Assembly: GCF_036226685.1 (NCBI RefSeq)
Contig: NZ_CP109009.1
Span: 8,583,501 to 8,647,500 of the forward strand
Length of the DNA: 64,000 nt
Reading direction: 5' to 3'
Source of the DNA: Streptomyces sp. NBC_00690
Lineage (GTDB): Bacteria; Actinomycetota; Actinomycetes; Streptomycetales; Streptomycetaceae
The notes beneath the pieces were generated by a model. It did no database searches. It saw only the letters and a list, made by a program, of their open reading frames with translations, and was not told the DNA's origin. The position numbers were made by a program, and so were the translations under genes. This document shows positions 1 through 64,000 of the stretch, piece by piece (the stretch's first letter is position 1; each line of letters opens with the position of its first letter).

Positions 1-269
1 TGGATCCGGACGGTCCTGTGGGTGCCACCGGCGGTGATTGCGGTGTTCCGGAGAACAACACTCCACCAGCAGTCCCGGTCGGTCGGTCCCTCTCGCGACA
101 GCCGCTCGTTCCACCCGCCTCGCAGGTGGACGGCGCGTGCCGTGGATTCGGGGGAACGACCTTGTTCACGGTACTGGTGTCCTACGGTGTGCTCTCGGCG
201 GTGAAGAGGAGCAGCCGCCCCACAAAAATCCGGACGCGTCACGCCGACCGCAATCGATAGCTTCGTCCC

Positions 270-1013
270 ATGCATGAAAACGACGGATACTTCGGAGAGT
301 CGATCGCCGCCACCTACGACGAGTCATACGCGAGCATATTCGATTCGGTTGCTGTAGGCCCGACGGTCGATCTATTGGCCGAACTCGCCGGCGACGGCCC
401 GGCCCTGGAGTTCGGCATCGGCACCGGTCGGGTCGCACTTCCCCTGGCGGCCCGCGGGGTGACGGTCCACGGCATCGACCTTTCCCGGGCGATGGTCGAC
501 AGGTTGAGTGCCAAACCGGGCGGGGACACCATCGACATCACGGTGGGGGACTTCGCGACGACGCGGGTGGCGGGCGACTTCACCCTCGCCTACCTCGTCT
601 TCAACACGATCAACAATCTGACCACCCAGGACGCGCAGGTGGACTGCTTCCGCAACGCCGCCGCCCATCTGCGGCCGGGCGGCCGGTTCGTCGTCGAAGT
701 GGGGGTGCCGGACCTGCGCCTCCTGCCGCCCGGACAGAGCGCCGTGCCGTTCCACATCAGCGCCACGCGGTGGGCGTTCGACACCTACGACGTCGCCACC
801 CAGGCGATGAGTTCCAACTACGTCACCGTGGGCGAGGGAGGGCAGGCCAAGCACACGTCCATTCCGTTCCGCTATGTATGGCCGGCAGAGTTGGACCTCA
901 TGGCCCAACTCGCCGGGCTGCGGCTGTCCGACCGATGGGAGGGATGGTCACGAGAGCCGTTCACGAACGAGAGCCGCCAACACGTTTCCGTCTGGGAGAA
1001 GCCGTCCATCTGA
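270..1013 (+). CDS. Class I SAM-dependent methyltransferase
   Basis: A 247-residue protein with the Rossmann methyltransferase fold. Motif I is visible as EFGIGTGRVALPLA at about residues 48-61, followed by the acidic end of strand 2 (GIDLS) and a later GGRFVVEVG strand typical of methyltransferase domain 25/11 proteins. It should transfer a methyl group from SAM, but nothing in the sequence fixes the acceptor. The ATG has no good Shine-Dalgarno sequence, so a later in-frame start is possible. It stands alone, with a hairpin about 60 bases downstream, so it is probably monocistronic. Family assignment is firm; the substrate is unknown. Confidence 0.85.
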   Translation: MHENDGYFGESIAATYDESYASIFDSVAVGPTVDLLAELAGDGPALEFGIGTGRVALPLAARGVTVHGIDLSRAMVDRLSAKPGGDTIDITVGDFATTRVAGDFTLAYLVFNTINNLTTQDAQVDCFRNAAAHLRPGGRFVVEVGVPDLRLLPPGQSAVPFHISATRWAFDTYDVATQAMSSNYVTVGEGGQAKHTSIPFRYVWPAELDLMAQLAGLRLSDRWEGWSREPFTNESRQHVSVWEKPSI

Positions 1014-1075
1014 TCGGATGAGCAGGCGCCGTCCTATACGCATTGATCTGACGGATCATCAGAAGAGTATGAGAA

Positions 1076-1103
1076 GTGGGCCACGACCGTAGCGGTGGCC
1101 CAC
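1076..1103 (+). terminator. Hairpin after the methyltransferase
   Basis: GTGGGCCAC (1076-1084) and GTGGCCCAC (1095-1103) form a perfect 9-bp stem with a 10-base loop, 63 bases past the stop codon. There is no U-tract, as is usual in high-GC actinomycetes. No gene is seen in the remaining stretch up to 1357. Confidence 0.55.
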
Positions 1104-1357
1104 CTCTGCGCCGATCCGGGCTCTGCGTCATCGCCCGCACCATTCAGTTCGTCCGTCGGCTGCTTCAGGCGCCGCCTCCCCAACACCTCGCAGGGCGAAG
1201 GTCGATCGCTCTCTCGGCGCCCCGCCGTCCATCAGTCCCCCCGAGCGCGTTCGCCAACCACCCGTACGGCCGACACGCCACGGCCGCCCCAAGGCCACCT
1301 GCTACGCCAGACTGACGGCCGAATGCCGCAATTCCGGCACGGTATAGGAGGTTGGCG

Positions 1358-1552
1358 ATGGCCATTTCGATCTCGGTAGTGCTGCTCTTGGTGGTGCTCG
1401 CGGCGGTCTTTCTCCGCAGCGGCGGGCTGAAGTTCTCCCACGCCCTGGTCTGCGCGCTGCTCGGCTTCTTCCTCGCCAGCACCAGCATGGCCCCGACTAT
1501 CTACGAAGGCGTCGCGGCCACCGCCGAGGTCGTGAGCAGCCTGCACCCTTAG
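1358..1552 (+). CDS. Small two-helix membrane protein
   Basis: A 64-residue protein with two hydrophobic segments (about residues 3-17 and 28-42) separated by a short basic loop containing RSGG. The ATG at 1358 is chosen because AGGAGG ends six bases before it; a TTG two codons upstream would overlap the spacer. Its general pattern, LLLVVLAAVFLRSGGLKFSH followed by a second helix and an APTIY segment, resembles short conserved Streptomyces membrane proteins that often sit near replication or transfer genes of integrative elements. No such genes are present here, so this may be a stray copy. Function unknown. Confidence 0.7.
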   Translation: MAISISVVLLLVVLAAVFLRSGGLKFSHALVCALLGFFLASTSMAPTIYEGVAATAEVVSSLHP

Positions 1553-1624
1553 GTCGTGCCTTCGAAGTGGCGCCGTCCCGTGAAGTAGGCCGTACGCCCG
1601 GGCCGGCTGTCGCGCTGGGGGTCG

Positions 1625-1990
1625 TTAGGCTTCGTCGGCGTTGACCAGACGGGAGCGGATCAAGAACCTCACCCCCTCGGGTGCCTCCAACGAGAACCCA
1701 CTGCCGCGACCTTCCACCACGTCGACGATGAGTCGGGTGTGGCTCCACAACTCGTACTGACTGCGTGACATCCAGAAGGGGACCGTTTCCGCCAACCCTT
1801 CTACCCGGAGGTCCTCCAGAAGGATGTCAGAGGCGCCGGTACGAAACTCTCCGCGCGGGAAGCACATGGGGGCGCTTCCGTCACAGCAGCCACCTGACTG
1901 ATGGAACATCAAAGGACCGTGCGTCAGACTCAGCCGTCGTAGCAGCGAGGCGGCGGTCTCGGTCAGCTCCACGCGCGGGCGTTCCGTCAT
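1625..1990 (-). CDS. DUF779 domain protein
   Basis: A 121-residue protein of the DUF779 family. The hallmark HQSGGCCDGSAPMCF cysteine-rich motif lies near residues 30-44. Members are frequently encoded next to acetaldehyde or other aldehyde dehydrogenases and may bind a metal through these cysteines, but their biochemical role is not established. No aldehyde dehydrogenase is present here. The ATG at 1990 is preferred because GGAGGG directly precedes it and the conserved domain starts right after it; the open frame extends further upstream but that part is unlike any DUF779 protein. Confidence 0.85.
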   Translation of the reverse strand: MTERPRVELTETAASLLRRLSLTHGPLMFHQSGGCCDGSAPMCFPRGEFRTGASDILLEDLRVEGLAETVPFWMSRSQYELWSHTRLIVDVVEGRGSGFSLEAPEGVRFLIRSRLVNADEA

Positions 1991-2292
1991 CCCTCCAGCA
2001 GACCACTTCGGCGGTTGCAACACCGTTGCCGATCGGATCGGTTGCCCACGGATCTGCATGCGTTGCCGACGCGTCGGGGGTGAGGCATGACCAGCCCCTT
2101 TGTGTCCCTCCTCTGGAGGTCCTCGGGGTAGCCGGCCTACCCGACCTGATGATGATCGGCCGAATCTCGGCCATCGGTGGGATTCCGCAGGGGTGGTGGA
2201 GCCGGCCGCACACCGTTGCTGCGGAACCAACGCACCGTTCTGGCACGTTGGTTCCTTGACCGAGGCCCCCGGGCCGAGCGCACGAGGACGGG

Positions 2293-2748
2293 ATGGAAGA
2301 CATGCCACTGGAGGGCGAGTACGAGCCGAGCCCGGAGAAGTGGGTCCGCGACCAGGTCGAGTTGTACGAGAGCTCCGGAGGCACCAAGGGGGCGTCGATC
2401 CAGGGCATGCCGGTGGTCGTGCTCACCCATCGGGGAGCCAAGACCGGAAAGCTCCGCAAGTCACCTGTGATGAGGGTCGAGCACGACGGCCGGTATGCGG
2501 CGGTCGCCTCCATCGGCGGCGCCCCCAAGAATCCGCTCTGGTACCACAATCTGCGCGTGCATCCGTTCCTGGAGCTCCAGGACGGACCGGTGGGGCGGGA
2601 CATGGTCGCTCGGGAGGTCACCGGTGCAGAGAAGGCTGAGTGGTGGGATCGCGCGGTCGCGGTGTTCCCGCACTACGCCAAGTATCAGGAGAAGACGGAC
2701 CGGGAGATCCCCGTCTTCGTGCTGGAAGCGGTCTCGACGACCGAATGA
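2293..2748 (+). CDS. Nitroreductase/deazaflavin (F420)-dependent oxidoreductase family protein
   Basis: A 151-residue protein of the DUF385/Ddn-like split-barrel family. It shows the family pattern of an N-terminal helix, then [19 protein letters not shown] (cofactor phosphate-contacting loop), then [12 protein letters not shown], and a C-terminal IPVFVLE strand. Family members bind F420 and reduce quinones or nitro compounds, or act on other enones; the substrate here cannot be told. The gene is isolated and convergent with the PAS-LuxR regulator, separated from it by two strong hairpins. No good Shine-Dalgarno precedes the first ATG, and a second ATG at 2302 is an alternative. Confidence 0.88.
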
Positions 2749-2785
2749 CGTGGATGGGCGCCGTTCGAGGGCCTCATGCGGGCCG

Positions 2786-2821
2786 GGACCTCGGAGCGGC
2801 GCCGACTCCGCTCCGAGGTCC
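2786..2821. terminator. 14-bp hairpin between convergent genes
   Basis: GGACCTCGGAGCGG (2786-2799) pairs perfectly with CCGCTCCGAGGTCC (2808-2821) around an 8-base loop. It starts 38 bases after the stop of the F420-type gene. As the next gene on this side is convergent, it could terminate from either strand. Confidence 0.75.
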
Positions 2822-2869
2822 TGGTCCGCACACCCATGGGCATCCAGCCATCCACTACCCATCGGTGGT

Positions 2870-2893
2870 CCCACCACGGATGTCCGTGGTGGG
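2870..2893. terminator. Second hairpin in the convergent intergenic region
   Basis: CCCACCACGGA (2870-2880) and TCCGTGGTGGG (2883-2893) are perfect inverted repeats, giving a hairpin with a few bases opened at the tip. It backs up the hairpin at 2786. No gene is seen from 2894 to 3180. Confidence 0.65.
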
Positions 2894-3180
2894 TGGCTCA
2901 CCTCAGCCGAACGCGCCGCACCTTAGGCCGTGATCACCCTCGCCACGCTGCTGACCGGCCAGGATGAGACGACAGCCTCTACGGTGACGACGCTGTTCGA
3001 CTGCTTTTGGATCATGATCGGCACACTACCGACGCAGGAATTCAGTCAACACCGCGGCACGTTGCGAGGAGGTTGCAAGGTCATTGGCAACGGTGGGGGG
3101 ACACGCTGATTTCGGCCCTCTTGCTCGTCGTGATCTCGACCTGGGAGACCCGGGAGTACGCAGGCGGTGTTCAGGTCCGT

Positions 3181-4557
3181 TCAGCTCTCCTCGGTTGTGA
3201 GGACACCGGCCTGATAGGCGCGTGCAACGAGGTGTGCCCGGTTCCTGGCATCGAGTCGGCGTTTGAGGGCACCGAGCCGCAGTCGTACCGTCGACTCGCC
3301 CATGCCCAACTGCCGTGCTACCTGGGCGTCGGAGGCTCCGGCCGCCACCAGTTGAAGGATGGTCACCTCGTCTTCCGGCCAGCCTGAGGCATCGGCGGAC
3401 TGGGAGGCGGGGCGTCGCGAGACCATCGCGATGAACTCCTGGGGATCTCCTGCGGAATCGTGGGCCAGTGTGAGCAGGAGGGACACCGGCACGGGTGAGC
3501 CGTCCTGGGGACGGATGAGTTCGGTGTCGACACGGTGCTGGGCGCGTCTACCGTCCAGCAGTTCACGCAACGCGGGCCGCACCCACGAGTCCGGCCCGTC
3601 CGCCGCGATGTCGATCAGGGCCATGCGTTGGAGTTCGGCCGCGCCGGATTCCAGGAGGGCCGCGAACGCCGGATTGACCTCCGCCAGTGCACCTTCCAGA
3701 TCGATGACGGCGATGCCGACGGGTGAGCGCTCGAAGAGGGTCGCGAGTCGGGTCTCGCGTTCCACCATCCGGTCCCGGACCGCCATCTCCTCCGTGAGGT
3801 CGACGAAGACACCACCGACGGTGTCATCGCCCTGCTCCGATAGGGGGAACCGGTAGCCGAACGCATGGCCGAGCGTTCCGTCGGCCCGGGTGAACCTGGC
3901 CCGGAAGGAGCGGGGTCGGCCGTCCGTGATGACGGCCGATTCCTCGCCCTCCTCATCGCTCTGAGGTGGTCCGGCGGACCGGAAGTCCTCGGTCCGACGT
4001 CCGATGATCTCGGAGAGTTCCCTGCCGGCGGCACGGAGGAAGGCAGGGTTGGCCCACGTGTATCGGAGTTGGGAGTCCTTGGTGTAGGCCAGGGCGGGCA
4101 GGAGTTGCATAAAGGTGCGGAAGCGCTCCTCGGCTTCGGTCCAGGCGCGCTCGGCCTTCACTCGGGCTGTCATGTCGACGAACGTGCCGCCCACCAACAC
4201 GGTGCCGTCCGGTTGCGGTACGGGGAACTTGTGGCCGACGAGGAACATGGTGGAACCGTCGGCGAGCCGAACCGTCTGTTCCATGCTCAGCGCCTCGCCA
4301 GTGGCGATGACCCGCTCGGTGGAGGGGGAGAACTGCTCGGCCGCACCCGGGCCGTGGAGTTCATCGGGATGGACGCCGAGCACGTCTTCGCGGGGCCGGT
4401 CCAGCCATCGCAGGAAGGTCTCGTTGACCCACACGAGCCGGTCCTCGCGGTCCGCGAGGAAGGAGAAGGCGGGGCTGTAGTCCATGAAGAGGACGAACCG
4501 ACCGTCTGCGGCAGGTGCCTCGCCCCCGGCATGAGGACCGCCCTTGGAATCGTCCAT
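3181..4557 (-). CDS. Multi-PAS sensor with C-terminal LuxR-type HTH
   Basis: A 458-residue cytoplasmic regulator. Three consecutive PAS domains can be read: residues about 20-130 (FSFLADREDRLVWVNETFLRW), 140-245 (LAYTKDSQLRYTWANPAFLRA) and 265-370 (SPVGIAVIDLEGALAEVNPAF). The C-terminal 60 residues are a LuxR/GerE helix-turn-helix with GASDAQVARQLGMGESTVRL. No receiver or kinase domain is present, so signal input is presumably direct ligand or cofactor binding by the PAS units. ATG 4557 is chosen over the upstream ATG 4599 because GGGAAGG precedes it at good spacing. It is transcribed alone. Targets are unknown. Confidence 0.88.
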   Translation of the reverse strand: MDDSKGGPHAGGEAPAADGRFVLFMDYSPAFSFLADREDRLVWVNETFLRWLDRPREDVLGVHPDELHGPGAAEQFSPSTERVIATGEALSMEQTVRLADGSTMFLVGHKFPVPQPDGTVLVGGTFVDMTARVKAERAWTEAEERFRTFMQLLPALAYTKDSQLRYTWANPAFLRAAGRELSEIIGRRTEDFRSAGPPQSDEEGEESAVITDGRPRSFRARFTRADGTLGHAFGYRFPLSEQGDDTVGGVFVDLTEEMAVRDRMVERETRLATLFERSPVGIAVIDLEGALAEVNPAFAALLESGAAELQRMALIDIAADGPDSWVRPALRELLDGRRAQHRVDTELIRPQDGSPVPVSLLLTLAHDSAGDPQEFIAMVSRRPASQSADASGWPEDEVTILQLVAAGASDAQVARQLGMGESTVRLRLGALKRRLDARNRAHLVARAYQAGVLTTEES

Positions 4558-4781
4558 GCGTGCCTTCCCGCGCCAGTCGGTCGCCGGGCGGCCAGGCATC
4601 CCGGTCTGGAGTGCGGAGCCTCACTCCGTGGCGTACATACACGTGGATTCTACTGCGAAGCTCTTGAAATCATCCAAAAAGGTAATTCCGCATCGATAGG
4701 TGAACGCGTTCTGGTGGGGGCGAGGGTCTCTCGGTTGTGCGGGTGGCAGCGGGAGTGGTCAGACGGCTCCGGTCGCCGCGC

Positions 4782-5411
4782 TCACCGCCGCCTTGCGTAC
4801 ACGAACACCTGCGGCTCGGTGATCGCTCCATCCGTCTCCGGGGTGAAGTCCAACTCCTCGGTTCGCAGGACCTCAAGGTCGGCAGCCTCCAGTAGTGCGG
4901 TGAACGCCTCCGCGGCAAAGCTCGTCACCTCGACCTCGTGCCCCATCCACTGCCCGACGGCGCCCTCCATGTCCAAGGTCACGGTCGCGGCCAGCAGGTG
5001 GCCGCCCGGACGGAGCCAGCGGGCGATCTTGCCGATGAGGTCCTTCTGGTCGGATCGGGGCATCTGCAAGAACGGATAGAAGGCGCAGACGGCATCCACG
5101 CTCGCGTCCGGCAGTTCCAGGGTCCGGGCGTCCTGATGGCGGAAGGATGCATTCGGCACCTGTCGGCGGGCGATCTCCACCATGCCGGGTGAGATGTCCA
5201 CGCCGAGGACGCGGTGGCCCGCGTCCGCGAGTGTCTGCGCGGTGGGTCGCCCGGTTCCGCTCCCGATGTCGAGCACTTCGCTCGCCGGCGAGAGGTGCTC
5301 GGTCAGCCAGGTCAGCGCCGTTCGATGCGCTGGAGCATTGCCGAACGCCTGTTCGTATTTCAGTCCCAGTGCATCGAAGAGTTCTGCCGCGGGAGTCGGT
5401 CGCTGGGTCAT
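4782..5411 (-). CDS. Class I SAM-dependent methyltransferase
   Basis: A 209-residue methyltransferase. Motif I is VLDIGSGTGRPTAQTLADAG (about residues 46-65), followed by VLGVDISPGMVEIAR and the motif IV/V region ASVDAVCAFYPFLQMP, then LRPGGHLLAAT. This is the UbiE/Methyltransf_11 type seen in small-molecule methylation and quinone biosynthesis. The ATG at 5411 is supported by GGAGG six bases upstream. It is a single gene, and the substrate is unknown. Confidence 0.88.
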   Translation of the reverse strand: MTQRPTPAAELFDALGLKYEQAFGNAPAHRTALTWLTEHLSPASEVLDIGSGTGRPTAQTLADAGHRVLGVDISPGMVEIARRQVPNASFRHQDARTLELPDASVDAVCAFYPFLQMPRSDQKDLIGKIARWLRPGGHLLAATVTLDMEGAVGQWMGHEVEVTSFAAEAFTALLEAADLEVLRTEELDFTPETDGAITEPQVFVYARRR

Positions 5412-5722
5412 CTCTACCTCCGGTGTTCGATCGCCGCTCGGGTCCTTTCCCTGATTCGCCCCCGGAATGCCTGTCGACGGGAAGCGGCTGCCCGGGTGCC
5501 CTGCCGAGTGGACCACTGATGACCCCGCTGTGACACCTCAAAATCCGACAAAGAGTCTTTTTAGTACTTGTCAAGAGGAATCGCACTCTTTGCTTGGCGG
5601 ATGCGCCATGAAGAGCGTCCCCGCGCCCTGTGATCGGCGTCGCTCTCCGAGGAGCCTGGCAGAAGCGGACCTCTCAGGTTCGTACCGACCCGGCCGACGG
5701 CCCCGGAGGGAGAGGAACCACC

Positions 5723-6352
5723 ATGCTCGACGCCCACTCGGATCTCACTCCCCTTGACCGGGCCGCGCGCCACTCGAAGGGTGAGGCCGGTACGGCCCCG
5801 GGTGCCGTGATGACCTGCTTCCGTCGGAGGCCCTCACCCACCGTGCACATCGATGCGCTGTGGGAGCCGAGCCCCGCCCGTCGGGCCGCCATCGGTGCGG
5901 TCGACGTGCCGACGTCACCCTCCGTCGTGACCGTGTTCTCCTGGCACCTCGCCCCGGACCTCACGGCCGTCGCGACGGCCCGTCGACTCATGCGGCTCCA
6001 GTTGACCGGATGGAACCTGGACGACATGGACGAGGACGCCTGCCTGATCACCTCGGAACTGGTGACCAACGCCCTGTTGCACGCCCAGGGAACCGTCGTC
6101 CTCACGGTCAGGCTCGTCCAGGGGCACGGCCCCGAGGGGGCCGTCATACGGATCGAGGTCCAGGACCAGGGGCCGTGCGACGAGGCGAAGCAGAGCATGC
6201 CGTTGCCTCCCGCAACGCCGTCCGCGGACATGGACACGGGCGGCCGGGGGCTGCATCTGGTGGCCCATCTGGCCGAGATCTGGGGGGAGTCCGGCACTCC
6301 GGAGGGCCATGTCGTCTGGGCCGATCTGCGTGGGTCCGGACAGACCTGCTAG
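5723..6352 (+). CDS. RsbW/SpoIIAB-like anti-sigma ATPase
   Basis: A 209-residue protein whose C-terminal 140 residues form a GHKL ATPase (HATPase_c_2). The N-box is SELVTNALLHAQG, the G1 box is VQDQGP and the G2 box is DTGGRGLHLV. Such Streptomyces proteins act as anti-sigma factor kinases in partner switching, binding a sigma factor or phosphorylating a STAS antagonist. The N-terminal 70 residues are low in recognisable features. ATG 5723 follows GGAGGGAGAGG and was preferred over the longer frame beginning at 5630. A STAS protein (42483-42851) and PP2C phosphatase (43651-44838) in this window are possible but unproven partners. Confidence 0.88.
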   Translation: MLDAHSDLTPLDRAARHSKGEAGTAPGAVMTCFRRRPSPTVHIDALWEPSPARRAAIGAVDVPTSPSVVTVFSWHLAPDLTAVATARRLMRLQLTGWNLDDMDEDACLITSELVTNALLHAQGTVVLTVRLVQGHGPEGAVIRIEVQDQGPCDEAKQSMPLPPATPSADMDTGGRGLHLVAHLAEIWGESGTPEGHVVWADLRGSGQTC

Positions 6353-6425
6353 GACACGGCCGCGCGGGATCCCGCTGGCGCCCGCTGTTTCTCGATGCAC
6401 TCGACGAAACTCGATGGAAGCAGTA

Positions 6426-6453
6426 GCCCCCTGTGCCTTGAGCCACAGGGGGC
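6426..6453 (+). terminator. Hairpin after the anti-sigma ATPase
   Basis: GCCCCCTGTG (6426-6435) pairs with CACAGGGGGC (6444-6453) over an 8-base loop, 73 bases past the stop codon. Confidence 0.7.
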
Positions 6454-6511
6454 CGGTGCCCATGTCCTCGCCGCCGAGGGCGAGTCACCGGGCGCCACGT
6501 AGGATCGCGGC

Positions 6512-6880
6512 GTGTTCGAAGCCCCACGGAAACCCGCCAGTGCGATCCGAGCCTTCGTGGTCCTCGCCCTGATCGCGATCCTGCCCTTCGTCCTTGCCGT
6601 CACCTCTCAGTCATCGACCGTCGTCAACGGCGAACTGACCGACTACAGCTACCTCAATCTCACCGCACTGCTCGGCGGTATCGCGGCTCTCTGGTACACG
6701 ATCAAGACCTTCGCCGCGGCGCGAGCAGCCTCGGCCCTGACCGTGACGCTCTCGGTGGCACTGGTCCTCGTCGCCGTGGTGGCGCTGTTCCAGGTGGTGC
6801 GTGGCAGTGGGATGGTCCCGCGTGCCACCGAGTGCACGGCCTCACCCAGCTTCGACCTCTGTCGACCCAAGGGCCCCTGA
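6512..6880 (+). CDS. Small integral membrane protein
   Basis: A 122-residue protein with three likely transmembrane helices (about residues 13-30, 49-66 and 75-96), followed by a short hydrophilic tail with two cysteines (TECTASPSFDLC). The arrangement suggests an inner-membrane protein with a polar C-terminus, but no domain is recognised. The start is GTG 6512 with only a weak AGGA upstream. It is convergent with the P450 gene, 43 bases away. Function unknown. Confidence 0.7.
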   Translation: MFEAPRKPASAIRAFVVLALIAILPFVLAVTSQSSTVVNGELTDYSYLNLTALLGGIAALWYTIKTFAAARAASALTVTLSVALVLVAVVALFQVVRGSGMVPRATECTASPSFDLCRPKGP

Positions 6881-6923
6881 GCGCCACTGATCCTGGACCT
6901 TCGAGGGGCTTTCCTTCGTCGGG

Positions 6924-8165
6924 CTATGCGGCACGCGCTGAACGGCCGAGGAGAACCGGCAGGGTGGTGATGTCGTTGCCGATGAAGGAGTGGAGGTGCT
7001 CCAACTCTCGCGGAGGCGTCGCGAGCGTCAGTTCGGGGAACCGGGCGAAGAGTGCCGGGAGGGCCACCGAGGCTTCGAGACGTGCCAACGGCGCGCCAAG
7101 GCAGTAGTGAATGCCATGGCCGAATGCGAGATGGGACTTCTCCTTCCGGCTGATGTCGAAGGTTTCGGGGTCGTCGTGGACCGAAGGGTCGCGGCCATGG
7201 GCACCGAACCCGATGATCATGGGGTCCCCGGCTCGTATCACGACCCCTTCCCCCAGATCGATGTCCTCGGTCGCCCAGCGCATCGGCATGTGCATCACGG
7301 AGGGATGCAGTCGCAGGGTCTCCTCGATGACATCGGCCCAGGTGGACGCATCGTTCAGCACAATGTCGAGCTGCCCCCGGTGGAGGAGGAGTTCCGTGAC
7401 CGCGTGTCCGATGAGTGCGATGGCCGTGCCGCTGCCCGCCCCCAGCATCAGGATCAGCATGTCGATGAGTTCCTGCTCGCTCAGCCGGTCACCGCTCTCC
7501 TCGTGTGTGGCCAGGAGCAGACTCGTCATGTCCTCCCCGGGATGCCTGCGCTTGGTCTCGATGAGTTCGCGTATCGCGACTTCCAGCGCGCTGCTGACGG
7601 CGGCGGCTTCCTCCGCGGCCACCCCGGTGGAGAGGACCGCGTTGAACAACTCCAACATCGCCGGGCGTTGGGGGCCGGGTACACCGAAGAGGTCGCATAT
7701 CACCCGGGTGGGCAGGGCGTAGGCGAACGCGGCGCGGAGATCCACCGGCTCGTCGCCGTCGTACGCCGCCAGGGCGTCGAGGAGATCGTGGACGACGGCC
7801 TCCACCCGAGGGCGCATCGCCTCGATGCGCCGGGGGGCGAAGACAGGCCCGACGAGCCGCCTGAGCCTTGTGTGGTCCCGGCCCTCGGCATTGAACATGC
7901 TCTCGGCGTCCACCCAGGGCACCAGCCAGGCCACGGCGCCCGGTTGATATCCCGGCTTGGACTGCTTTGCATCCCGGGAGACCGCCGGATGGGAGAGCAG
8001 CCTCTTGATGACGTCGCCACGGGTCACCGACCAGGCCACCACGTCCTCGGGCAGTCTGACGGGCACGGCGGGGCCGGCGTGGCGCAGGATTTCCACCTGC
8101 TCGTGTAATGGGGGGCCGCCAGCGCTTTCCAAGGTGATGCCGGGACAGGGGTCGAGGTTGGTCAT
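6924..8165 (-). CDS. Cytochrome P450
   Basis: A 413-residue bacterial class I P450 of normal length. The I-helix oxygen-activation motif is AGSGT (243-247), the K-helix ExxR is ETLR (282-285), and the haem-binding loop is FGHGIHYCLG with Cys355 as the thiolate ligand. It should mono-oxygenate a small molecule using ferredoxin partners encoded elsewhere; no ferredoxin or reductase gene adjoins it. ATG 8165 is supported by GGAGG upstream and by the expected length. Codon 20 (8106-8108) is TTA, so translation probably depends on the bldA tRNA and is tied to development. Substrate unknown. Confidence 0.93.
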   Translation of the reverse strand: MTNLDPCPGITLESAGGPPLHEQVEILRHAGPAVPVRLPEDVVAWSVTRGDVIKRLLSHPAVSRDAKQSKPGYQPGAVAWLVPWVDAESMFNAEGRDHTRLRRLVGPVFAPRRIEAMRPRVEAVVHDLLDALAAYDGDEPVDLRAAFAYALPTRVICDLFGVPGPQRPAMLELFNAVLSTGVAAEEAAAVSSALEVAIRELIETKRRHPGEDMTSLLLATHEESGDRLSEQELIDMLILMLGAGSGTAIALIGHAVTELLLHRGQLDIVLNDASTWADVIEETLRLHPSVMHMPMRWATEDIDLGEGVVIRAGDPMIIGFGAHGRDPSVHDDPETFDISRKEKSHLAFGHGIHYCLGAPLARLEASVALPALFARFPELTLATPPRELEHLHSFIGNDITTLPVLLGRSARAA

Positions 8166-8867
8166 GGGGTGGTACCTCCCGGGCTGCGAAGAGAGACCTG
8201 CGGGGTCATGGCGCACTGGGGCATTGCCTCGCCCCGATGTGTACCGCTTTCCATCAAAGGGGACTGGCTGACATGGCGCCAGACCGCGCGAGTCCATGAG
8301 GCGGGACACCGCCGCCTCTCCCTTCTCATCTGTCCATCCCGTGCCAAAGAACCAGCCCTCTGCCCCGGCCGACGGAAACCGCGCCACCTTCCTTGCACCC
8401 TGCCGCGACGCCCCGCGCCCGTCTCGCGGGCGACGCTGTAGGGCCCGGTCATCCGGGTGTTCGGCCCATGGGCTGGCTCCGGAGTGGAGGGCGGCGGGCA
8501 CCGGTCCTTTCGAGGCGCTGGCCGTACGCCCGAACCCCCTCAGCGCCACCCGACGGCCGATTGATCCCCGGACGCAAGGGAATGAATCAGGAAGGCTGGG
8601 GATTTCCGATGTCAGCCGTCTATTGGAGCCGGGGGTTCCGATAGAAAGGGGGGTGGCGACGGTGGATATTTCGGGGAAGCCGAGTGGCTCTGTTGCCTGT
8701 TGCGGCATGATGGGCGGGACTGGCAGAAGGTGGTCAAGTCCTTCTGGTCAATGGTTGCTATTTTCTGTGCTGTTCTGCGGTTTCTGGTGCGGAAATGAAA
8801 CCGCTCACTCATATTCGATCACTGATCCTGTGCGGGGAGATCGAGGTACGGGAACGGAGGGTCGCCG
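8166..8867. other. Gene-free 700-base region between divergent P450 and antiporter
   Basis: No convincing gene. The half nearest the antiporter (about 8560-8830) is noticeably less GC-rich than its surroundings and should contain the promoters or a long 5' leader for the antiporter. A frame opening at GTG 8653 behind AGGGGG runs in frame to 8871, but its codon use is not typical and it resembles nothing known. No known riboswitch was recognised. Confidence 0.4.
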
Positions 8868-10106
8868 GTGAGCGTGAGTGTGTTACGCCTGGCCAGGGGA
8901 GTGGCAGGAGGGATTGCCCCGCCCAGAGTCGTCCTGGCTGCTCTGGGTGCCGTCGTGGTCGGAGTCGCCGTTGGTCAGGGGCTCAGCGCGGAGCAACTGG
9001 TGGAAGCCCCCTGGTATTTGTATCTGGCCGGCTTCCTGCTCGCGGTGGGGTTGTACGGAAGCACGCACGACATCGATCTCGGGGAAATGCGCCGTGATCT
9101 TCGTGTCCTCGTTCTGGCGGTAACCCTGGGGGTCCTTCTCAAGGCCCTCTTGATCGCCGGAGTGATGATCCTGGTCTTCGGGAAACCGGAGTATCTCGTT
9201 CTTGGTATTGCGGTGGCCCAGATCGATCCATTGTCCGTGGCAGCCATGAATAAGAGCCGTCGGATGTCTCCGCGGGCCAAGTCCCTGCTCGCGGCCTGGG
9301 CTTCATTCGACGATCCGATGACCGTGCTGCTCACGTTGTACTTCTCCGTGCTCGCCTTCCAGTTGTCGGACCGCTCGGGAGGACCGGCAGCCGGCACGGT
9401 CGGCGAAGGCTCCTCAGCCTTTCTGGCCGGCCTGGGTTGGAACCTCGTCCTGCTCCTTGCCGTCGCGGTGCTGTGGGGCGTGCCCCGCTGGTGGCTGCGT
9501 AGGGCACGGCGCCACCGGGGACCTCGGCCGACCGCTCGTACGGGGTCCGCACTGCCGGACGGCCTCGGTCTCCTACTGGCCCTGGTGCTGATCGCCGTTG
9601 CGGCGGGTTGGATGCTGATGGCTGCGGTGGCCGTTGCCGGACTCTTCCTCCGGGTGGGTCGGTACGGTCCCGTCGTCCAACGAGCCGTGTCCGTTGCCTT
9701 CGTCCTGGCCGCCTCGATCCTTGGGTTGCTGCTCGCAGAGGGGATCGCTCCTTGGCGCGGCTTCGTGCTGGGTCTCGCGGCGTTCGGCGCCCAAGTGGTC
9801 ATCGGCTTGTGGGTCGCGCCACGGCTGATCTCGGGCCTTGGGCGGAGCGATCGGGTCCAGTTGGGCCTCGGCCAGCAGAACGGCATCACGGCCATCATTC
9901 TGGCGCTCGCCCTGGAGCCGGACTTCCCCGGGACGGTGGCCATCGTCGGACCCGCGATCCTCACGGTCAACGCGCTGTACTACGTCACCAACGGAGTCTG
10001 GGCGGCATGGGAGGACCGTACTGGAGGCCGATTCCACCAGGACCAGGAAGGCCCTTGCGGGCTGCTACAGGAGCCGATGGAGAGCGCCGATACAGCCAAG
10101 CCCTAG
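8868..10106 (+). CDS. Cation:proton antiporter (CPA family)
   Basis: A 412-residue membrane protein with about 11-12 hydrophobic helices. The polar helices carry GIAVAQIDPLSVAAMNK (the Asp-Pro pair typical of the ion-binding site in CPA antiporters) and AAWASFDDPMTVLLTLYF, corresponding to the conserved acidic helix. It should exchange Na+ or K+ for protons across the cytoplasmic membrane. It is shorter than NhaP-type proteins and lacks a C-terminal regulatory domain. The start is GTG 8868 behind GGAGG. Codon 6 (8883-8885) is TTA, so bldA control is expected. The next gene starts 18 bases downstream, so co-transcription is likely. Confidence 0.85.
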   Translation: MSVSVLRLARGVAGGIAPPRVVLAALGAVVVGVAVGQGLSAEQLVEAPWYLYLAGFLLAVGLYGSTHDIDLGEMRRDLRVLVLAVTLGVLLKALLIAGVMILVFGKPEYLVLGIAVAQIDPLSVAAMNKSRRMSPRAKSLLAAWASFDDPMTVLLTLYFSVLAFQLSDRSGGPAAGTVGEGSSAFLAGLGWNLVLLLAVAVLWGVPRWWLRRARRHRGPRPTARTGSALPDGLGLLLALVLIAVAAGWMLMAAVAVAGLFLRVGRYGPVVQRAVSVAFVLAASILGLLLAEGIAPWRGFVLGLAAFGAQVVIGLWVAPRLISGLGRSDRVQLGLGQQNGITAIILALALEPDFPGTVAIVGPAILTVNALYYVTNGVWAAWEDRTGGRFHQDQEGPCGLLQEPMESADTAKP

Positions 10107-10124
10107 GGCGAACGGGGGATACGG

Positions 10125-11084
10125 GTGAGATGCGGCATGTGGTTGAGGGGTTGGGCCCTTCTGTGGTGCCTCGGCGCACTTCTGTTGCTGTCGGCCTCCC
10201 CTTCGGTGGGGGACGCCCTCGCGGTAGGGGAACGGGACGTCACAGCCGTGCCCGGTCTGACGGCTGCCACCCCCGGGGGGAACACGGATACGGGCAAGGG
10301 AGCCGGTGCCGACGATGTCCACACGGTGTACTGCCTGGCCAAGGAACGGCGCAAGGCGGTTGTGGACGCCGCGGTGCGACTCGGAGTCGCCACCAAGGCG
10401 AAGGGGAAGCCCGAACGGCTCCTTCCATCGCCACCGGGCCCCTCGCCGAAGGCCAGCGATTTCCGGACGGTGGAGGAGTGGGCTGAGGAGCGTAGGGATT
10501 CCTTCCGGCGGGTGTGCGCCGCGGTGATGGAGGCCGATGCCAACGCCTCGTCCGAACCGGGCGCATCGGGGCCGAGCCTGCTGGAGACCTTGGTGGCAGG
10601 GGCCCTGCTGGCCGTGCTCGGCGCGGGGCTCACCCTCCTCGGCGGAGCCAGCGAGCGCTCCTCCGCTCGGCGCAGGGCACAGGCCGACGAGTTGGACGGC
10701 GCGACGATCCGCTTCGCGCTCGCCGCTGAAGGCTATCTGTCCGTGTGGGAGGGGGAGCGCGATGCCTCCTACAGCGAACTCGACTCCACACGGAGTGAGT
10801 TGGTGGTGGCCCTGCGGAGATTCGGAGTGGCGGGCTCCCAGCGTGTTGAGGCCCTCGCCCTCGCCGGTTCCCTTCCGTTCGGCGAGCCCCTGTCGGACCA
10901 GACCGTGGGCGGGCCGCAAGGAAACCGACTCCTCAAGGAACACGAGAAGCAGGCGGAGGCGAATCGACAGCGAACCCTCCTCCAGTCCGCGCTGTCCGAT
11001 GTTGAACGACTCGTCTCGACCTCCCTGCTGAGGCATGTGCGGCGGGTGCTCCCGGGTCGGGCACCGAGGGGTGGGCGCGTATGA
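10125..11084 (+). CDS. Membrane-anchored protein of unknown function
   Basis: A 319-residue protein with an N-terminal signal or anchor segment (about residues 6-30) and a central transmembrane helix (about 148-168, LVAGALLAVLGAGLTLLGG). This leaves an extracytoplasmic domain of about 115 residues and a cytoplasmic helical tail rich in Arg and Glu. The tail looks coiled-coil-like (LLKEHEKQAEANRQRTLLQS). No family is recognised. Its TGA overlaps the ATG of the next NTPase gene (ATGA), so the two are translationally coupled and the membrane protein may recruit that NTPase. The GTG start follows GGGGGA. Confidence 0.7.
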   Translation: MRCGMWLRGWALLWCLGALLLLSASPSVGDALAVGERDVTAVPGLTAATPGGNTDTGKGAGADDVHTVYCLAKERRKAVVDAAVRLGVATKAKGKPERLLPSPPGPSPKASDFRTVEEWAEERRDSFRRVCAAVMEADANASSEPGASGPSLLETLVAGALLAVLGAGLTLLGGASERSSARRRAQADELDGATIRFALAAEGYLSVWEGERDASYSELDSTRSELVVALRRFGVAGSQRVEALALAGSLPFGEPLSDQTVGGPQGNRLLKEHEKQAEANRQRTLLQSALSDVERLVSTSLLRHVRRVLPGRAPRGGRV

Positions 11085-12154
11085 CCCCGGATGAGCCCGT
11101 CAACCCCTTCGGAATCCCGGCCCCCTTCGATGTCTTCGGATCGGGCGAGATCGTCAAGCCGACGGAGGACTGCCCGTTAGCCCCCTGGCGCATTCCCGGG
11201 CATCTCAACCTCTGGGTTCCAGTGGATCACACGGACGAATTGATCAGCTCATTCGCGGCCCGGGGCCCTCAGCCCATGAGAATCGTCTCCAGCGATCCGG
11301 GTACGGGATACGTCGTCGTCGTGAGCGGGTCGACCGGTTCCGGGAAGACGTCCCTGATCAATTGGTGTATTGACGATCTATCGCGCCGGGTCAATGACTA
11401 CCTGGGTCGCTCCAGCGTATTGGAAGGCGGACTGTGGGAGCCGCACAGTGGATATGACGGTGTGCACGTCGTCACCATGCGCGGATTCCGCAACCAGGAC
11501 AACGGATTCAGCCATGAGGACGGCATCACCCTCAGTGTTTCGGATCTGAACCGCAAGATAGCCCAAGAGGTGCTCCGCAAGCTGGTGCGGGCGAAGGTGC
11601 TGACGAAGGAGACGGAGAAGACCGCACTGAGCTTTCGGTTCGTGTCCGACATGTATGCCTTGATCAGCGAGGAACTCGGCATCAGGGACCATGTCCTCAT
11701 GATCGTGGTGCCGCATGTGAACTGGCGGAACCCAAAAGCCAGTCAACAATTCCTGGGTAGCTGTCACAGTCATGCCAAAGCCGGTATCGTCTTCTTTTTG
11801 GAGAGTTCTGGAAGCAGCATCGGTCAGGATGTCGAAGTGGCCTTTCATCAGTATCAGTCGACGCATCTGATGCATCTGGAGATGGGGCAGATCAAGGCCG
11901 ATGACTGGGCTAGCTTCATACGCCAGCGGACGGCGGACGGTGGCCTTCCCGGCAAGGCCGTGAAAATTGCCGACGAAGTCATCTCCACTAGTCCAGAAGA
12001 GCATTTGTACAGCAATGTCAGAGAACTTCAGACATTTCTCTATGCGATCTCCCAGGAGGTCATCGCAGCCGGACAAGAGGAGATCGACATGGACCGACTC
12101 AGTGCATTCGCCCTCAACTTCGGTCCGCCTGACCTCGGCGACCTTGGATACTGA
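11081..12154 (+). CDS. P-loop NTPase, KAP/AAA-like
   Basis: A 357-residue protein with a classical Walker A motif GSTGSGKT (residues 83-90). A hydrophobic strand with HVLMIVVPHVNW near residue 206 probably includes the Walker B position, although no canonical DE pair is present. The C-terminal third is helical and resembles AAA lid domains. It begins within the stop of the membrane-protein gene and lies 36 bases before a second, larger NTPase, suggesting that the three act together. Codon 33 (11177-11179) is TTA. I could not assign a named family. Its position beside a RiPP/STAND locus suggests a sensing or conflict role, which is inference. Confidence 0.75.
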   Translation: MTPDEPVNPFGIPAPFDVFGSGEIVKPTEDCPLAPWRIPGHLNLWVPVDHTDELISSFAARGPQPMRIVSSDPGTGYVVVVSGSTGSGKTSLINWCIDDLSRRVNDYLGRSSVLEGGLWEPHSGYDGVHVVTMRGFRNQDNGFSHEDGITLSVSDLNRKIAQEVLRKLVRAKVLTKETEKTALSFRFVSDMYALISEELGIRDHVLMIVVPHVNWRNPKASQQFLGSCHSHAKAGIVFFLESSGSSIGQDVEVAFHQYQSTHLMHLEMGQIKADDWASFIRQRTADGGLPGKAVKIADEVISTSPEEHLYSNVRELQTFLYAISQEVIAAGQEEIDMDRLSAFALNFGPPDLGDLGY

Positions 12155-12190
12155 CCGGCTCGACCTGTAGCGCGAGGAGGGATCACCTCA

Positions 12191-14581
12191 GTGAGTCGTA
12201 CGGATGACATCTTCCAGGCAGGCAATCCCTTTCCGTTCAGCCCTGTGGTGCAGCTGGGCGCGTTCACCGACGACGTACGGACCGGCTTGGAACCGGCGAC
12301 CCGGCCCGAAACGGTGGCCACCGCGGCGCTCACCCGTGTGCATGACCAGGTCGCCGACTACTTCGCCAGGCGCGAACTGGGAGGTGGGCGCGGGCGAGCG
12401 ATAGCGCTCGTCGGTGAGCTAGGGATGGGCAAGAGTCATCTGGCGCGCGAGGTCGCGGCGGAAGTCCGCTCCCGCAGCACGGTCGAGGCGTTTCCGCCGC
12501 CGCTCTGGGTGATCAATGAACCGAGCATCGCCATGGGCTCGATCTACCGCAACAGGATGATGAGCCTCCGGGACGACCGCAACCGTCGTACCGCCTTCGA
12601 ACAGGTCGTCAGCCATTACCGTGCCGACGTCGCGGCGAACCTGGTGGAAGCGGACGAGTCGCGTCGCTTCGGCCATGCGCGGGAGCAACTCGTCACCGGG
12701 TTGCGTGACCGGTCGTTCGACCCGCAGAAGGTCGAGCAGGCGATCGACCTCGACCGCGAACTGATCCACCGCAACCTCGTCGAGCACCTTCGGCTCGTCA
12801 CCGACCACCGGGGTTTCGCCTCGGCTCTCGCCCTGCTGCTGGAAGGGCCCTACAACCGGGAGGTGTGGGACTGGCTGACCGGCGACCCGCCCTCCCGGTC
12901 GCTGATCGAGCGCGGTGTGTTCTCGTCGATCGACGCCATCGAAGGGGTCTTCGACGCGCTTGCGGTCTTCGGCTTCCTGCACGGTCGGGTGGGCAAGCCC
13001 TACGTCCTCGTCCTCGACGCACTGGAGTACGTCCTGGACTGGCCCCCCGACTCCTACAACGCCTTCATCAACGGCTTCGAGATGTTGGTCAACACCTATG
13101 TCAATCAGGGCGGTCTGCTGGTCTTCTGCATCCGCCCCGAGCCGTGGAGCAGGCTCCCGCGCAGTCTGCACGAGCGCGTGCTCCAGATCTGGCCCACCCG
13201 TTTGGAGCGGGCGGAATGCGGTCGGCTCGTTCGCGCCCACGTCCGTACGCTGCCGTCCGCCGCGCTCCGGGGCGCGGGACTGGACGAGGAGCAGCGCGCG
13301 ACGTACGCACCCTTCGCCACCGGGGCGATCGACGCAGTGGCGGAGCTGTCCGACGGGGTGCCCCGGCAGGCGTTGCGGGTGTGTCACCAGTCCTGGAAGA
13401 TCGCAGCGGCGTCCGACGAACGCATCGCCCACATCGACGCCGATCTGATCCGGGTGGCGGTCCGCCAACTGCATGAACACCGTGACATCGGGGAGGTCCT
13501 CCACTCCGTGGAGAAGACCCTCACGGACGGTCAGTGGCGCCGGGAGCTCCACCCGCCCGAACTGGCGGCCATCACGGGCGACGAAGTCAACGCGATCGCC
13601 TACTGGCTGCGGGTCGACGTGACCTCCGCCATCGGCATCCTCCTGGTGTCGTCCGTACTGGCGGAAGCCGATGTCACCCGCATCACCCGTGTGACGCGCA
13701 CCGTGAGACGCGCCTTCGGAGCGGGCAGTTGCGAAGTGCTGGTCATCTCCAACGGCCATGTACCCCGCACCATGCGCAACCGGGTCGCACAGGCCATCGG
13801 GACCTCGCCACTGGCGGTCGGCGACGCCGGTTTCAGCGAGCAGTTGGCACGTGCCCTGGACGTTCTGGCCGCTCGGATGGAGACCGCACGGCAGCAGACC
13901 GCGTTGGACACCCTGCGGACCCGGCTGAGCACCATGGCGGTCCAACAGGGCGAGGTGCTGCAACGCATGGACCGGCTGGACGGCCAGGTGGAGCGATGGG
14001 GAGCAACGGCACAACCCGTGTCCGTATCCCCTGCGTCCGGTGCCTCCGGGACAGCGGCCGTTGCACTGCCCGCATCGGTGGACCGGCTGTTCACCGTCGC
14101 GAGGGAGGCCCTCGACCTGCTGACCGGCGGCGAGAGCACCACCAGCCTGCGTCAGTCACTCGGTGTTGACACGAGCGGGATGGCCACACCCGACGGCCGA
14201 CCCCACCGCATGGCCTTCACCATGGAACAGTTCCAGACATTGGGCATCACCGCGCTGCTCCGACAGTTGCTGGACGGCTTCCGCGACGGCATCGCGGGCT
14301 GGCTGCGCACGGTGGCGGCCACAGCCGGTCCCGTGCCGACCGCCGCGCAGGAGAACAGCCTCTTCATCGTGTGCAGGAGCTTCGAGATCACCTTCGAAGT
14401 GCTGCCGCCGATTCGGGCCGAACTCCTTCCCGGTGCGCGCCCCACTCAGGAACAAGGCACCCGTGCCGTGCGGCGCACCCAGGTCGGCGATGTCTTCGGA
14501 CGACTCGCCGAAGAGGTTCAGCGGGCCGTCCTGCGTGAAGTCAGCGGCGAAGGCGGCGGGGCGCGGGAGGCAGTTCGCTGA
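12191..14581 (+). CDS. Large AAA/STAND-like ATPase
   Basis: A 796-residue protein. Walker A is GELGMGKS (75-82) and the likely Walker B is PYVLVLDALEYV (about 275). A sensor/arginine region follows (VFCIRPEPWSRLP), then a winged-helix-like middle part (PPELAAITGDEVNAIAYWL). A heptad-rich stretch around residues 555-605 suggests a coiled coil. The C-terminal 180 residues are unrecognised and may be an effector or peptide-binding module. The GTG start is preceded by GAGGAGGG. Its last 41 bases overlap the 3' end of the opposite-strand gene at 14541, so the two transcripts must run into each other. Probably a regulated ATPase of the signalling/conflict type. Confidence 0.75.
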   Translation: MSRTDDIFQAGNPFPFSPVVQLGAFTDDVRTGLEPATRPETVATAALTRVHDQVADYFARRELGGGRGRAIALVGELGMGKSHLAREVAAEVRSRSTVEAFPPPLWVINEPSIAMGSIYRNRMMSLRDDRNRRTAFEQVVSHYRADVAANLVEADESRRFGHAREQLVTGLRDRSFDPQKVEQAIDLDRELIHRNLVEHLRLVTDHRGFASALALLLEGPYNREVWDWLTGDPPSRSLIERGVFSSIDAIEGVFDALAVFGFLHGRVGKPYVLVLDALEYVLDWPPDSYNAFINGFEMLVNTYVNQGGLLVFCIRPEPWSRLPRSLHERVLQIWPTRLERAECGRLVRAHVRTLPSAALRGAGLDEEQRATYAPFATGAIDAVAELSDGVPRQALRVCHQSWKIAAASDERIAHIDADLIRVAVRQLHEHRDIGEVLHSVEKTLTDGQWRRELHPPELAAITGDEVNAIAYWLRVDVTSAIGILLVSSVLAEADVTRITRVTRTVRRAFGAGSCEVLVISNGHVPRTMRNRVAQAIGTSPLAVGDAGFSEQLARALDVLAARMETARQQTALDTLRTRLSTMAVQQGEVLQRMDRLDGQVERWGATAQPVSVSPASGASGTAAVALPASVDRLFTVAREALDLLTGGESTTSLRQSLGVDTSGMATPDGRPHRMAFTMEQFQTLGITALLRQLLDGFRDGIAGWLRTVAATAGPVPTAAQENSLFIVCRSFEITFEVLPPIRAELLPGARPTQEQGTRAVRRTQVGDVFGRLAEEVQRAVLREVSGEGGGAREAVR

Positions 14582-15542
14582 GCACCTCGCGCAACCGTCG
14601 CTCGGCATTGCCGACCTGGTGCTGGTCGAGGGTGACACCGAGCAGGAAGTCGCTGCTGCGCCCCCCGGGCAACCAGTGGATGTAGATGGCCCCCTCCTGG
14701 ACATCGAGCACGAGACGATTGATCGGGTCCCGGGTGATGGACTGGAGGGCGTCCCGCAGTCGTGCGATGTCCGTACGGAGACCTCCCGCGATGTCGCGGT
14801 ACCTCCGGCGCCGCGCATCCGGCTCGATGGCGAGGAATCGCAGGCCCAGGCGCGGACTGTCGAAGGCGTCCCCCACGCATATGAGGTCCCAGCCCCGGTA
14901 GTACGCGAGGTATTGGAGGTCGGTGTGGTTGAGGAAGCGGTGCCAGATTCCCCGCAGCCGTGCCTCCATCGGTTCGTCGACCGCATGGCCGGTGAGGAAC
15001 TTGAGGCCCTCCGTCCCGTCCGGGACGACGTAGGGCACGTCCATGCCGCCCATGTACTCGTTCGGGAGGTTCATCATGGCGCGCAGCTCGGTCACCAGAT
15101 CGTTGAGCTGATCGTCCATCGCATCGACCCGACCACCGTCCACGGTGATCCCGACGATGTGCTGATCCGCCTTCACCCGGCCGCAGTACAGTGCGCCCGT
15201 CGGGGTCGCCACGACCGTGCGCATCAGCTCGCCGGTCCGCAGGGGCGCGAGCGAGCGGTCGATGTCCTGCACACAGCGGACCAGCTGGTGTCCGGGCCGG
15301 CCCTCGGCGTCGATGCGGTGGTCGACCAGCGGACCACTGGGCAGCGGCTCCGCGCCGGGGGCGTGTACGACGAAGTCCAGGATGCCGTTGCTGTAGTGCG
15401 CGACCGACCGTATGGCCGGGCACTGGGCGACGTGCCGCTGACAGAGCTCGCTGATGTCCTCCTGGACCTTGGTGTTCCAGTGCTCCGCGTGCAACGCCAC
15501 CGGGGCATCGGGTGGTCGTCGTTCCGCAGGGATGTCGGTCAT
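14541..15542 (-). CDS. Unrecognised protein in the Fxs-type operon
   Basis: A 333-residue soluble protein with no signal peptide or membrane segment. A central part alternates strands and helices (GALYCGRVKADQHIVGITVD) and recalls roadblock-like folds, but this is weak. ATG 15542 is preferred over the upstream ATG 15593, which would overlap the preceding gene; AAGGAG lies ten bases upstream. It starts 47 bases after the stop of the TPR protein and is probably its operon partner. It is the last gene of the minus-strand operon and overlaps the 12191-14581 gene tail-to-tail by 41 bases. Function unknown; a dedicated partner of the TPR protein is a reasonable guess. Confidence 0.65.
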   Translation of the reverse strand: MTDIPAERRPPDAPVALHAEHWNTKVQEDISELCQRHVAQCPAIRSVAHYSNGILDFVVHAPGAEPLPSGPLVDHRIDAEGRPGHQLVRCVQDIDRSLAPLRTGELMRTVVATPTGALYCGRVKADQHIVGITVDGGRVDAMDDQLNDLVTELRAMMNLPNEYMGGMDVPYVVPDGTEGLKFLTGHAVDEPMEARLRGIWHRFLNHTDLQYLAYYRGWDLICVGDAFDSPRLGLRFLAIEPDARRRRYRDIAGGLRTDIARLRDALQSITRDPINRLVLDVQEGAIYIHWLPGGRSSDFLLGVTLDQHQVGNAERRLREVLSELPPAPRRLRR

Positions 15543-15589
15543 CTCCAGTGCACTCCTTCTCGCTGCCCTCGGCCCGCTCTCCGGCTGTC

Positions 15590-18500
15590 TCACACGGCCC
15601 CGGGCAGTTCCAGATCGATGTCCCCGCGGAGCGCGTCGCCTGCCCGGCTCTCCCCGCTCACCACCGCCAACAGATCCGACAGATTGCGGGCGACGAGCTC
15701 ACGGTACGGATGCTGGGTCAGACCGAGTTCGTCGAACCCCTCCAACGTGGACTCCTCCAGGTCCGCGGCCTCCTCGAACTCTCCCCGCGCCGCGAGGGTG
15801 CCCGCGAGGCTGGACGCGGCGGCCAGCTTCCACGGGTGGGTAGAACCGAGCCGTGCCTCCAACTGCTCCAGTGCGGTGCGCCCTTCCTCCAGGGCCTCGT
15901 CCGGTCGACCGCTTCCGCGTAGATGGACGCCATGGCGCACCCGGCACAGCTGGGTGTAGGGATGATCGGCGCCCAAGGTGTGGCCGAGCGCCTGTAGACA
16001 GATCGCGGACTCCTGGAGTGCCGCCTCGTGCTTGCCCAACTCATAGAGGTCGATCGCGAGGCTGTAGCGGGTGCGCAGCGTCACGATGTGCCACTCGCCG
16101 AGGTACCGCAGACAGTCCGCCAGCACCCGGCCGTCACGCTCATGGGCCCGTCCGGTCCGCCCGAAGCGCCGCTCGCCCACCGCGAGCCCGTTCTCAGCGC
16201 GCAACACATCGGCGTCCGGCGCCGACGAAGGGGCCATCGCACTGCGGTACGCAAGGAACTCCCGCAGCAGAGTGGACGACTCCCGGTTCTGCCCGAGCGC
16301 CCGGTGGGTGCCCGCGAGGGTGTTGGCGATCTGCCAGGCGCGCGGGTCGTCCGGTCCGCCGATGGCCCGTCGGCGGTTGAACTGGTCCTGGAGCAACTGG
16401 AGAGCGGACGGCGCATCGCCCGCCAATGCCTCGCTGAGCGCCAGATTGTGTTCGACCTGGTCCGTCGCCCGGTGCTGGGGCCCCAGCAGCGCCAAGAGGC
16501 CCCGGTGGACGTGGCGCCCTTCGAAGAGGGCGTCGGTGAAGTGCCCGTCCGCCCGCAGGATCGCACCGTACGCATCGGCACAGAGCAGGGTCCGCGGGTG
16601 GTGGGTGCCGAACGAGGCCCGGTATCCGCGCAGGGCGACGCGTGCGTGTCGACTGGCCCCGGGATACTCCGAACTGTTGCGCAACGCACGGGCGAGCAGC
16701 GTCTGGAGCCTCAAGTACTCAGCGGAGTTTGGAGAGTTGGCCCAGGCAGACTCGGCCCGACGCCCCAACTCCAGCGCCTCGGCCAGCCGCAGTACGTCGT
16801 CGGAGCGGGTGAGCACCCCGAGGTGGTCGAGGAGCCAGCGCTGTACCGGCGGTCGCTGGTCCTCCCAGATCCTCAGCGCGGTCAGCTGTCCCGTCTGCGA
16901 GGCGCTCAGCTGGCGCTCGCCGCCCTGCCCTCCGTTGGTCCCCACGGCAGGGCCGGCGTCCTGCGCCGCGGTGGCGCCGGGGGAGTACCCGCCGACCACG
17001 GCTCGTAGCTCACGCTCTCGGACCTTGCGCTCCGTGTCGCCCATGCGGGTCAACACCGCTTCGCGCAGCACCTGGTGCATTCGTACCGGGCGCCCCGGGC
17101 GGGCGAAGTCGACCTCGATCAGACCGAGGCCCGACAGCGCCCACAGCGCCACGTCCACCATGAGCTCATCGCTGACCATGGCGGCGGGCTCCGGTGGACC
17201 CACGGCTCCTCCGGTGCGGTGCGCGAGCGCCCACAGCATCTGTGGGGAGCGCAGTAGGGCAAGATCGGCGCCGGCACCGGTCAGCAGCGCACAGCACTCC
17301 AACACCCATCCCAGCGCCGTGGCGCCACCGTGCTCCTGCGCCCATGCCTGGGCTGCGTCGGTCAGTCCGATGGAGCGGACGGCCACCTCCAGCACCACCC
17401 GTGGCAGCGGCACCTTCCTCTCGTGCGCCAATAGATCGGTCTGGGCGGTCGCAAACGCCTGGTCGAAGCGTTCGGCAGCCCGCAGGACGGCTTCGTTCCG
17501 CGAACGGTTCTCCGCCTCGTGACGGGCGGCGTCCATATCGAGCCAGGCGGCGGCGAGTGCGACCGTCAGCGGTAGATGACCAACCGTCTGGCCGATCTGC
17601 TCGGAGAGGTGGCTGGGCAGTTGGTCCACCGCTGATGCCAGCAGTGCACGGCTCTCCTCCGCGGAGAAGGGCGCCACCTCCACCACGTGCCCGGACGCGA
17701 CCTGATCACCGAGCCTGGCGGTGATCAGGACATGGCCCCCGCCACGACTGGTCGGGATCAGGTTCTGCGCCGACAGGGCCGCGGCGTCGCGCACGTCGTC
17801 GTACACGAGGAGCCAATCCCCGCTGCCCGGACTGCCGAGATGGGCCAGGACCCGGGGCACGGGGTCCCCGACCGTGGGCAGGCCCAGGCGTTCGGCCAGG
17901 GAGGTGAGACCTCGGCGAACCGAAGCGGGGCCGTCGCCCGGCACCCACCACACCAGGTCGTAGTCGCCCCGGAAGCGATGGCAGAACTCCAGGGCGATCT
18001 GGCTCTTGCCGATGCCCGGCTGCCCGAGCAGCAGACCGCAACTGCGCGAGACGGCGGCTGCGGCCAAGGTCTCCCGCACTTCTTCGAAGAGGGCGTCCCG
18101 CCCGATGAAGGCGTTGTTGCGTGGCCACAGATTGTTGTCACGCGGCATCCGGGGAAAGCGGTGAACGGATTCGGACAATGCGGGACCGGGCAGATGCAGA
18201 CTCTCCCGAAGCGCGATCACAGCCTCCGCCTCCGAGACGTGCCGCATCACGATCTGCTCGTGGTGGGAGAGCTCCCGCGGCAGGACCTCCTCATCGACCA
18301 GCACCATCCGTACATCCGGATGCGAGAGATCGGCCAACAGTTCGGCCTTCGAGCTCTCCACCCCCAGTGGCGAGACGACGAGCAGCATCGCCCCGGGCAG
18401 CGGAGGCTCTCCGATGAAGGGGTCGAACCCGCTCCGCGAGACCTCGACCCCGCACGACTCCAGCTGGCCGGCGATCCACTCCGCCCAGGCGATGTGCCGA

Positions 18501-19318
18501 GGTGTGTGGAGCAGCGTGACCCGGCTCAACTCCACCGGCTGGGTGCGGGCGAGTTCGTCGGCGAGTTGGACGAAGCGGGGTCGCAGCCCGCCGTCGGAGC
18601 CCGGGTCCTCCTCCTGCACGGCCAGTCGATCGAGTTGGGCGTAGAGCGACTCGTACGGGAACTCGACGTAGTGGGCACCCGCTCCGTCGCTCAGCTCTTC
18701 GAAGTTCTCCCGCACCAGCGCCCGGGCGGTGCGCAGTTGGTCGTACATCCGACTGTCCGCGCGCAGACCGATGGCGAGCACTCCGATCTGCCCCACCGCT
18801 CGTTGTCTGACCCTGCGGGCGAGTGCCGCCGCGTTCTCCACCCGCCAGGAGTTGAGGGGGAAGCAGGTGGCGAGGACGTGGGGCAGCCCGGCCAGGACGG
18901 TGTACTCCTCGTCATGGCGCGGCACGGGGGCGTCGATGAGGACCTCGTCGTAGCGCAGGAGGACCGACGGGTCGAGCCGGGTGAGGGCGGGCACGTCGTC
19001 GAGCGTCAGGAGGTCGACGCGCAGGGTGCGGTTGTGGAGGGAGACGTCCCATATCGAAGGCGGCGGAAGCGCGGCCCCCGATGATCTGGTCGAATCCGGG
19101 TCGCTGTTGGGCGTGCCCGCGGAGAGCGAACCGAGATAGTGAAAGGCCCTGATGTCCGACTGCCGGGTGTCCACGATCAGCACACGACGCCCCGATTCGG
19201 CCATGACCAGGGCGACATTGACCACCGTCGTGGTCTGCCCGATGTTCTCGGCGGTAGAGCAGAAGAGGGTCACCCGGGTACGGCCGTTGTCACGGCCGGC
19301 ATCGGACAAGATCGACAT
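15590..19318 (-). CDS. fxsT: FxSxx-COOH system TPR protein (ParA-like/TIR/NB-ARC/TPR)
   Basis: A 1242-residue multidomain protein of the type encoded with FxSxx-COOH RiPPs. The order is an N-terminal ParA/SIMIBI-like domain (to about 265), a TIR-like segment (about 265-370, IAWAEWIAGQLESCGVEV), an NB-ARC ATPase with Walker A GQPGIGKS (about 432-439) and VYDDVRD as Walker B, and TPR repeats from about 820 to the end. The ParA-like P-loop is degenerate: STAENIGQTTT replaces the usual KGGxGRT. ATG 19318 is preferred because GGAG stands nine bases before it; GTG 19345 and ATG 19333 are alternatives. It follows the precursor gene by about 60 bases. It probably senses or regulates rather than modifies the peptide. 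Confidence 0.85.
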   Translation of the reverse strand: MSILSDAGRDNGRTRVTLFCSTAENIGQTTTVVNVALVMAESGRRVLIVDTRQSDIRAFHYLGSLSAGTPNSDPDSTRSSGAALPPPSIWDVSLHNRTLRVDLLTLDDVPALTRLDPSVLLRYDEVLIDAPVPRHDEEYTVLAGLPHVLATCFPLNSWRVENAAALARRVRQRAVGQIGVLAIGLRADSRMYDQLRTARALVRENFEELSDGAGAHYVEFPYESLYAQLDRLAVQEEDPGSDGGLRPRFVQLADELARTQPVELSRVTLLHTPRHIAWAEWIAGQLESCGVEVSRSGFDPFIGEPPLPGAMLLVVSPLGVESSKAELLADLSHPDVRMVLVDEEVLPRELSHHEQIVMRHVSEAEAVIALRESLHLPGPALSESVHRFPRMPRDNNLWPRNNAFIGRDALFEEVRETLAAAAVSRSCGLLLGQPGIGKSQIALEFCHRFRGDYDLVWWVPGDGPASVRRGLTSLAERLGLPTVGDPVPRVLAHLGSPGSGDWLLVYDDVRDAAALSAQNLIPTSRGGGHVLITARLGDQVASGHVVEVAPFSAEESRALLASAVDQLPSHLSEQIGQTVGHLPLTVALAAAWLDMDAARHEAENRSRNEAVLRAAERFDQAFATAQTDLLAHERKVPLPRVVLEVAVRSIGLTDAAQAWAQEHGGATALGWVLECCALLTGAGADLALLRSPQMLWALAHRTGGAVGPPEPAAMVSDELMVDVALWALSGLGLIEVDFARPGRPVRMHQVLREAVLTRMGDTERKVRERELRAVVGGYSPGATAAQDAGPAVGTNGGQGGERQLSASQTGQLTALRIWEDQRPPVQRWLLDHLGVLTRSDDVLRLAEALELGRRAESAWANSPNSAEYLRLQTLLARALRNSSEYPGASRHARVALRGYRASFGTHHPRTLLCADAYGAILRADGHFTDALFEGRHVHRGLLALLGPQHRATDQVEHNLALSEALAGDAPSALQLLQDQFNRRRAIGGPDDPRAWQIANTLAGTHRALGQNRESSTLLREFLAYRSAMAPSSAPDADVLRAENGLAVGERRFGRTGRAHERDGRVLADCLRYLGEWHIVTLRTRYSLAIDLYELGKHEAALQESAICLQALGHTLGADHPYTQLCRVRHGVHLRGSGRPDEALEEGRTALEQLEARLGSTHPWKLAAASSLAGTLAARGEFEEAADLEESTLEGFDELGLTQHPYRELVARNLSDLLAVVSGESRAGDALRGDIDLELPGAV

Positions 19319-19380
19319 CGTCGTTGGCTCCATGGTCGGGATCACCGGGGCCGGGGATCTCTGCGGGATCTGTGAAGGCG

Positions 19381-19596
19381 TCAGATGAGGTCCTGATAGT
19401 CCGCCGTGAAGATGCGGTCCGGCCGTTCGGCCACTTCATGGAGTCTGCGCAGGGTGAAACCCAACGCGGATTGGGGAAGTTGTGCGATCTTTTCAAATGG
19501 CAGTCCAGAAAGATCGACCAATGGGGAATCGAGATCATTCGGTGCCTCGGCCGGCTCCGTCATCGGGAGATCGACCACCCTTCTCGCGAGATTCAT
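19381..19596 (-). CDS. fxsA: FxsA-like RiPP precursor with Tyr-x-Asp C-terminus
   Basis: A 71-residue peptide (60 residues if it starts at ATG 19563). The core of the FxsA family is plain: SPLVDLSGLPFEKIAQL, then SALGFTLRRL. The family normally ends Phe-x-Ser-x-x-COOH, the three-residue motif modified by FxsB. Here the end is A-D-Y-Q-D-L-I, so Tyr replaces Phe and Asp replaces Ser at the same distance from the C-terminus. Both candidate starts have weak ribosome sites. A TACAAT box at 19634-19639 would place a transcription start about 30 bases upstream of the first ATG. It is the first gene of the operon with the TPR protein and is divergent from the maturase. Confidence 0.82.
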   Translation of the reverse strand: MNLARRVVDLPMTEPAEAPNDLDSPLVDLSGLPFEKIAQLPQSALGFTLRRLHEVAERPDRIFTADYQDLI

Positions 19597-19633
19597 AGAA
19601 ACCGGTCACAAGGCGGGGGCAACACGCGCGTAC

Positions 19634-19639
19634 ATTGTA
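19634..19639 (-). promoter_or_regulatory. Candidate -10 box of the precursor operon
   Basis: TACAAT on the minus strand, ending 38 bases before the first ATG of the precursor. No convincing -35 element was found at the right distance. The placement is plausible but unproven. Confidence 0.4.
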
Positions 19640-19730
19640 ACGCTGAGTCAGGTCGCTGCGCCAGGTTCCTGGAGAACCGACGGACGCCCTACGGAAGCGG
19701 GCATTCCTGTACGACGGCCGATTCCTGACC

Positions 19731-19760
19731 TTGACGGGCCAATCAGCCGCTGAAAATACT
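19731..19760 (+). promoter_or_regulatory. Candidate promoter of the radical SAM gene
   Basis: TTGACG (19731-19736), an 18-base spacer and AATACT (19755-19760) form a good housekeeping-type promoter. Transcription would start near 19767, giving a leader of about 55 bases before GTG 19822. Confidence 0.55.
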
Positions 19761-19821
19761 GAATCCACGCCATCCGTCGGACTGGGCGGGCCAGAGCTCC
19801 TTCACGAGAGGTGCACGCACC

Positions 19822-21021
19822 GTGCAGTACGTGAATCCAGCCCGACCGGAAGAGATTCCGTTCCGCAATTTCGTGATCAAAATCCATGGCAGATGTGATC
19901 TCGCCTGTGACTATTGTTATATGTACCGCAGCGTCGATCAGGTCTGGCGCACACAACCGCGCACGATGTCACCCGCGGTGATGGAGTCCACAGCGCGGCG
20001 CATCGGCGAACATGCCCGTGCCCATGGACTCGGCGCCTTGGGAATCGTGCTGCACGGCGGTGAACCGCTGCTGGCGGGAAAGGAATTCATCAGCAGTGCC
20101 GTGAGAGCGATTCGCCGCGAAGTGGATGAGACGGTTCAGCTCACCTATGCGATTCAGACCAATGGGGTCCGGCTCGACGAGGAATACCTCGAACTCTTCG
20201 CCGAACTCCACGTCAGGGTCGGCATCAGCATGGACGGTGACCGCACCGCACACGACCGCCATCGCCGACGAGCCGACGGCCGCGGTAGTCATGCCCAGGT
20301 GGCCGCGGCGGTGGACCGGATCGCCGAAGGCCCCTACCGCCCCCTGTTCAGCGGGCTCTTGTGCACCATCGACCTCGACAACGACCCGGTGCGCACCTAT
20401 CGCGCGCTCCTGCGCCACCGCCCGCCCATGGTGGATTTTCTGCTTCCGCACGGCAACTGGTCCACGCCGCCACCGGGGCGGAATCCAGCCAGCGCCGACA
20501 CCCCGTATGCCGACTGGCTGATCGAAGTGTTCGAACAGTGGTACGGCGCACCGGTCCAGGAGACCCGGGTGAGAATCCTGGAGCAGATCGTCGCACTGCT
20601 CCTCGGTGGACGCGCCGTCGTGGAGGGACTCGGTCTGGAGCCCTTGGGCTACGTCGTCATCGAGACCGACGGCTCCATCAGCCAGGACGACACCCTGCGC
20701 ACGACCTATCCGGGCGCCGCCGCCACCGCGCTGCACGTACTGAAAGACCCCTTCGACCGGGCACTGAACCAATCCGCACTGGTGGCGAGGCGCTCAGGAC
20801 TCGCCGCACTCGCGACCGGTTGCCAAAGCTGCCGGCTACGACGGGTCTGCGGCGGTGGACACTACGCCCACCGCTATCGAGCGGACGGCACCGGCTTCGT
20901 CAATCCCAGTGTCTACTGCCCTGATCTGACCGCGCTCATCGACCATGTGCGGCGACGGGTGGCGCAGGATGTCGACCGACTCCGCGCGGCCCCTGCACCC
21001 ACCGGAACGCCTCCCCTATGA
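19822..21021 (+). CDS. fxsB: FxsB-family radical SAM/SPASM peptide maturase
   Basis: A 399-residue radical SAM enzyme. The CxxxCxxC cluster motif is C25-D-L-A-C29-D-Y-C32 with the usual aromatic residue after it. LHGGEPLL is the SAM-binding GGEP motif. The C-terminal SPASM-like region has GCQSCRLRRVCGGGHYAHRY and a final VYCPDL, as in FxsB maturases. FxsB enzymes install a cyclophane or related carbon-carbon crosslink in the C-terminal Phe-x-Ser motif of FxsA peptides. Here the likely substrate is the divergent Tyr-x-Asp peptide. The GTG start has AGAGG upstream. Its TGA overlaps the ATG of the hydroxylase gene, so the two are translationally coupled. Confidence 0.92.
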   Translation: MQYVNPARPEEIPFRNFVIKIHGRCDLACDYCYMYRSVDQVWRTQPRTMSPAVMESTARRIGEHARAHGLGALGIVLHGGEPLLAGKEFISSAVRAIRREVDETVQLTYAIQTNGVRLDEEYLELFAELHVRVGISMDGDRTAHDRHRRRADGRGSHAQVAAAVDRIAEGPYRPLFSGLLCTIDLDNDPVRTYRALLRHRPPMVDFLLPHGNWSTPPPGRNPASADTPYADWLIEVFEQWYGAPVQETRVRILEQIVALLLGGRAVVEGLGLEPLGYVVIETDGSISQDDTLRTTYPGAAATALHVLKDPFDRALNQSALVARRSGLAALATGCQSCRLRRVCGGGHYAHRYRADGTGFVNPSVYCPDLTALIDHVRRRVAQDVDRLRAAPAPTGTPPL

Positions 21022-22475
21022 AAACTCCGCACACTCCGCACACTCCGCACACTCCGCACACTCCGCACACTCCGCATGCTCCACATGCTTCATACCCTCC
21101 GCACACTCCGCACGCTCTGCACGAGCCCGCCCCGCCCCACCACCGGCTCGACGGCGATGTGTTCCACGAGATCGCATCCGGGAACGGTGGCCCTCGGGCA
21201 CTCTCCCTGCTGCGCAACGCTGAGTACAGTCGGCGGGTCATCCTCGCCCGGGCCGTCGTTGAACAGGCCGAACGGCGAGGCGGGGCGCTCGCCGCACAGG
21301 CGCGCGACGCATGGTCACTGCTGGGTGCGGCGCACCGCCGGGCCCCGTCCGTGGTCCATGAGATGTTGACGTACCCCTCGGTCGGGCCCGCCCAACTCTG
21401 GGCCCTCAACCAACTGACGACCGATCGATCCACGGCGGGTCCACCGCCCTCGGTCGATGCCCTGACCGCAGTGGCGGCGGTAGCAGCCGTACGTACCGGG
21501 CTGCCGGCCGCCGTCCGGTTGACAGTCCACAGCGGGGGGCTGCTCCTGCCGTCGTTGGGGCGTGCCCGATTCCCCCTGGCATCCGACGGCGAACCGGCCC
21601 TGGTGTCGACCACATCCGGTTCGCCGACGGTTCAGTGCGGCGCCACGACGGTGCGGATCCCCAGGGAACGGTCCGACCACGCCCTCGCACACGAGGATGC
21701 CGACATGCCCTGGCTGCCCCTGCGTGAACTTCTCGCTCCGGCCGACGATCCGGCACTCCTGCTGGACGACCTCGATCCGCACCTTCTTCCCGGCGGTGGG
21801 CATCCAGGGAGGTTGACCGTGTGTCAGTGGCAGCGGTGGCGGTGTGTCTTCGAAGAGGCGTGGCAACTCCTGCACACCGTTCATCCGGGGCAGGCGGTCG
21901 AGGCCCGATCTGCATACCGTGCGATCGTGCCGACCGGGGCACCCACCGACCGCAATATCTCCAGCAGTTCGGACGAGGCGTTCGGTTGCTCGGTTCTCTC
22001 GGTCCCGCGTTCGCCCCTCGATCTGGCCCTGGCGCTGGTGCACGAACTCCAGCACAACAAGCTCAGCGCACTCACGCACCTGGTCGATCTCGTCGTACGG
22101 GAATCCGGCGCACTCTTCTACGCGCCCTGGCGCGAGGACCCCCGCCCCCCGGGCGGCCTCTTGCACGGTGTGTACGCACACATGGGAGTGGCCCAGTTCT
22201 GGCGACGGCAGCGCCGGGCGTCGAAGGACGGAGCTACCGCCTGGCGGGCCGTGGTGGAGTTCGCGCGGTGGCGGGACGCAGCCAAGGAGGCCAACGAGAC
22301 GCTGTTGGCGGGCGGATGTCTCACCGAAGCCGGACGGAGATTCGCCGAGCAGATGCGCAGCACACTTGCGGAACTGGCCCAGGAGCCGGTGCCCCGTGCG
22401 GCGACGGCACGGGCGAAGGAACTCGGTGACGAGCACCGGGATCGCTGGCTCCTTGACCACGGTGCGCGATGGTGA
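21018..22475 (+). CDS. HExxH-type putative peptide beta-hydroxylase
   Basis: A 485-residue protein of the family annotated as HEXXH-motif peptide modification protein (2-oxoglutarate-dependent, aKG-HExxH type). The metal motif is HELQH (H342, E343, H346) within a helix. It should hydroxylate the crosslinked RiPP at a beta-carbon, working after or with the radical SAM enzyme, to which it is coupled by ATGA overlap. The recognisable domain starts near residue 43. Before it lies a strange repeat (His-Thr-Pro five times in a row, then variants), encoded by a 9-base tandem repeat. The repeat may be a recent expansion, or the true start could be later. Terminated by the 19-bp hairpin at 22573. Confidence 0.88.
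   Translation: MKTPHTPHTPHTPHTPHTPHAPHASYPPHTPHALHEPAPPHHRLDGDVFHEIASGNGGPRALSLLRNAEYSRRVILARAVVEQAERRGGALAAQARDAWSLLGAAHRRAPSVVHEMLTYPSVGPAQLWALNQLTTDRSTAGPPPSVDALTAVAAVAAVRTGLPAAVRLTVHSGGLLLPSLGRARFPLASDGEPALVSTTSGSPTVQCGATTVRIPRERSDHALAHEDADMPWLPLRELLAPADDPALLLDDLDPHLLPGGGHPGRLTVCQWQRWRCVFEEAWQLLHTVHPGQAVEARSAYRAIVPTGAPTDRNISSSSDEAFGCSVLSVPRSPLDLALALVHELQHNKLSALTHLVDLVVRESGALFYAPWREDPRPPGGLLHGVYAHMGVAQFWRRQRRASKDGATAWRAVVEFARWRDAAKEANETLLAGGCLTEAGRRFAEQMRSTLAELAQEPVPRAATARAKELGDEHRDRWLLDHGARW
21030..21116 (+). repeat. 9-base tandem repeat encoding His-Thr-Pro
   Basis: Five perfect copies of CACACTCCG (21030-21074) are followed by four diverged or intact units to about 21116. The unit is three codons, so copy-number changes alter protein length without shifting frame. 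It lies at the very start of the HExxH protein. Confidence 0.9.
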
Positions 22476-22572
22476 GTACTGCGGACTTCACTGCCCGGCG
22501 GCCAACTCATGGTGCCTGTACCGGCAGGTGACTGCTCATACGGGTCGTGGGAGTCGGCGCGGGAAACGCAGT

Positions 22573-22614
22573 GAGGCCCTGGAACCCCGTCGCAAGACGG
22601 GGTTCCAGGGCCTC
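22573..22614. terminator. 19-bp bidirectional terminator
   Basis: GAGGCCCTGGAACCCCGTC (22573-22591) and GACGGGGTTCCAGGGCCTC (22596-22614) are perfectly complementary around a GCAA tetraloop. It lies between the convergent HExxH and LysM genes and can serve both. Confidence 0.92.
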
Positions 22615-22660
22615 AGCTGAGCATTACATGCTATGAGCTGATGAAGCCTCAATGGGCGAC

Positions 22661-23425
22661 CTAGTAGGCACCGAAGACATTGTCGATCGAACCGTATCGG
22701 TCAGCTGCGTAGTTGCACGCGGCTGTGATGTTGGCGACCGGGTCATAGCTGTTCGTCGAAGTTCCGGGAACGTGGTAGGCGCGGAACGTCGGGTCAATGA
22801 CCTGGAGGAGACCCTTGGAAGGGGTTCCGGCTATCGCGTTGGAGTCCCAGTTGTTGATCGCCAGGGGGTTGCCCGACGATTCGCGAATGATGTTCCGGTG
22901 AATTCCATCGTAGGTTCCCGGAATGCCGTGCTCGGCCATGACGGCAAGGGATTCCTTGATCCAGCCGTCGAGGTTGTTGGCATAGGTCACAGCCGCGGCC
23001 GGGGCGCTGTACGCCACGGGCTCGGCAGCGATCGTGGCCGTCTTGGCGGTGCTTTCCGGGGCCTTGGTGCCGGCCTTGCCAAGAGAGAGCTTGAGACCGG
23101 GGTGGATCAGCGAAGGATCGTCGCCGACGGCCTCGCGGTTCTGCTCGTACAGGCTCTCCCAGCCGCCGCTCAGCTGGTGGTCCGCCGCGATCTGGGAGAG
23201 GGAGTCACCCGTGACCACGGAGTATGTCTTGGCGGTGTCCTGCTTGCTGACCTGCTGCTGGGCGATGACTGCCGGGGCGGCCTTGGTGCTGGTCGGCTGG
23301 GCCGCGTGGGCGGTGGCCGTTCCCAGGGCGGGGATGGCGAGCAGGGCCCCGCTTGCCCCAAGGACCATGAGGCTCTTGGCGATTGAACTGTTCTGCGGGC
23401 GGCGGTGCTTACCGAATGCAGGCAT
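22661..23425 (-). CDS. Secreted LysM / transglycosylase-SLT cell-wall hydrolase
   Basis: A 254-residue exported protein. A signal peptide (about residues 1-42, ending TATAHAA) is followed by a LysM domain (about 66-115, SVVTGDSLSQIAADHQL) and a C-terminal lytic transglycosylase-like domain (about 150-254). That domain has the RESSGNPLAINNWDSNAI motif, in which the Glu of ESSG is the likely catalytic acid, and KGLLQVIDPTF. This is the layout of Streptomyces Rpf/SLT muralytic enzymes acting in germination and growth. ATG 23425 is preceded by GAGAGGAAA. Its leader contains a c-di-AMP riboswitch and a Crp-like site lies further upstream, so expression should follow two nucleotide second messengers. 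Confidence 0.9.
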   Translation of the reverse strand: MPAFGKHRRPQNSSIAKSLMVLGASGALLAIPALGTATAHAAQPTSTKAAPAVIAQQQVSKQDTAKTYSVVTGDSLSQIAADHQLSGGWESLYEQNREAVGDDPSLIHPGLKLSLGKAGTKAPESTAKTATIAAEPVAYSAPAAAVTYANNLDGWIKESLAVMAEHGIPGTYDGIHRNIIRESSGNPLAINNWDSNAIAGTPSKGLLQVIDPTFRAYHVPGTSTNSYDPVANITAACNYAADRYGSIDNVFGAY

Positions 23426-23442
23426 GGCGAATTTCCTCTCCG

Positions 23443-23575
23443 TCGCCTGCGAGGTGAGCTGTCGGATTCGGGCTGGAGATGCCCGGTCGCACACTGTGCG
23501 ACTTCACCCCAAGCCGTTCCATTGCTGGACGGCGACTTACCTGGTTCCCCCGCTCCTGCCATACGTGAGTGAGTG
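23443..23575 (-). promoter_or_regulatory. ydaO-type c-di-AMP riboswitch
   Basis: Read on the minus strand, the leader contains the conserved blocks of the ydaO/yuaA (c-di-AMP) aptamer in order: AGCGGGGGAACCAGGTAAGT, then CTTGGGGTGAA, a variable hairpin (GTCGCACAGTGTGCGAC), then CCCGAATCCGACAGCTCACC and TCGCAGGCG. It ends about 18 bases before the LysM-hydrolase ATG, so it may occlude the ribosome site or direct premature termination. In Streptomyces this class controls muralytic enzymes, with c-di-AMP turning expression off. Confidence 0.88.
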
Positions 23576-23791
23576 GGATTTGTTGGACGGTGGCAGGATT
23601 CGGCGGTCCGTCCGGATTCGAGGATGACCGTAGACGAGAGAACGGGAATGGAACAAGACTCGAATTCCGTTCGGATGGCTATTGGATCATTTCCTGTCTC
23701 GGAGCTCTCCCTTTCGGGATTTCGCTCGGATGCTCAACTTTCGTTCTGTGAAGGCGTTGTGGGGTTGCTCGGAAAGATCAATTCTTTGCCC

Positions 23792-23811
23792 TGCGTGACC
23801 CAAGTCACGCA
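23792..23811. promoter_or_regulatory. Crp-like palindrome upstream of the LysM hydrolase
   Basis: TGCGTGAC (23792-23799), CCAA, GTCACGCA (23804-23811) is a perfect inverted repeat. It fits the Streptomyces Crp pattern GTG-N6-GNCAC. It lies about 370 bases upstream of the start codon and about 215 bases upstream of the riboswitch. No gene was seen from 23576 to 24202. Confidence 0.55.
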
Positions 23812-24202
23812 ATTTCTCGTTACCTGATAGAGATGATCCTTTGCGGGGCTTCCTCTTTTTGTGTAGCGAAAACCCCTAAATGGGCAATTCGGACTTAATG
23901 GGGCAGCCTTGTGGCGCCGTGCGGGTGCGGCGTCGTGGCGGCGGGGGCTGGGGGAGGGGTACGCCAGCGGCCAAACTCGATCCGTCGGGAAGTGTCGACG
24001 TCGCTCGGCAGGTGTCGTGCAGTCGCCTGTCGGGGCGGGTGAGGGCCGATGGCCCATGGGGGGAATCCCGCCCCATCTGTCGGACGGGGCGGGAGCAGGT
24101 GCGGGCGGGCGGTGCCGGCAGGTGATCTGGGTGCCCAGATGGCCGAGCGGACCGATTCTCCGGTGGTGTGGGCGTTGAACTGTCGGTAGCCCTCGCGGCC
24201 TG

Positions 24203-24694
24203 CTATCCCTCCGAGTGCTCGGTTCGAAGATCGGCGTCCATGGTGGCCCTCAGTTGAGCGAGGATGCCTTGGAGTCGGTCGAGCAGCTCGGGCGGGTGCT
24301 CGGCCAGGATGGCGTCCTGTCGTGAGTTCACGGACTCGAAGAACGACCGGGCGAGCTCCTTCGCCTGGGCGCTGGAGCGCAGAGTGACGATGCGGCGGTC
24401 GCTGTGCTCGCGGGAGCGCGAGATGTAGCCCGCGCGTTCCAGACGGTTCAGCAGGGTGGTCATGGCGCCCGATGTCAGGGAAATGCGCCTGCTGAGCAGG
24501 GCGGGAGACAGTGGTGTGCCGGACTCCTCGGCCGAGGCGATCTCCAGCAGGGCGAAGGCGTCCGTGGAGTGCACGCCCAACGTCACGGCGAAGCGTCGGC
24601 CGAGTTCGGTGAAGCTCGCGCCGTAGGCGCGGAGCTCTTCCGCCAGTCGTTCCCGTTGGGCCGCGACACCGTCGGGCGTCATCGACTCCTCCAT
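24203..24694 (-). CDS. MarR-family transcriptional regulator
   Basis: A 163-residue MarR protein. The winged helix is recognisable in PLSPALLSRRISLTSGAMTTLLNRLERAGYISRSREHSDRRI, with the recognition helix at SGAMTTLLNRLE and the beta-wing SREHSDRRIVTL. It is divergent from the DHA2-type transporter with a 110-base shared region and most likely represses both, released by a drug-like ligand. ATG 24694 is chosen for its AGGAGG at eight bases; ATG 24682 is a less likely alternative. Confidence 0.92.
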   Translation of the reverse strand: MEESMTPDGVAAQRERLAEELRAYGASFTELGRRFAVTLGVHSTDAFALLEIASAEESGTPLSPALLSRRISLTSGAMTTLLNRLERAGYISRSREHSDRRIVTLRSSAQAKELARSFFESVNSRQDAILAEHPPELLDRLQGILAQLRATMDADLRTEHSEG

Positions 24695-24741
24695 CGAGGC
24701 GCCTCCTCTACTTCCTCGCGCCGACGATCCATGACGACGCA

Positions 24742-24771
24742 TTGACAACCTATCGTCGATCACATTACCTT
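24742..24771 (+). promoter_or_regulatory. Candidate promoter of the MFS gene
   Basis: TTGACA (24742-24747), an 18-base spacer and TACCTT (24766-24771). The -10 element overlaps the left arm of the inverted repeat at 24766, so a bound MarR protein would block it. Confidence 0.5.
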
Positions 24772-24800
24772 CACCGCGAAGTTACTTTACGGTGGAGGTA
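24766..24800. promoter_or_regulatory. Inverted repeat, MarR operator or RBS-masking hairpin
   Basis: TACCTTCACCG (24766-24776) and CGGTGGAGGTA (24790-24800) match at 10 of 11 positions. The right arm contains the GGAGG ribosome site of the transporter. It may be the MarR operator, a leader hairpin hiding the ribosome site, or both. Confidence 0.55.
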
Positions 24801-24804
24801 TCTA

Positions 24805-26430
24805 GTGGTTGCTCCTTCTTCCCCCGCCCGGCGTTGGCTCGGTCTAATCGCCATCGCGGCCGGTGTGGCCCTCATCGTGGTCGACACCACGATCGTCAAT
24901 GTGATCGTCCCGCCGATGATCGAGGACATCGGCATCAGCTCGGTCCAGGTGCAGTGGATCCAGGAGTCCTACGCGATCGTCCTCGCGGCGCTGCTCCTGC
25001 TGGCGGGGCGTTTCGCCGATCTCCTGGGTGCGCGCCGCGTCTTCATCGCAGGCGTGGCGGTGTTCGGCGCCACCAGCGTGGTGGCGGGGCTGGCGCCCAC
25101 CGGTGAATGGCTGATCCTGGCCCGATTCCTCCAAGGGGTCGGCGCGGCCATGATCCTGCCGACCTCCTTGGCCCTGCTGAACGCCACCTTCACGGGCAAG
25201 GAACGTGGGCAGGCATTCGCCGTCTGGGGGTCGACCATCGGCGCCGCCGCCGCACTCGGCCCGCTGTTGGGCGGATGGCTCGCCGAGCACGCCTCGTGGA
25301 GGTGGGCGTTCGGCATCAACGTCCCCCTCTCGGCACTGATCGTGGCGGGTGCCTTCGCCTGGCTCGCCCCCTCGCCGAGCAGCCGTGGCCGGGTGGACGC
25401 GGTGAGTGGAGTGCTGTCCGTACTCGGAGTCGGGCTGTTGGCCTTTGGGCTCGTCGAAGGGCGGACCTACGGCTGGATCACCACCATCCGACCGCTGGAG
25501 GTGTGGGGGTTCTCGTGGTCCGGCGGCCCCTCGCCCGTGCTGCTGGCGCTGGGGCTCTCGGTTCTGGTGCTCCAGGTCTTCTTCCGCAGGCAAAAGGCGC
25601 TCACTCGGGGCGACGGGGCGGGTGACGGGGCGGGCGCTCTGATGGACGTCCGACTGTTTTCGATCGCCTCGTTCCGCAACGGCAATGTCGTCACCGTGAT
25701 CATCGGGCTCGGCGAGTTCGGCATCATCGCGGTGCTCCCGCTGTGGCTCCAGTTCACCCTGGGGTACAGCGCGCTCCAAGCGGGGCTCGCCCTGGTCCCC
25801 CTCGCGGTGGGCAGCTTCGTCGCGAGCGGGGCGAGTTTCGGTATGACCACCAAGGTCTCGCCGCTAGACCAGGTGCGCATCGGTCTGGTGTTGGAGGTGG
25901 TCGCTCTGGTGTGGCTCGGGTTGATGGCCGCCACGGACAGCTCCTGGTGGTCCATCGCGCTGGTCCTCTTCCTGTACGGCATCGGCGTGGGCTTCGCCAC
26001 GGCCCAGGTCACCCATGTTGTGCTCGCCGAGGTGCCCGAGCACAGCGCCGGACAGGCATCGGGCATGCAGAGCGCCTTCCGCGAACTCGGGGCGGCCCTG
26101 GGCATCGCCGTGCTCACCACGGTCTTCTTCACCACACTGAGTGCCGATCTGAGGGCCGGTCTCACGCGCATCGAGGTGCCTGCCGCGCAGGCCGAGGAGT
26201 TCACCCGGGCCGTTACCGACAGTGCGGGAGCGGCGATCGGGCCCCTTGCGGCAGATCCGGGGACCGTTCCGGTCGCCGACGCGGCCGATGCCGCGATGAC
26301 CTTGAGCATCGCCATCGGCAGCTATGTCGCGGCCGGATTGATCGCGCTCGGGTTGGTGGCGACCGTACTCATCTCCCCTGCGCGACCGACGCGGGCCGTC
26401 CGGGAGCGCGCGGACACGGTGAGGAGCTGA
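24805..26430 (+). CDS. MFS drug-efflux transporter, DHA2 (14-TMS) family
   Basis: A 541-residue transporter with about 14 membrane helices. Motif A is seen as GRFADLLGARRVF after helix 2, motif C as GAAAALGPLLGGWL, and DTTIVNV in helix 1 is the D1 motif of DHA2 proteins. It should export hydrophobic drugs or an endogenous metabolite in exchange for protons. GTG 24805 is chosen because GGAGG is seven bases upstream; the frame extends to 24742 but that part overlaps the promoter. Control by the divergent MarR regulator is likely. Confidence 0.92.
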   Translation: MVAPSSPARRWLGLIAIAAGVALIVVDTTIVNVIVPPMIEDIGISSVQVQWIQESYAIVLAALLLLAGRFADLLGARRVFIAGVAVFGATSVVAGLAPTGEWLILARFLQGVGAAMILPTSLALLNATFTGKERGQAFAVWGSTIGAAAALGPLLGGWLAEHASWRWAFGINVPLSALIVAGAFAWLAPSPSSRGRVDAVSGVLSVLGVGLLAFGLVEGRTYGWITTIRPLEVWGFSWSGGPSPVLLALGLSVLVLQVFFRRQKALTRGDGAGDGAGALMDVRLFSIASFRNGNVVTVIIGLGEFGIIAVLPLWLQFTLGYSALQAGLALVPLAVGSFVASGASFGMTTKVSPLDQVRIGLVLEVVALVWLGLMAATDSSWWSIALVLFLYGIGVGFATAQVTHVVLAEVPEHSAGQASGMQSAFRELGAALGIAVLTTVFFTTLSADLRAGLTRIEVPAAQAEEFTRAVTDSAGAAIGPLAADPGTVPVADAADAAMTLSIAIGSYVAAGLIALGLVATVLISPARPTRAVRERADTVRS

Positions 26431-26491
26431 CTCCCGGCTCCTGTGTGCATGGTGGAACGATGCCCGCCTTCGGGGCTCCGCGCAGTGGGCG

Positions 26492-27172
26492 TCAGCCCAG
26501 TCGGGTGCCCGTACGCGCGAGGATGTGGGGTGGCGCGGAGATGCCCGCATCGAGTGTGGAATCCGGCTGCGGCTCGCCGAAGGTGGTTACCAACGGCAGG
26601 GTGCCCGCCCACAGGCCGAGTTCGGCGTCCGGCCCGTCCCCGTCGTCCGGGTCTCCGGTGCGGATCTTCACGGAGGCTTCCGCGAGGGAGAGGGCGAGGA
26701 GTGTGGTGGCGGCGAGCTCCTTCTTGGTGGGGCGGCGGGCGTAGTCCCACTGGCCGGGAGTGGCCTGCTCCGTCAGACATCGCAGGCCGGCCAGCTTCTC
26801 CTCGGGATCCATGACCACACGGGGTACGCCGTAGATCATGGCGCTGCGGTAGTTCACACCGTGCTCGAACACCGACCGGGCCAGTACCAGACCGTCCACC
26901 TGGGTGACCGTGACGCAGACGCTGGCATCCGGGGCGGCTATGAGGCTCCGGCTGGCGACGGAGCCGTGGAAGTACAGGTGCAGGCCGTCAGCTCCGTACA
27001 CGGTCGGTACGACCATCGGCTGACCTTCGATGACCACACCGAAGTGGCACATGAAGCCCGAGCTCAACAGTGAGTCCAGAGCCTGGCGGTCGTTGCTCCC
27101 CTGGTCCCGCAGTCGGCGATGGCGGGTGCGTTCGGTCGTGGGCAGCTCGGGCGGCAGCGGGCTCTGCGTCAC
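26492..27172 (-). CDS. Pyridoxamine 5'-phosphate oxidase-fold flavoprotein
   Basis: A 226-residue protein of the FMN-binding split-barrel superfamily. The N-terminal RRLRDQGSNDRQALDSLL leads into the barrel (MCHFGVVIEGQPMVVPTVYG), and the phosphate-contacting segment LYFHGSVASRSL is clear. The closest type is the nitroimidazole-resistance/PNPOx-like group rather than true PdxH. It probably binds FMN or F420 and reduces small substrates. The start is GTG 27172 with GAAAGAG upstream. It is convergent with the MFS gene, and the palindrome-rich region at 27259-27281 is its likely promoter. Confidence 0.85.
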   Translation of the reverse strand: MTQSPLPPELPTTERTRHRRLRDQGSNDRQALDSLLSSGFMCHFGVVIEGQPMVVPTVYGADGLHLYFHGSVASRSLIAAPDASVCVTVTQVDGLVLARSVFEHGVNYRSAMIYGVPRVVMDPEEKLAGLRCLTEQATPGQWDYARRPTKKELAATTLLALSLAEASVKIRTGDPDDGDGPDAELGLWAGTLPLVTTFGEPQPDSTLDAGISAPPHILARTGTRLG

Positions 27173-27258
27173 ATCGGCTCTTTCATCGGACCGGATGGAG
27201 GGCTCCCCGGAGGGGCCCGAAGGGTAGGGGTGACCGATACCCTTTCGGCCAGATACTA

Positions 27259-27281
27259 GCGATATCGCATAAGAATATTCT
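27259..27281. promoter_or_regulatory. Paired palindromes upstream of the PNPOx-fold gene
   Basis: GCGATATCGC (27259-27268) and AGAATATTCT (27272-27281) are both perfect 10-base palindromes three bases apart, in an unusually AT-rich island flanked by GATACTAG and CTAGATAC. Either could be an operator at the promoter of the minus-strand gene starting at 27172. Confidence 0.45.
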
Positions 27282-27370
27282 AGATACGGTAGTAAATCGA
27301 AGCTGGGTGACGTCCAAACGACGAAATCCGTTGCCTCCTGGAGTGGTCGCCAAGCTGCCGGGGAAGCCCG

Positions 27371-27405
27371 ACGGCGGCCGGGGAGCAGATGCCTCCGGCC
27401 GCCGT
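27371..27405 (-). terminator. Terminator of the M4 metallopeptidase gene
   Basis: ACGGCGGCCGG (27371-27381) and CCGGCCGCCGT (27395-27405) form an 11-bp perfect stem, 19 bases beyond the stop codon of the peptidase gene. Confidence 0.8.
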
Positions 27406-27423
27406 CGGTGTGCGAGCGATGCC

Positions 27424-29460
27424 TCAGAAGTACAGCTTCCAGCTGTCGATGTAGCCTGCCGCTCCCTCGTAGGGCCCCTTGGTCGCCCGGAGCTTCCAGG
27501 TGCCGTTGGCGACCTCCGCGGAGGCGTCGACGGCGACCGTGCCCTGGTAGAGATTCGGTCCTTCGATCCCGCCGTACGCACCCGCGATGGGGTAGACGGT
27601 CCCGTCGGGGGCGATCAGCTCCAGATCCGCCGTGCTGGCCAGCATGACGTTCGTGTCGATCGTCAGGATGTTGGGGGCGTTGCCCGGTACCCCGCTGACC
27701 GTGATGGAGGAGACCGCCTGGGCAGGGGTGCCGGTGAGCGGGTGGTCGGTGATGTTCTCGAACTCGGGCCCGGGGGGCCTCGGGGTCGGGTTCCCCGAGC
27801 GCTGGCCCACGTTCACGGCTCCCCAGGCATCCGTCACCCGCTTATGGACCGTGGAGCCCACTCCGTACAGATCGGCGGCGGCGGCGAGGGTCGCGGTACG
27901 TGCCCCCGCGTAGTTGGTGGTCGAGGTCATATAGACGGTGAGCGCCCGGTACCAGATCCGTTCGGCCGCGGCCCGGCCGATCCGGGCGACCGGCAGTCCA
28001 TCGTGGGTGGGGCTGTCGTACTGGACCCCGTTGACGGTCTTGGCGCCGCTGCCCTCGGACAGCAGATAGAACCAGTGATTGGCCGGACCGGCCATGTACC
28101 AGTCACGCCGGCCCGAGTCGATGCGGGGGTGCCAGTAGTCCGTGTGCATCGCGGTCTTGGACGGCCGGTCCATGTTGCGGACCATCCAGGGCCAACCCGC
28201 CGTGTCGACCTTCTCCTTGATGATGTAGTCGCCCGGGTCGTGATCGTTGTCCGCGTGGAACTCCACCGCGGTGGCGAAGATGTCACTGCTCGCCTCCGCC
28301 AGACCGCCCGCCTCGCCGAAGTAGTACAGCTTCGCGGTCTGGGCGGTGAGGCCGTGTGCCCACTCGTGTGCGGTCACGTCGAGGGAGGTGTGCGGCGCGG
28401 TGCCGCCGTCGCCGTGGGTCACACAGAAGCAGGAGTCCTGCCAGAACGCGCTGCGGTAGTCGGTTCCGTAGTGGATCCGGGAGGTTCCGCCGTCCCCGTC
28501 GTTCCGCAGTCCGTAGCGGTTGTGCTTCTCGGCGAAGTAGTCCCAGGTCACCTGAGCGCCGTAGGCGGCGTCCACACCATCCGTCTGGCGGTTCGATGCG
28601 GTTCCATCGCCCCAGACGTCGTCGGTGTCGGTCAGGACGGTACCGACCGCGTCCCAGCCCCACTTTCCGTTGAGGTCGAGCGTACGGTGGCTGCCGCGCC
28701 CGTTGTCGGTGAGGTTGAAGAACGACCCGAAGCGGGAGCTGCCCACGGTGACCGGTCCACTGTGCTGACTGTGGCCGGTGCCCTTCCGCACCCCGTCGTA
28801 GCGGTGGAGCTCGGCGCCCGTCGTGCCATGGGTGATCACATGGAGTTCGCTGGGAGCCCCATCGTCCTGGATGCCGTTGATCACGGTTTCCCAGGCCAGG
28901 ACAGGTCGACCGGTGCCCGCCCACACCACCGCTCTGGGTGCGCCTGCGGGCGCGGTCTTCGCAATGCCGAACCCCTTGGCGCGGGCGAGTGAGGAACGGG
29001 TGGCGGAAGCAGCGGACCGAACGGGAGTGGTGCTCGGGACCGTGATCCGGGCCTGGGTCGCCCTGGTCACGCTCTTGACGGCGCCCGACGCAGAGGAGTG
29101 GACCACGAGGTCGCCACCGAGCACGGGGATGCCGTCGAAGGTGCGCTCGTAGCGGGTGTGGACGGTGCCGTCGGCGTCCTTAAGCACACTGCGCGGTACC
29201 AGCTGCTCCTTGCCGCTCAGCCCGATGGCCCGTGCCGTCGCGGCTCGGTCGGCGCCGGCCCTGGTCAAGAGGCCCTTCTGCTGTGCCGGGGTGAGTTGGG
29301 CGGGTAACGCGCCGGCGCGGGGCGGCGGTGCTGGCTGCCCGGGCGCCGCTGCTGACGAGGGGGACGCCCCCGCCGTGGTGCTCGGCAGGGCTACGACGAG
29401 CAGGCTCGCGGCGGCGACGAGGGCGCCGATGGCCGATGTCTGGAGGGAAGACCGTCTCAA
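27424..29460 (-). CDS. Secreted M4 (thermolysin-type) metallopeptidase with P-domain
   Basis: A 678-residue preproenzyme. A signal peptide (to about residue 32) is followed by an FTP/PepSY propeptide (about 45-200, RYERTFDGIPVLGGDLVVH) and the M4 catalytic domain. The zinc motif is HEWAH (H365, E366, H369) and the third ligand is E389 in GGLAEASSD. The catalytic domain ends with DLYGVGSTVHKRVTDAW. The last 120 residues are a proprotein-convertase P-domain (beta sandwich, ending YIDSWKLYF). It should be secreted and hydrolyse proteins. The start is TTG 29460 behind AAGGAG. Codon 52 (29305-29307) is TTA, so it is likely bldA-dependent and developmentally timed. Confidence 0.93.
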   Translation of the reverse strand: MRRSSLQTSAIGALVAAASLLVVALPSTTAGASPSSAAAPGQPAPPPRAGALPAQLTPAQQKGLLTRAGADRAATARAIGLSGKEQLVPRSVLKDADGTVHTRYERTFDGIPVLGGDLVVHSSASGAVKSVTRATQARITVPSTTPVRSAASATRSSLARAKGFGIAKTAPAGAPRAVVWAGTGRPVLAWETVINGIQDDGAPSELHVITHGTTGAELHRYDGVRKGTGHSQHSGPVTVGSSRFGSFFNLTDNGRGSHRTLDLNGKWGWDAVGTVLTDTDDVWGDGTASNRQTDGVDAAYGAQVTWDYFAEKHNRYGLRNDGDGGTSRIHYGTDYRSAFWQDSCFCVTHGDGGTAPHTSLDVTAHEWAHGLTAQTAKLYYFGEAGGLAEASSDIFATAVEFHADNDHDPGDYIIKEKVDTAGWPWMVRNMDRPSKTAMHTDYWHPRIDSGRRDWYMAGPANHWFYLLSEGSGAKTVNGVQYDSPTHDGLPVARIGRAAAERIWYRALTVYMTSTTNYAGARTATLAAAADLYGVGSTVHKRVTDAWGAVNVGQRSGNPTPRPPGPEFENITDHPLTGTPAQAVSSITVSGVPGNAPNILTIDTNVMLASTADLELIAPDGTVYPIAGAYGGIEGPNLYQGTVAVDASAEVANGTWKLRATKGPYEGAAGYIDSWKLYF

Positions 29461-30227
29461 CGGGAACTCCTTCTGTGGCGGCCGTGTGGCGACCGGAACA
29501 GGACTGGCCGGCGCGGGGCGTCGGCTGAGGACGGGAGGAAGCGCAGTTCTTCGACGAAGTCGTATGGGCGCCGTCGCTCACGGCTGCGCCAGGGCCTCTG
29601 GGTGGCCAGGACCGGGTCGCCCTTGTAAGCCCTGAGGAATGGTGGCATCAGTGGGGAGGGTTGGGTGGTTGTGACCAACGAGGTTGGCCGTATCCTTTCG
29701 GCCTCGCCTGCACCGAACCTCCGCACGAGGGTGGCTCGAAGGGCACGCCGGTGCCGGAGCAGGCGCCCGAGACGGGGTTGTCCACGGGGATCTCCATCGG
29801 GCGACAACCCGCCCCACCTCGCGGTTGACCGGCTGAGGCTGCTCCACCGTCCGTTGATGAGTACGGGCCGTCAGTGGGGCACCGCCGCGACGAGCCACCC
29901 GGGAAAGCCCCGATCCCTGCTCCGTTATCACCGTGAGTGGGCTGAACTCGCACCATCGGCGCCCGGACGAACGAGGTGGACCGCCGTCAGGAGCACGGAA
30001 GCAACCCCTACGAGACCTCGCTGTCCACAACGCCCGCGCTGCACGACGGCCGACGCCACGACGAGGCACGGTGATCTGCCGCCGTCAGGGGCACCCCCTA
30101 CGGGTAGCCAACCCCACGCGTACAGCACCTGGTTGATACCTGAGGGGCATACGGGTCCCTATGGCCGACGCGGTCCGGGAAGGCACCACCGGACGATGGA
30201 GACATCCCAACGATGGAAGGAAACATC
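29461..30227. other. Gene-free region between divergent peptidase genes
   Basis: About 770 bases separating the M4 and S41 peptidase genes, which diverge. It must hold both promoters. Several open frames cross it but none has a ribosome site and typical codon use together, and none resembles a known protein. Confidence 0.5.
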
Positions 30228-31763
30228 GTGACCTCAGAGATGTCCTCAGGTGTGACCGAGGACTCCGACAGACCCCGAAGGCACCGCAGCAGACGGACCT
30301 CGGGCCACCCCGCCAGGCGTGGCGTACTCATGGCCGCGGGCACCGTGCTCGCTCTCGTCGGCTCGCTCGGCGCGGCGGTTGCCGCCCCCGCCGTCGGTCA
30401 GCGCTCGGCCCCGACCGATGCCCCCTCGAACCGGGGCGCCGCACTGACGCCGAACGGATTCTGGCGCATGGACGGCTACGGCATGGTCGTCGGAGTCCGC
30501 GACGGAGTGCTGCGTGCCTGGGAGACCACGGCGATCAGCTGCCAGAGCTCCCTCACCGCACAGCAACAAGGCACTCCAGGCGCCGACGGCTCGGTTCGAT
30601 ACGGGACCGACGGTTTGATCCTGACGGTACGGCCCAAGGCCGCCCGGCACGCCACCCTCAGCATCGACGGTTCCGTGGGCATCCGTGGACTCCGTCGGAT
30701 CACCGCCCTGCCCGCGCTCTGCGGCCAGCCGCAGGAATCCGGCCCGGTGGCGACGTTCGATGTGTTCTGGCAGACGTTCAAGGAGAACTACGCCTTCTTC
30801 GACCGCCGCGGTGTGGACTGGGACGCGGTCCGCGCCCAGTACCGGCCCAAGGTCCACGCCGGGACCACACCCAGTGAACTCTTCGACATCCTCAGCGCCA
30901 TGACCGCGCCGTTGCAGGACGCCCATGTGTCCCTCGCCGCGGAGACCCCCGAACTCACCCGTATGTCCCGGACGATCAGGGACGGAACTGTCGGCCCCAC
31001 CCAGGAGTACGACGACCAGATCCGTGCCTTCATCGAACGCCGTGACCTCGGTGGAACGCCCCTCCAGGACTACGCACAGGGCGCCATCGGCTATGCGGAC
31101 CTCCCCGGTGGCATCGGGTATCTGCGGATCAACCGGTTCGTCGCCTACTCGCCCGACGGCGGCTACGACAACGACAGCGCCGAACTCGACCGCGCACTGG
31201 ACCAGATCATCACGCAGGCGCGTACCACCGGACGGACCGCGTGGCGCGGCCTGATCGTCGACGTGCGGGTCAACGCCGGCGGCTCGGACGGACTCGGGCA
31301 GCAGATCGCGGCCCGACTGACCGACCGTGCCTACACCGCCTACGCCAAGCAGGCGCGCAACGATCCCCAGGACGACACCCGGTTCACCCCGCGGCAAAAG
31401 CTCCGTGTCGTGCCGGCAGCGGGCTCGCCCCGCTACACCGGACCCGTCGCGCTCCTGATCGGCGGGTCGACGGTGAGTGCCGGTGAGACCTTCACCATGG
31501 CACTGGCCGAACGCCCCTCGGCCACCACTCTGATCGGCGAGAACACCCAGGGCATCCTGTCCGACGTACACGGACGCACACTGCCCAACGGCTGGCAACT
31601 CGGTCTGTCCAACGAGAAGTACACGACTCCCGGGGGAGTTTCCTACGAGGGTCCGGGAATCGCTCCGGACCTGCGCACACCGGTCTTCACCGCCGAGGAG
31701 TTGGCCGCTGACCGCGATTCGGCGTTCGACCGCGCCAAGGCGGTGCTCACCCGAAGGCGCTGA
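30228..31763 (+). CDS. Secreted S41-family peptidase (TSP/CtpA-like)
   Basis: A 511-residue protein with a basic N-terminus and one export helix (about residues 32-53), then a domain typical of actinobacterial and tricorn-core-like S41 peptidases. FDVFWQTFKENYAFFDRRGVDW is the conserved start of that region. The nucleophile is Ser417 in STVSAGETF, corresponding to the Ser of the S41 core, and LIVDVRVNAGGSDG is the preceding signature. No PDZ domain is evident. GTG 30228 follows GGAAGGA; the in-frame ATG 30213 is part of that ribosome site. It likely trims or degrades extracellular proteins. Confidence 0.88.
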   Translation: MTSEMSSGVTEDSDRPRRHRSRRTSGHPARRGVLMAAGTVLALVGSLGAAVAAPAVGQRSAPTDAPSNRGAALTPNGFWRMDGYGMVVGVRDGVLRAWETTAISCQSSLTAQQQGTPGADGSVRYGTDGLILTVRPKAARHATLSIDGSVGIRGLRRITALPALCGQPQESGPVATFDVFWQTFKENYAFFDRRGVDWDAVRAQYRPKVHAGTTPSELFDILSAMTAPLQDAHVSLAAETPELTRMSRTIRDGTVGPTQEYDDQIRAFIERRDLGGTPLQDYAQGAIGYADLPGGIGYLRINRFVAYSPDGGYDNDSAELDRALDQIITQARTTGRTAWRGLIVDVRVNAGGSDGLGQQIAARLTDRAYTAYAKQARNDPQDDTRFTPRQKLRVVPAAGSPRYTGPVALLIGGSTVSAGETFTMALAERPSATTLIGENTQGILSDVHGRTLPNGWQLGLSNEKYTTPGGVSYEGPGIAPDLRTPVFTAEELAADRDSAFDRAKAVLTRRR

Positions 31764-32189
31764 CCCCTGCGCCCGGTCGCGGGCCTGCGTCGTGGCACCC
31801 ACCGACGACGGGCAAAGCCGGGGAAGCTCGGGACAACAGCGGACAAAGAGGCAAGGCGCGGAAGGCTGGGAACCCCGCCTCGCGCCCGGCTGAGGCGCAC
31901 CCACTCGCTGACGGCTTCGCGCCTGACCGACTCCGGTCTCCCGGGAGCCCCGCCGGATCTGCCTGACCACCATCCCGGTGGCCTGCGGCGACCCTGATCG
32001 CGCAGCTCGTCCGGCGCGAGGGTGAACCACCCGCGGACACCGTCCACACCAGCAGTCGGGCCACTGCCCTTCGCCCGACCCTCAAGCGGTCGCCAGCGAG
32101 AGGCAGTGGCCCGACCACGTGTCACACGCCCATGGCCGCACGGATCTCGACCGGCTCCGGTGCCGGGTGCGCGAACCCGGCAAGGCGCC
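31764..32189. other. Gene-free convergent intergenic region
   Basis: About 425 bases between the S41 peptidase and the FAD oxidoreductase, which converge. Only imperfect short inverted repeats were noticed and nothing coding was recognised. Confidence 0.5.
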
Positions 32190-33590
32190 TCAGGAGTCGA
32201 ATCCCAACCCGAACCGGTCCAGCGTCCGCAGCCACAGGTCTCGTCGGCCGCCGTTGCGGTCCGAGCGGTCCAGGGACCGTCGGGTGAGTTCGACCCCCAC
32301 GTAGCGCACGGGCTCCGGGGGGAACGGCAGCGGCTTGCTGCGCACCATCTCCAGACGGGTCCGTGCGGTCTCCTCGCCGGAGAGCAGATCCAGCATCACC
32401 TGTGCCCCGAACCGACTGGCCGCCACCCCGAGGCCCGTGTAGCCGAGCGCGTAGGCCACCCGGCCGCTCATGGCCTTCCCGTAGAACGCGGTGAACCGCG
32501 TACAGGTATCGATCGCACCGCCCCAGGCATGGCTGAACTTCACGCCCGCCAACTGAGGGAAGGTGGTGAAGAAGTGTTCCGCCAGTTTGGCGAACGTCTC
32601 CGGCCGTTGGTCGAGTTCGTCGCGGAGCCCGTTGCCGTAGTGGTAGATCGCGTCGTAGCCGCCCCACAGGATCCGTTGGTCGTCGGTGAGCCGGTAGTAG
32701 TGGAACTGGTTGCCCATGTCCGACATCCCCTGCCGGCCCTTCCACCCCACGGAGGCCAACTGCCCGTCGGTGAGCGGTTCCGTGGTCAGGACGTAGTCGT
32801 AGACGGGCACCGTGTAGAGGCGCAACCTGCGCAGCAAGGAGGGGAAGACATTGGTGGCCAGCGCCACGCTGCGGGCTCCGATCCGCCCGTACGGCGTGTC
32901 GAGGAGAACGCTGAACGAACCCTCGCGCATCGACTGGACCGGTGTGTTCTCGTAGATCCGCACCCCGAGGCGCAGACAGACCTCGCGCAGCCCCCACACC
33001 AGCTTGGCCGGGTCGGTCAGTGCGTAGCCCTCACCGTCGAAGGCGCCCGCGAGGAAGGTGGGGGAGTCCACCTCGGCCCTGATCTCGTCCTGGGACAGGA
33101 AGTCGATCCGGCGACCGTGCGCAGCTGCGAGATCGCACATCGCCCGGATCTCATGGACCTGGTGCGGTTCGGTCGCCGCCCACAGCTTGCCGTCGCGGCG
33201 AAAGCCGCAGTCGATGCCGTACCGCCGCAGGGTGTCCTCGATCTCATCGAGGTTGTCCAACCCCATCCGCTCCAACTCCGCCAACTCCTGCGGCCAGCGT
33301 TCAGCACCATTGCCGATGCCGTGGGTGAGGCTGGAGGAGACGAAGCCTCCGTTGCGCCCCGACGCGGCCCAGCCCGCTGTGCGCGCTTCGACCAGGACGA
33401 CGTCCGACGACGGGTCTCGCTCCTTGGCGAGCAGCGCGGTCCACAACCCGCTGAAACCACCGCCCACCACCGCGAGATCGCAGGTGGTGTCCTCGGCGAG
33501 CGCCGGGGAGGCGCCGGGCGCCTCCTCGCTGTCCAGCCAGTGGCTTCGGGGTGTGGCCTCGGCGAGTGCGCTCGCGTACGGGACGCTCAC
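32190..33590 (-). CDS. FAD-dependent amine/amino-acid oxidase (DadA/PuuB-like)
   Basis: A 466-residue flavoprotein of the DAO family. The dinucleotide-binding motif is VVGGGFSGLWTALLA (about residues 41-55), followed by GRNGGFVSSSLTHG, a hallmark of the gamma-glutamylputrescine oxidase/PuuB group. The C-terminal GYTGLGVAASRFGAQVMLDL closes the FAD site. It probably oxidises a primary or secondary amine to the aldehyde or ketone, releasing H2O2 or passing electrons on. GTG 33590 is backed by GGAGG. It is the last gene of the ABC-importer operon, so its substrate is likely the imported polyamine-like compound or its derivative. Confidence 0.88.
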   Translation of the reverse strand: MSVPYASALAEATPRSHWLDSEEAPGASPALAEDTTCDLAVVGGGFSGLWTALLAKERDPSSDVVLVEARTAGWAASGRNGGFVSSSLTHGIGNGAERWPQELAELERMGLDNLDEIEDTLRRYGIDCGFRRDGKLWAATEPHQVHEIRAMCDLAAAHGRRIDFLSQDEIRAEVDSPTFLAGAFDGEGYALTDPAKLVWGLREVCLRLGVRIYENTPVQSMREGSFSVLLDTPYGRIGARSVALATNVFPSLLRRLRLYTVPVYDYVLTTEPLTDGQLASVGWKGRQGMSDMGNQFHYYRLTDDQRILWGGYDAIYHYGNGLRDELDQRPETFAKLAEHFFTTFPQLAGVKFSHAWGGAIDTCTRFTAFYGKAMSGRVAYALGYTGLGVAASRFGAQVMLDLLSGEETARTRLEMVRSKPLPFPPEPVRYVGVELTRRSLDRSDRNGGRRDLWLRTLDRFGLGFDS

Positions 33591-33697
33591 GGGAATGCCT
33601 CCATTCAAGGACGGTGGTGGGGCTGAAGCAGGGATGTGTGGGGCGGGGGATCGGGCATCGGGGGCTCCGACACCCCGCCCCGGACGTGGGCCGGTGG

Positions 33698-34849
33698 TTA
33701 GTCGGCGATGTACAGGGAGTGCGGAAGCCTCGACATGCTCCGCGCGCCTGATTCGGTGCACAGCACCGTGTCACCCATCTTGATGCCGAAGCCCTCGTCG
33801 GGCAGATGCAGATTGGGTTCGATGGTGAAGGACATGCCCGGGGCCAGGATGTGGTCGTCGCCCTCGACGAGGGTCATCGGCTCCAACCAGCCGGGCGGGT
33901 AGGCCACGCCGAGGCTGTAGCCGATGCGGTGACAGCGGCGGCGGACCAGGTCCAGTTCGCCGAGGACCGCGTTGCAGGCGTCGTCCGGCGCGGGAGCGGG
34001 CGCGCCCGGGGCCGAAGCGGTGATCGCCGCCTCCGTCGCCCGTCCCACACACTCCGCGACCTCCCGCACCCTCTGCGTCGGCTGACCGACCACCGCCGTG
34101 CGCATCAGCACCGCGTGATATCGGTGCACCACTCCCGCGAATTCGATGCACACCACGTCGCCGCGGGACAGGGTCCGCCGTGACGCCATGCCGTGGACCA
34201 TCGCACTACGCTCACCGGAGACGACCATCGGCGGGATGGCCGCGTACTCGCTGCCCGCCTCGCCGAGCGCCATGCTGGCGATGCCGGCGAGTTCGGTCTC
34301 GGAGACACCGGGGCGAATCGCGGCGAAGACCTGCTCCATCGCGTAGTCGGCCATCTCGGCGGCCTGTAGCTGGTAGGCGATCTCGGCGGGCGACTTGATG
34401 AGCCGCTCCTCCGGTACGAGATTGGTCGCATCCACCCAGCGGACGTTCGGCAGCAGGGCACGCAGCCGGTCCCAGTTGCCTGGCAGGAGGGTGAAGGCGC
34501 CCAACTCGATGCCGAGCGTGCCCTGGTCGAGACCGCGCTTGCGCACGCTGTCCGCCATCACCTCGATCGAGTCCTCGGTGGCGATGTCGTACACCCGGGG
34601 GGAGCGCAGCCAGGACAGCATGTGCACCCCCGGCTCCTCGGTGGTGCGCGTGATGTACTCCGGCTCGGAGTCACTGGAGTCGATGACGAGGACCTGGGGC
34701 CACAGATATCCCACGGAGCTGACGCCGGTCAGCCAGTGGACGACGTCCGGCATGCTGACGAGGAGGCCGTCGAGCCCCTGTTCGGTCATCCGGGAACGCA
34801 CCCGACGCAGGCGGTCGTCGTACGTGGGCAGGCTGAAGGGGAGTTCCAT
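33698..34849 (-). CDS. M24 (pita-bread fold) hydrolase, Xaa-Pro peptidase/DoeA-like
   Basis: A 383-residue protein with the two-domain creatinase/prolidase fold. The N-terminal domain is creatinase-like (residues 1-135) and the C-terminal M24 domain has AIPPMVVSGERSAMVHG, GDVVCIEFAGVVHRYHAVLMRT and HRIGYSLGVAYPPGW. In metal-dependent M24 enzymes two Asp residues sit where this protein has the Glu of IEFAG and the His of YHAVL, so metal binding is altered, as in creatinase or ectoine-hydrolase relatives. It may cleave a C-N bond in a small molecule rather than a peptide. Operon context suggests catabolism of an imported amine. The exact substrate is open. Confidence 0.82.
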   Translation of the reverse strand: MELPFSLPTYDDRLRRVRSRMTEQGLDGLLVSMPDVVHWLTGVSSVGYLWPQVLVIDSSDSEPEYITRTTEEPGVHMLSWLRSPRVYDIATEDSIEVMADSVRKRGLDQGTLGIELGAFTLLPGNWDRLRALLPNVRWVDATNLVPEERLIKSPAEIAYQLQAAEMADYAMEQVFAAIRPGVSETELAGIASMALGEAGSEYAAIPPMVVSGERSAMVHGMASRRTLSRGDVVCIEFAGVVHRYHAVLMRTAVVGQPTQRVREVAECVGRATEAAITASAPGAPAPAPDDACNAVLGELDLVRRRCHRIGYSLGVAYPPGWLEPMTLVEGDDHILAPGMSFTIEPNLHLPDEGFGIKMGDTVLCTESGARSMSRLPHSLYIAD

Positions 34850-34889
34850 GGTGGACCTCTCTGTTGTGCGGTGGGGGAGGGGGCTTCTG

Positions 34890-36005
<1,116 letters not shown>

Positions 36006-36009
36006 GGGA

Positions 36010-36438
36010 CTACTCCTGGGAAGGGGTCATCGAGTAGGTGAAGAAGGCCGGCTCGCTGCCGGTGTTCTCCAAGTGGTAGGTCCAGCCGGGTGCGAGGTAG
36101 ACACAGTCGTCGGGACCGAGGTCGAAGTGGCCCTCGTCCCAGGTCAGACGGAGCTGCCCGCGGATGATGAAGTACGTCTCCTCGACCGGCCCGTACCAGT
36201 GGTCGCCGTCGGAAACATCGTTGTCACCGCGCGACGACCAGACGTTGGTGCGCTCGCCCGGATCCATCCAGGCCGCGCCGAGCATCAGATTGGAGCCGTT
36301 GCGCTGCTTGGTGATGAGGCGGGCGATCCGCACCTTCGTGACGGCCTCGGCCGCCGGTGTCACGGGGACCTCGGAGAGTGCGACGACACTGGGCGGCACC
36401 CGGCCGGGCACGTCGGTGGCGGTGGGGGAGATGGTCAT
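36010..36438 (-). CDS. Single-domain cupin protein
   Basis: A 142-residue cupin. The first motif is around WMDPGERTNVWSSRGDND with DHWYGPVEETYFIIRGQL following, and the second is APGWTYHLENTG. The usual metal ligands are only partly present, so it could be a sensor or auxiliary protein instead of an enzyme. GAGGA precedes the ATG at seven bases. It sits between the importer ATPase and the deacetylase genes and is probably co-transcribed. Confidence 0.82.
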   Translation of the reverse strand: MTISPTATDVPGRVPPSVVALSEVPVTPAAEAVTKVRIARLITKQRNGSNLMLGAAWMDPGERTNVWSSRGDNDVSDGDHWYGPVEETYFIIRGQLRLTWDEGHFDLGPDDCVYLAPGWTYHLENTGSEPAFFTYSMTPSQE

Positions 36439-36463
36439 ATCGAATTCCTCGTACGTGTGGGTT

Positions 36464-37633
36464 CTACTGGGTGGGTCGTACCGGCGAGGTGACCGGTACG
36501 AGGGCCGCGTGGTCCACGGGCCAGACGATCCGCGCCGCCGCTCCGGGCGCCGCGGCTCCTTCCTGTCCTGCCGGTTCGCGCAGTTGTGCGCGCACGTTGC
36601 ATTCCAGCTCGACGGAGATGCGTCGGTGGGCCCCGAAGTAGACGACCTCCGTGACCGTGCCGGTCAGGGCGTTGTGTCCGGGGGGTACGGATTCGCCGGC
36701 GGCCAGCAGCCGCATCCGCTCGGGCCGTACGACGAGCGCGACGCCCTCGGCGGAGCTGCCCGACGCACCGGCCTTCGGCACCGTGAGTTCATATCCCTCG
36801 CCGGTGAGCACCCCCGGTGTGGTGCAGCGACCGGGGAAGACATTGGACTCACCGAGGAACTGGGCCACGAACAGCGTCGCCGGCCGCTCGTACAACTCCT
36901 CGGGGGTGCCGACCTGCTCGATCCGACCGTCGTTGAACACGGCGATCCGATCCGAGAGGGCGAGCGCTTCCTCCTGGTCATGGGTGACGAAGACAAAGGT
37001 GATGCCCAACTCGCGGTGCATCCGGGAGATCTCCGTCTGGAGCTGCTCGCGCAGCTTCTTGTCCAGGGCACCGAGCGGCTCGTCCATCAGCAGGACGCGT
37101 GGATTGAAGACGACGGCCCGGGCGAGGGCGACCCGCTGCTGCTGCCCGCCGGACAGCCCGCTCGGCAGCCGGTCCGCCATCGAATCCAACTGCACCATGC
37201 GCAGGGCCTCGGTGACCCGGCGCGCGATCTCCGGCTTCGACACCTTGCGCTGCTCCAGGGGGAACGCGACGTTCTTCGCCACGCTCATGTGTGGGAACAG
37301 CGCGTAGTGCTGGAAGACCATCCCGAGGTCACGCCGGTGCGGCGGCAGATCTGCGACATTCGTGTCGTCGACCGTGATGGACCCCTCGGTCGCCCTGGTG
37401 AAGCCGGCGATCATGTTGAGCGTGGTGGTCTTGCCCGAACCGGACGGGCCGAGGAAGGTCATGAACTCGCCCACCTCGATGTCCAGCGAGACCTCGTCCA
37501 CGGCGGCACGCCCCGCGTACCGCTTGGTGAGCCCGTGCAACCGGACCGCGGCGCCGGTACGGGACGAGGCGACCGCGCCGGACCCGGCGGGGGCGTCGAA
37601 CGAAGTGGCGGTCGTGCCGGCGGTGTCGGCCAT
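36464..37633 (-). CDS. ABC transporter ATP-binding protein, spermidine/putrescine type
   Basis: A 389-residue ATPase of the PotA group. Walker A is GPSGSGKT, the Q-loop is VFQHYALFPHM, the signature is LSGGQQQR, Walker B is VLLMDEPLGALD, and the switch His is in FVTHDQEEAL. A C-terminal TOBE_2 domain follows (from about residue 300). It powers import by the two permeases encoded just upstream; its ATG is one base after the permease stop. Homology points to polyamines or similar cations, although the specificity is set by the binding protein. Confidence 0.93.
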   Translation of the reverse strand: MADTAGTTATSFDAPAGSGAVASSRTGAAVRLHGLTKRYAGRAAVDEVSLDIEVGEFMTFLGPSGSGKTTTLNMIAGFTRATEGSITVDDTNVADLPPHRRDLGMVFQHYALFPHMSVAKNVAFPLEQRKVSKPEIARRVTEALRMVQLDSMADRLPSGLSGGQQQRVALARAVVFNPRVLLMDEPLGALDKKLREQLQTEISRMHRELGITFVFVTHDQEEALALSDRIAVFNDGRIEQVGTPEELYERPATLFVAQFLGESNVFPGRCTTPGVLTGEGYELTVPKAGASGSSAEGVALVVRPERMRLLAAGESVPPGHNALTGTVTEVVYFGAHRRISVELECNVRAQLREPAGQEGAAAPGAAARIVWPVDHAALVPVTSPVRPTQ

Positions 37634-37634
37634 G

Positions 37635-38435
37635 TCAGCTCTTCCCCTCGCGCTTGCTGCGCCGCAGCAGTTGCGGTAGCAGGATCAGCGCGGTCGTGGC
37701 GACGAGCACGATGCTCGACGCGGCGGCGATCGTCGGGTCGGTCTCCACGGTGACGCTGCTGAACATCGTCACCGGGAGCGTGTGCAGGGTGGGGCTCTGG
37801 AGGTAGAAGGCGATGACGACCTCGTCGAGCGAGGTGACGAAGGCGAAGACCGCCCCCGAGAGCACACCGGGTGCGATGAGCGGTGCGGTGACCCTTCTAA
37901 AGGTGGTGAAGGGTCCGGCACCCAGCATCGCGGCGGCCCGATCGAGCCCCCGGTCGTAGCCGCGCAGACTGGTGGAGACGGCGACCACCACGAACGGCAC
38001 GGCCAGCGCGGTGTGCGCCACCACGAAGCCCACGAGCGTGCCCGAGAGGCCCCAGTTCAAGAAGGCCGCGTACACGGCGATGGCGGCGACGATCTGCGGT
38101 ACCACCATCGGTGCCATCAGAAGCCCCTGGATCAGACCCTTGCCGGGGATGCGACCACGGTCCAGGGCCATCGCCGCCAAGGTCCCCAGCACCGTGGCCA
38201 ACACGGCGACCGCCAGGGCGATCTGGAGCGAGGTCAGCAGGGAGTCACGCCACAGGGGATTGGAGAAGAAGTTCCGGTACCACTGGAGCGACCACTCCTC
38301 GGGCGGAAAGGTGAAGCTGCGCTTTCCGGTGAAGGACAACGGAATGACGATGAGCGTGGGGGCGACCAGAACGGCTCCCACCATCGCGGCCCACAGCCGC
38401 AGCCCTATCCCACCGCGGAACTGGTGGTTCTCCAT
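37635..38435 (-). CDS. ABC transporter permease, PotC-like
   Basis: A 266-residue inner-membrane protein with six predicted helices. The EAA-type coupling loop is visible as DRAAMLGAGPFTTFRRVTAPLIAPG. It is the second permease of the polyamine-type importer. It starts four bases after the first permease gene and ends one base before the ATPase gene. Confidence 0.92.
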   Translation of the reverse strand: MENHQFRGGIGLRLWAAMVGAVLVAPTLIVIPLSFTGKRSFTFPPEEWSLQWYRNFFSNPLWRDSLLTSLQIALAVAVLATVLGTLAAMALDRGRIPGKGLIQGLLMAPMVVPQIVAAIAVYAAFLNWGLSGTLVGFVVAHTALAVPFVVVAVSTSLRGYDRGLDRAAAMLGAGPFTTFRRVTAPLIAPGVLSGAVFAFVTSLDEVVIAFYLQSPTLHTLPVTMFSSVTVETDPTIAAASSIVLVATTALILLPQLLRRSKREGKS

Positions 38436-38438
38436 CGG

Positions 38439-39365
38439 TCAGTCCTCCTTCGCGGACAGGCCGAGCGCGGCCCCGGCACGGCTGACCCGGGAGACCAGCA
38501 CCAGCAGCAGCGCGGTCAGGGCGAGCAGGATCACCGAGAACGCTCCTGCGCCCCCGAAGTCGAGCAGCTTCTCGACCTTGGTGCCGATCACCTGCGCCAC
38601 CATGGACTCCTTTGGCGAGCCGAGGAGCTTGGGGGTGACGTAGAAGCCGAGGGCCAGGACGAACACCAGCGTCGTACCGGAGATCACACCGGGCATGGAC
38701 AGCGGCAGGTAGATGCGTCGGAAGCAGGTGAAGCGTCCCGCGCCGAGGCCGGACGCGGCACTCATCAGGCGCCGGTCGATTCCGCTCATCACGCTGTACA
38801 GCGGCAGCACCATGTACGGCAGCAGCACCTGCACCATGCCGATCGCCACGCCCGGTGCGGTTCCCAGCAGTCCACCGTCCCGTCCGAAGAGCGATCCGAG
38901 CATCCCGAGCGGGCCACCGTCCTGGAGCAGCACGATCCACGCGAAGTTGCGCGCCATCAGACTGGTCCAGAACGGCAGCAGCACCAGCGCCATCAACACT
39001 GCACGCATCCGCGGCCCCGTCACCGTCATCAGATAGGCGTAGGGGTAGGCGAGCAGCAGTGTGGTCACCGCCACCACCAGGGAGGTGAGGAGCGTACGCC
39101 CCATCACCCGACCGGTGGTCGGATCGGCTAGCAGGTCGGAGAAGTTGCCCACGCCCGGCTCCGGGTCGGTGAACGCCCGCCACACGATGTCCGCCAGCGG
39201 ATAGGCGAAGAAGACCAGCAGCATCAGCACGGCCGGTGCCAGCAGTAGCCACTGTCTGCCCTGTCCGCCGAGCACCCGTTGCAGCGGGCTCTTGGCGGGG
39301 CGCTTGGCGCGGTGCGCGTCCGGGCCCGGTGCCCGGGCCGCGGTACCGCTCAGGAGGTCGGTCAT
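38439..39365 (-). CDS. ABC transporter permease, PotB-like
   Basis: A 308-residue permease with six membrane helices after a basic cytoplasmic N-terminus. The coupling loop is SAASGLGAGRFTCFRRIYLP. It pairs with the second permease to form the importer channel, and the genes are packed with gaps of three bases on both sides. Confidence 0.92.
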   Translation of the reverse strand: MTDLLSGTAARAPGPDAHRAKRPAKSPLQRVLGGQGRQWLLLAPAVLMLLVFFAYPLADIVWRAFTDPEPGVGNFSDLLADPTTGRVMGRTLLTSLVVAVTTLLLAYPYAYLMTVTGPRMRAVLMALVLLPFWTSLMARNFAWIVLLQDGGPLGMLGSLFGRDGGLLGTAPGVAIGMVQVLLPYMVLPLYSVMSGIDRRLMSAASGLGAGRFTCFRRIYLPLSMPGVISGTTLVFVLALGFYVTPKLLGSPKESMVAQVIGTKVEKLLDFGGAGAFSVILLALTALLLVLVSRVSRAGAALGLSAKED

Positions 39366-39368
39366 GGC

Positions 39369-40421
39369 TCAGCCCGTCGCCCAGCCGGTCCACCGCTTGG
39401 TGGCCTCGTCCTGGTTCTTGGCCCACCAGGCGACGTCCTGGTAGAAGCCCTTCTCCTGGATGTCGTCCCGAGCGGTGTTCCACTCCTCGGCGAGCGGCTC
39501 CAGTTGCGGCTTGGCGTCCGAGTTGACGGCCGCATACGGCTGGTCCTCGGCGAACGCGGCCTGGGACTTCGCGTTGGTGGCGTAGGCGATGAAGTCCATC
39601 GCCAGGTCCTTGTTCGGTGCGCCCTTGGGCACCATGAGCACCGCGTAGGCCAGCATGTTGTCCTGCCAGATCGGTACGTACTCGGTGCCGTTCTTGGCGG
39701 CCATGTAGGCGCGGCCCGACCAGACCAGCGCCATGTCGGCCTGCTGGGACTCCAGGGCCTGCTGGCTCTGCGCCGAGGTCTCCCAGAAGCTGAGGTTCTT
39801 GCCGAGGGTGTCGAGCTTCTTGAAGGCCCGGTCGTAGTCCAGCGGGTAGAGCGCGTTCGAGGCCACGCCGTCACCGAGCAGTGCGGCTTCGATGGCACCT
39901 CCGGTGGCGAAGCCGGGCGCGAGGCGCTTGCCGGGGAACTTCTTGGTGTCGAAGAAGTCTGAGATCGAGGCCGGCTTGGCGTTCGGGTACTTCTTGGGGT
40001 TGTAGACCAGGACGAGCGAGTACATCGCATCCGGTACGGCGCAGTCGGAGACGGTGCCCTCGGGGAACTTCGACTTGTCGATCTTCTTGAAGTCGAGCTT
40101 CTCGGCGTACTTGTCGCAGGCCCCGACCGGGAAGAACGGCTCGGTGTCCACGACGTCCCAGGTGACGCGCTTCGACTCGACCATCGTCTTTATCTTGGCG
40201 TAGTCGGTCGGCTGGTCCTGGACCGCTTTGACCTTGGCTTCCTTGGCCCACGGGGTGAGCCATGCCTTGGCCTGGGCCTCCTGGTAGCCGCTGCCGTAGG
40301 AGGTGAAGGTGAGTTGCTTGCCCCCGCTGTCGGAGCCGGAGCCACTGGAACAGCCCGCGGTGATCATGGTGAGGGCGATGGCGACAGTCGCCGCGCCTAG
40401 GCGTCGCGATGGGAAGTGCAC
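39369..40421 (-). CDS. Substrate-binding lipoprotein of the polyamine-type importer
   Basis: A 350-residue lipoprotein of the PotD/PotF-like extracellular solute-binding family. The signal peptide ends in the lipobox ITAGC, with the lipidated Cys at about residue 24. The mature part shows the two-lobed binding-protein pattern with TFTSYGSGYQEAQAKAWL at the start and a late AYATNAKSQAAFAEDQPY. GTG 40421 has GGAGG eight bases upstream; the open frame extends far past it but would destroy the signal peptide. It is the first gene of the eight-gene operon. The polyamine assignment rests on family and context. Confidence 0.9.
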   Translation of the reverse strand: MHFPSRRLGAATVAIALTMITAGCSSGSGSDSGGKQLTFTSYGSGYQEAQAKAWLTPWAKEAKVKAVQDQPTDYAKIKTMVESKRVTWDVVDTEPFFPVGACDKYAEKLDFKKIDKSKFPEGTVSDCAVPDAMYSLVLVYNPKKYPNAKPASISDFFDTKKFPGKRLAPGFATGGAIEAALLGDGVASNALYPLDYDRAFKKLDTLGKNLSFWETSAQSQQALESQQADMALVWSGRAYMAAKNGTEYVPIWQDNMLAYAVLMVPKGAPNKDLAMDFIAYATNAKSQAAFAEDQPYAAVNSDAKPQLEPLAEEWNTARDDIQEKGFYQDVAWWAKNQDEATKRWTGWATG

Positions 40422-40442
40422 GTCCGGTCCTCCATCGAAGTG

Positions 40443-40463
40443 GCAATAAGCGCTTATTATTGC
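40443..40463. promoter_or_regulatory. TetR operator palindrome
   Basis: GCAATAAGCGCTTATTATTGC. Its core AATAAGCGCTTATT (40445-40458) is a perfect 14-base palindrome. It lies 22 bases upstream of the binding-protein GTG and about 60 bases before the TetR ATG, in the only AT-rich patch of the shared region. This is where a TetR dimer controlling both genes would bind. Confidence 0.72.
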
Positions 40464-40523
40464 GATGGAGTTCAGGTTGGCAATACCCTCCACCCAACAA
40501 GTGAGATCCAGGAGGGCACACAG

Positions 40524-41303
40524 ATGGCTCCACAGAGCGCGCACGTCGAGGGCCGAGGAAGCTCCGTACGCGCCGGTGACGCAGCGACCGAGGTCGACCT
40601 CACCGCGCTGCGCAGACTCCAACTCATCGGCGCGGCAAGCGAAGTGATCTGCCGCAACGGTGTGGACGGGGCCAGGCTGAAGGACATCGCCCAGGAGGCG
40701 GGCGTCTCCCTCGGCATGGTCCAGCACTACTTCCGTCGACGGGAGGAACTGATCAGCGAGACGATCAGCGCGATGCTGGAGCTGACGTTGGCCACCTGGC
40801 GCTCGGTGTCCGAGCGGGAGCCCGACCCGGTGCGGAGGCTGTTCGCCCTGCTGCGGTTCCAGGTCGCCGGCTGGGCCCCCTTCCCCAAGCGCTGGTCCTT
40901 CTGGATCGAGTTCTGGTCAGCAGCCAACCGCGACGACACCCTGCGGGCCTATGCGCAGAATGTCTACCAACGGTGGGAATTTCCCTTCCGTTCGGCTGTT
41001 GACGCGGGACTGGCCACCGGTGACTTCACACCCTCGGTGCCCGTGGACCGGGTCAGCGTCATCCTGATGTCCCTCGCCGACGGCGCGGCGGTGCACGTGC
41101 TGATGGCGGGTGACACGCTCGACGACGAGGGCATGTTCGACCTGCTCATCGACATGGCCTGCCGCATCCTCGGCATCAGCGACGAGGCCCGTGATCAGGC
41201 ACTGAGGGACCTGCCGCGGATCATCAGCCCGCACTACCCCGAAGAGCCCGAACCGAGCGACGGCATCGACTGGAGCCCGCTGATCGGGGAACTGCCCGCA
41301 TGA
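40524..41303 (+). CDS. TetR-family transcriptional regulator
   Basis: A 259-residue regulator. The N-terminal HTH is RLKDIAQEAGVSLGMVQHYF, preceded by GAASEVICRNGVDGA. The ligand domain follows (WSFWIEFWSAANRDDTLR), similar to the BetI/TetR_C_6 group often linked to amine or choline catabolism. ATG 40524 is set by GGAGG eight bases upstream; the frame opens at 40416 but that would overlap the operator. It is divergent from the importer operon and probably represses it until the imported compound or a product binds. Confidence 0.92.
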   Translation: MAPQSAHVEGRGSSVRAGDAATEVDLTALRRLQLIGAASEVICRNGVDGARLKDIAQEAGVSLGMVQHYFRRREELISETISAMLELTLATWRSVSEREPDPVRRLFALLRFQVAGWAPFPKRWSFWIEFWSAANRDDTLRAYAQNVYQRWEFPFRSAVDAGLATGDFTPSVPVDRVSVILMSLADGAAVHVLMAGDTLDDEGMFDLLIDMACRILGISDEARDQALRDLPRIISPHYPEEPEPSDGIDWSPLIGELPA

Positions 41304-41464
41304 CGTCCCGGCTGTCGATGCGGCACCGCCGGGTCGACAGGGCCGAACGGCCGCTCGCCCGAGGGGAGGGCTGAGGGGGGACGACCCGGGCTGTCCTGAG
41401 CCGGGCGCGCAGGAGGAGCGAGGGAGGTTGCCGGATCGCTCCGGGCAACACCGGGGCGCTGTCC

Positions 41465-42478
41465 ATGGACAAGTGGCAACCTCGCCGACTCCTCCGTGGT
41501 TGGCTGCCGGGCATGCGACCGATCGGTGCGGCACTGATGACCCACGGCAGCCATGCCGTGTACGAGACGTACGAAGGCGTGGCGGACGAGGAGACAGGAG
41601 CGGTCTGCGGCCCCGACACCCGCTTCCAGATCGCCTCGCTCAGCAAACAGTTCGCCGCCGCTGCCGCCCTGCTCCTCGTCGAGGACGGCGTTCTCGCACT
41701 GACCGACCGGGTGTCCACCTGGTTGGCCGACGCTCCGGAGCAGTGGGCGGACATCACCCTGCACCGACTCCTGACCCACACCTCGGGTCTGCCGCACTGG
41801 CACGCGCTCCCCGCCCTCGACCGCGAGGAGCCACCGACACGCAAAGAGGTCGTGGCCGACATCATGGGCCTGCTGCCCCGGCCCGGGCGCCGAACCTGGC
41901 ACTACAGCAGCCCGGGGTACGTCCTGGTCGCCCTGATGATCGAGCGGGCCAGTGGGTCCGACTACGGCGACTTCCTGCGTACGCGGATCCTCTCGCCGCT
42001 CGACCTGGCGGCCACGACCTTCGGGACTGCGCCGCCCGCGGTGGCCGCCCGTGGCCACCGGGGTCCAGCGGTCCGCGGTAGTGAGGACGTCTCCTGGATG
42101 CCCGGCAGCGGAGACCTGTGGTCGACCGCCCGTGATCTCGCCCGCTGGGCGCGCGCCGTGGAACGCGGGGAGCTGCTGGCCAATGGCTCCTTGCAGGCCA
42201 TGGTCACCCAGCACTGCGGAGTGGAGATGCGCGAGGATCCGCTCACCGCCACCGGCTACGGCTACGGAGTGTTCCTCGGAGAGTTGGCCGGGCGGCCGGC
42301 CCGTTTCCACCACGGTGACAACCGGGGATACCGGTCGTTGCTCGTGCGACTGCCGGAGGCCGACACCGGGATTGTGGTGCTCACCCACGACGAGTGCGTC
42401 GATCCGTACGCCTGGCTGTCGGAGCTCGTCCAACTGCCGGCCTTCCCCAGTCGTGGCGCCGGGGGCCGCTGCTCTTGA
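41465..42478 (+). CDS. Serine hydrolase, class C beta-lactamase/DD-peptidase family
   Basis: A 337-residue protein of the beta-lactamase-related family. The nucleophile motif SxxK is S58-L-S-K61, the Tyr motif is YSS in HYSSPGY near residue 147, and the third motif is replaced by HHGDN near residue 280. There is no signal peptide, so it is probably a cytoplasmic esterase or peptidase. The ATG at 41465 lacks a good ribosome site. It is convergent with the STAS gene, four bases apart. Confidence 0.87.
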   Translation: MDKWQPRRLLRGWLPGMRPIGAALMTHGSHAVYETYEGVADEETGAVCGPDTRFQIASLSKQFAAAAALLLVEDGVLALTDRVSTWLADAPEQWADITLHRLLTHTSGLPHWHALPALDREEPPTRKEVVADIMGLLPRPGRRTWHYSSPGYVLVALMIERASGSDYGDFLRTRILSPLDLAATTFGTAPPAVAARGHRGPAVRGSEDVSWMPGSGDLWSTARDLARWARAVERGELLANGSLQAMVTQHCGVEMREDPLTATGYGYGVFLGELAGRPARFHHGDNRGYRSLLVRLPEADTGIVVLTHDECVDPYAWLSELVQLPAFPSRGAGGRCS

Positions 42479-42482
42479 GCCG

Positions 42483-42851
42483 TCAGCCACTGCCCGACGG
42501 AGTCGATGGGCCTGCGGCAAGGGCATCGTCGACCGAGGCGTGGAGATGCAGTACGCCATCCAGGCCGAGGAGGTCGATCAGGCGTCGCACCGGAGGTGAA
42601 GGCGCGGCCAGCCGGAATCTGGTGCCGAGGGCCCGGTGCGCCTGGAGGAGGAGGTTCACCATGGTGGAGTCGGCGAAGGAGACCTCCGCCAGATCGACCA
42701 CCACCGCTTCCGGGCCCGTCATGGCCTGGTCGAAGGCGGCGGTGACCGGAGCGATGGTGTCCAGATCGAACTCTCCGCTCAAGATGAGGATCAAGGCTCC
42801 GCGGTCCCGTCGAGCAACGACGGGCGGTCTCTGATCAGCGCTCTGGGTCAC
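42483..42851 (-). CDS. STAS-domain anti-sigma factor antagonist
   Basis: A 122-residue single STAS domain. The phosphorylatable serine is Ser62 in FADSTMVNLLL, the equivalent of DSSGVG in SpoIIAA/RsbV. It should bind an RsbW-like kinase and free a sigma factor when dephosphorylated. GTG 42851 is preferred over GTG 42857 because GAAAGG is then at proper spacing. It is close to a PP2C phosphatase gene (43651), which is the enzyme type that activates such proteins. Confidence 0.88.
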   Translation of the reverse strand: MTQSADQRPPVVARRDRGALILILSGEFDLDTIAPVTAAFDQAMTGPEAVVVDLAEVSFADSTMVNLLLQAHRALGTRFRLAAPSPPVRRLIDLLGLDGVLHLHASVDDALAAGPSTPSGSG

Positions 42852-42945
42852 GTACACCTTTCAGGTGGTATGGGGCGCCTTATGGCACTTTGGGTGGCGC
42901 CTCACGTGACTCCTGGAGTTGGCGAGGTCCACGCTAAAAGTAACA

Positions 42946-42978
42946 GTTGCCATTTGACAACATTATCCGTGAGGCAAC
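42946..42978. promoter_or_regulatory. Near-palindrome plus extra half-site upstream of the STAS gene
   Basis: GTTGCCATTTGACAAC (42946-42961) is a near-perfect 16-base palindrome, and another GGCAAC half-site follows at 42973-42978. It lies about 100 bases upstream of the STAS start in a locally AT-rich stretch and just past the 3' end of the MarR gene, so it is a candidate MarR site. Confidence 0.45.
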
Positions 42979-43051
42979 AATCTGCTGTCATGAGTCACCT
43001 GATGACCGACCGCGGTGCACCGAGCGCGCACGGACACCAACGCGCGTGCGG

Positions 43052-43570
43052 CTACGCGCTGTCCGCGATGGGATGAGGGTCATGTTCCAGAAGCGGACGC
43101 CCGTCACTCCCCCGAAGCTCGGCGGCAGCTGCCTCATGGAAGGCGGCGAGCCCCTCCGCGAGTGCTTTCAGGGACACCGGTTCCATGACGGCGAGGACCG
43201 CTGCGACCTCGTCCATCCGAATCGCACGGTGCTCCGCCAACAGCGCCCGCCCGCGCGGGCTCAAGCGCAGCTCGACCTCGCGCCGACTCGTCGGGCTGGG
43301 ACATCGTTCGACGAGGCCCATCGCCTCCATGCGGTCACAGAGCCGGCTCACCGAGGGCGGACGCGATCCGATCGCCTCGCCGAGCGCACGCAGGTTCGTC
43401 CCCTCATGCTTTTCGATGACCAACAGGGCACGCAGCTGAGAGGGCGAGACCGTTCCCGAGGGCGCGGCGTCCTGGCCGCGTCCCCACAGGACCTCAAGCA
43501 GCTCGGAGGCGGCGCAGACTGCCTCGGACAGCTGCTCGCGTGGACGGGACGGACCGGTGAAACGGGACAC
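43052..43570 (-). CDS. MarR-family transcriptional regulator
   Basis: A 172-residue MarR protein. The winged helix spans SPSQLRALLVIEKHEGTNLR to VELRLSPRGRALL, with the recognition helix in GSRPPSVSRLCDRMEAMG. The start is GTG 43570 with only a weak ribosome site. It is divergent from the PP2C gene across 80 bases, where GACAG/CTGTC (43589-43604) is a small inverted repeat, and upstream of the STAS gene on the same strand. It probably controls this partner-switching set. Confidence 0.9.
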   Translation of the reverse strand: MSRFTGPSRPREQLSEAVCAASELLEVLWGRGQDAAPSGTVSPSQLRALLVIEKHEGTNLRALGEAIGSRPPSVSRLCDRMEAMGLVERCPSPTSRREVELRLSPRGRALLAEHRAIRMDEVAAVLAVMEPVSLKALAEGLAAFHEAAAAELRGSDGRPLLEHDPHPIADSA

Positions 43571-43650
43571 CCGCCCACTGTGTCACCCGACAGCCGAATC
43601 TGTCAGCCCAGGATCGCTCCCAACCAAGAACGAAGGACTCCCGAGAGACC

Positions 43651-44838
43651 GTGACCGAACGCTCAGAGATCGAGAGAGCGGTGCGCACCGCAGCGCCGTA
43701 CGCCCTGGTGGAGACGGTTCGCGCCCAGCTCGCCGCATCCCACGGAGCCACCTCCGTGCGGCTGTTTCTAGCGGATTACGGGCTGACGGTGCTCAATCCG
43801 CTGGAAGCTCTCGACCAGGTCGCCGACCCGCCGCAGCCGCTGTCGATCCACAACAGTCCCGAAGGTCGGGCCTTCGGCAGCCAAGAACCGCGCGAACACC
43901 AGATCCGTCACGGGGACGCCGTCGACCACCATCTACCGGTGACCGTCCGTGGCGAACGCCTCGGCATCCTGACGGTACGGCTGCCAGGCGACCGCTCCAC
44001 CCGACAGACCGTCGACGAGCTGACCCAGGTGGCCGACCTCCTCGGCCATGAGATCCTCGTCGCCGAACGTGACACCGATCTCTACCGACGCGCGCGACGC
44101 ACCAGCCGGCTCACACTAGCCGCCGAGATGCAGTGGCAACTGCTGCCCGCCCGCGCGTGCAGCGCGCAGGAGTACGCGATCGGAGCGCAGCTCGAACCGG
44201 CCTACGCCATCCACGGCGACAACTACGACTGGGCGGCCGATCGGGACGAACTCACCCTGGCGCTCACCAACGGGATGGGTGACGGCATCCAGGCGTCGCT
44301 CCTGACCAATCTCGCGGTCAACGCGCTCCGCAACGCACGACGTGCCGGCATCCCCATCGCCGACCAGGCAGCGCTGGCCGACCAGGCACTCTACGAGCAG
44401 TACCGAGGGGCGTCCTACGTCTCCACACTCTTGCTGCGCTTCGAGTTGGCGACCGGCCGAGTCGAGATCGTGGACGCCGGCTCCCCGCAACTCTGGCGCC
44501 GCCGCGGTAGGACGGTCGAGCGGATCGATCTTGAGCCCCAACTCCCGCTCGGCATGTTCGAGGAGACGCAGTACGTCACTCAGGATCTACGGGTCCTGCC
44601 CGGCGACCGATTGCTCATCGTGAGCGACGGTGTCTTCGACGCAGCCTCGCCGACCGGCGAGTTCTACGGGGAGCGGGCATTGGCCCTCGCCATCCACGCC
44701 ACGAGTCTGCTGCCGGCTGCCAACGTTCCGCGAGCCGTGTTGCGTGAGTTGGCGGAGTACCGCGAGACGGACACCACGGACGACGCCCTGGTGTTGTGCC
44801 TCGACTGGTTCGGCCGGGAGGGCGCCGCAGGAACCTGA
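43651..44838 (+). CDS. PP2C/SpoIIE-type serine phosphatase
   Basis: A 395-residue protein. The first 140 residues may form a GAF-like sensory domain (HHLPVTVRGERLGILTVRLP). The phosphatase domain has HGDNYDW (metal Asp residues), IVSDGVFDA and TDDALVLCL. The second metal motif, normally DVMGHG or DGMGHG, is TNGMGDG here, so Asp is replaced by Asn and His by Asp. It may have altered metal affinity or belong to a divergent subfamily. Its natural substrate would be a phosphorylated STAS protein such as the one encoded at 42483. GTG 43651 has a weak GAGAG site. Confidence 0.87.
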   Translation: MTERSEIERAVRTAAPYALVETVRAQLAASHGATSVRLFLADYGLTVLNPLEALDQVADPPQPLSIHNSPEGRAFGSQEPREHQIRHGDAVDHHLPVTVRGERLGILTVRLPGDRSTRQTVDELTQVADLLGHEILVAERDTDLYRRARRTSRLTLAAEMQWQLLPARACSAQEYAIGAQLEPAYAIHGDNYDWAADRDELTLALTNGMGDGIQASLLTNLAVNALRNARRAGIPIADQAALADQALYEQYRGASYVSTLLLRFELATGRVEIVDAGSPQLWRRRGRTVERIDLEPQLPLGMFEETQYVTQDLRVLPGDRLLIVSDGVFDAASPTGEFYGERALALAIHATSLLPAANVPRAVLRELAEYRETDTTDDALVLCLDWFGREGAAGT

Positions 44839-44994
44839 CGGACGCGAGCAACGGCGAACGACGTGCCCCCGGGGGTGAAGGGCGTGGCGCACGGCTGCTC
44901 CGGGGGATGCGGCCGAGGGCGTCGCACGGGACGGGCGAGCAGCGTCCGGGGGCACGGCAGGCCCGTCGGTGCGTTCGCCCGTGGTGCCTCGCGA

Positions 44995-45609
44995 TCACAT
45001 CAGACCGATGCGCTCCAACAGGGGTTCGCGGTTGTTCCGCCGATTCACATGGCCGCGCCACCCGGCCAGCAGCGCCATGGCGGTCCAACCGGACGTGCCC
45101 CACACCAGCATGGTGAGTCGCCCCGCGGAATCCACCTTGGACGCGTCCTTCAAGGGGGCCGCGCCCTCGGGGTCATAGACCACCTCGATGCGGTCACCGA
45201 CCGCATAGTCGGGGGACTGGCCCCGGTACAACAGCTTCTCCTTCAACTCCCCGTCCTCGCCGACGAGGGTGAACTCATGGCGATTGCTCGTCGTGCCGGC
45301 CGCACTGTCCGCGGTGATCGTCACCTGCTCATGGACGCCGCGCACTTCCAAGGCGCTGTACGGGGCGTAGTCGCCCGAGCCCACCAGCACCATCAGCGCG
45401 GGCGCCAGGGAGAGCGCCGCGAGCCACCATGCCTCGTGGACTATGCGCAGGGCCACGACGAACGCAATGCCGAAAAGGACACCGGTGAAGATGGGTATGG
45501 CGTCAGTCGTCCCCAATGACGCATAGGCGATCAGGGTGTTGGTCCCGGCGAAGGCCCAGGCGATCACCACCAGCAACAGGGTACGGCGCAGGGATTTCCA
45601 CGGGCTCAC
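44995..45609 (-). CDS. DUF3592-like membrane protein
   Basis: A 204-residue protein with helices at about residues 9-30, 38-54, 60-78 and 165-183. Between the third and fourth is an exposed beta-rich domain (VTITADSAAGTTSNRHEFTL and VGDRIEVVYDPEG). The VGD-VVYDP motif is typical of DUF3592 proteins. The start is GTG 45609. It is convergent with the phosphatase gene. Role unknown. Confidence 0.78.
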   Translation of the reverse strand: MSPWKSLRRTLLLVVIAWAFAGTNTLIAYASLGTTDAIPIFTGVLFGIAFVVALRIVHEAWWLAALSLAPALMVLVGSGDYAPYSALEVRGVHEQVTITADSAAGTTSNRHEFTLVGEDGELKEKLLYRGQSPDYAVGDRIEVVYDPEGAAPLKDASKVDSAGRLTMLVWGTSGWTAMALLAGWRGHVNRRNNREPLLERIGLM

Positions 45610-46234
45610 GCGCGCACCGCCATAGCTGTCCGCAGGGTGGGGAACGGCTCGCTCACGCCGTGGGTGCTGCTGCTCACATCACACATCCGACCAGCATAGA
45701 CCGCGGTGAACAGCCCCTTTCCGGATGGTCCATGACGGGCCGTCCAGTGGGAACCGGGGCGGCCATGCTCGCGCCACTGCCCGTACGCGTGGCGGTGGTT
45801 GTGCGTCGGTGGCAGGCGCCCCGTACATCCTTCGACCGGCGAGACATGATGCGGGAGGCAGTGGCGCGCCGGTGCTCGCCGTGTCAATGACATGGGCGGG
45901 CCGGGCCACCGGTGGGCGTTCTCTCCGGGGTGTGTTCCGCACCGCGCATCCCGTGACATTCCTTGACATTCCTTGCGCGACGATGATCAGGCCCGTCGCA
46001 CCACAGGTCCATGATCGTGACGGTGTATGGAGATCCGTTTGCGCGACCTCGCCGGCGCGCGTATCTCATCGCGTTCTGTTGGACCGGCTATCTGGGTGTC
46101 GCCCGACTGCTGGACCCCGATGTCTCGCACGGTCACTCCTCTGCGCTCCATACGGGGTTCATGGCCACCAGGACCACGGCCGACGGGTCGTAGTAGAGGT
46201 GGAAGGGAAGGCGCAGCGCCACCAGGACCAGTAG
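45610..46234. other. Non-coding or decayed region
   Basis: About 620 bases without a credible gene. Open frames are short, lack ribosome sites and change strand. It adjoins a protease remnant and is best read as decayed sequence. Confidence 0.5.
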
Positions 46235-46450
46235 CTGGGCTCTGGATGGGCGGGCTGGTGGTTGTACCGACGTATCGGCTCGGTGTGGCCCTTCGTCGTC
46301 GCGCACAGCGCGTACAACCTGATGCTCGCCACGGCGCCGTTGCCCGATGGGCTCAGGGCATTGGCGGTCCTGGTGGCCGTCGGCCTGCTCGCCTACGGCC
46401 TGGTAACGCTCCTGCGCTGGCGGACCACCCTTCGGGATCAAGCCAGCTGA
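46235..46450 (+). pseudogene. Remnant of a CPBP-family intramembrane metalloprotease
   Basis: The reading frame after a TAG at 46232 gives WWLYRRIGSVWPFVVAHSAY followed by NLM, which is the third conserved motif of CPBP (Abi) proteins with its His-x-x-x-Asn. Two more hydrophobic segments and a natural stop follow. The helices with motifs 1 and 2 (Glu-Glu and His) are missing upstream and no start codon with a ribosome site exists, so the copy is truncated at the 5' end. Confidence 0.6.
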
Positions 46451-46848
46451 GCGCCGGGACATCAGCGGACGAAGCGCGGTCCGGTGGTGTGGCCCGGAGC
46501 GGGGTGCGTGCACGAGTGCGTTCACGTCGACGGTTCAGGGAGACGGCGCCCCCCTTGTGCGGCGGGCTCGGTACGGCTCCGGCCGGGGTACGGCCCGTCC
46601 GGTCGTCGTAGCTGACCTCCTCATTCGTCGATGCCGAATGCGGTCGACCGCGCCTTTTCGACCGCCGGGAGGCGCTGCTCTTTTGGTCACCCCCGCGCTC
46701 AGGGCGTCACTCTTCCCCCTCTCCTTTCTGTGTGACGCATGGGGCAAAAGAAGTCTTAAATTACTCCTGAGACTTTCTTTACATGCACATGGCGCTTCCT
46801 TCACCATGCGATGGCCCCGTACGAACACGCTCACAGCAAGGAGAGTTC
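46451..46848. other. Upstream region of the first subtilase-like gene
   Basis: About 400 bases without a gene. The AT-rich part at 46740-46785 should contain the promoter of the gene starting at 46849. It includes the inverted repeat AAGTCT (46751-46756) and AGACTT (46770-46775). Confidence 0.45.
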
Positions 46849-49800
46849 GTGGCCAGACGCACCCAGGGACGGCGCAGGGCGCTCGGCGCCCTGACGGCCG
46901 TGGTCGTGGCGCTTCCCCTCGTGTTAGGCGCTGCCCCTGCCCAGGCGTTACCGGACCCCTCCGCGGGTTCCGCCGCCGCTCCCGCCGCCCTTCGGGCCAA
47001 GGCGGAGAACGTTGTCCGGGCGCAACTCGCAGCCAAGGACAAGACGACCTTCTGGATCGCTCTCTCCGACGAGGCGGACACCACGGCCGCCAGCGCGCAG
47101 CGCCATCGCACGGCCAAGACGCGCACGCTCCACCAGGTGAAACAGGCCCATGCGAAGAAGTCCCAGAAGTCGCTGAAGGCGTTGTTGGACCGCTCCGGCG
47201 CCCGGTACGAGTCGTTCTGGATCACCAACACGATCAAGGTGACCGCGGACGCGAAGCTGGCCGAGAAGATCGCCGCCCGCACCGACGTCGCCGCGTTGGA
47301 AGCGGACGAACCGATCCGCATGCCCCGACCAGCGACCGTGACCGCTCGAACCAAGGCACAGAGCGTCGGATGGAACATCGACCGGATCAACGCCCCCAAG
47401 GTGTGGTCCGAACTCGGAGTGCGCGGTGAGGGCATCGTCGTCGCCAGCATGGACTCGGGCGTCTCCCACACCCACCCGGCACTCCAGTCGAAGTACCGCG
47501 GATACCGCGCCGACGGCACCTTCGACCACGACTACAACTGGTTCGACCCGACCATGGGCTGCACCCCGCGCACCCCGTGCGACACCTCGGGCTACGGCAC
47601 CCACGCCGTGGGCACCATGGTCGGCGACGACACCACTGCCAACCACACCGGCGTGGCCCCCGGAGCGAAGTGGATCGCTGCCAAGGGATGCGGTGAAACC
47701 TGCGCCCGATCGCATCTGCTGCGCGCCGCCGAGTGGATGGTCGCACCCACCGACTCGACCGGTGGCAACCCCCGACCGGAACTCGCCCCGCACGTCGTGA
47801 GCATCGCCTGGGGCAGCAGGGGGCACGACCCCTGGTTCAAGACCGTCGCCCAGGCATGGCGGGCAGCCGGCATCTTCCCCGCCATCGCCAGTGGCGACGA
47901 GGGCCCGGGATGCAACACCTCGGGATCGCCCGGCGACCACAGCACCTCGTTCTCCTCCGGTGCCTTCGACAGCACCAACACCGTCGCGACTTCCTCCTCG
48001 CGCGGCAGTGGGGACAACGGCGAGACCAAGCCCAACCTGGTCGCCCCCGGCGTCGACATCGTCTCCGCCTGGCCCGGTGGCCGCTACCTCTCCCTGTCCA
48101 GTACCGCCATGGCGTCCCCGCACACCGTCGCCACCGTCGCCCTGATGTGGTCGGCCGCACCGGCTCTGCGCGGCAATGTCGCCGAGACCGAGAAGCTGCT
48201 GAGCGCCACCGCCATCGATGTCGACGACACGTCCTGCGGTGGCACACCGGCCCACAACAATGTCGCGGGCGAAGGCCGTCTCGACGCCTACGCGGCCGTG
48301 TTGGCATCGCCCCGCGGACCCGTAGGCACCGTCTCCGGCCAGGTCAGCTCCGGTAGCAGTCCGCTGGCCGGGGCCACCCTGCGCTTCGCCGGACCGTCCA
48401 ACACCACCACGGTCAGCGATGCGGCCGGCAACTACACCTCACCCAAGTTGATGGTCGGCACCTACACCGTCACCGCCGGCAAATACGGCTACGAGAACGC
48501 CGTCGCCACCGTGACCATCACCGAGAACGGCGGCGCGGCCGAGGACTTCACACTCACCGAAGCCACCTTCGGAGACCTCACCGGAAAGATCAGCAGCCAC
48601 GCCGGAGGGGAGGAGAAGGCGACCGTCAAGGTCCAAGGCACCCCGGTCAGCGCCACCACGGCCGCCGACGGCACCTATGCGCTACGGCTGCCGCTGGGGA
48701 CGTACGACATCACCGCCACGCCCAACCACCGGTGCGCCGGGGTGACATCCGCCCGAGTGACGGTCACCGCGAACACCACGCGGGCCATCACCCTTCCCGA
48801 CCGAACGGATGCCTTCGGCACCGCCTGCACCGCCACCACCGGTGCCCCGTTCCCGCAGGGCACCACCAAACTGTCCTACCCCGGCATCGAATCCGGCTCG
48901 ACCACGGTCGACCTGCCCTTCCCGGTGCCCTTCTACGGACGGACCCATCGGAAGGCCACGGTCTTCCAGTCCGGAGCGCTCGGCTTCACGACCACGAACC
49001 CCGCCACCCGTGCGGCCCCGCTGGTCGGCGGCAACGGACCCAACGGTTCGCTCCACCCGTTCTGGGAGAACCTCCGCTACGACGCCGAAGCCGGTGTCTA
49101 CTGGACCGCCACCGGTACCGCGCCCCACCGTCGACTCGTCGTCGAATGGCGCAACGCCCTGCTCTACGACTCCTTCGGCGGCCCCGCGCAGCGGCTCTCC
49201 TTCGCTGCGGTCGTCGGTGAGGACGGCACCTCCTCCTTCCACTACAAGGACAGCAACGGCACCGGCCGGGAGAACGGCTCCAGGGCATCGGTTGGCATCA
49301 AGAACGCCACCGGGACCGACGCCCTGATCTACTCGTTCAACGAGGGCACCATCCGTGACGGGCTGGGCATCCACTTCCGCCCGACCAAGAGCTCGGTGAT
49401 CACCGGTACCGTCACCGACGCCAACGACCGCAAGCCCGTGGTCGGAGCGACCGTCACCGCCAGCTCCGGTTCCACCGACAGCGGTGGGGACACCACCGAC
49501 GCCCGGGGCGACTACCTCGTCCACGTGGCCGCTCCCGCCGCACACGACATCGCCGTCACCGCCCCGGAGTACACCGCACGGAAGACCAGCACCACCCCCG
49601 CTCCCGGCGACGCGGTGCTGGTGAACTACGCGCTCACGACCGGCCGCGTCACCGCGGACACCCCGTCACTCACCACCGTCGTTCCCACGGGAGAGCGGCG
49701 CAGCCGTACGCTCGACCTCGCCAACACCGGCTCCGCCACGGCCTATACCGTCGCCGAGAAGGACGGCAAGAGCTGGCTCACCGCCACCCCCGCCAGTGGT

Positions 49801-50442
49801 CAACTCGGCGCCGGTGGCCGTCAGACGCTCACGGTGACGGCGGACACGGCCGGTGTCGCGCCGGGCACGGTCCTCACGGGAACCCTGCGCGTCACCTCGC
49901 AGAGCGCACGCCAACCGGTGATCGACATCCCGGTCTCCGTCGTCGTACCGACTTATCGGACCGCCGTCGACATCGGTGCCACCCGCGGGCTGACCGACCG
50001 TTCCGGTGATGCCTGGAGCCCTGACCGGGCCTATGCAGCCGGCAGTTACGGACACCTCGGCACCAGTACCCGCAGCTCCACCGCCCGGGCCATCACCGGC
50101 GTCTCGGCGAGCAGCGATCCGACCCTGTACCGCAGCGCCCGCCAGGGCATGTCGGAGTACCGGTTCGACGGTGTGCCCAATGGAACCTACCGGGTCGAAC
50201 TGGGCTTCGCTCAACTGACCAACCAGCGGCCCGCCAGCCGGGTCTTCGACGTCACCGCCGAAGGCACCCAGGTCGTCAGCAACCTCGATCTGGCACTGGA
50301 AGCGGGCGTACGGAGGGCCCATGACCGTGCCTTCACCGTCCAGGTCACCGATGGACAGCTCAATCTGCGGTTCACCCCCACCGTCGGGAAGGCCCTGGTG
50401 AACTCGATCAGGGTCACCGAACGCCCCGACCTGACCGGCTGA
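46849..50442 (+). CDS. Secreted subtilase-fold (S8) protein lacking the catalytic serine
   Basis: A 1197-residue exported protein. A signal peptide (to about 34) is followed by an I9-like propeptide (about 45-145) and an S8 domain of bacillopeptidase-F type (about 160-485). Two carboxypeptidase-regulatory-like repeats (about 490-670), a nidogen-like beta region (about 680-850), further regulatory-like and Ig-like domains, and a C-terminal malectin-like domain (about 1040-1190) complete it. Catalytic Asp202 (MDSGV) and His252 (GTHAVG) are kept. The serine of GTSMASP is Ala420 (STAMASP), and the oxyanion Asn is Asp350 (ASGDEG). Codons 26 and 34 are TTA. GTG 46849 is placed by AAGGAG. Probably a non-catalytic, developmentally timed wall or surface protein. 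Confidence 0.92.
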   Translation: MARRTQGRRRALGALTAVVVALPLVLGAAPAQALPDPSAGSAAAPAALRAKAENVVRAQLAAKDKTTFWIALSDEADTTAASAQRHRTAKTRTLHQVKQAHAKKSQKSLKALLDRSGARYESFWITNTIKVTADAKLAEKIAARTDVAALEADEPIRMPRPATVTARTKAQSVGWNIDRINAPKVWSELGVRGEGIVVASMDSGVSHTHPALQSKYRGYRADGTFDHDYNWFDPTMGCTPRTPCDTSGYGTHAVGTMVGDDTTANHTGVAPGAKWIAAKGCGETCARSHLLRAAEWMVAPTDSTGGNPRPELAPHVVSIAWGSRGHDPWFKTVAQAWRAAGIFPAIASGDEGPGCNTSGSPGDHSTSFSSGAFDSTNTVATSSSRGSGDNGETKPNLVAPGVDIVSAWPGGRYLSLSSTAMASPHTVATVALMWSAAPALRGNVAETEKLLSATAIDVDDTSCGGTPAHNNVAGEGRLDAYAAVLASPRGPVGTVSGQVSSGSSPLAGATLRFAGPSNTTTVSDAAGNYTSPKLMVGTYTVTAGKYGYENAVATVTITENGGAAEDFTLTEATFGDLTGKISSHAGGEEKATVKVQGTPVSATTAADGTYALRLPLGTYDITATPNHRCAGVTSARVTVTANTTRAITLPDRTDAFGTACTATTGAPFPQGTTKLSYPGIESGSTTVDLPFPVPFYGRTHRKATVFQSGALGFTTTNPATRAAPLVGGNGPNGSLHPFWENLRYDAEAGVYWTATGTAPHRRLVVEWRNALLYDSFGGPAQRLSFAAVVGEDGTSSFHYKDSNGTGRENGSRASVGIKNATGTDALIYSFNEGTIRDGLGIHFRPTKSSVITGTVTDANDRKPVVGATVTASSGSTDSGGDTTDARGDYLVHVAAPAAHDIAVTAPEYTARKTSTTPAPGDAVLVNYALTTGRVTADTPSLTTVVPTGERRSRTLDLANTGSATAYTVAEKDGKSWLTATPASGQLGAGGRQTLTVTADTAGVAPGTVLTGTLRVTSQSARQPVIDIPVSVVVPTYRTAVDIGATRGLTDRSGDAWSPDRAYAAGSYGHLGTSTRSSTARAITGVSASSDPTLYRSARQGMSEYRFDGVPNGTYRVELGFAQLTNQRPASRVFDVTAEGTQVVSNLDLALEAGVRRAHDRAFTVQVTDGQLNLRFTPTVGKALVNSIRVTERPDLTG

Positions 50443-50457
50443 CCGCCGTCGTACGAC

Positions 50458-50489
50458 GGGGTCCGGTCCGCGGCGGCCGACCGGACCCC
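50458..50489 (+). terminator. Terminator between the two subtilase-like genes
   Basis: GGGGTCCGGTC (50458-50468) and GACCGGACCCC (50479-50489) form an 11-bp stem over a 10-base GC-rich loop, 16 bases after the stop. The second gene therefore probably has its own promoter in 50490-50640. Confidence 0.75.
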
Positions 50490-50640
50490 CACGCTTCGCC
50501 CGGCACAGGTCGCCGCTCCCGCGCGCTCGACCACCCGCGCCGGTGAACAACCACAGGCACAGGTCCCTTCAGATCTCCACCCGTCGAGGCACCGCACTCT
50601 GCGGTGCCCGCATGGACCCCACTCACAACAAGGAGAGTAC

Positions 50641-53600
50641 GTGGCCAGACGCACACAGGGGCGGCACAGGGCGCTCGGCGCCCTGACCGCCGCAGTCGTG
50701 GCGCTCCCCCTCGCTCTGGGCGCTTCCCCCGCCCAGGCGTTACCGGACCCCTCGGCGGGTTCGGCCGCCGCGCCCTCCCCCCTCCGGAGCAAGGCGGAGG
50801 ACAGCGTCCGCGCGCAACTCGCGGCCAAGGACAAGGCGACCTTCTGGGTCACCCTCGCCCAGGAGGCGAACACCGCAACCGCTCGCGTCCAGCGCACCAA
50901 GACCGAACGGGGCCGCGCGCTCTACACGGCCAAGCGGGCCCACGCGAACCGGACCCAGAAGTCGCTGAAGGCGCTCCTCGACCGTGCCGGCGCCCGGTAC
51001 GAGTCGTTCTGGATCGCCAACATGGTCAAGGTGACCGCAGACGCGAAGCTGGCGGAGAAGATCGCCGCCCGTCCCGAGGTCGCCGCACTCGAAGCGGACG
51101 TTCCCCTCTCGCTGCCCAAGGCCCTTCCCACACAGGGCAAGGCGAAGACCGTCATCCCCGGCAACGGGGGATCGGCCCAGGGACCGGGTCAGGGTGCCGC
51201 CAAGATCCCGGCCAAGGTCTCGGAGGAGGGCGCCGCGCGCACCGCGTTGCGCACCTCCACTGAGGCACGGCCCGTCGACTGGAACGTGGACCGCATCAAC
51301 GCCCCCAAGGTGTGGTCCGAGTTCGGGCTGCGCGGCGAAGGCGTCGTCATCGCCAGCATCGGCTCCGGTGTCGACGTCAACCACCCCAGCCTCAAGTCCA
51401 AGTACCGGGGGCTCAAGGCCGACGGCACCTACGACCACAACTACAACTGGTTCGACCCCCAGGGCGCGTGCACCGGCGGGGTGCCGTGCAACGTCGACGG
51501 CAACGGCTCTGTCGCCATGGGCGTCGCCGTCGGCGACGACGGCGCCGATCACCGGATCGGTGTGGCCCCCGGAGCGAAATGGGTGTCCGTCAACGCCTGT
51601 ATGGGCTGGGCCTGCTCCACGGACACGGTGCTCCAGGCCGCCCAGTGGGTGATCGCACCCACCGACTCCAACGGCGCGAACCCCCGCCCCGACCTCGCCC
51701 CGCACGTCGTCAACCAGGTCGCGAGCGGCGCCTTCATCGGCACCTGGTTCAAAACGGTCGTCCAGGCATGGCGGGACGCTGGCATCTTCACCTCGTACCC
51801 CAACTCCAGCGTCGGTCCCCGCTGCAACACCGCGGACGTGCCCGGCTCCTTCAGCAATGCCTACACCACCGCCGCACTCGACTCCAACAACCTCATCGAT
51901 CCGAGCTCCTCGCGCGGCACCGGTGAGAACGGCGGGATCAAACCCAACATCTCCGCCCCCGGCAACCACGTCCGATCCGCCGCGCGCAACGGCGAGTACG
52001 GCACCTGGGGCGGCTCCGCCCTGGCCGCCGTGCACACCATCGGCACCGTGGCGCTGATGTGGTCCGCAGCTCCCGAACTGCGCGGCAACATCGCCGAGAC
52101 GGAACGCCTCCTCGACCTCTCCGCCATCGACGTCGACGACACCAGTTGCGGCGGCACGGCCGCCAAGAACAACGTCTACGGCGAAGGTCGGCTCGACGCG
52201 TACGCGGCCGTCACCGCGACCTCGCGGGGCACGATGGGAAGCGTCAGCGGCACGGTCACATCGGGCACCGGCGCGCTCGCCGACGCCACCCTTCGCTTCG
52301 CCGGGCCGACCGAGGCCCACACCGCTACCGATGCGACCGGCGCCTACACCGTCCCGCGACTGCTGCCCGGTAGCTACCGCGTCACCGCGTCCAAGTACGA
52401 ATACCTCGATGCCACGGTCGACCTGACCGTCGCCCCGAACGGCACCGCCGTCAAGGACTTCGTCCTCCCGGACGCCCCGCTGGGCCAGTTCACCGGCAAG
52501 GTCACCGGCCACGGCGGACCCGAGGCCAACGCCACCGTCAAGGTCCAGGGCACCCCGGCCACCGCCACCACCACCGCCGACGGCACCTATGCGCTTCGGC
52601 TGCCGTTGGGCACGTACGACGTCACCGCCGCCCCCGGCCATCGCTGCGCCACCGCCACCACCGCCCGGATCACCATCACGGCAGCCACGGCGAAGGACTT
52701 CGCCCTGGACCGTCGGACCGACAACTTCGGCACCGCCTGCACGGTGACCACCGGCGCACCGTTCCCCCAGGGGACCACCAGGCTGACCTTCGCCAACAAC
52801 CACGCCACCTACTCCATGACCACCTTCGACCTGCCCTTCCCGGTGCCGTTCTACGGGCAGACCTACCGCAAGGCCACCGTGTCCCTGGGCGGGGTGCTCG
52901 GCTTCGGTGAGATGACCACCAAGTCTGCCGGGGTACCGCTCCCGGACGCCCTGCGACCCAATGGCGCCCTGTATCCCTTCTGGGACGACTTCTGGCACGA
53001 CGCCGAATCGGGTGTGTACTGGACCACCACCGGCACCGCGCCCCACCGTCAACTCGTCGTCGAGTGGCGCAACGCCCCGCTCGTCCTCGGGCGGCCGAAC
53101 CAGCGACTCTCCTTCTCGGCGGTCGTCGGTGAGGACGGCAGTTCGTCCTTCCACTACAAGGACGTCTCGGGCACCGGCCAGGAGAACGCCTCCAGGGCGA
53201 CCATCGGCATCGAGAACGCCACCGGCACCGACGGACTGACGTACTCGCACGAGGAAGCCACCGTCCACGACGGGATGAGCATCCACTTCCGGACCACCAA
53301 GACCGCCGTGGTCAGGGGGACCGTCACCGATGCCAACGACGGCAGGCCGGTGACCGGTGCGATCGCCACGAGCACCGGTACCGGCAGCGGTAGCGACACC
53401 ACCGGCGCCGACGGCGGCTATCTCGTCCAGGTGCCGGTGACCGCCGGCTCGGAACTCACAGTGACCGCCCCGAACTACACCCGGGCGAACCGTCAGCCCC
53501 CGCGCAACGCGGGCGAGATCTCCACCGAGAACGTCGACCTGTCGACCGGTCGGATCGCCGCGGACACCACCGCGCTGAATGTGGTTGTGCCCGCCGGGCA

Positions 53601-54348
53601 GCAGCGCAGCCACACGCTCCAGCTGGCCAACACGGGCTCCAGCGTCGCCTACACCGTTGCCGAGAAGGACGGCAAGAGCTGGCTCAGCGCCACCCCCGCG
53701 AGCGGTCAACTGGCCGCAGGCGGACAGCAGGCCGTGTCGCTCACCGTGGACACGGCTGGAGTGGCCCCGGGCACCGTGCTCACGGGCACCGTACGGGTCG
53801 TCTCCCTGAGCGGGCGTCTACCGGTGATCGACATCCCCGTCTCCGTCGTCGTCCCCGCCTACCAGACGGCGATCGACGCGGGTGCCTTCCAGCCGCTGAC
53901 CGATCAGCACGGTGACGCCTGGACGCCGGACCGCGTCTACACCACGGGAAGCCACGGCTACCTCGGCACCACCACCCGCCAATCGACGGTCCGCCCCGTC
54001 GCCGGGGTGCCCGCGTCCGGTGACGGAGCCCTTTACCAGACCGCCCGGCAGGGCATGCACGAGTACCGGTTCGACGCGCTGCCCACCGGGACCTACCGGG
54101 TGGAACTCGGCTTCGCCGAACTGGCCAACCAGGCGGTCGCAGGCCGGGTCTTCGACGTCATGGCCGAAGGCGCCGTCGTCGTACCGGATCTCGATCTCGC
54201 CCGCGAGCCGGGCGTACGGACGGCCCATGACCGGGCCTTCACCGTGCGGGTCACCGATGGACAGCTCAACCTGCGCTTCGTCGCCAGCGTCGGCAAGGCG
54301 CTCGTGAACTCGATCAGGGTCACCGAGCGTCCCGACCTCACCGGCTGA
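50641..54348 (+). CDS. Second subtilase-fold protein, all catalytic residues lost
   Basis: A 1235-residue paralogue of the preceding gene with the same domain order and near-identical signal peptide and C-terminus. The S8 core has lost every catalytic residue: Gly241 replaces the Asp (IGSGV), Val291 replaces the His (GSVAMG), and Ala460 replaces the Ser (GSALAAV). The fold-defining segments (INAPKVWSEFGLRGEGVV, VALMWSAAPELRGNIAETE) are intact and there are no frameshifts, so it is maintained as a protein. A 40-residue Gly/Lys-rich linker between propeptide and S8 domain is absent from its neighbour. Codon 34 is TTA. The GTG start follows AAGGAG. Likely a binding or scaffold protein outside the cell. 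Confidence 0.92.
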   Translation: MARRTQGRHRALGALTAAVVALPLALGASPAQALPDPSAGSAAAPSPLRSKAEDSVRAQLAAKDKATFWVTLAQEANTATARVQRTKTERGRALYTAKRAHANRTQKSLKALLDRAGARYESFWIANMVKVTADAKLAEKIAARPEVAALEADVPLSLPKALPTQGKAKTVIPGNGGSAQGPGQGAAKIPAKVSEEGAARTALRTSTEARPVDWNVDRINAPKVWSEFGLRGEGVVIASIGSGVDVNHPSLKSKYRGLKADGTYDHNYNWFDPQGACTGGVPCNVDGNGSVAMGVAVGDDGADHRIGVAPGAKWVSVNACMGWACSTDTVLQAAQWVIAPTDSNGANPRPDLAPHVVNQVASGAFIGTWFKTVVQAWRDAGIFTSYPNSSVGPRCNTADVPGSFSNAYTTAALDSNNLIDPSSSRGTGENGGIKPNISAPGNHVRSAARNGEYGTWGGSALAAVHTIGTVALMWSAAPELRGNIAETERLLDLSAIDVDDTSCGGTAAKNNVYGEGRLDAYAAVTATSRGTMGSVSGTVTSGTGALADATLRFAGPTEAHTATDATGAYTVPRLLPGSYRVTASKYEYLDATVDLTVAPNGTAVKDFVLPDAPLGQFTGKVTGHGGPEANATVKVQGTPATATTTADGTYALRLPLGTYDVTAAPGHRCATATTARITITAATAKDFALDRRTDNFGTACTVTTGAPFPQGTTRLTFANNHATYSMTTFDLPFPVPFYGQTYRKATVSLGGVLGFGEMTTKSAGVPLPDALRPNGALYPFWDDFWHDAESGVYWTTTGTAPHRQLVVEWRNAPLVLGRPNQRLSFSAVVGEDGSSSFHYKDVSGTGQENASRATIGIENATGTDGLTYSHEEATVHDGMSIHFRTTKTAVVRGTVTDANDGRPVTGAIATSTGTGSGSDTTGADGGYLVQVPVTAGSELTVTAPNYTRANRQPPRNAGEISTENVDLSTGRIAADTTALNVVVPAGQQRSHTLQLANTGSSVAYTVAEKDGKSWLSATPASGQLAAGGQQAVSLTVDTAGVAPGTVLTGTVRVVSLSGRLPVIDIPVSVVVPAYQTAIDAGAFQPLTDQHGDAWTPDRVYTTGSHGYLGTTTRQSTVRPVAGVPASGDGALYQTARQGMHEYRFDALPTGTYRVELGFAELANQAVAGRVFDVMAEGAVVVPDLDLAREPGVRTAHDRAFTVRVTDGQLNLRFVASVGKALVNSIRVTERPDLTG

Positions 54349-54367
54349 CCTCGGGCACACCGTCAAG

Positions 54368-54397
54368 GGGCCTGTCCGACAGCCGTCGGACAGGCCC
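54368..54397 (+). terminator. Terminator after the second subtilase-like gene
   Basis: GGGCCTGTCCGAC (54368-54380), AGCC loop, GTCGGACAGGCCC (54385-54397): a perfect 13-bp stem, 20 bases past the stop codon. Confidence 0.9.
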
Positions 54398-54522
54398 TCA
54401 CCGCATATGGCGGCCGGTCCCCGGTACCTCCCGGCGTCCCCGTATGCAGTTGCTTGACCGGGCACCGGTGAGGGTCACCCGCCGGTGCGACCCGCGTGTC
54501 CGCACGGCATGCCTCGTCGTTG

Positions 54523-54564
54523 GTCGGTTCGACTCCGGGGTCCTCTCCTCTGAGTCGAACCGAC
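54523..54564. repeat. 13-base inverted repeat with a tRNA T-arm-like arm
   Basis: GTCGGTTCGACTC (54523-54535) and GAGTCGAACCGAC (54552-54564) are perfect inverted repeats separated by 16 bases. GGTTCGACTCC resembles the T-loop of a tRNA, but no tRNA can be folded around it. It lies 45 bases upstream of the chaplin-like gene and may be an operator or an old recombination site. Confidence 0.5.
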
Positions 54565-54608
54565 GATCGGGACCTCCGGCTGCGGTCGGGTGACGGAAGG
54601 CGGACAAC

Positions 54609-54920
54609 GTGGCTGGTGCGGGGCGTCAGACGATGGAGAGCAGTACGGCGAGGGTGAGCAAGCGTATGGCGGTGGTGGGCACGGCGCTCGGGGCGGCACT
54701 GGTGCCCGCCGGCGCGGCACAGGCGAACATCATCGCCATCGGGAACCCGGCATTCGGCAATACCTGCGCCAACCAGGGTGGGGCACAGACATCCGGAGCC
54801 ACCGTCGCGGCCAGTGGGGCGGCCAGCGGAAACCAGGCCGGCCTGCCCCTGAGCCTGCCGAGGAACCACTGCGGCAACAGCGGGATCATCTGCACCGCGT
54901 TGTTCAGGCCAAGTGAGTAG
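54609..54920 (+). CDS. Chaplin-like small secreted protein
   Basis: A 103-residue protein with a signal peptide (hydrophobic part about residues 20-37, cleavage after AQA39). The mature peptide of about 64 residues is rich in Gly, Ala, Ser and Asn. It has IGNPAFGNTCANQGGA and later SGNQAGLPLSLPRNHCGNSG, both recalling pieces of chaplin domains in permuted order. Cysteines are at 53, 88 and 95. Chaplins are amyloid-forming coat proteins of aerial hyphae, so a surface role is likely. GTG 54609 is supported by GGAAGG. Its stop overlaps the GTG of the next gene, so it is translationally coupled to a TPR protein; a modified-peptide precursor is the alternative. Confidence 0.72.
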   Translation: MAGAGRQTMESSTARVSKRMAVVGTALGAALVPAGAAQANIIAIGNPAFGNTCANQGGAQTSGATVAASGAASGNQAGLPLSLPRNHCGNSGIICTALFRPSE

Positions 54921-56187
54921 CGCAGCAGACATGTCAACAGTTCCCGAAACGCGTGCTGCCGCGCGAGTGGCCGTCACCGGACGGGAACCAGCGGTGCGGG
55001 AGCTCCTGGCCCTGAGCGGGCAGGCCCTTCCACTCCTGCGCGCCTGGGTCGCGGAGAACCCCCGACTGGGCGTGGCGCGCGCCCTGCTGACGTTGGCGAC
55101 CAGCGAGTCCTTCAGCGATGTGGCCTTGCGCGAGGAGTTGGTGATCGCCCATCGCGATGCCCAGGAGGTGGACGAGCGATCGGCCAGTCTGGTGTACGGG
55201 GCCTTCCTCCACACCCACCGCCAGTACCGGCTGACCGCCGATCACCTCATGGGGCACTTCGCGCGCTGGCCCGGCGACGAGGTGGCCTCGCTGATGCTCG
55301 ACGCGTTCGCCGCGTGCGGAGATGACTCCTACCGGGCGGAAGGCGATGCGCTGATCGAACGCCAGTACGCCCAAGTGGGGCACGGCAGTTGGCCATGGCT
55401 CGGGCGACTGGCCTGGACCCGGGCGGAACAGGGGCGCCCGGAGGAAGCCTTCGCACTGTCGGCCCTCGCCCTAGAGCGCTTTCCCCGTGCCGGTCTCGCT
55501 GCCCATGCCCGCGCGCACGCAGAACAGGAATCGGGAGCGGGACCGGCCTCCACGGCCTTCCTCGACGGCTGGTTGGCCGCCGACCCCCAGGCGATCCAGT
55601 TCAAACACCTGAACTGGCACGCGGCCTTGCAATCGATCGCCTGCGGAGACTTCGCGGATGCCCGGAGACGGGCCGACGAAGTACTGGGGCGCGGCGATGT
55701 GGGCATGCGGTCGGCGACGAACTGGCGGCTGCTCCTGGCAGGTCAGGAACCCGCCGGCCGCTGCGATCTCGACCACGTCCGCGAACTGCTGGCCGCCCCG
55801 GGCGGCATGGCAGAGGTCTTCCACACCTTCAACCTGGCCCTCGCTCTGGCCGTGGAGGCAGCCACCGACGACCTCGTGGCACTGGCCCATAGAGCCGAGG
55901 ACGACGCACGCCCCGAGTACCGGGACGTACTGGCCCCCGTGGTGCGCTCCCTGGCCGCGGTCACGGCAGGCCACTCCCAACGGGCCGTCACTCTGCTGAC
56001 CTCTCTCGGCGCGGCTGTCCAGCGCATCGGGGGAGTACGGGTGGAGCGCGAAATCGTCCAGGACACCCTGGCCCGCGCCCTGGTCGACGTCGGGGAACAC
56101 ACCCGCGCGGCCGACCTCCTCCACCATCGCATCACCACGCGACGGCACCACAGCTATGAGGACCTCCTCCTCTCCTCGGCGACCTGA
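54913..56187 (+). CDS. TTC38-like tetratricopeptide repeat protein
   Basis: A 424-residue protein matching the tetratricopeptide repeat protein 38 pattern. It has YGAFLHTHRQYRLTADHLM, then ARAHAEQESG and FKHLNWHAALQSIACGDF, a helical-repeat scaffold with conserved His and Trp residues. No signal peptide or catalytic motif for a known enzyme is present. The start GTG 54913 overlaps the peptide gene's stop by eight bases; ATG 54931 is a less likely alternative. The next gene begins 68 bases later. Its role is unknown; it may bind the peptide or organise the locus enzymes. Confidence 0.82.
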   Translation: MSSAADMSTVPETRAAARVAVTGREPAVRELLALSGQALPLLRAWVAENPRLGVARALLTLATSESFSDVALREELVIAHRDAQEVDERSASLVYGAFLHTHRQYRLTADHLMGHFARWPGDEVASLMLDAFAACGDDSYRAEGDALIERQYAQVGHGSWPWLGRLAWTRAEQGRPEEAFALSALALERFPRAGLAAHARAHAEQESGAGPASTAFLDGWLAADPQAIQFKHLNWHAALQSIACGDFADARRRADEVLGRGDVGMRSATNWRLLLAGQEPAGRCDLDHVRELLAAPGGMAEVFHTFNLALALAVEAATDDLVALAHRAEDDARPEYRDVLAPVVRSLAAVTAGHSQRAVTLLTSLGAAVQRIGGVRVEREIVQDTLARALVDVGEHTRAADLLHHRITTRRHHSYEDLLLSSAT

Positions 56188-56255
56188 CCCGACGGCCGCA
56201 CCCCAGACCCGCCGTACCCCAGACCCGCCGCACCACAGCATCCCGGAGACAGTTC

Positions 56256-57371
56256 ATGCTCACGCCCCAGGTCGTCGTCGTCTCCCTGCGCGGAAGCGGT
56301 ACCCAACTCCTCGCCCAGGCCACCACCGCCCTCGGCTACACCCCGTACGGCACGATGGGAGGCACCCAGTCCGCACACGGCGATGGGCCCGGCCCCGGTG
56401 AGGTCCACCCCCTGCTCATGGCCGCCTACGGTCCAGACCGAACCCATCGGCTGCTCCAGGATCAGCACGTGGACTGTGCGGCACTGGAGGCCGCCTTCCA
56501 AGAGGCCGTCACCGCCCTGTGGCGGATCTGGTGGCTGCGCCTCGGGCAACCGGTCAGCCTGGGGTCACCCGTCGATCCCCACCTGGAGGGCCGCCTGGCC
56601 CGCGTACCCGACGCGGACCTGATCCGACTGCTACCGGGCCGCGGCTGCTGGTACGTCAACGCCCTCGACCTCCAGCGCGCCGACGGGGGCTTCCTGCGCG
56701 CCTGGCACACGACGGGGCGACCGGCACTCGTCCTCCACCACCGCGATGTGCGCGATCGGATCATCAGTCAGATCAAGCTGCTCTCCCAGCCCGTGGACCG
56801 GGTCGGAACCCAGCCCGAACACCTCATCTACCGCGACATCGTCACTGCCCTGCCCACCCTGGAGGAACGGATCACCCTCGCCCTGACCGACCCCGATTTT
56901 CCCGGGATGCGGGAGGCACGACACTGCCAATGGCTCCTGCACCACCCCGCCGTGCAGGTGATCGCACACGAGGACCTCGCCGGGCCCGACCACGGCGGTA
57001 CCGACGAGGGGCGCACGGTAGCCCTCACCACGCTGCTGAATGCCGTCGGACATTCCGATCACCGCGCAGCGCTCACCGCACTGACCCCGGCACCTCCACC
57101 ATGCGACGCCGAGGACCTGAGCGTGGGCACCTGGCGCACCAGTTTCACGCCGCACCACGAACGGCTCCTGCGCCAACACCATGGCGATCTGCTTCCGGCA
57201 GGACCTTCCCAGGTAACCGGCCAGGGCTTCAGTCCCGAGCCACTCCCGATGAGAGTGCGCCGCACGACGGACGGCTGCGCACCGGTACGTCGCATGGGGG
57301 CCGGATGGCTGGCCGCTGACCCGCACTCGTACGAGCCGCCCGCGCCGGAGACCGGCTGCTCCGTACCGTGA
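56256..57371 (+). CDS. Sulfotransferase-like protein
   Basis: A 371-residue protein with features of PAPS sulfotransferases. An N-terminal strand-loop VVVVSLRGSGTQLL is in the position of the 5'-phosphosulfate-binding loop, RPALVLHHRDVRDRIIS in that of the 3'-phosphate-binding RDPRD-x-S segment, and VGTWRTSFTPHHERLLRQH resembles the terminal GxxGxWxxxF region. The residues are not all canonical, so activity is uncertain. It ends with GTGA overlap onto the MFS gene, indicating coupled translation. It may sulfate a metabolite made by this locus. Confidence 0.72.
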   Translation: MLTPQVVVVSLRGSGTQLLAQATTALGYTPYGTMGGTQSAHGDGPGPGEVHPLLMAAYGPDRTHRLLQDQHVDCAALEAAFQEAVTALWRIWWLRLGQPVSLGSPVDPHLEGRLARVPDADLIRLLPGRGCWYVNALDLQRADGGFLRAWHTTGRPALVLHHRDVRDRIISQIKLLSQPVDRVGTQPEHLIYRDIVTALPTLEERITLALTDPDFPGMREARHCQWLLHHPAVQVIAHEDLAGPDHGGTDEGRTVALTTLLNAVGHSDHRAALTALTPAPPPCDAEDLSVGTWRTSFTPHHERLLRQHHGDLLPAGPSQVTGQGFSPEPLPMRVRRTTDGCAPVRRMGAGWLAADPHSYEPPAPETGCSVP

Positions 57372-58591
57372 ATCCCATGGTCGTACAGCATCGTGGGAAC
57401 AGGCGGCCCGGCTATCTCCTGGCCGCCGGGGTGTTCGCCGTGGGGATGGCCGGCACCACCTTGCCGACACCGCTCTACGGCCTCTACCAGGAAGAGATCG
57501 GCTTCTCCGAGTTGATCGTGACGGTGGTGTTCGCCGTGTACGCGGTGGGCGTCATCACCGCACTGCTCCTGGCGGGCAATCAGTCCGACCAGGTGGGCCG
57601 TCGCCCCGTCATCCTCGTCGCACTGGGCCTGTCCGCGGCCAGTGACCTCTGCTTCCTGTTCCAGGACGGACTGCCGCTGCTGTTTGCGGGGCGCCTGCTG
57701 TCCGGTTTCTCGGCCGGTCTGCTCAGTGGTGCCGCGACCGCCGCCGTGTTGGAACTCGCACCGCCGAACCGCAGGACACGTGCGGGCTTCGCCGCCACCG
57801 CGGCCAACCTCGGCGGAGTCGGGTGCGGTCCCCTGCTCGCGGGGGTGCTCGCCCAATACGCACCGGAGCCGTTGCGTCTGCCGTTCGTGGTCCATCTGGC
57901 CCTGGTGGCGTTGGCGTGCATTCCGGCCTGGCTGCTACCGGAGACGGTCGCACATCCACGACGTCGGCCGCGGTGGCACCCTCAGGGGATGGCACTGCCT
58001 CCCGAGGTGCGGGGAGTCTTCCCCTCGGCAGCCATCGCCGCGTTCGCCGGCTTCGCCCTGCTGGGGCTGTTCACGGCAGTGGCGCCGAGCTTCGTCGCCG
58101 AGACCCTCCACGTACACAATCTGGCACTGTCAGGCGCCGTGACGTTCTCCGCCTTCCTCGCCTCGACCCTGGGGCAGTCCCTGACCAGCAGGATCGGCGC
58201 TCGCCGGTCCCTGCCCGTGGGATGTCTGACACTGGTGGTGGGACTCCTGCTGGTGGGTGCCTCCCTCCTCGTGGAGGCGCTGGCGCTGTTGCTGGCGGGT
58301 GCCCTGATCGGAGGGCTCGGCCAGGGGCTCGCCTTCCGGGCGGGATTGACGGCGGTCGGCGAAGCCGCGCCGAGCAAGCACCGAGGCGGAGCCATCTCGG
58401 CCTTCTTCGTCGTCGCCTACGCCGGTATCGCACTGCCCGTCGTCGGGGTCGGAGCCCTCACCCTCGCACTCGGACTGCGCAATGCGGGGCTGGTCTTCAC
58501 CGTCGTGGTGACCGTCCTCGCACTGTGCGTCGGGCTGTACCTCCTGTACCGGCCGCCCGTACCCACTGCGACGAGCGAGAGGGGTGAATGA
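57368..58591 (+). CDS. MFS transporter
   Basis: A 407-residue, 12-helix major facilitator. Motif A is GNQSDQVGRRPVILV between helices 2 and 3, and FAATAANLGGVGCGPLLAG corresponds to motif C. It is probably the exporter of the product of the adjacent genes. The GTG start overlaps the stop of the sulfotransferase-like gene by four bases. It is convergent with the SUMF1-type gene. Confidence 0.9.
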   Translation: MNPMVVQHRGNRRPGYLLAAGVFAVGMAGTTLPTPLYGLYQEEIGFSELIVTVVFAVYAVGVITALLLAGNQSDQVGRRPVILVALGLSAASDLCFLFQDGLPLLFAGRLLSGFSAGLLSGAATAAVLELAPPNRRTRAGFAATAANLGGVGCGPLLAGVLAQYAPEPLRLPFVVHLALVALACIPAWLLPETVAHPRRRPRWHPQGMALPPEVRGVFPSAAIAAFAGFALLGLFTAVAPSFVAETLHVHNLALSGAVTFSAFLASTLGQSLTSRIGARRSLPVGCLTLVVGLLLVGASLLVEALALLLAGALIGGLGQGLAFRAGLTAVGEAAPSKHRGGAISAFFVVAYAGIALPVVGVGALTLALGLRNAGLVFTVVVTVLALCVGLYLLYRPPVPTATSERGE

Positions 58592-58664
58592 ACCACAGCG
58601 CCCCGAGTCTCAGGACAGGGCTCGACGTCGACCCCCGACGCCACGGATCCGACGGGGGAGTAGG

Positions 58665-59372
58665 TCAGGGCGACGTGATGCTGCGGGCGACCCGAAACCC
58701 CAGGTCGTCGATGGCGAAGGACGGATGGCTACGCCGCCGCACCGAAGCCCCACAACCCCGTGCCGACTCGGCCCAGCCACCGCCGCGGAAGATGCGGTAG
58801 GACCCGTAGACCTCGGAGTCGTAGAGATCCCAGCACCACTCCCACACATTGCCCAACATGTCGTACAGACCGAAGTTGTTGGGTGCCTTGGCCCCCACCT
58901 CATGGGTGCGGCCGGCCGAGTTGTCCGCGTACCAGGCGATGTCGTCGATCTCACCGTAGCGATAGCCGCGGGTACCGGCCTTGCAGGCGTACTGCCACTC
59001 CGCCTCCGTCGGCAGACGGTAGCCGTCGGCCGACCCGATCGCGGTGACCTCGCCGCTCGTCGGATCGCTGGAGTACACCGGGTCCAGCCCCGAACGGATC
59101 GATAGCCGATTGCAGAACTCGATCGCATCCAGCCAACTGACCTCGGTCACCGGGGATTGATCGCCGGCCCCTGGTCGAAGGCCCACGTCCATCACCGCCC
59201 CATGGAGTTCGACCGTCATCGGATACCGGCCCAGGAGGAAAGGGGACACCTCCGACCGCCAACAGGTGCCGAGCCGGTCGTCGCGCAGTTCCACCGAGCC
59301 CCCGGGGACTGCAACCATCGAGGGGGCGGCTGGGGCGTCGACCGGTCGTTGCACGAGGGCCTCTCTGTTCAT
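58665..59372 (-). CDS. SUMF1/formylglycine-generating-enzyme-fold protein
   Basis: A 235-residue single-domain protein of the FGE-sulfatase family. It has MVAVPGGSVELRD, SPVTEVSWLDAIEFCNRLS, YRLPTEAEWQYACKAGT, NNFGLYDMLGNVWEWCWDLY and LGFRVARS in order. True formylglycine-generating enzymes use two copper-binding cysteines after the RGGS motif. Aligning RGGGWAESARGCGASVRR, the first is Glu and only the second is kept, so classic FGE activity is doubtful. It may serve another reaction, as many SUMF1 proteins do. ATG 59372 follows AGGGA. Confidence 0.85.
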   Translation of the reverse strand: MNREALVQRPVDAPAAPSMVAVPGGSVELRDDRLGTCWRSEVSPFLLGRYPMTVELHGAVMDVGLRPGAGDQSPVTEVSWLDAIEFCNRLSIRSGLDPVYSSDPTSGEVTAIGSADGYRLPTEAEWQYACKAGTRGYRYGEIDDIAWYADNSAGRTHEVGAKAPNNFGLYDMLGNVWEWCWDLYDSEVYGSYRIFRGGGWAESARGCGASVRRRSHPSFAIDDLGFRVARSITSP

Positions 59373-59864
59373 GGGCGTCCCTGCGAAGGGCGTGCCGTCC
59401 ACGATACGGGCCGGCGGCCTGACCAGGGGCATCTACCGCCGGAGGAGGGGCCGTTGGCGCCCGCCCGGTGGATCGAGCCCGCGGCCGGTCCAAAGGCGCA
59501 GAGGCCAAGGGGTCGACGCACCCAACGGAACAACACACCCGACAGCCCGGGCCATTCGATGCAGCCCTTTCGGACCGACGTCCGCGGGACACCCGTCCCC
59601 GATCGCCCGCCCAGGAAACGGGGTCAACTGCCCACCCGGCTCGTTGATCGGTTGTTGATCGGGTACTGATCCGTCTCTGGCAACCTCAAGGGCATCCGCC
59701 TCGGTAGTCCCACTCCTCCGCCGAGTCGGTGGTGCGTGGACGGCCCCCCGCCGTCCACGCACCCCTCCTCACCTCACCCGACGCCCCTGCCCGTCGAACC
59801 ACCACGCCTTCCGCCCCGATCCCCGACGCTCCGCACCGCCGCGCACCACGGAAAGAAGGCCGCC
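59373..59864. other. Divergent intergenic region
   Basis: About 490 bases between the SUMF1-type and START-fold genes. No gene was recognised. It contains the strong hairpin at 59731 and must hold promoters for both sides. Confidence 0.5.
59731..59763. terminator. 14-bp hairpin in a leader region
   Basis: GGTGCGTGGACGGC (59731-59744), five C residues, GCCGTCCACGCACC (59750-59763) is a perfect hairpin. No gene ends just before it on either strand. It is about 100 bases upstream of the START-fold ATG, so it may be an attenuator or mark the end of an unrecognised transcript. Confidence 0.6.
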
Positions 59865-60317
59865 ATGCACTGCGTCGTCGTCGAGATCCACACCGCCCTG
59901 GCGCCCACCCACCTCTGGTCTGCGGTCATCGACGTGGACCGACACAGCAACTGCTCGGAGAACATCGTCCTCGCCGACGTCGTGGAGCAGGCGGGGCCGG
60001 AGCACCGGATGACCGCCTGGCGCATGCAATGGGGCGATACCGGCCTCCAATGGACCCAGACCGAGCAGATCGACACCCGGGCCAGCCGGCTCTACTTCCA
60101 CCGCATCGGCGGTGACCTGCGCTGTTTCACCGGTCACTGGGCCGTCCGCCCCGCAGGCATCGGGGGCAGCCTGCTCACGCTGTACGCCGAGTTCCAGATC
60201 GGCGATTCGTCGCTCGCCGAACGGCTCAGCCCCACATTGGCCAGCGGGCTCTGGGAGAACGCCCACCTCATGGTCGCCTCCCTCCAACCACGCCTGCTGT
60301 CGAGCGCGCTGCACTGA
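59865..60317 (+). CDS. START/SRPBCC-fold protein
   Basis: A 150-residue protein of the polyketide cyclase/dehydrase-like group. CVVVEIHTALAPTHLWSAVI is the first strand-helix unit, followed by the beta-sheet core (EHRMTAWRMQWG, RLYFHRIGGD) and a long C-terminal helix. Such folds bind hydrophobic ligands and can cyclise or dehydrate polyketides or carry lipids. ATG 59865 follows AAAGAAGG. The aminotransferase-like gene begins 54 bases downstream, so the two are likely co-transcribed. Confidence 0.82.
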   Translation: MHCVVVEIHTALAPTHLWSAVIDVDRHSNCSENIVLADVVEQAGPEHRMTAWRMQWGDTGLQWTQTEQIDTRASRLYFHRIGGDLRCFTGHWAVRPAGIGGSLLTLYAEFQIGDSSLAERLSPTLASGLWENAHLMVASLQPRLLSSALH

Positions 60318-60371
60318 TCCACTGCCCCTGCCCCGCCCGTACATCCGTAGCCCGCTCCCAGGAGGTCGCGC

Positions 60372-61643
60372 GTGGCCGCCAGCCCGCAGTCCCCGCCCAA
60401 GGTCGCCACCGCCCAGCCCGGCGCCACCTTCGACCGGCTTCGACGCCATCTGTCACGCGGGGTCGCGCTGGCCGCGGAATCGATGGGCAACGGAGCCGTG
60501 GAAGCCTTTGCCGCAGGAGCCTCGATCACCCTCTCGGACCGGCGCACCGCCCTGGACTTTGGGTCCTACTCGGTCGCCCTCCTCGGACACCGCCACCCCG
60601 GTGTCGTCGAGGCCGTGCACCGTCAGTTGGCGACGATGCCCACCTCCACCCGGGCGCTCGCCAACCCGGTCACCGCGGAGGCCGCCGCCACCCTTGTCGA
60701 CTACTTCGGCGGCGCCCTGCCCAAGGTCCATTTCGGCTTGAACGGCTCCGACGCCGTGGAAGCGGCGGTCAAACTGGCCCGCCTCGCCACCGGTAGGGAC
60801 CGGGTGCTGGCGGTACGGGGTGGCTACCACGGCACCTCCCTCGGCGCACTCGCGCTGACGCACCACCCCGGGTTGCGGGCCGGGTTGCGCGGCTGTGTGT
60901 CACAGACCGTCCACCTGGATCCGTTCGAACCCGCCGCCGTCATGGACGAGATCGCGCGGGGGCCGGTCGCGGCCCTCGTGTTCGAACCCGTACAGGGGGA
61001 GAACGGCGCCTTTCCCCTACCGACGGATGTGCTGCACCGCTGGGCCCTCGATGCCAGGGCCCACGGCGCCTTCGTCATCGCGGACGAGATCCAGAGCGGG
61101 CTGCGCCGGTGTGGCGAACGCTCGGTCGCCCTTGCCGAAGGGCTCCCCGTGGACGCCGTCCTGACCGGCGGACCGCTGGGCGGCGGAGTGATGCCTCTGT
61201 CCGCCGTGGTCTGTACGGAGGTGCTCTACCGACCGCTCGGCGCGGACCCCCTGCTGCACACCTCCACCTTCGGGGGGCACCCCCTCAGCTGCGCCGCGCT
61301 CCCGGCCGCGCTGGACGCGATCGAAGGACTCGCCGACCACGGTCGATCGCTGGCCGACGGGCTGGCCAACGGGTTGCGCGGACTCCACGATCTCCACCCC
61401 CGGATGCTCAGCGGATTCCGAGGCCGCGGGCTGCTCTGGAGCATCGGATTCACCGCCCCCCACATGGCCGGCGAGGTGATCGTGAGGCTGGCCGATGCGG
61501 GCCTCCTGGTATCGCCCTGCCTCAGCGATCCCCGGAGTGTACGGCTGCTCCCTCCGCTCACCACCACCCACGCCGAACTCGACCAGGCGCTCGGCATTCT
61601 CGACAGCGCACTGACCGACGTGGCCCGCCGAGGAACCTTCTGA
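60372..61643 (+). CDS. Class III aminotransferase homologue without PLP lysine
   Basis: A 423-residue protein with the full class III fold. GLNGSDAVEAAVKLAR binds the cofactor phosphate, VRGGYHGTSLGAL is the aromatic stacking region, ADEIQSGLRRCGE holds the Asp for the pyridine nitrogen, and HTSTFGGHPLSCAAL completes the phosphate site. The PLP-lysine segment, normally like VLLGKALSGG, reads VLTGGPLGGG, so Gly267 stands where the Schiff-base Lys should be. It cannot be an ordinary aminotransferase; it might use another lysine, bind without catalysis, or do non-Schiff-base chemistry. GTG 60372 has AGGAGG. It is convergent with the regulator. Confidence 0.88.
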   Translation: MAASPQSPPKVATAQPGATFDRLRRHLSRGVALAAESMGNGAVEAFAAGASITLSDRRTALDFGSYSVALLGHRHPGVVEAVHRQLATMPTSTRALANPVTAEAAATLVDYFGGALPKVHFGLNGSDAVEAAVKLARLATGRDRVLAVRGGYHGTSLGALALTHHPGLRAGLRGCVSQTVHLDPFEPAAVMDEIARGPVAALVFEPVQGENGAFPLPTDVLHRWALDARAHGAFVIADEIQSGLRRCGERSVALAEGLPVDAVLTGGPLGGGVMPLSAVVCTEVLYRPLGADPLLHTSTFGGHPLSCAALPAALDAIEGLADHGRSLADGLANGLRGLHDLHPRMLSGFRGRGLLWSIGFTAPHMAGEVIVRLADAGLLVSPCLSDPRSVRLLPPLTTTHAELDQALGILDSALTDVARRGTF

Positions 61644-61688
61644 TGCATGGTCACCGTCCGATATGACGTCGGGTGCACCCTTCGTGGA

Positions 61689-64000
61689 TCACTGTCCCGC
61701 GGTCAGCCGCCGCAGGGTCTGTTCGGCCTTGTCACCGTCGACCGCCCCGAGTCCGCGGTACAACGCCACCGACTCCCGTACACAGGCGATCGCGCGGTCG
61801 CGTTGTCCGAGTTCGGCGAGCGCCTCACCGAGCGTGGCCAGCGCGCGGGCCTCAGCCCTGGTCATCGCCGTCTCCCGACCGATCTCCACGGCCTGTTCGG
61901 CTGCCCCTGCCGCTGCCTGGGCGTCCGCGCACAACAGATGGGTCTCCGCGATCCGATGCAGGACGTGGGCCTCCAGATACCGCATGCCCAACTCTCGGCT
62001 CAGCTCCAAGGACGCCGCATAGCAACGCATGGCGGCCTCCGTGTCACCGAGCTGCCGCCACGCGGTGCCGCGATGGATCAGCGTCTGGGCCTCGCCCATG
62101 GAGTCACCGAGCCGTCGATACAGCGCGAGTCCATCCCCGCTGGTGACGATCGCCTCGCGGTGCTCCTCCATCATGACGTGGGAGAACGTCAGATTGCCGA
62201 GCGCGTTCGCCTCGGCCGACAGATTGCCGGTGGCCTGCTGCAGTTCCCGTGCCTGAGTCAGCAGGGCTACCGTCTTGGCGTCGTGGCCGTGGCGATGGGC
62301 CGTCACCAACGCTCGTACGATGAGCACCTCGGCGAGCACCAGCTGATCGTCCTGGCCGCGGCAGATCGCCTCTGCCCGTTCGATGGGGGCCTCGGCCTCT
62401 TCGGACCGACTGATCTGCCAGAGCCCACCGCCGAGCATGTAGAGCGCTCCGGCCTCCTCCCGCGCGAGTCCGGCGCGCCTGCTGCCGTCAGCGATCGCCT
62501 GGCCCAACTCCACGATGTCGTACCAGGCGTAGGTGCGCTCCAACAGCGGGTCCAGCCCCAACAGCAGGTCCGCGGCCGTGCCCATCAACGACGGCGCCCG
62601 CCTCACGGTCTGTCCCAGGACCCGCAGCACGAAGTCCCGTTCGCGATCGAACCACGCAAGGGCGGCGTGCGCATCGAGGAAACCGATCCCCTCCGATGCC
62701 TCAGGCGCCAGCCGTTCGGCTATCAGATGACCCGGCCGCACCACGCGATAGGCGTGACGGACGGTGGCGAGGAGGAAGTCGAGCAGATTCGCCAGACAGT
62801 GCGTGATCTCCGCGTCGGAGTCGGTCTCGGCGCTCAGATGGCGTGCGAACAACCGCAACAGATCGTGGTAGCGATAGCTTCCGGCCCGGGGTGACTGCAA
62901 CAGGCTGGCATCGAGGAGGGCGTCGAGCACGTCTTCCGCGTCGTACTCGTCGACGCCGAGCAGCGCGGCAGCACAGCTCAGCGAGACGGTCGCCGCATCG
63001 GGCAGCGCCAGCAGCCGAAATGCTCGCGCGAGTACGGGATCGAGCTGGTCGTATCCGAGCCTGAAGCACGCCTGCACATTGAGGTCCCCGGTACGCAGCT
63101 GGTCGAGGCCGCGGCGCTCGTCCGCGAGCCTGCGCAGACACTCGGCGATGCTCGTACCGGGGCGGGCGAGCAACCGACAGGCGATCACGCGCACCGCCAG
63201 GGGCAGATGCCCACAGGCGGCCAGCAGTTCCTCGGCTGCTTCCGGTTCGGCGGCCACCCGCGCGGGGCCGACCACGGAGGTGAACAGCTCCAGGGACTCG
63301 GTGGGGGCGAGCGGGTCGAGATCGACGGGGTGCGCGGGGACGGCGGTCATCCGTGCGCGGCTCGTGACGATCACGGCACAGCCCGGATAGCCGGGGAGCA
63401 GTTGTCTGATCTGTTCCGCGTCGGTCGCGTTGTCCAACACCACCAGGACCCTGCGGCCGTGCAAGGTGGTGCGGTAGAGCGCGGCGCGTGCCTCCAAGCC
63501 CTCGGGTACGGCGGTCTCGGGGACGCCGAGTGCATGGAGGAACGCGGCCAGCACGGACGCGGGGTCCGCCGGATCCTCCTGGACGCCAGCGAGGTCCACG
63601 AAGAGTTGGCCGGCGGGGAAGTGGCCACGCACTTCATGGGCCACGTGGACCGCGAGTGAGGTCTTGCCCGCCCCGCCGATGCCGGAGATGGCGCAGATCC
63701 GCACCGCGGAACCGGCCGGTTGGGTGAGACGGGCCTTCAGTTCGGCGACCAGATCCACCCGGCCGGTGAAGTCGTCGATGTCGGTGGGTAGTTGCGCCGG
63801 CACGGGTACGGTCGCGGGGGCAGGAGCCCCCGAGGCGGCGCACAGCAGATCGGGGTCCGAGCGGAGGATCCGCTCATGGAGTTCGCCCAAGCGGGGGTCA
63901 GGGTCGATGCCCAGTTCGGTGGCGAGCGTCGTCCGGGTGTCCGCGAACACCGCCAGTGCCTCGGCCTGCCTGCCGCACTGGTAGAGCGCCCGCATCAGCA
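61689..64000 (-). CDS. SARP/AfsR-type regulator, NB-ARC and TPR (5' end beyond window)
   Basis: At least 770 residues, truncated at the right edge. The visible start is the end of a bacterial transcriptional activator domain (ALYQCGRQAEALAVFADTR, then ELGIDPDPRLGELHERIL). An NB-ARC ATPase follows with Walker A SGIGGAGKTSL and Walker B RVLVVLDNA, LPLAVRVIAC as the GLPL motif, and at least five TPRs to the C-terminus. The missing part should be the OmpR-like DNA-binding domain. AfsR-like SARPs switch on secondary-metabolite genes, so it may control the neighbouring locus at 54.6-61.6 kb. Confidence 0.92.
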   Translation of the reverse strand, partial: LMRALYQCGRQAEALAVFADTRTTLATELGIDPDPRLGELHERILRSDPDLLCAASGAPAPATVPVPAQLPTDIDDFTGRVDLVAELKARLTQPAGSAVRICAISGIGGAGKTSLAVHVAHEVRGHFPAGQLFVDLAGVQEDPADPASVLAAFLHALGVPETAVPEGLEARAALYRTTLHGRRVLVVLDNATDAEQIRQLLPGYPGCAVIVTSRARMTAVPAHPVDLDPLAPTESLELFTSVVGPARVAAEPEAAEELLAACGHLPLAVRVIACRLLARPGTSIAECLRRLADERRGLDQLRTGDLNVQACFRLGYDQLDPVLARAFRLLALPDAATVSLSCAAALLGVDEYDAEDVLDALLDASLLQSPRAGSYRYHDLLRLFARHLSAETDSDAEITHCLANLLDFLLATVRHAYRVVRPGHLIAERLAPEASEGIGFLDAHAALAWFDRERDFVLRVLGQTVRRAPSLMGTAADLLLGLDPLLERTYAWYDIVELGQAIADGSRRAGLAREEAGALYMLGGGLWQISRSEEAEAPIERAEAICRGQDDQLVLAEVLIVRALVTAHRHGHDAKTVALLTQARELQQATGNLSAEANALGNLTFSHVMMEEHREAIVTSGDGLALYRRLGDSMGEAQTLIHRGTAWRQLGDTEAAMRCYAASLELSRELGMRYLEAHVLHRIAETHLLCADAQAAAGAAEQAVEIGRETAMTRAEARALATLGEALAELGQRDRAIACVRESVALYRGLGAVDGDKAEQTLRRLTAGQ

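Follow-up and report, generated by a model that had tools for sequence, protein, structure and literature searches.

Actinobacterial peptide-processing systems have been sorted by their tails into FxSxx, RxD, acidic and FtsH-associated types in a section of PMC7159879, which also describes standalone systems with an AP-ATPase carrying an inactive MinD-like domain and a proposed peptide toxin or signal. Crosslinks made by triceptide maturases are set out in passages of PMC11002830: YxdB joins C3 of Tyr to Cβ of Asp (Sugiyama 2022, cited in PMC11002830), HaaB makes a His-to-Ala link, and YhhB links Tyr and His to Arg. As excerpts of PMC12636437 describe, the αKG-HExxH enzyme ChlH β-hydroxylates Asp and His on a cyclophane peptide and is reported to require a preinstalled cyclophane, and PflC and PosC carry out Gln hydroxylation and backbone cleavage. 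Targets of hydroxylation within the αKG-HExxH family include His, Asp, Phe, Gln, and Pro, according to a passage of PMC13060819.

The window analysed here, a stretch of 64,000 nucleotides from Streptomyces sp. NBC_00690 (contig NZ_CP109009.1), contains a locus that, judged by its genes, is complete and is predicted to yield an FxsB-type triceptide whose core motif has changed. It resembles FxsA/FxsB systems (TIGR04268/TIGR04269) in its FxsA-like leader, FxsB maturase, and HExxH and TPR partners. Those systems have a Phe-x-Ser tail, whereas the window has Tyr-x-Asp in a precursor that scores below the family cut-off, and in the branch to which the window belongs the precursor gene lies divergently upstream. 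Like the standalone systems in the PMC7159879 section, the window combines an HExxH gene, an FxSxx-like peptide, and a TPR protein, possibly of AP-ATPase type, with a MinD/ParA-like domain that is predicted to be inactive.

The precursor peptide gene (19381–19596, reverse strand) was recognised by reading its open frame of 71 aa, ...SPLVDLSGLPFEKIAQLPQSALGFTLRRLHEVAERPDRIFTADYQDLI. Translation probably starts at an internal ATG at 19563, giving 60 aa, since this codon is matched by Met in four of the 16 other rows of alignment A1 (L009, L006, L007, and L008) and the database protein P0002 begins at the same position. The peptide contains SPLVDLSGLP and SALGFTLRRL and ends FTADYQDLI; the FxsA-like peptide ending ADYQDLI described in the earlier note is thus present in the sequence, with Tyr in place of Phe and Asp in place of Ser at exactly the fifth and third residues from the C-terminus. 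TIGR04268 (FxSxx-COOH) gives 16.1 bits against a cut-off of 28, and the match spans model positions 1–34 of 44 only, so the leader fits the family and the tail does not. The Phe and Ser that the family calls for at these two places are Tyr and Asp in the window; the adjoining FxsB maturase that it also calls for is present, divergently oriented with 225 bases between the genes. A Pfam search found no family. The tail box F-T-A-D-Y-Q-D (19390–19410, reverse strand), delimited by sequence and column conservation, comprises a conserved Phe, the ring residue Tyr, and the partner residue Asp.

The neighbouring genes are those anticipated in the earlier note, an FxsB-type maturase and a coupled HExxH gene, both of which exceed their family cut-offs. 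Across the divergent intergenic region (19597–19821, unstranded, from gene positions) lies the radical SAM/SPASM maturase (19822–21021, forward strand), which scores 458.9 bits against TIGR04269 (cut-off 370). It retains every one of the 69 columns conserved to 97% or more among 105 rows, and also Cys 25, 29, and 32 of the radical SAM CxxxCxxC motif (residues 25–32) and the conserved C-terminal Cys 334, 337, and 343. Viperin models in PADLOC match the maturase, which is a matter of radical SAM kinship; no PADLOC model matched the TPR, 350-aa, or HExxH proteins at E 0.01. The start codon of the HExxH gene (21018–22475, forward strand) overlaps the stop codon of the maturase gene, and its product, with HELQH encoded at 22041–22055, reaches 177.1 bits against TIGR04267 (cut-off 40). 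The gene order suggests two divergent units: a left one made up of the precursor, TPR, and 350-aa genes, and a right one comprising the maturase and HExxH genes. The ChlB/ChlH system and fused radical SAM/αKG-HExxH proteins (Morishita 2024, cited in PMC12636437) likewise bring together a cyclophane maturase and an αKG-HExxH enzyme; in the window the two are encoded by separate, overlapping genes.

The family to which the HExxH protein belongs is named αKG-HExxH-type peptide beta-hydroxylase by NCBIfam. The eLife 2020 paper (PMC7159879, in part) proposed a different role, that of a protease releasing the C-terminal peptide, for which the HELQH motif is present; we regard this as improbable given the family assignment, the score far above cut-off, and the alignment with ChlH, a reported hydroxylase (PMC12636437, in part). 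Sequence matches were obtained to the solved relatives 9gm3 and 8s5f, and in alignment with the solved 22nu and ChlH (8s5f) both HExxH and PWRxDxRP are retained, the ChlH match being confined to residues 310–449. Some cleavage by a hydroxylase of this kind is still conceivable, since PflC shows backbone cleavage and proteolytic activity without a leader in the excerpts of PMC12636437.

On the other side of the precursor, the FxSxx-system TPR protein (15590–19345, reverse strand) scores 564.3 bits against NF040586 (cut-off 300). Pfam placed TPR_12 above cut-off, and NB-ARC (16 bits, cut-off 23.5) and TIR_2 (12.7 bits, cut-off 28) below it, so that TIR and NB-ARC regions are possible. Fold comparison assigned a MinD/ParA fold to the N-terminus; TIR was not among the folds listed for this region, which has no bearing on its presence. 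A P-loop normally carries the Walker Lys. That of the TPR protein, AENIGQTTT, is without it, and the domain is predicted to be inactive. The start of the 350-aa gene (14541–15593, reverse strand) overlaps the TPR stop by 4 nt. A family search with the 350-aa protein gave no match, and fold comparison indicated an MglB/roadblock-like domain, for which the alignment rows (VIA-align) span residues 36–176 only; the secondary structure prompts the guess that a second roadblock-like copy follows the same pattern elsewhere in the protein. The word roadblock is absent from the text of PMC7159879.

To place the maturase, we assembled loci from the best 80 of 332 relatives and from the best matches in 392 same-genus genomes; of the 116 loci assembled by that stage (window and duplicate loci counted), 80 contained an FxsA-like ORF recognised by an iterated profile. 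The tree of 105 maturases was built by a quick method with SH-aLRT support only, and omits five identical rows and five repeat loci (L002, L086, L116, L118, and L119), together with L104 and the genome's own fused FxsB (L001), the best-scoring pieces of which were too short. The window maturase falls within a group of 23 rows (support 99), which with three further rows, two from Sphaerisporangium and one from Nonomuraea, forms a branch of 26 (support 82). Its nearest relatives have Tyr or His precursors.

A homologous precursor was detected close to the maturase in all 26 rows of the branch. Counted by eye in the alignment, the ring position is His in 18, Tyr in seven, and Phe in one, and the partner position is Glu in 19, Asp in two, Gln in three, Lys in one, and Ser in one, that is, acidic in 21 of 26. 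A TPR gene neighbours all 26 maturases and an HExxH gene 25; none was found in the flanks of L011, although its tail carries the motif. As far as gene neighbourhoods show, precursor, maturase, HExxH, and TPR genes have been kept together across the branch in Streptomyces and relatives. Outside the branch, 48 precursors were detected for 79 rows; their ring residue is Phe (44), Trp (2), or Tyr (2), and the partner residue is Ser (26), Asn (15), Ala (5), or Gln (2). No acidic partner residue occurs among these 48, a tally limited to that number because no precursor was detected for the other 31 maturases, and made with a regular expression that favoured Ser, Asn, Ala, and Gln at the partner position, the printed alternatives being inspected by eye. 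The two outside cases of Tyr, L097 and L110, lie far from the branch in the tree, so a Tyr ring residue probably has more than one origin in FxsB systems. Several maturase columns differ between the branch and the rest (253 F to L, 277 Y, 289 V/S to D, 293 K to R, and five more), differences that are inseparable from shared ancestry because all lie within one clade.

The alignments indicate that the change from Phe-x-Ser to Tyr-x-Asp is part of a branch-wide pattern that is mostly His-x-Glu. The earlier note had proposed searching genomes for relatives ending YxDxx beside FxsB and HExxH genes: a homologous branch does exist, but most of its members carry His-x-Glu, and Asp is the partner in only two of 26. 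Protein databases gave the same picture. The window precursor alone retrieved two proteins, P0001 (98%, with a shorter start), which carries no source and is probably the window's own protein, and P0002 (83% identical, from another source), in which the FTADYQDLI tail is unchanged. A 17-row precursor profile matched at least 76 proteins among the 7993 candidates sharing most words that were scored. We took 63 of these (P0001–P0062 and P0075) as branch members and dropped 13 (P0063–P0074 and P0076) that have Phe-type tails by eye. The motif in the 63 is HxE in 50, FxE in eight, YxE in three, and YxD in two, and on these database counts Tyr-x-Asp is a rare form within a mostly His-x-Glu type. 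The Gln and Lys partner forms seen at genome loci are absent among the profile-search matches. The PMC7159879 section does not name a Tyr- or His-x-acid tail type, and the literature matches listed include no description of such an FxsA branch, an absence that carries little weight.

A chance ORF at the precursor position was ruled out, because P0002 keeps FTADYQDLI and every branch maturase has a homologous precursor nearby.

Three FxsB genes in the window's own genome exceed the TIGR04269 cut-off. One is a fused FxsB (an 861-aa open frame) whose adjoining precursor ends FNSAL; another, at 2.69 Mb, is accompanied by a precursor whose tail reads WQSAL, by a TPR protein, and by a protein related to the 350-aa one. 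The third is the window maturase, with YQDLI. No ORF of the genome scored over the TIGR04268 cut-off, and the FNSAL precursor was recognised by reading its locus. With a canonical precursor present in the genome, the YQDLI peptide might have decayed and its maturase might serve FNSAL instead. This we consider very improbable and have rejected: the FNSAL precursor adjoins its own fused FxsB, as the WQSAL precursor does its own enzyme, P0002 has exactly the same YQDLI tail, and Tyr/His motifs recur across the branch. We also looked for relatives of the maturase paired elsewhere with canonical Phe-x-Ser precursors, the pattern that the earlier note had named as counting against it, and did not find it.

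A further conserved residue complicates the assignment of the ring. Of the 26 branch precursors, 24 have Phe four residues upstream of the ring position, as do 62 of the 63 database branch proteins, so that this residue is about as conserved as the motif itself. The upstream Phe (F-T-A in the window and F-V-T in the large His subgroup) could potentially form a ring as well, giving two adjacent rings, or be the only ring position. Multiple rings have a precedent in ChlB, named a multiple cyclophane synthase in a reference cited by PMC12636437. We nevertheless think this unlikely: the third residue of the upstream unit is Thr in most tails, where by chemical reasoning a Cβ link would create a fully substituted carbon, the upstream position is Ile in L011 and Ser in L052, and the Phe may be a recognition residue only. 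Whether it marks a second ring or recognition is the main uncertainty of the single Tyr-Gln-Asp ring that we favour.

Two genomes, G044 and G343, have the precursor, TPR, 350-aa, and HExxH genes, with HETQH intact, but no maturase detectable by tblastn in the 16-kb stretches examined. FxsB is absent genome-wide from G044, and G343 has one FxsB, at another genomic place. Their tails read FLL[NS]TDTPDD: the upstream Phe has become Leu and the ring Tyr has become Thr, and Asp is retained at two places, the residue preceding the ring position and the partner residue. This tail is common to four database clusters, one of which, P0080, is probably G044 itself. In the TPR tree, G044 and G343 are nested inside the branch (support 99 and 100), and in the HExxH tree they are placed next to L009 and the window (support 89); because of these placements, the lineage has most likely lost its maturase. 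The loss is a single evolutionary event. Taken generally, an HExxH peptide system that lacks such a maturase is no novelty, since in the PMC7159879 section the radical SAM gene goes with the FxSxx type. The joint disappearance of the maturase and both aromatics offers natural evidence suggesting that the aromatics serve the maturase and, since Asp is kept, that Asp serves the HExxH enzyme. The loss of the upstream Phe together with Tyr is also what a ring at the Phe would lead one to expect.

The scenario that we consider somewhat more likely than not is an FxsB-type triceptide locus in which the maturase forms a Tyr-Gln-Asp ring, the HExxH enzyme then β-hydroxylates the tail, and the peptide so modified works together with the TPR protein. 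The FxsA-like leader would recruit the maturase, which would remove a β hydrogen from the third residue, Asp, and join that carbon to the Tyr ring; the predicted product is a three-residue Tyr-Gln-Asp cyclophane (−2 Da). The HExxH enzyme would next β-hydroxylate a tail residue, most likely an Asp (+16 Da). In the weakest step, the modified peptide would serve as a signal or trigger with the MinD-like/TPR protein. We infer the ring, the hydroxylation site, the order of steps, and the role with the TPR protein from gene content, intact catalytic motifs, conservation, and the joint loss. An aromatic residue at the ring position of every branch precursor accompanied by a maturase (26 of 26) agrees with this scheme. 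Against it stand the non-acidic partner residue in five of the 26, the L011 locus with the motif but no HExxH gene in its flanks, the restriction of the maturase loss to one event, the upstream Phe that is conserved and lost in step with the motif, and the HExxH gene kept without a maturase, which fits badly with the preinstalled cyclophane required by ChlH (PMC12636437, in part).

The earlier note expected a product beyond what a canonical Phe-x-Ser precursor would give, but the published enzymes do not support the view that its chemistry would be unexpected. By analogy of chemistry, the predicted Tyr-Asp crosslink has a published precedent in YxdB, whose C3(Tyr)–Cβ(Asp) link is the one predicted here, and hydroxylation of Asp and His has one in ChlH. 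What is possibly new is the His/Tyr-x-Glu/Asp branch, the upstream Phe with its potential second ring, and the maturase-less offshoot. A broader and distinctly tentative scenario is that the branch moved from Phe-x-Ser to His/Tyr-x-Glu/Asp rings, possibly two adjacent ones (F-x-T/A and H/Y-x-E/D), that one lineage dropped maturase and aromatics to leave an HExxH-only peptide, and that the peptides cue a MinD-like/TPR/roadblock module. If true, the His-Glu link would be a crosslink that the literature passages cited here do not name.

FxsB-like genes are common, yet triceptide bioactivities have been reported as not yet elucidated (PMC12257519, in part); of 392 same-genus genomes, 277 give a match to the window maturase at E 0.001, with no more than distant radical SAM relatives at the weakest end. 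A single genome with three FxsB enzymes and Phe, Trp, and Tyr precursors provides a natural set for the study of ring specificity. The maturase-less lineage, in turn, is a natural control for separating what the maturase needs, the aromatics, from what the HExxH and TPR proteins need, the leader and Asp.

The 350-aa protein encoded in the left unit (window 14541-15593, minus strand) returned no family match in searches of Pfam and NCBIfam, and is predicted to contain an MglB/roadblock-like domain. Its gene overlaps the TPR gene, and of 16 further loci examined for the protein, 15 have it. Two adjoining P-loop NTPase-like genes (window 11081-14581, plus strand), with matches to KAP_NTPase above the cut-off and to AAA_16 below it, are convergent to the left unit.

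The HExxH protein of the window has a TPH-rich N-terminal start, which arises from 11 copies of a 9-bp repeat (window 21024-21122). The repeat is absent from the HExxH homologue starts compared, several of which begin with TPxPHR.

Two window-related loci, L120 (genome G044) and L164 (G343), lack a maturase gene in the 16-kb stretches searched by tblastn and retain the HExxH, TPR and 350-aa genes. Both of their precursors end in FLL[NS]TDTPDD, from which both aromatics are absent.

Tyrosine also occupies the ring position, the fifth residue from the C-terminus in the window precursor, in the distant FxsB loci L097 and L110 (AAYNS and AAYDS), where it was probably acquired independently. The genome of the window itself carries a third FxsB locus at C1:2.69 Mb (L003, L125), with a Trp precursor (tail WQSAL).

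Within the branch, the alignment places 5 to 14 residues beyond the partner residue in seven precursors (L006-L011 and L019), and a C-terminal position of the motif is therefore not required.
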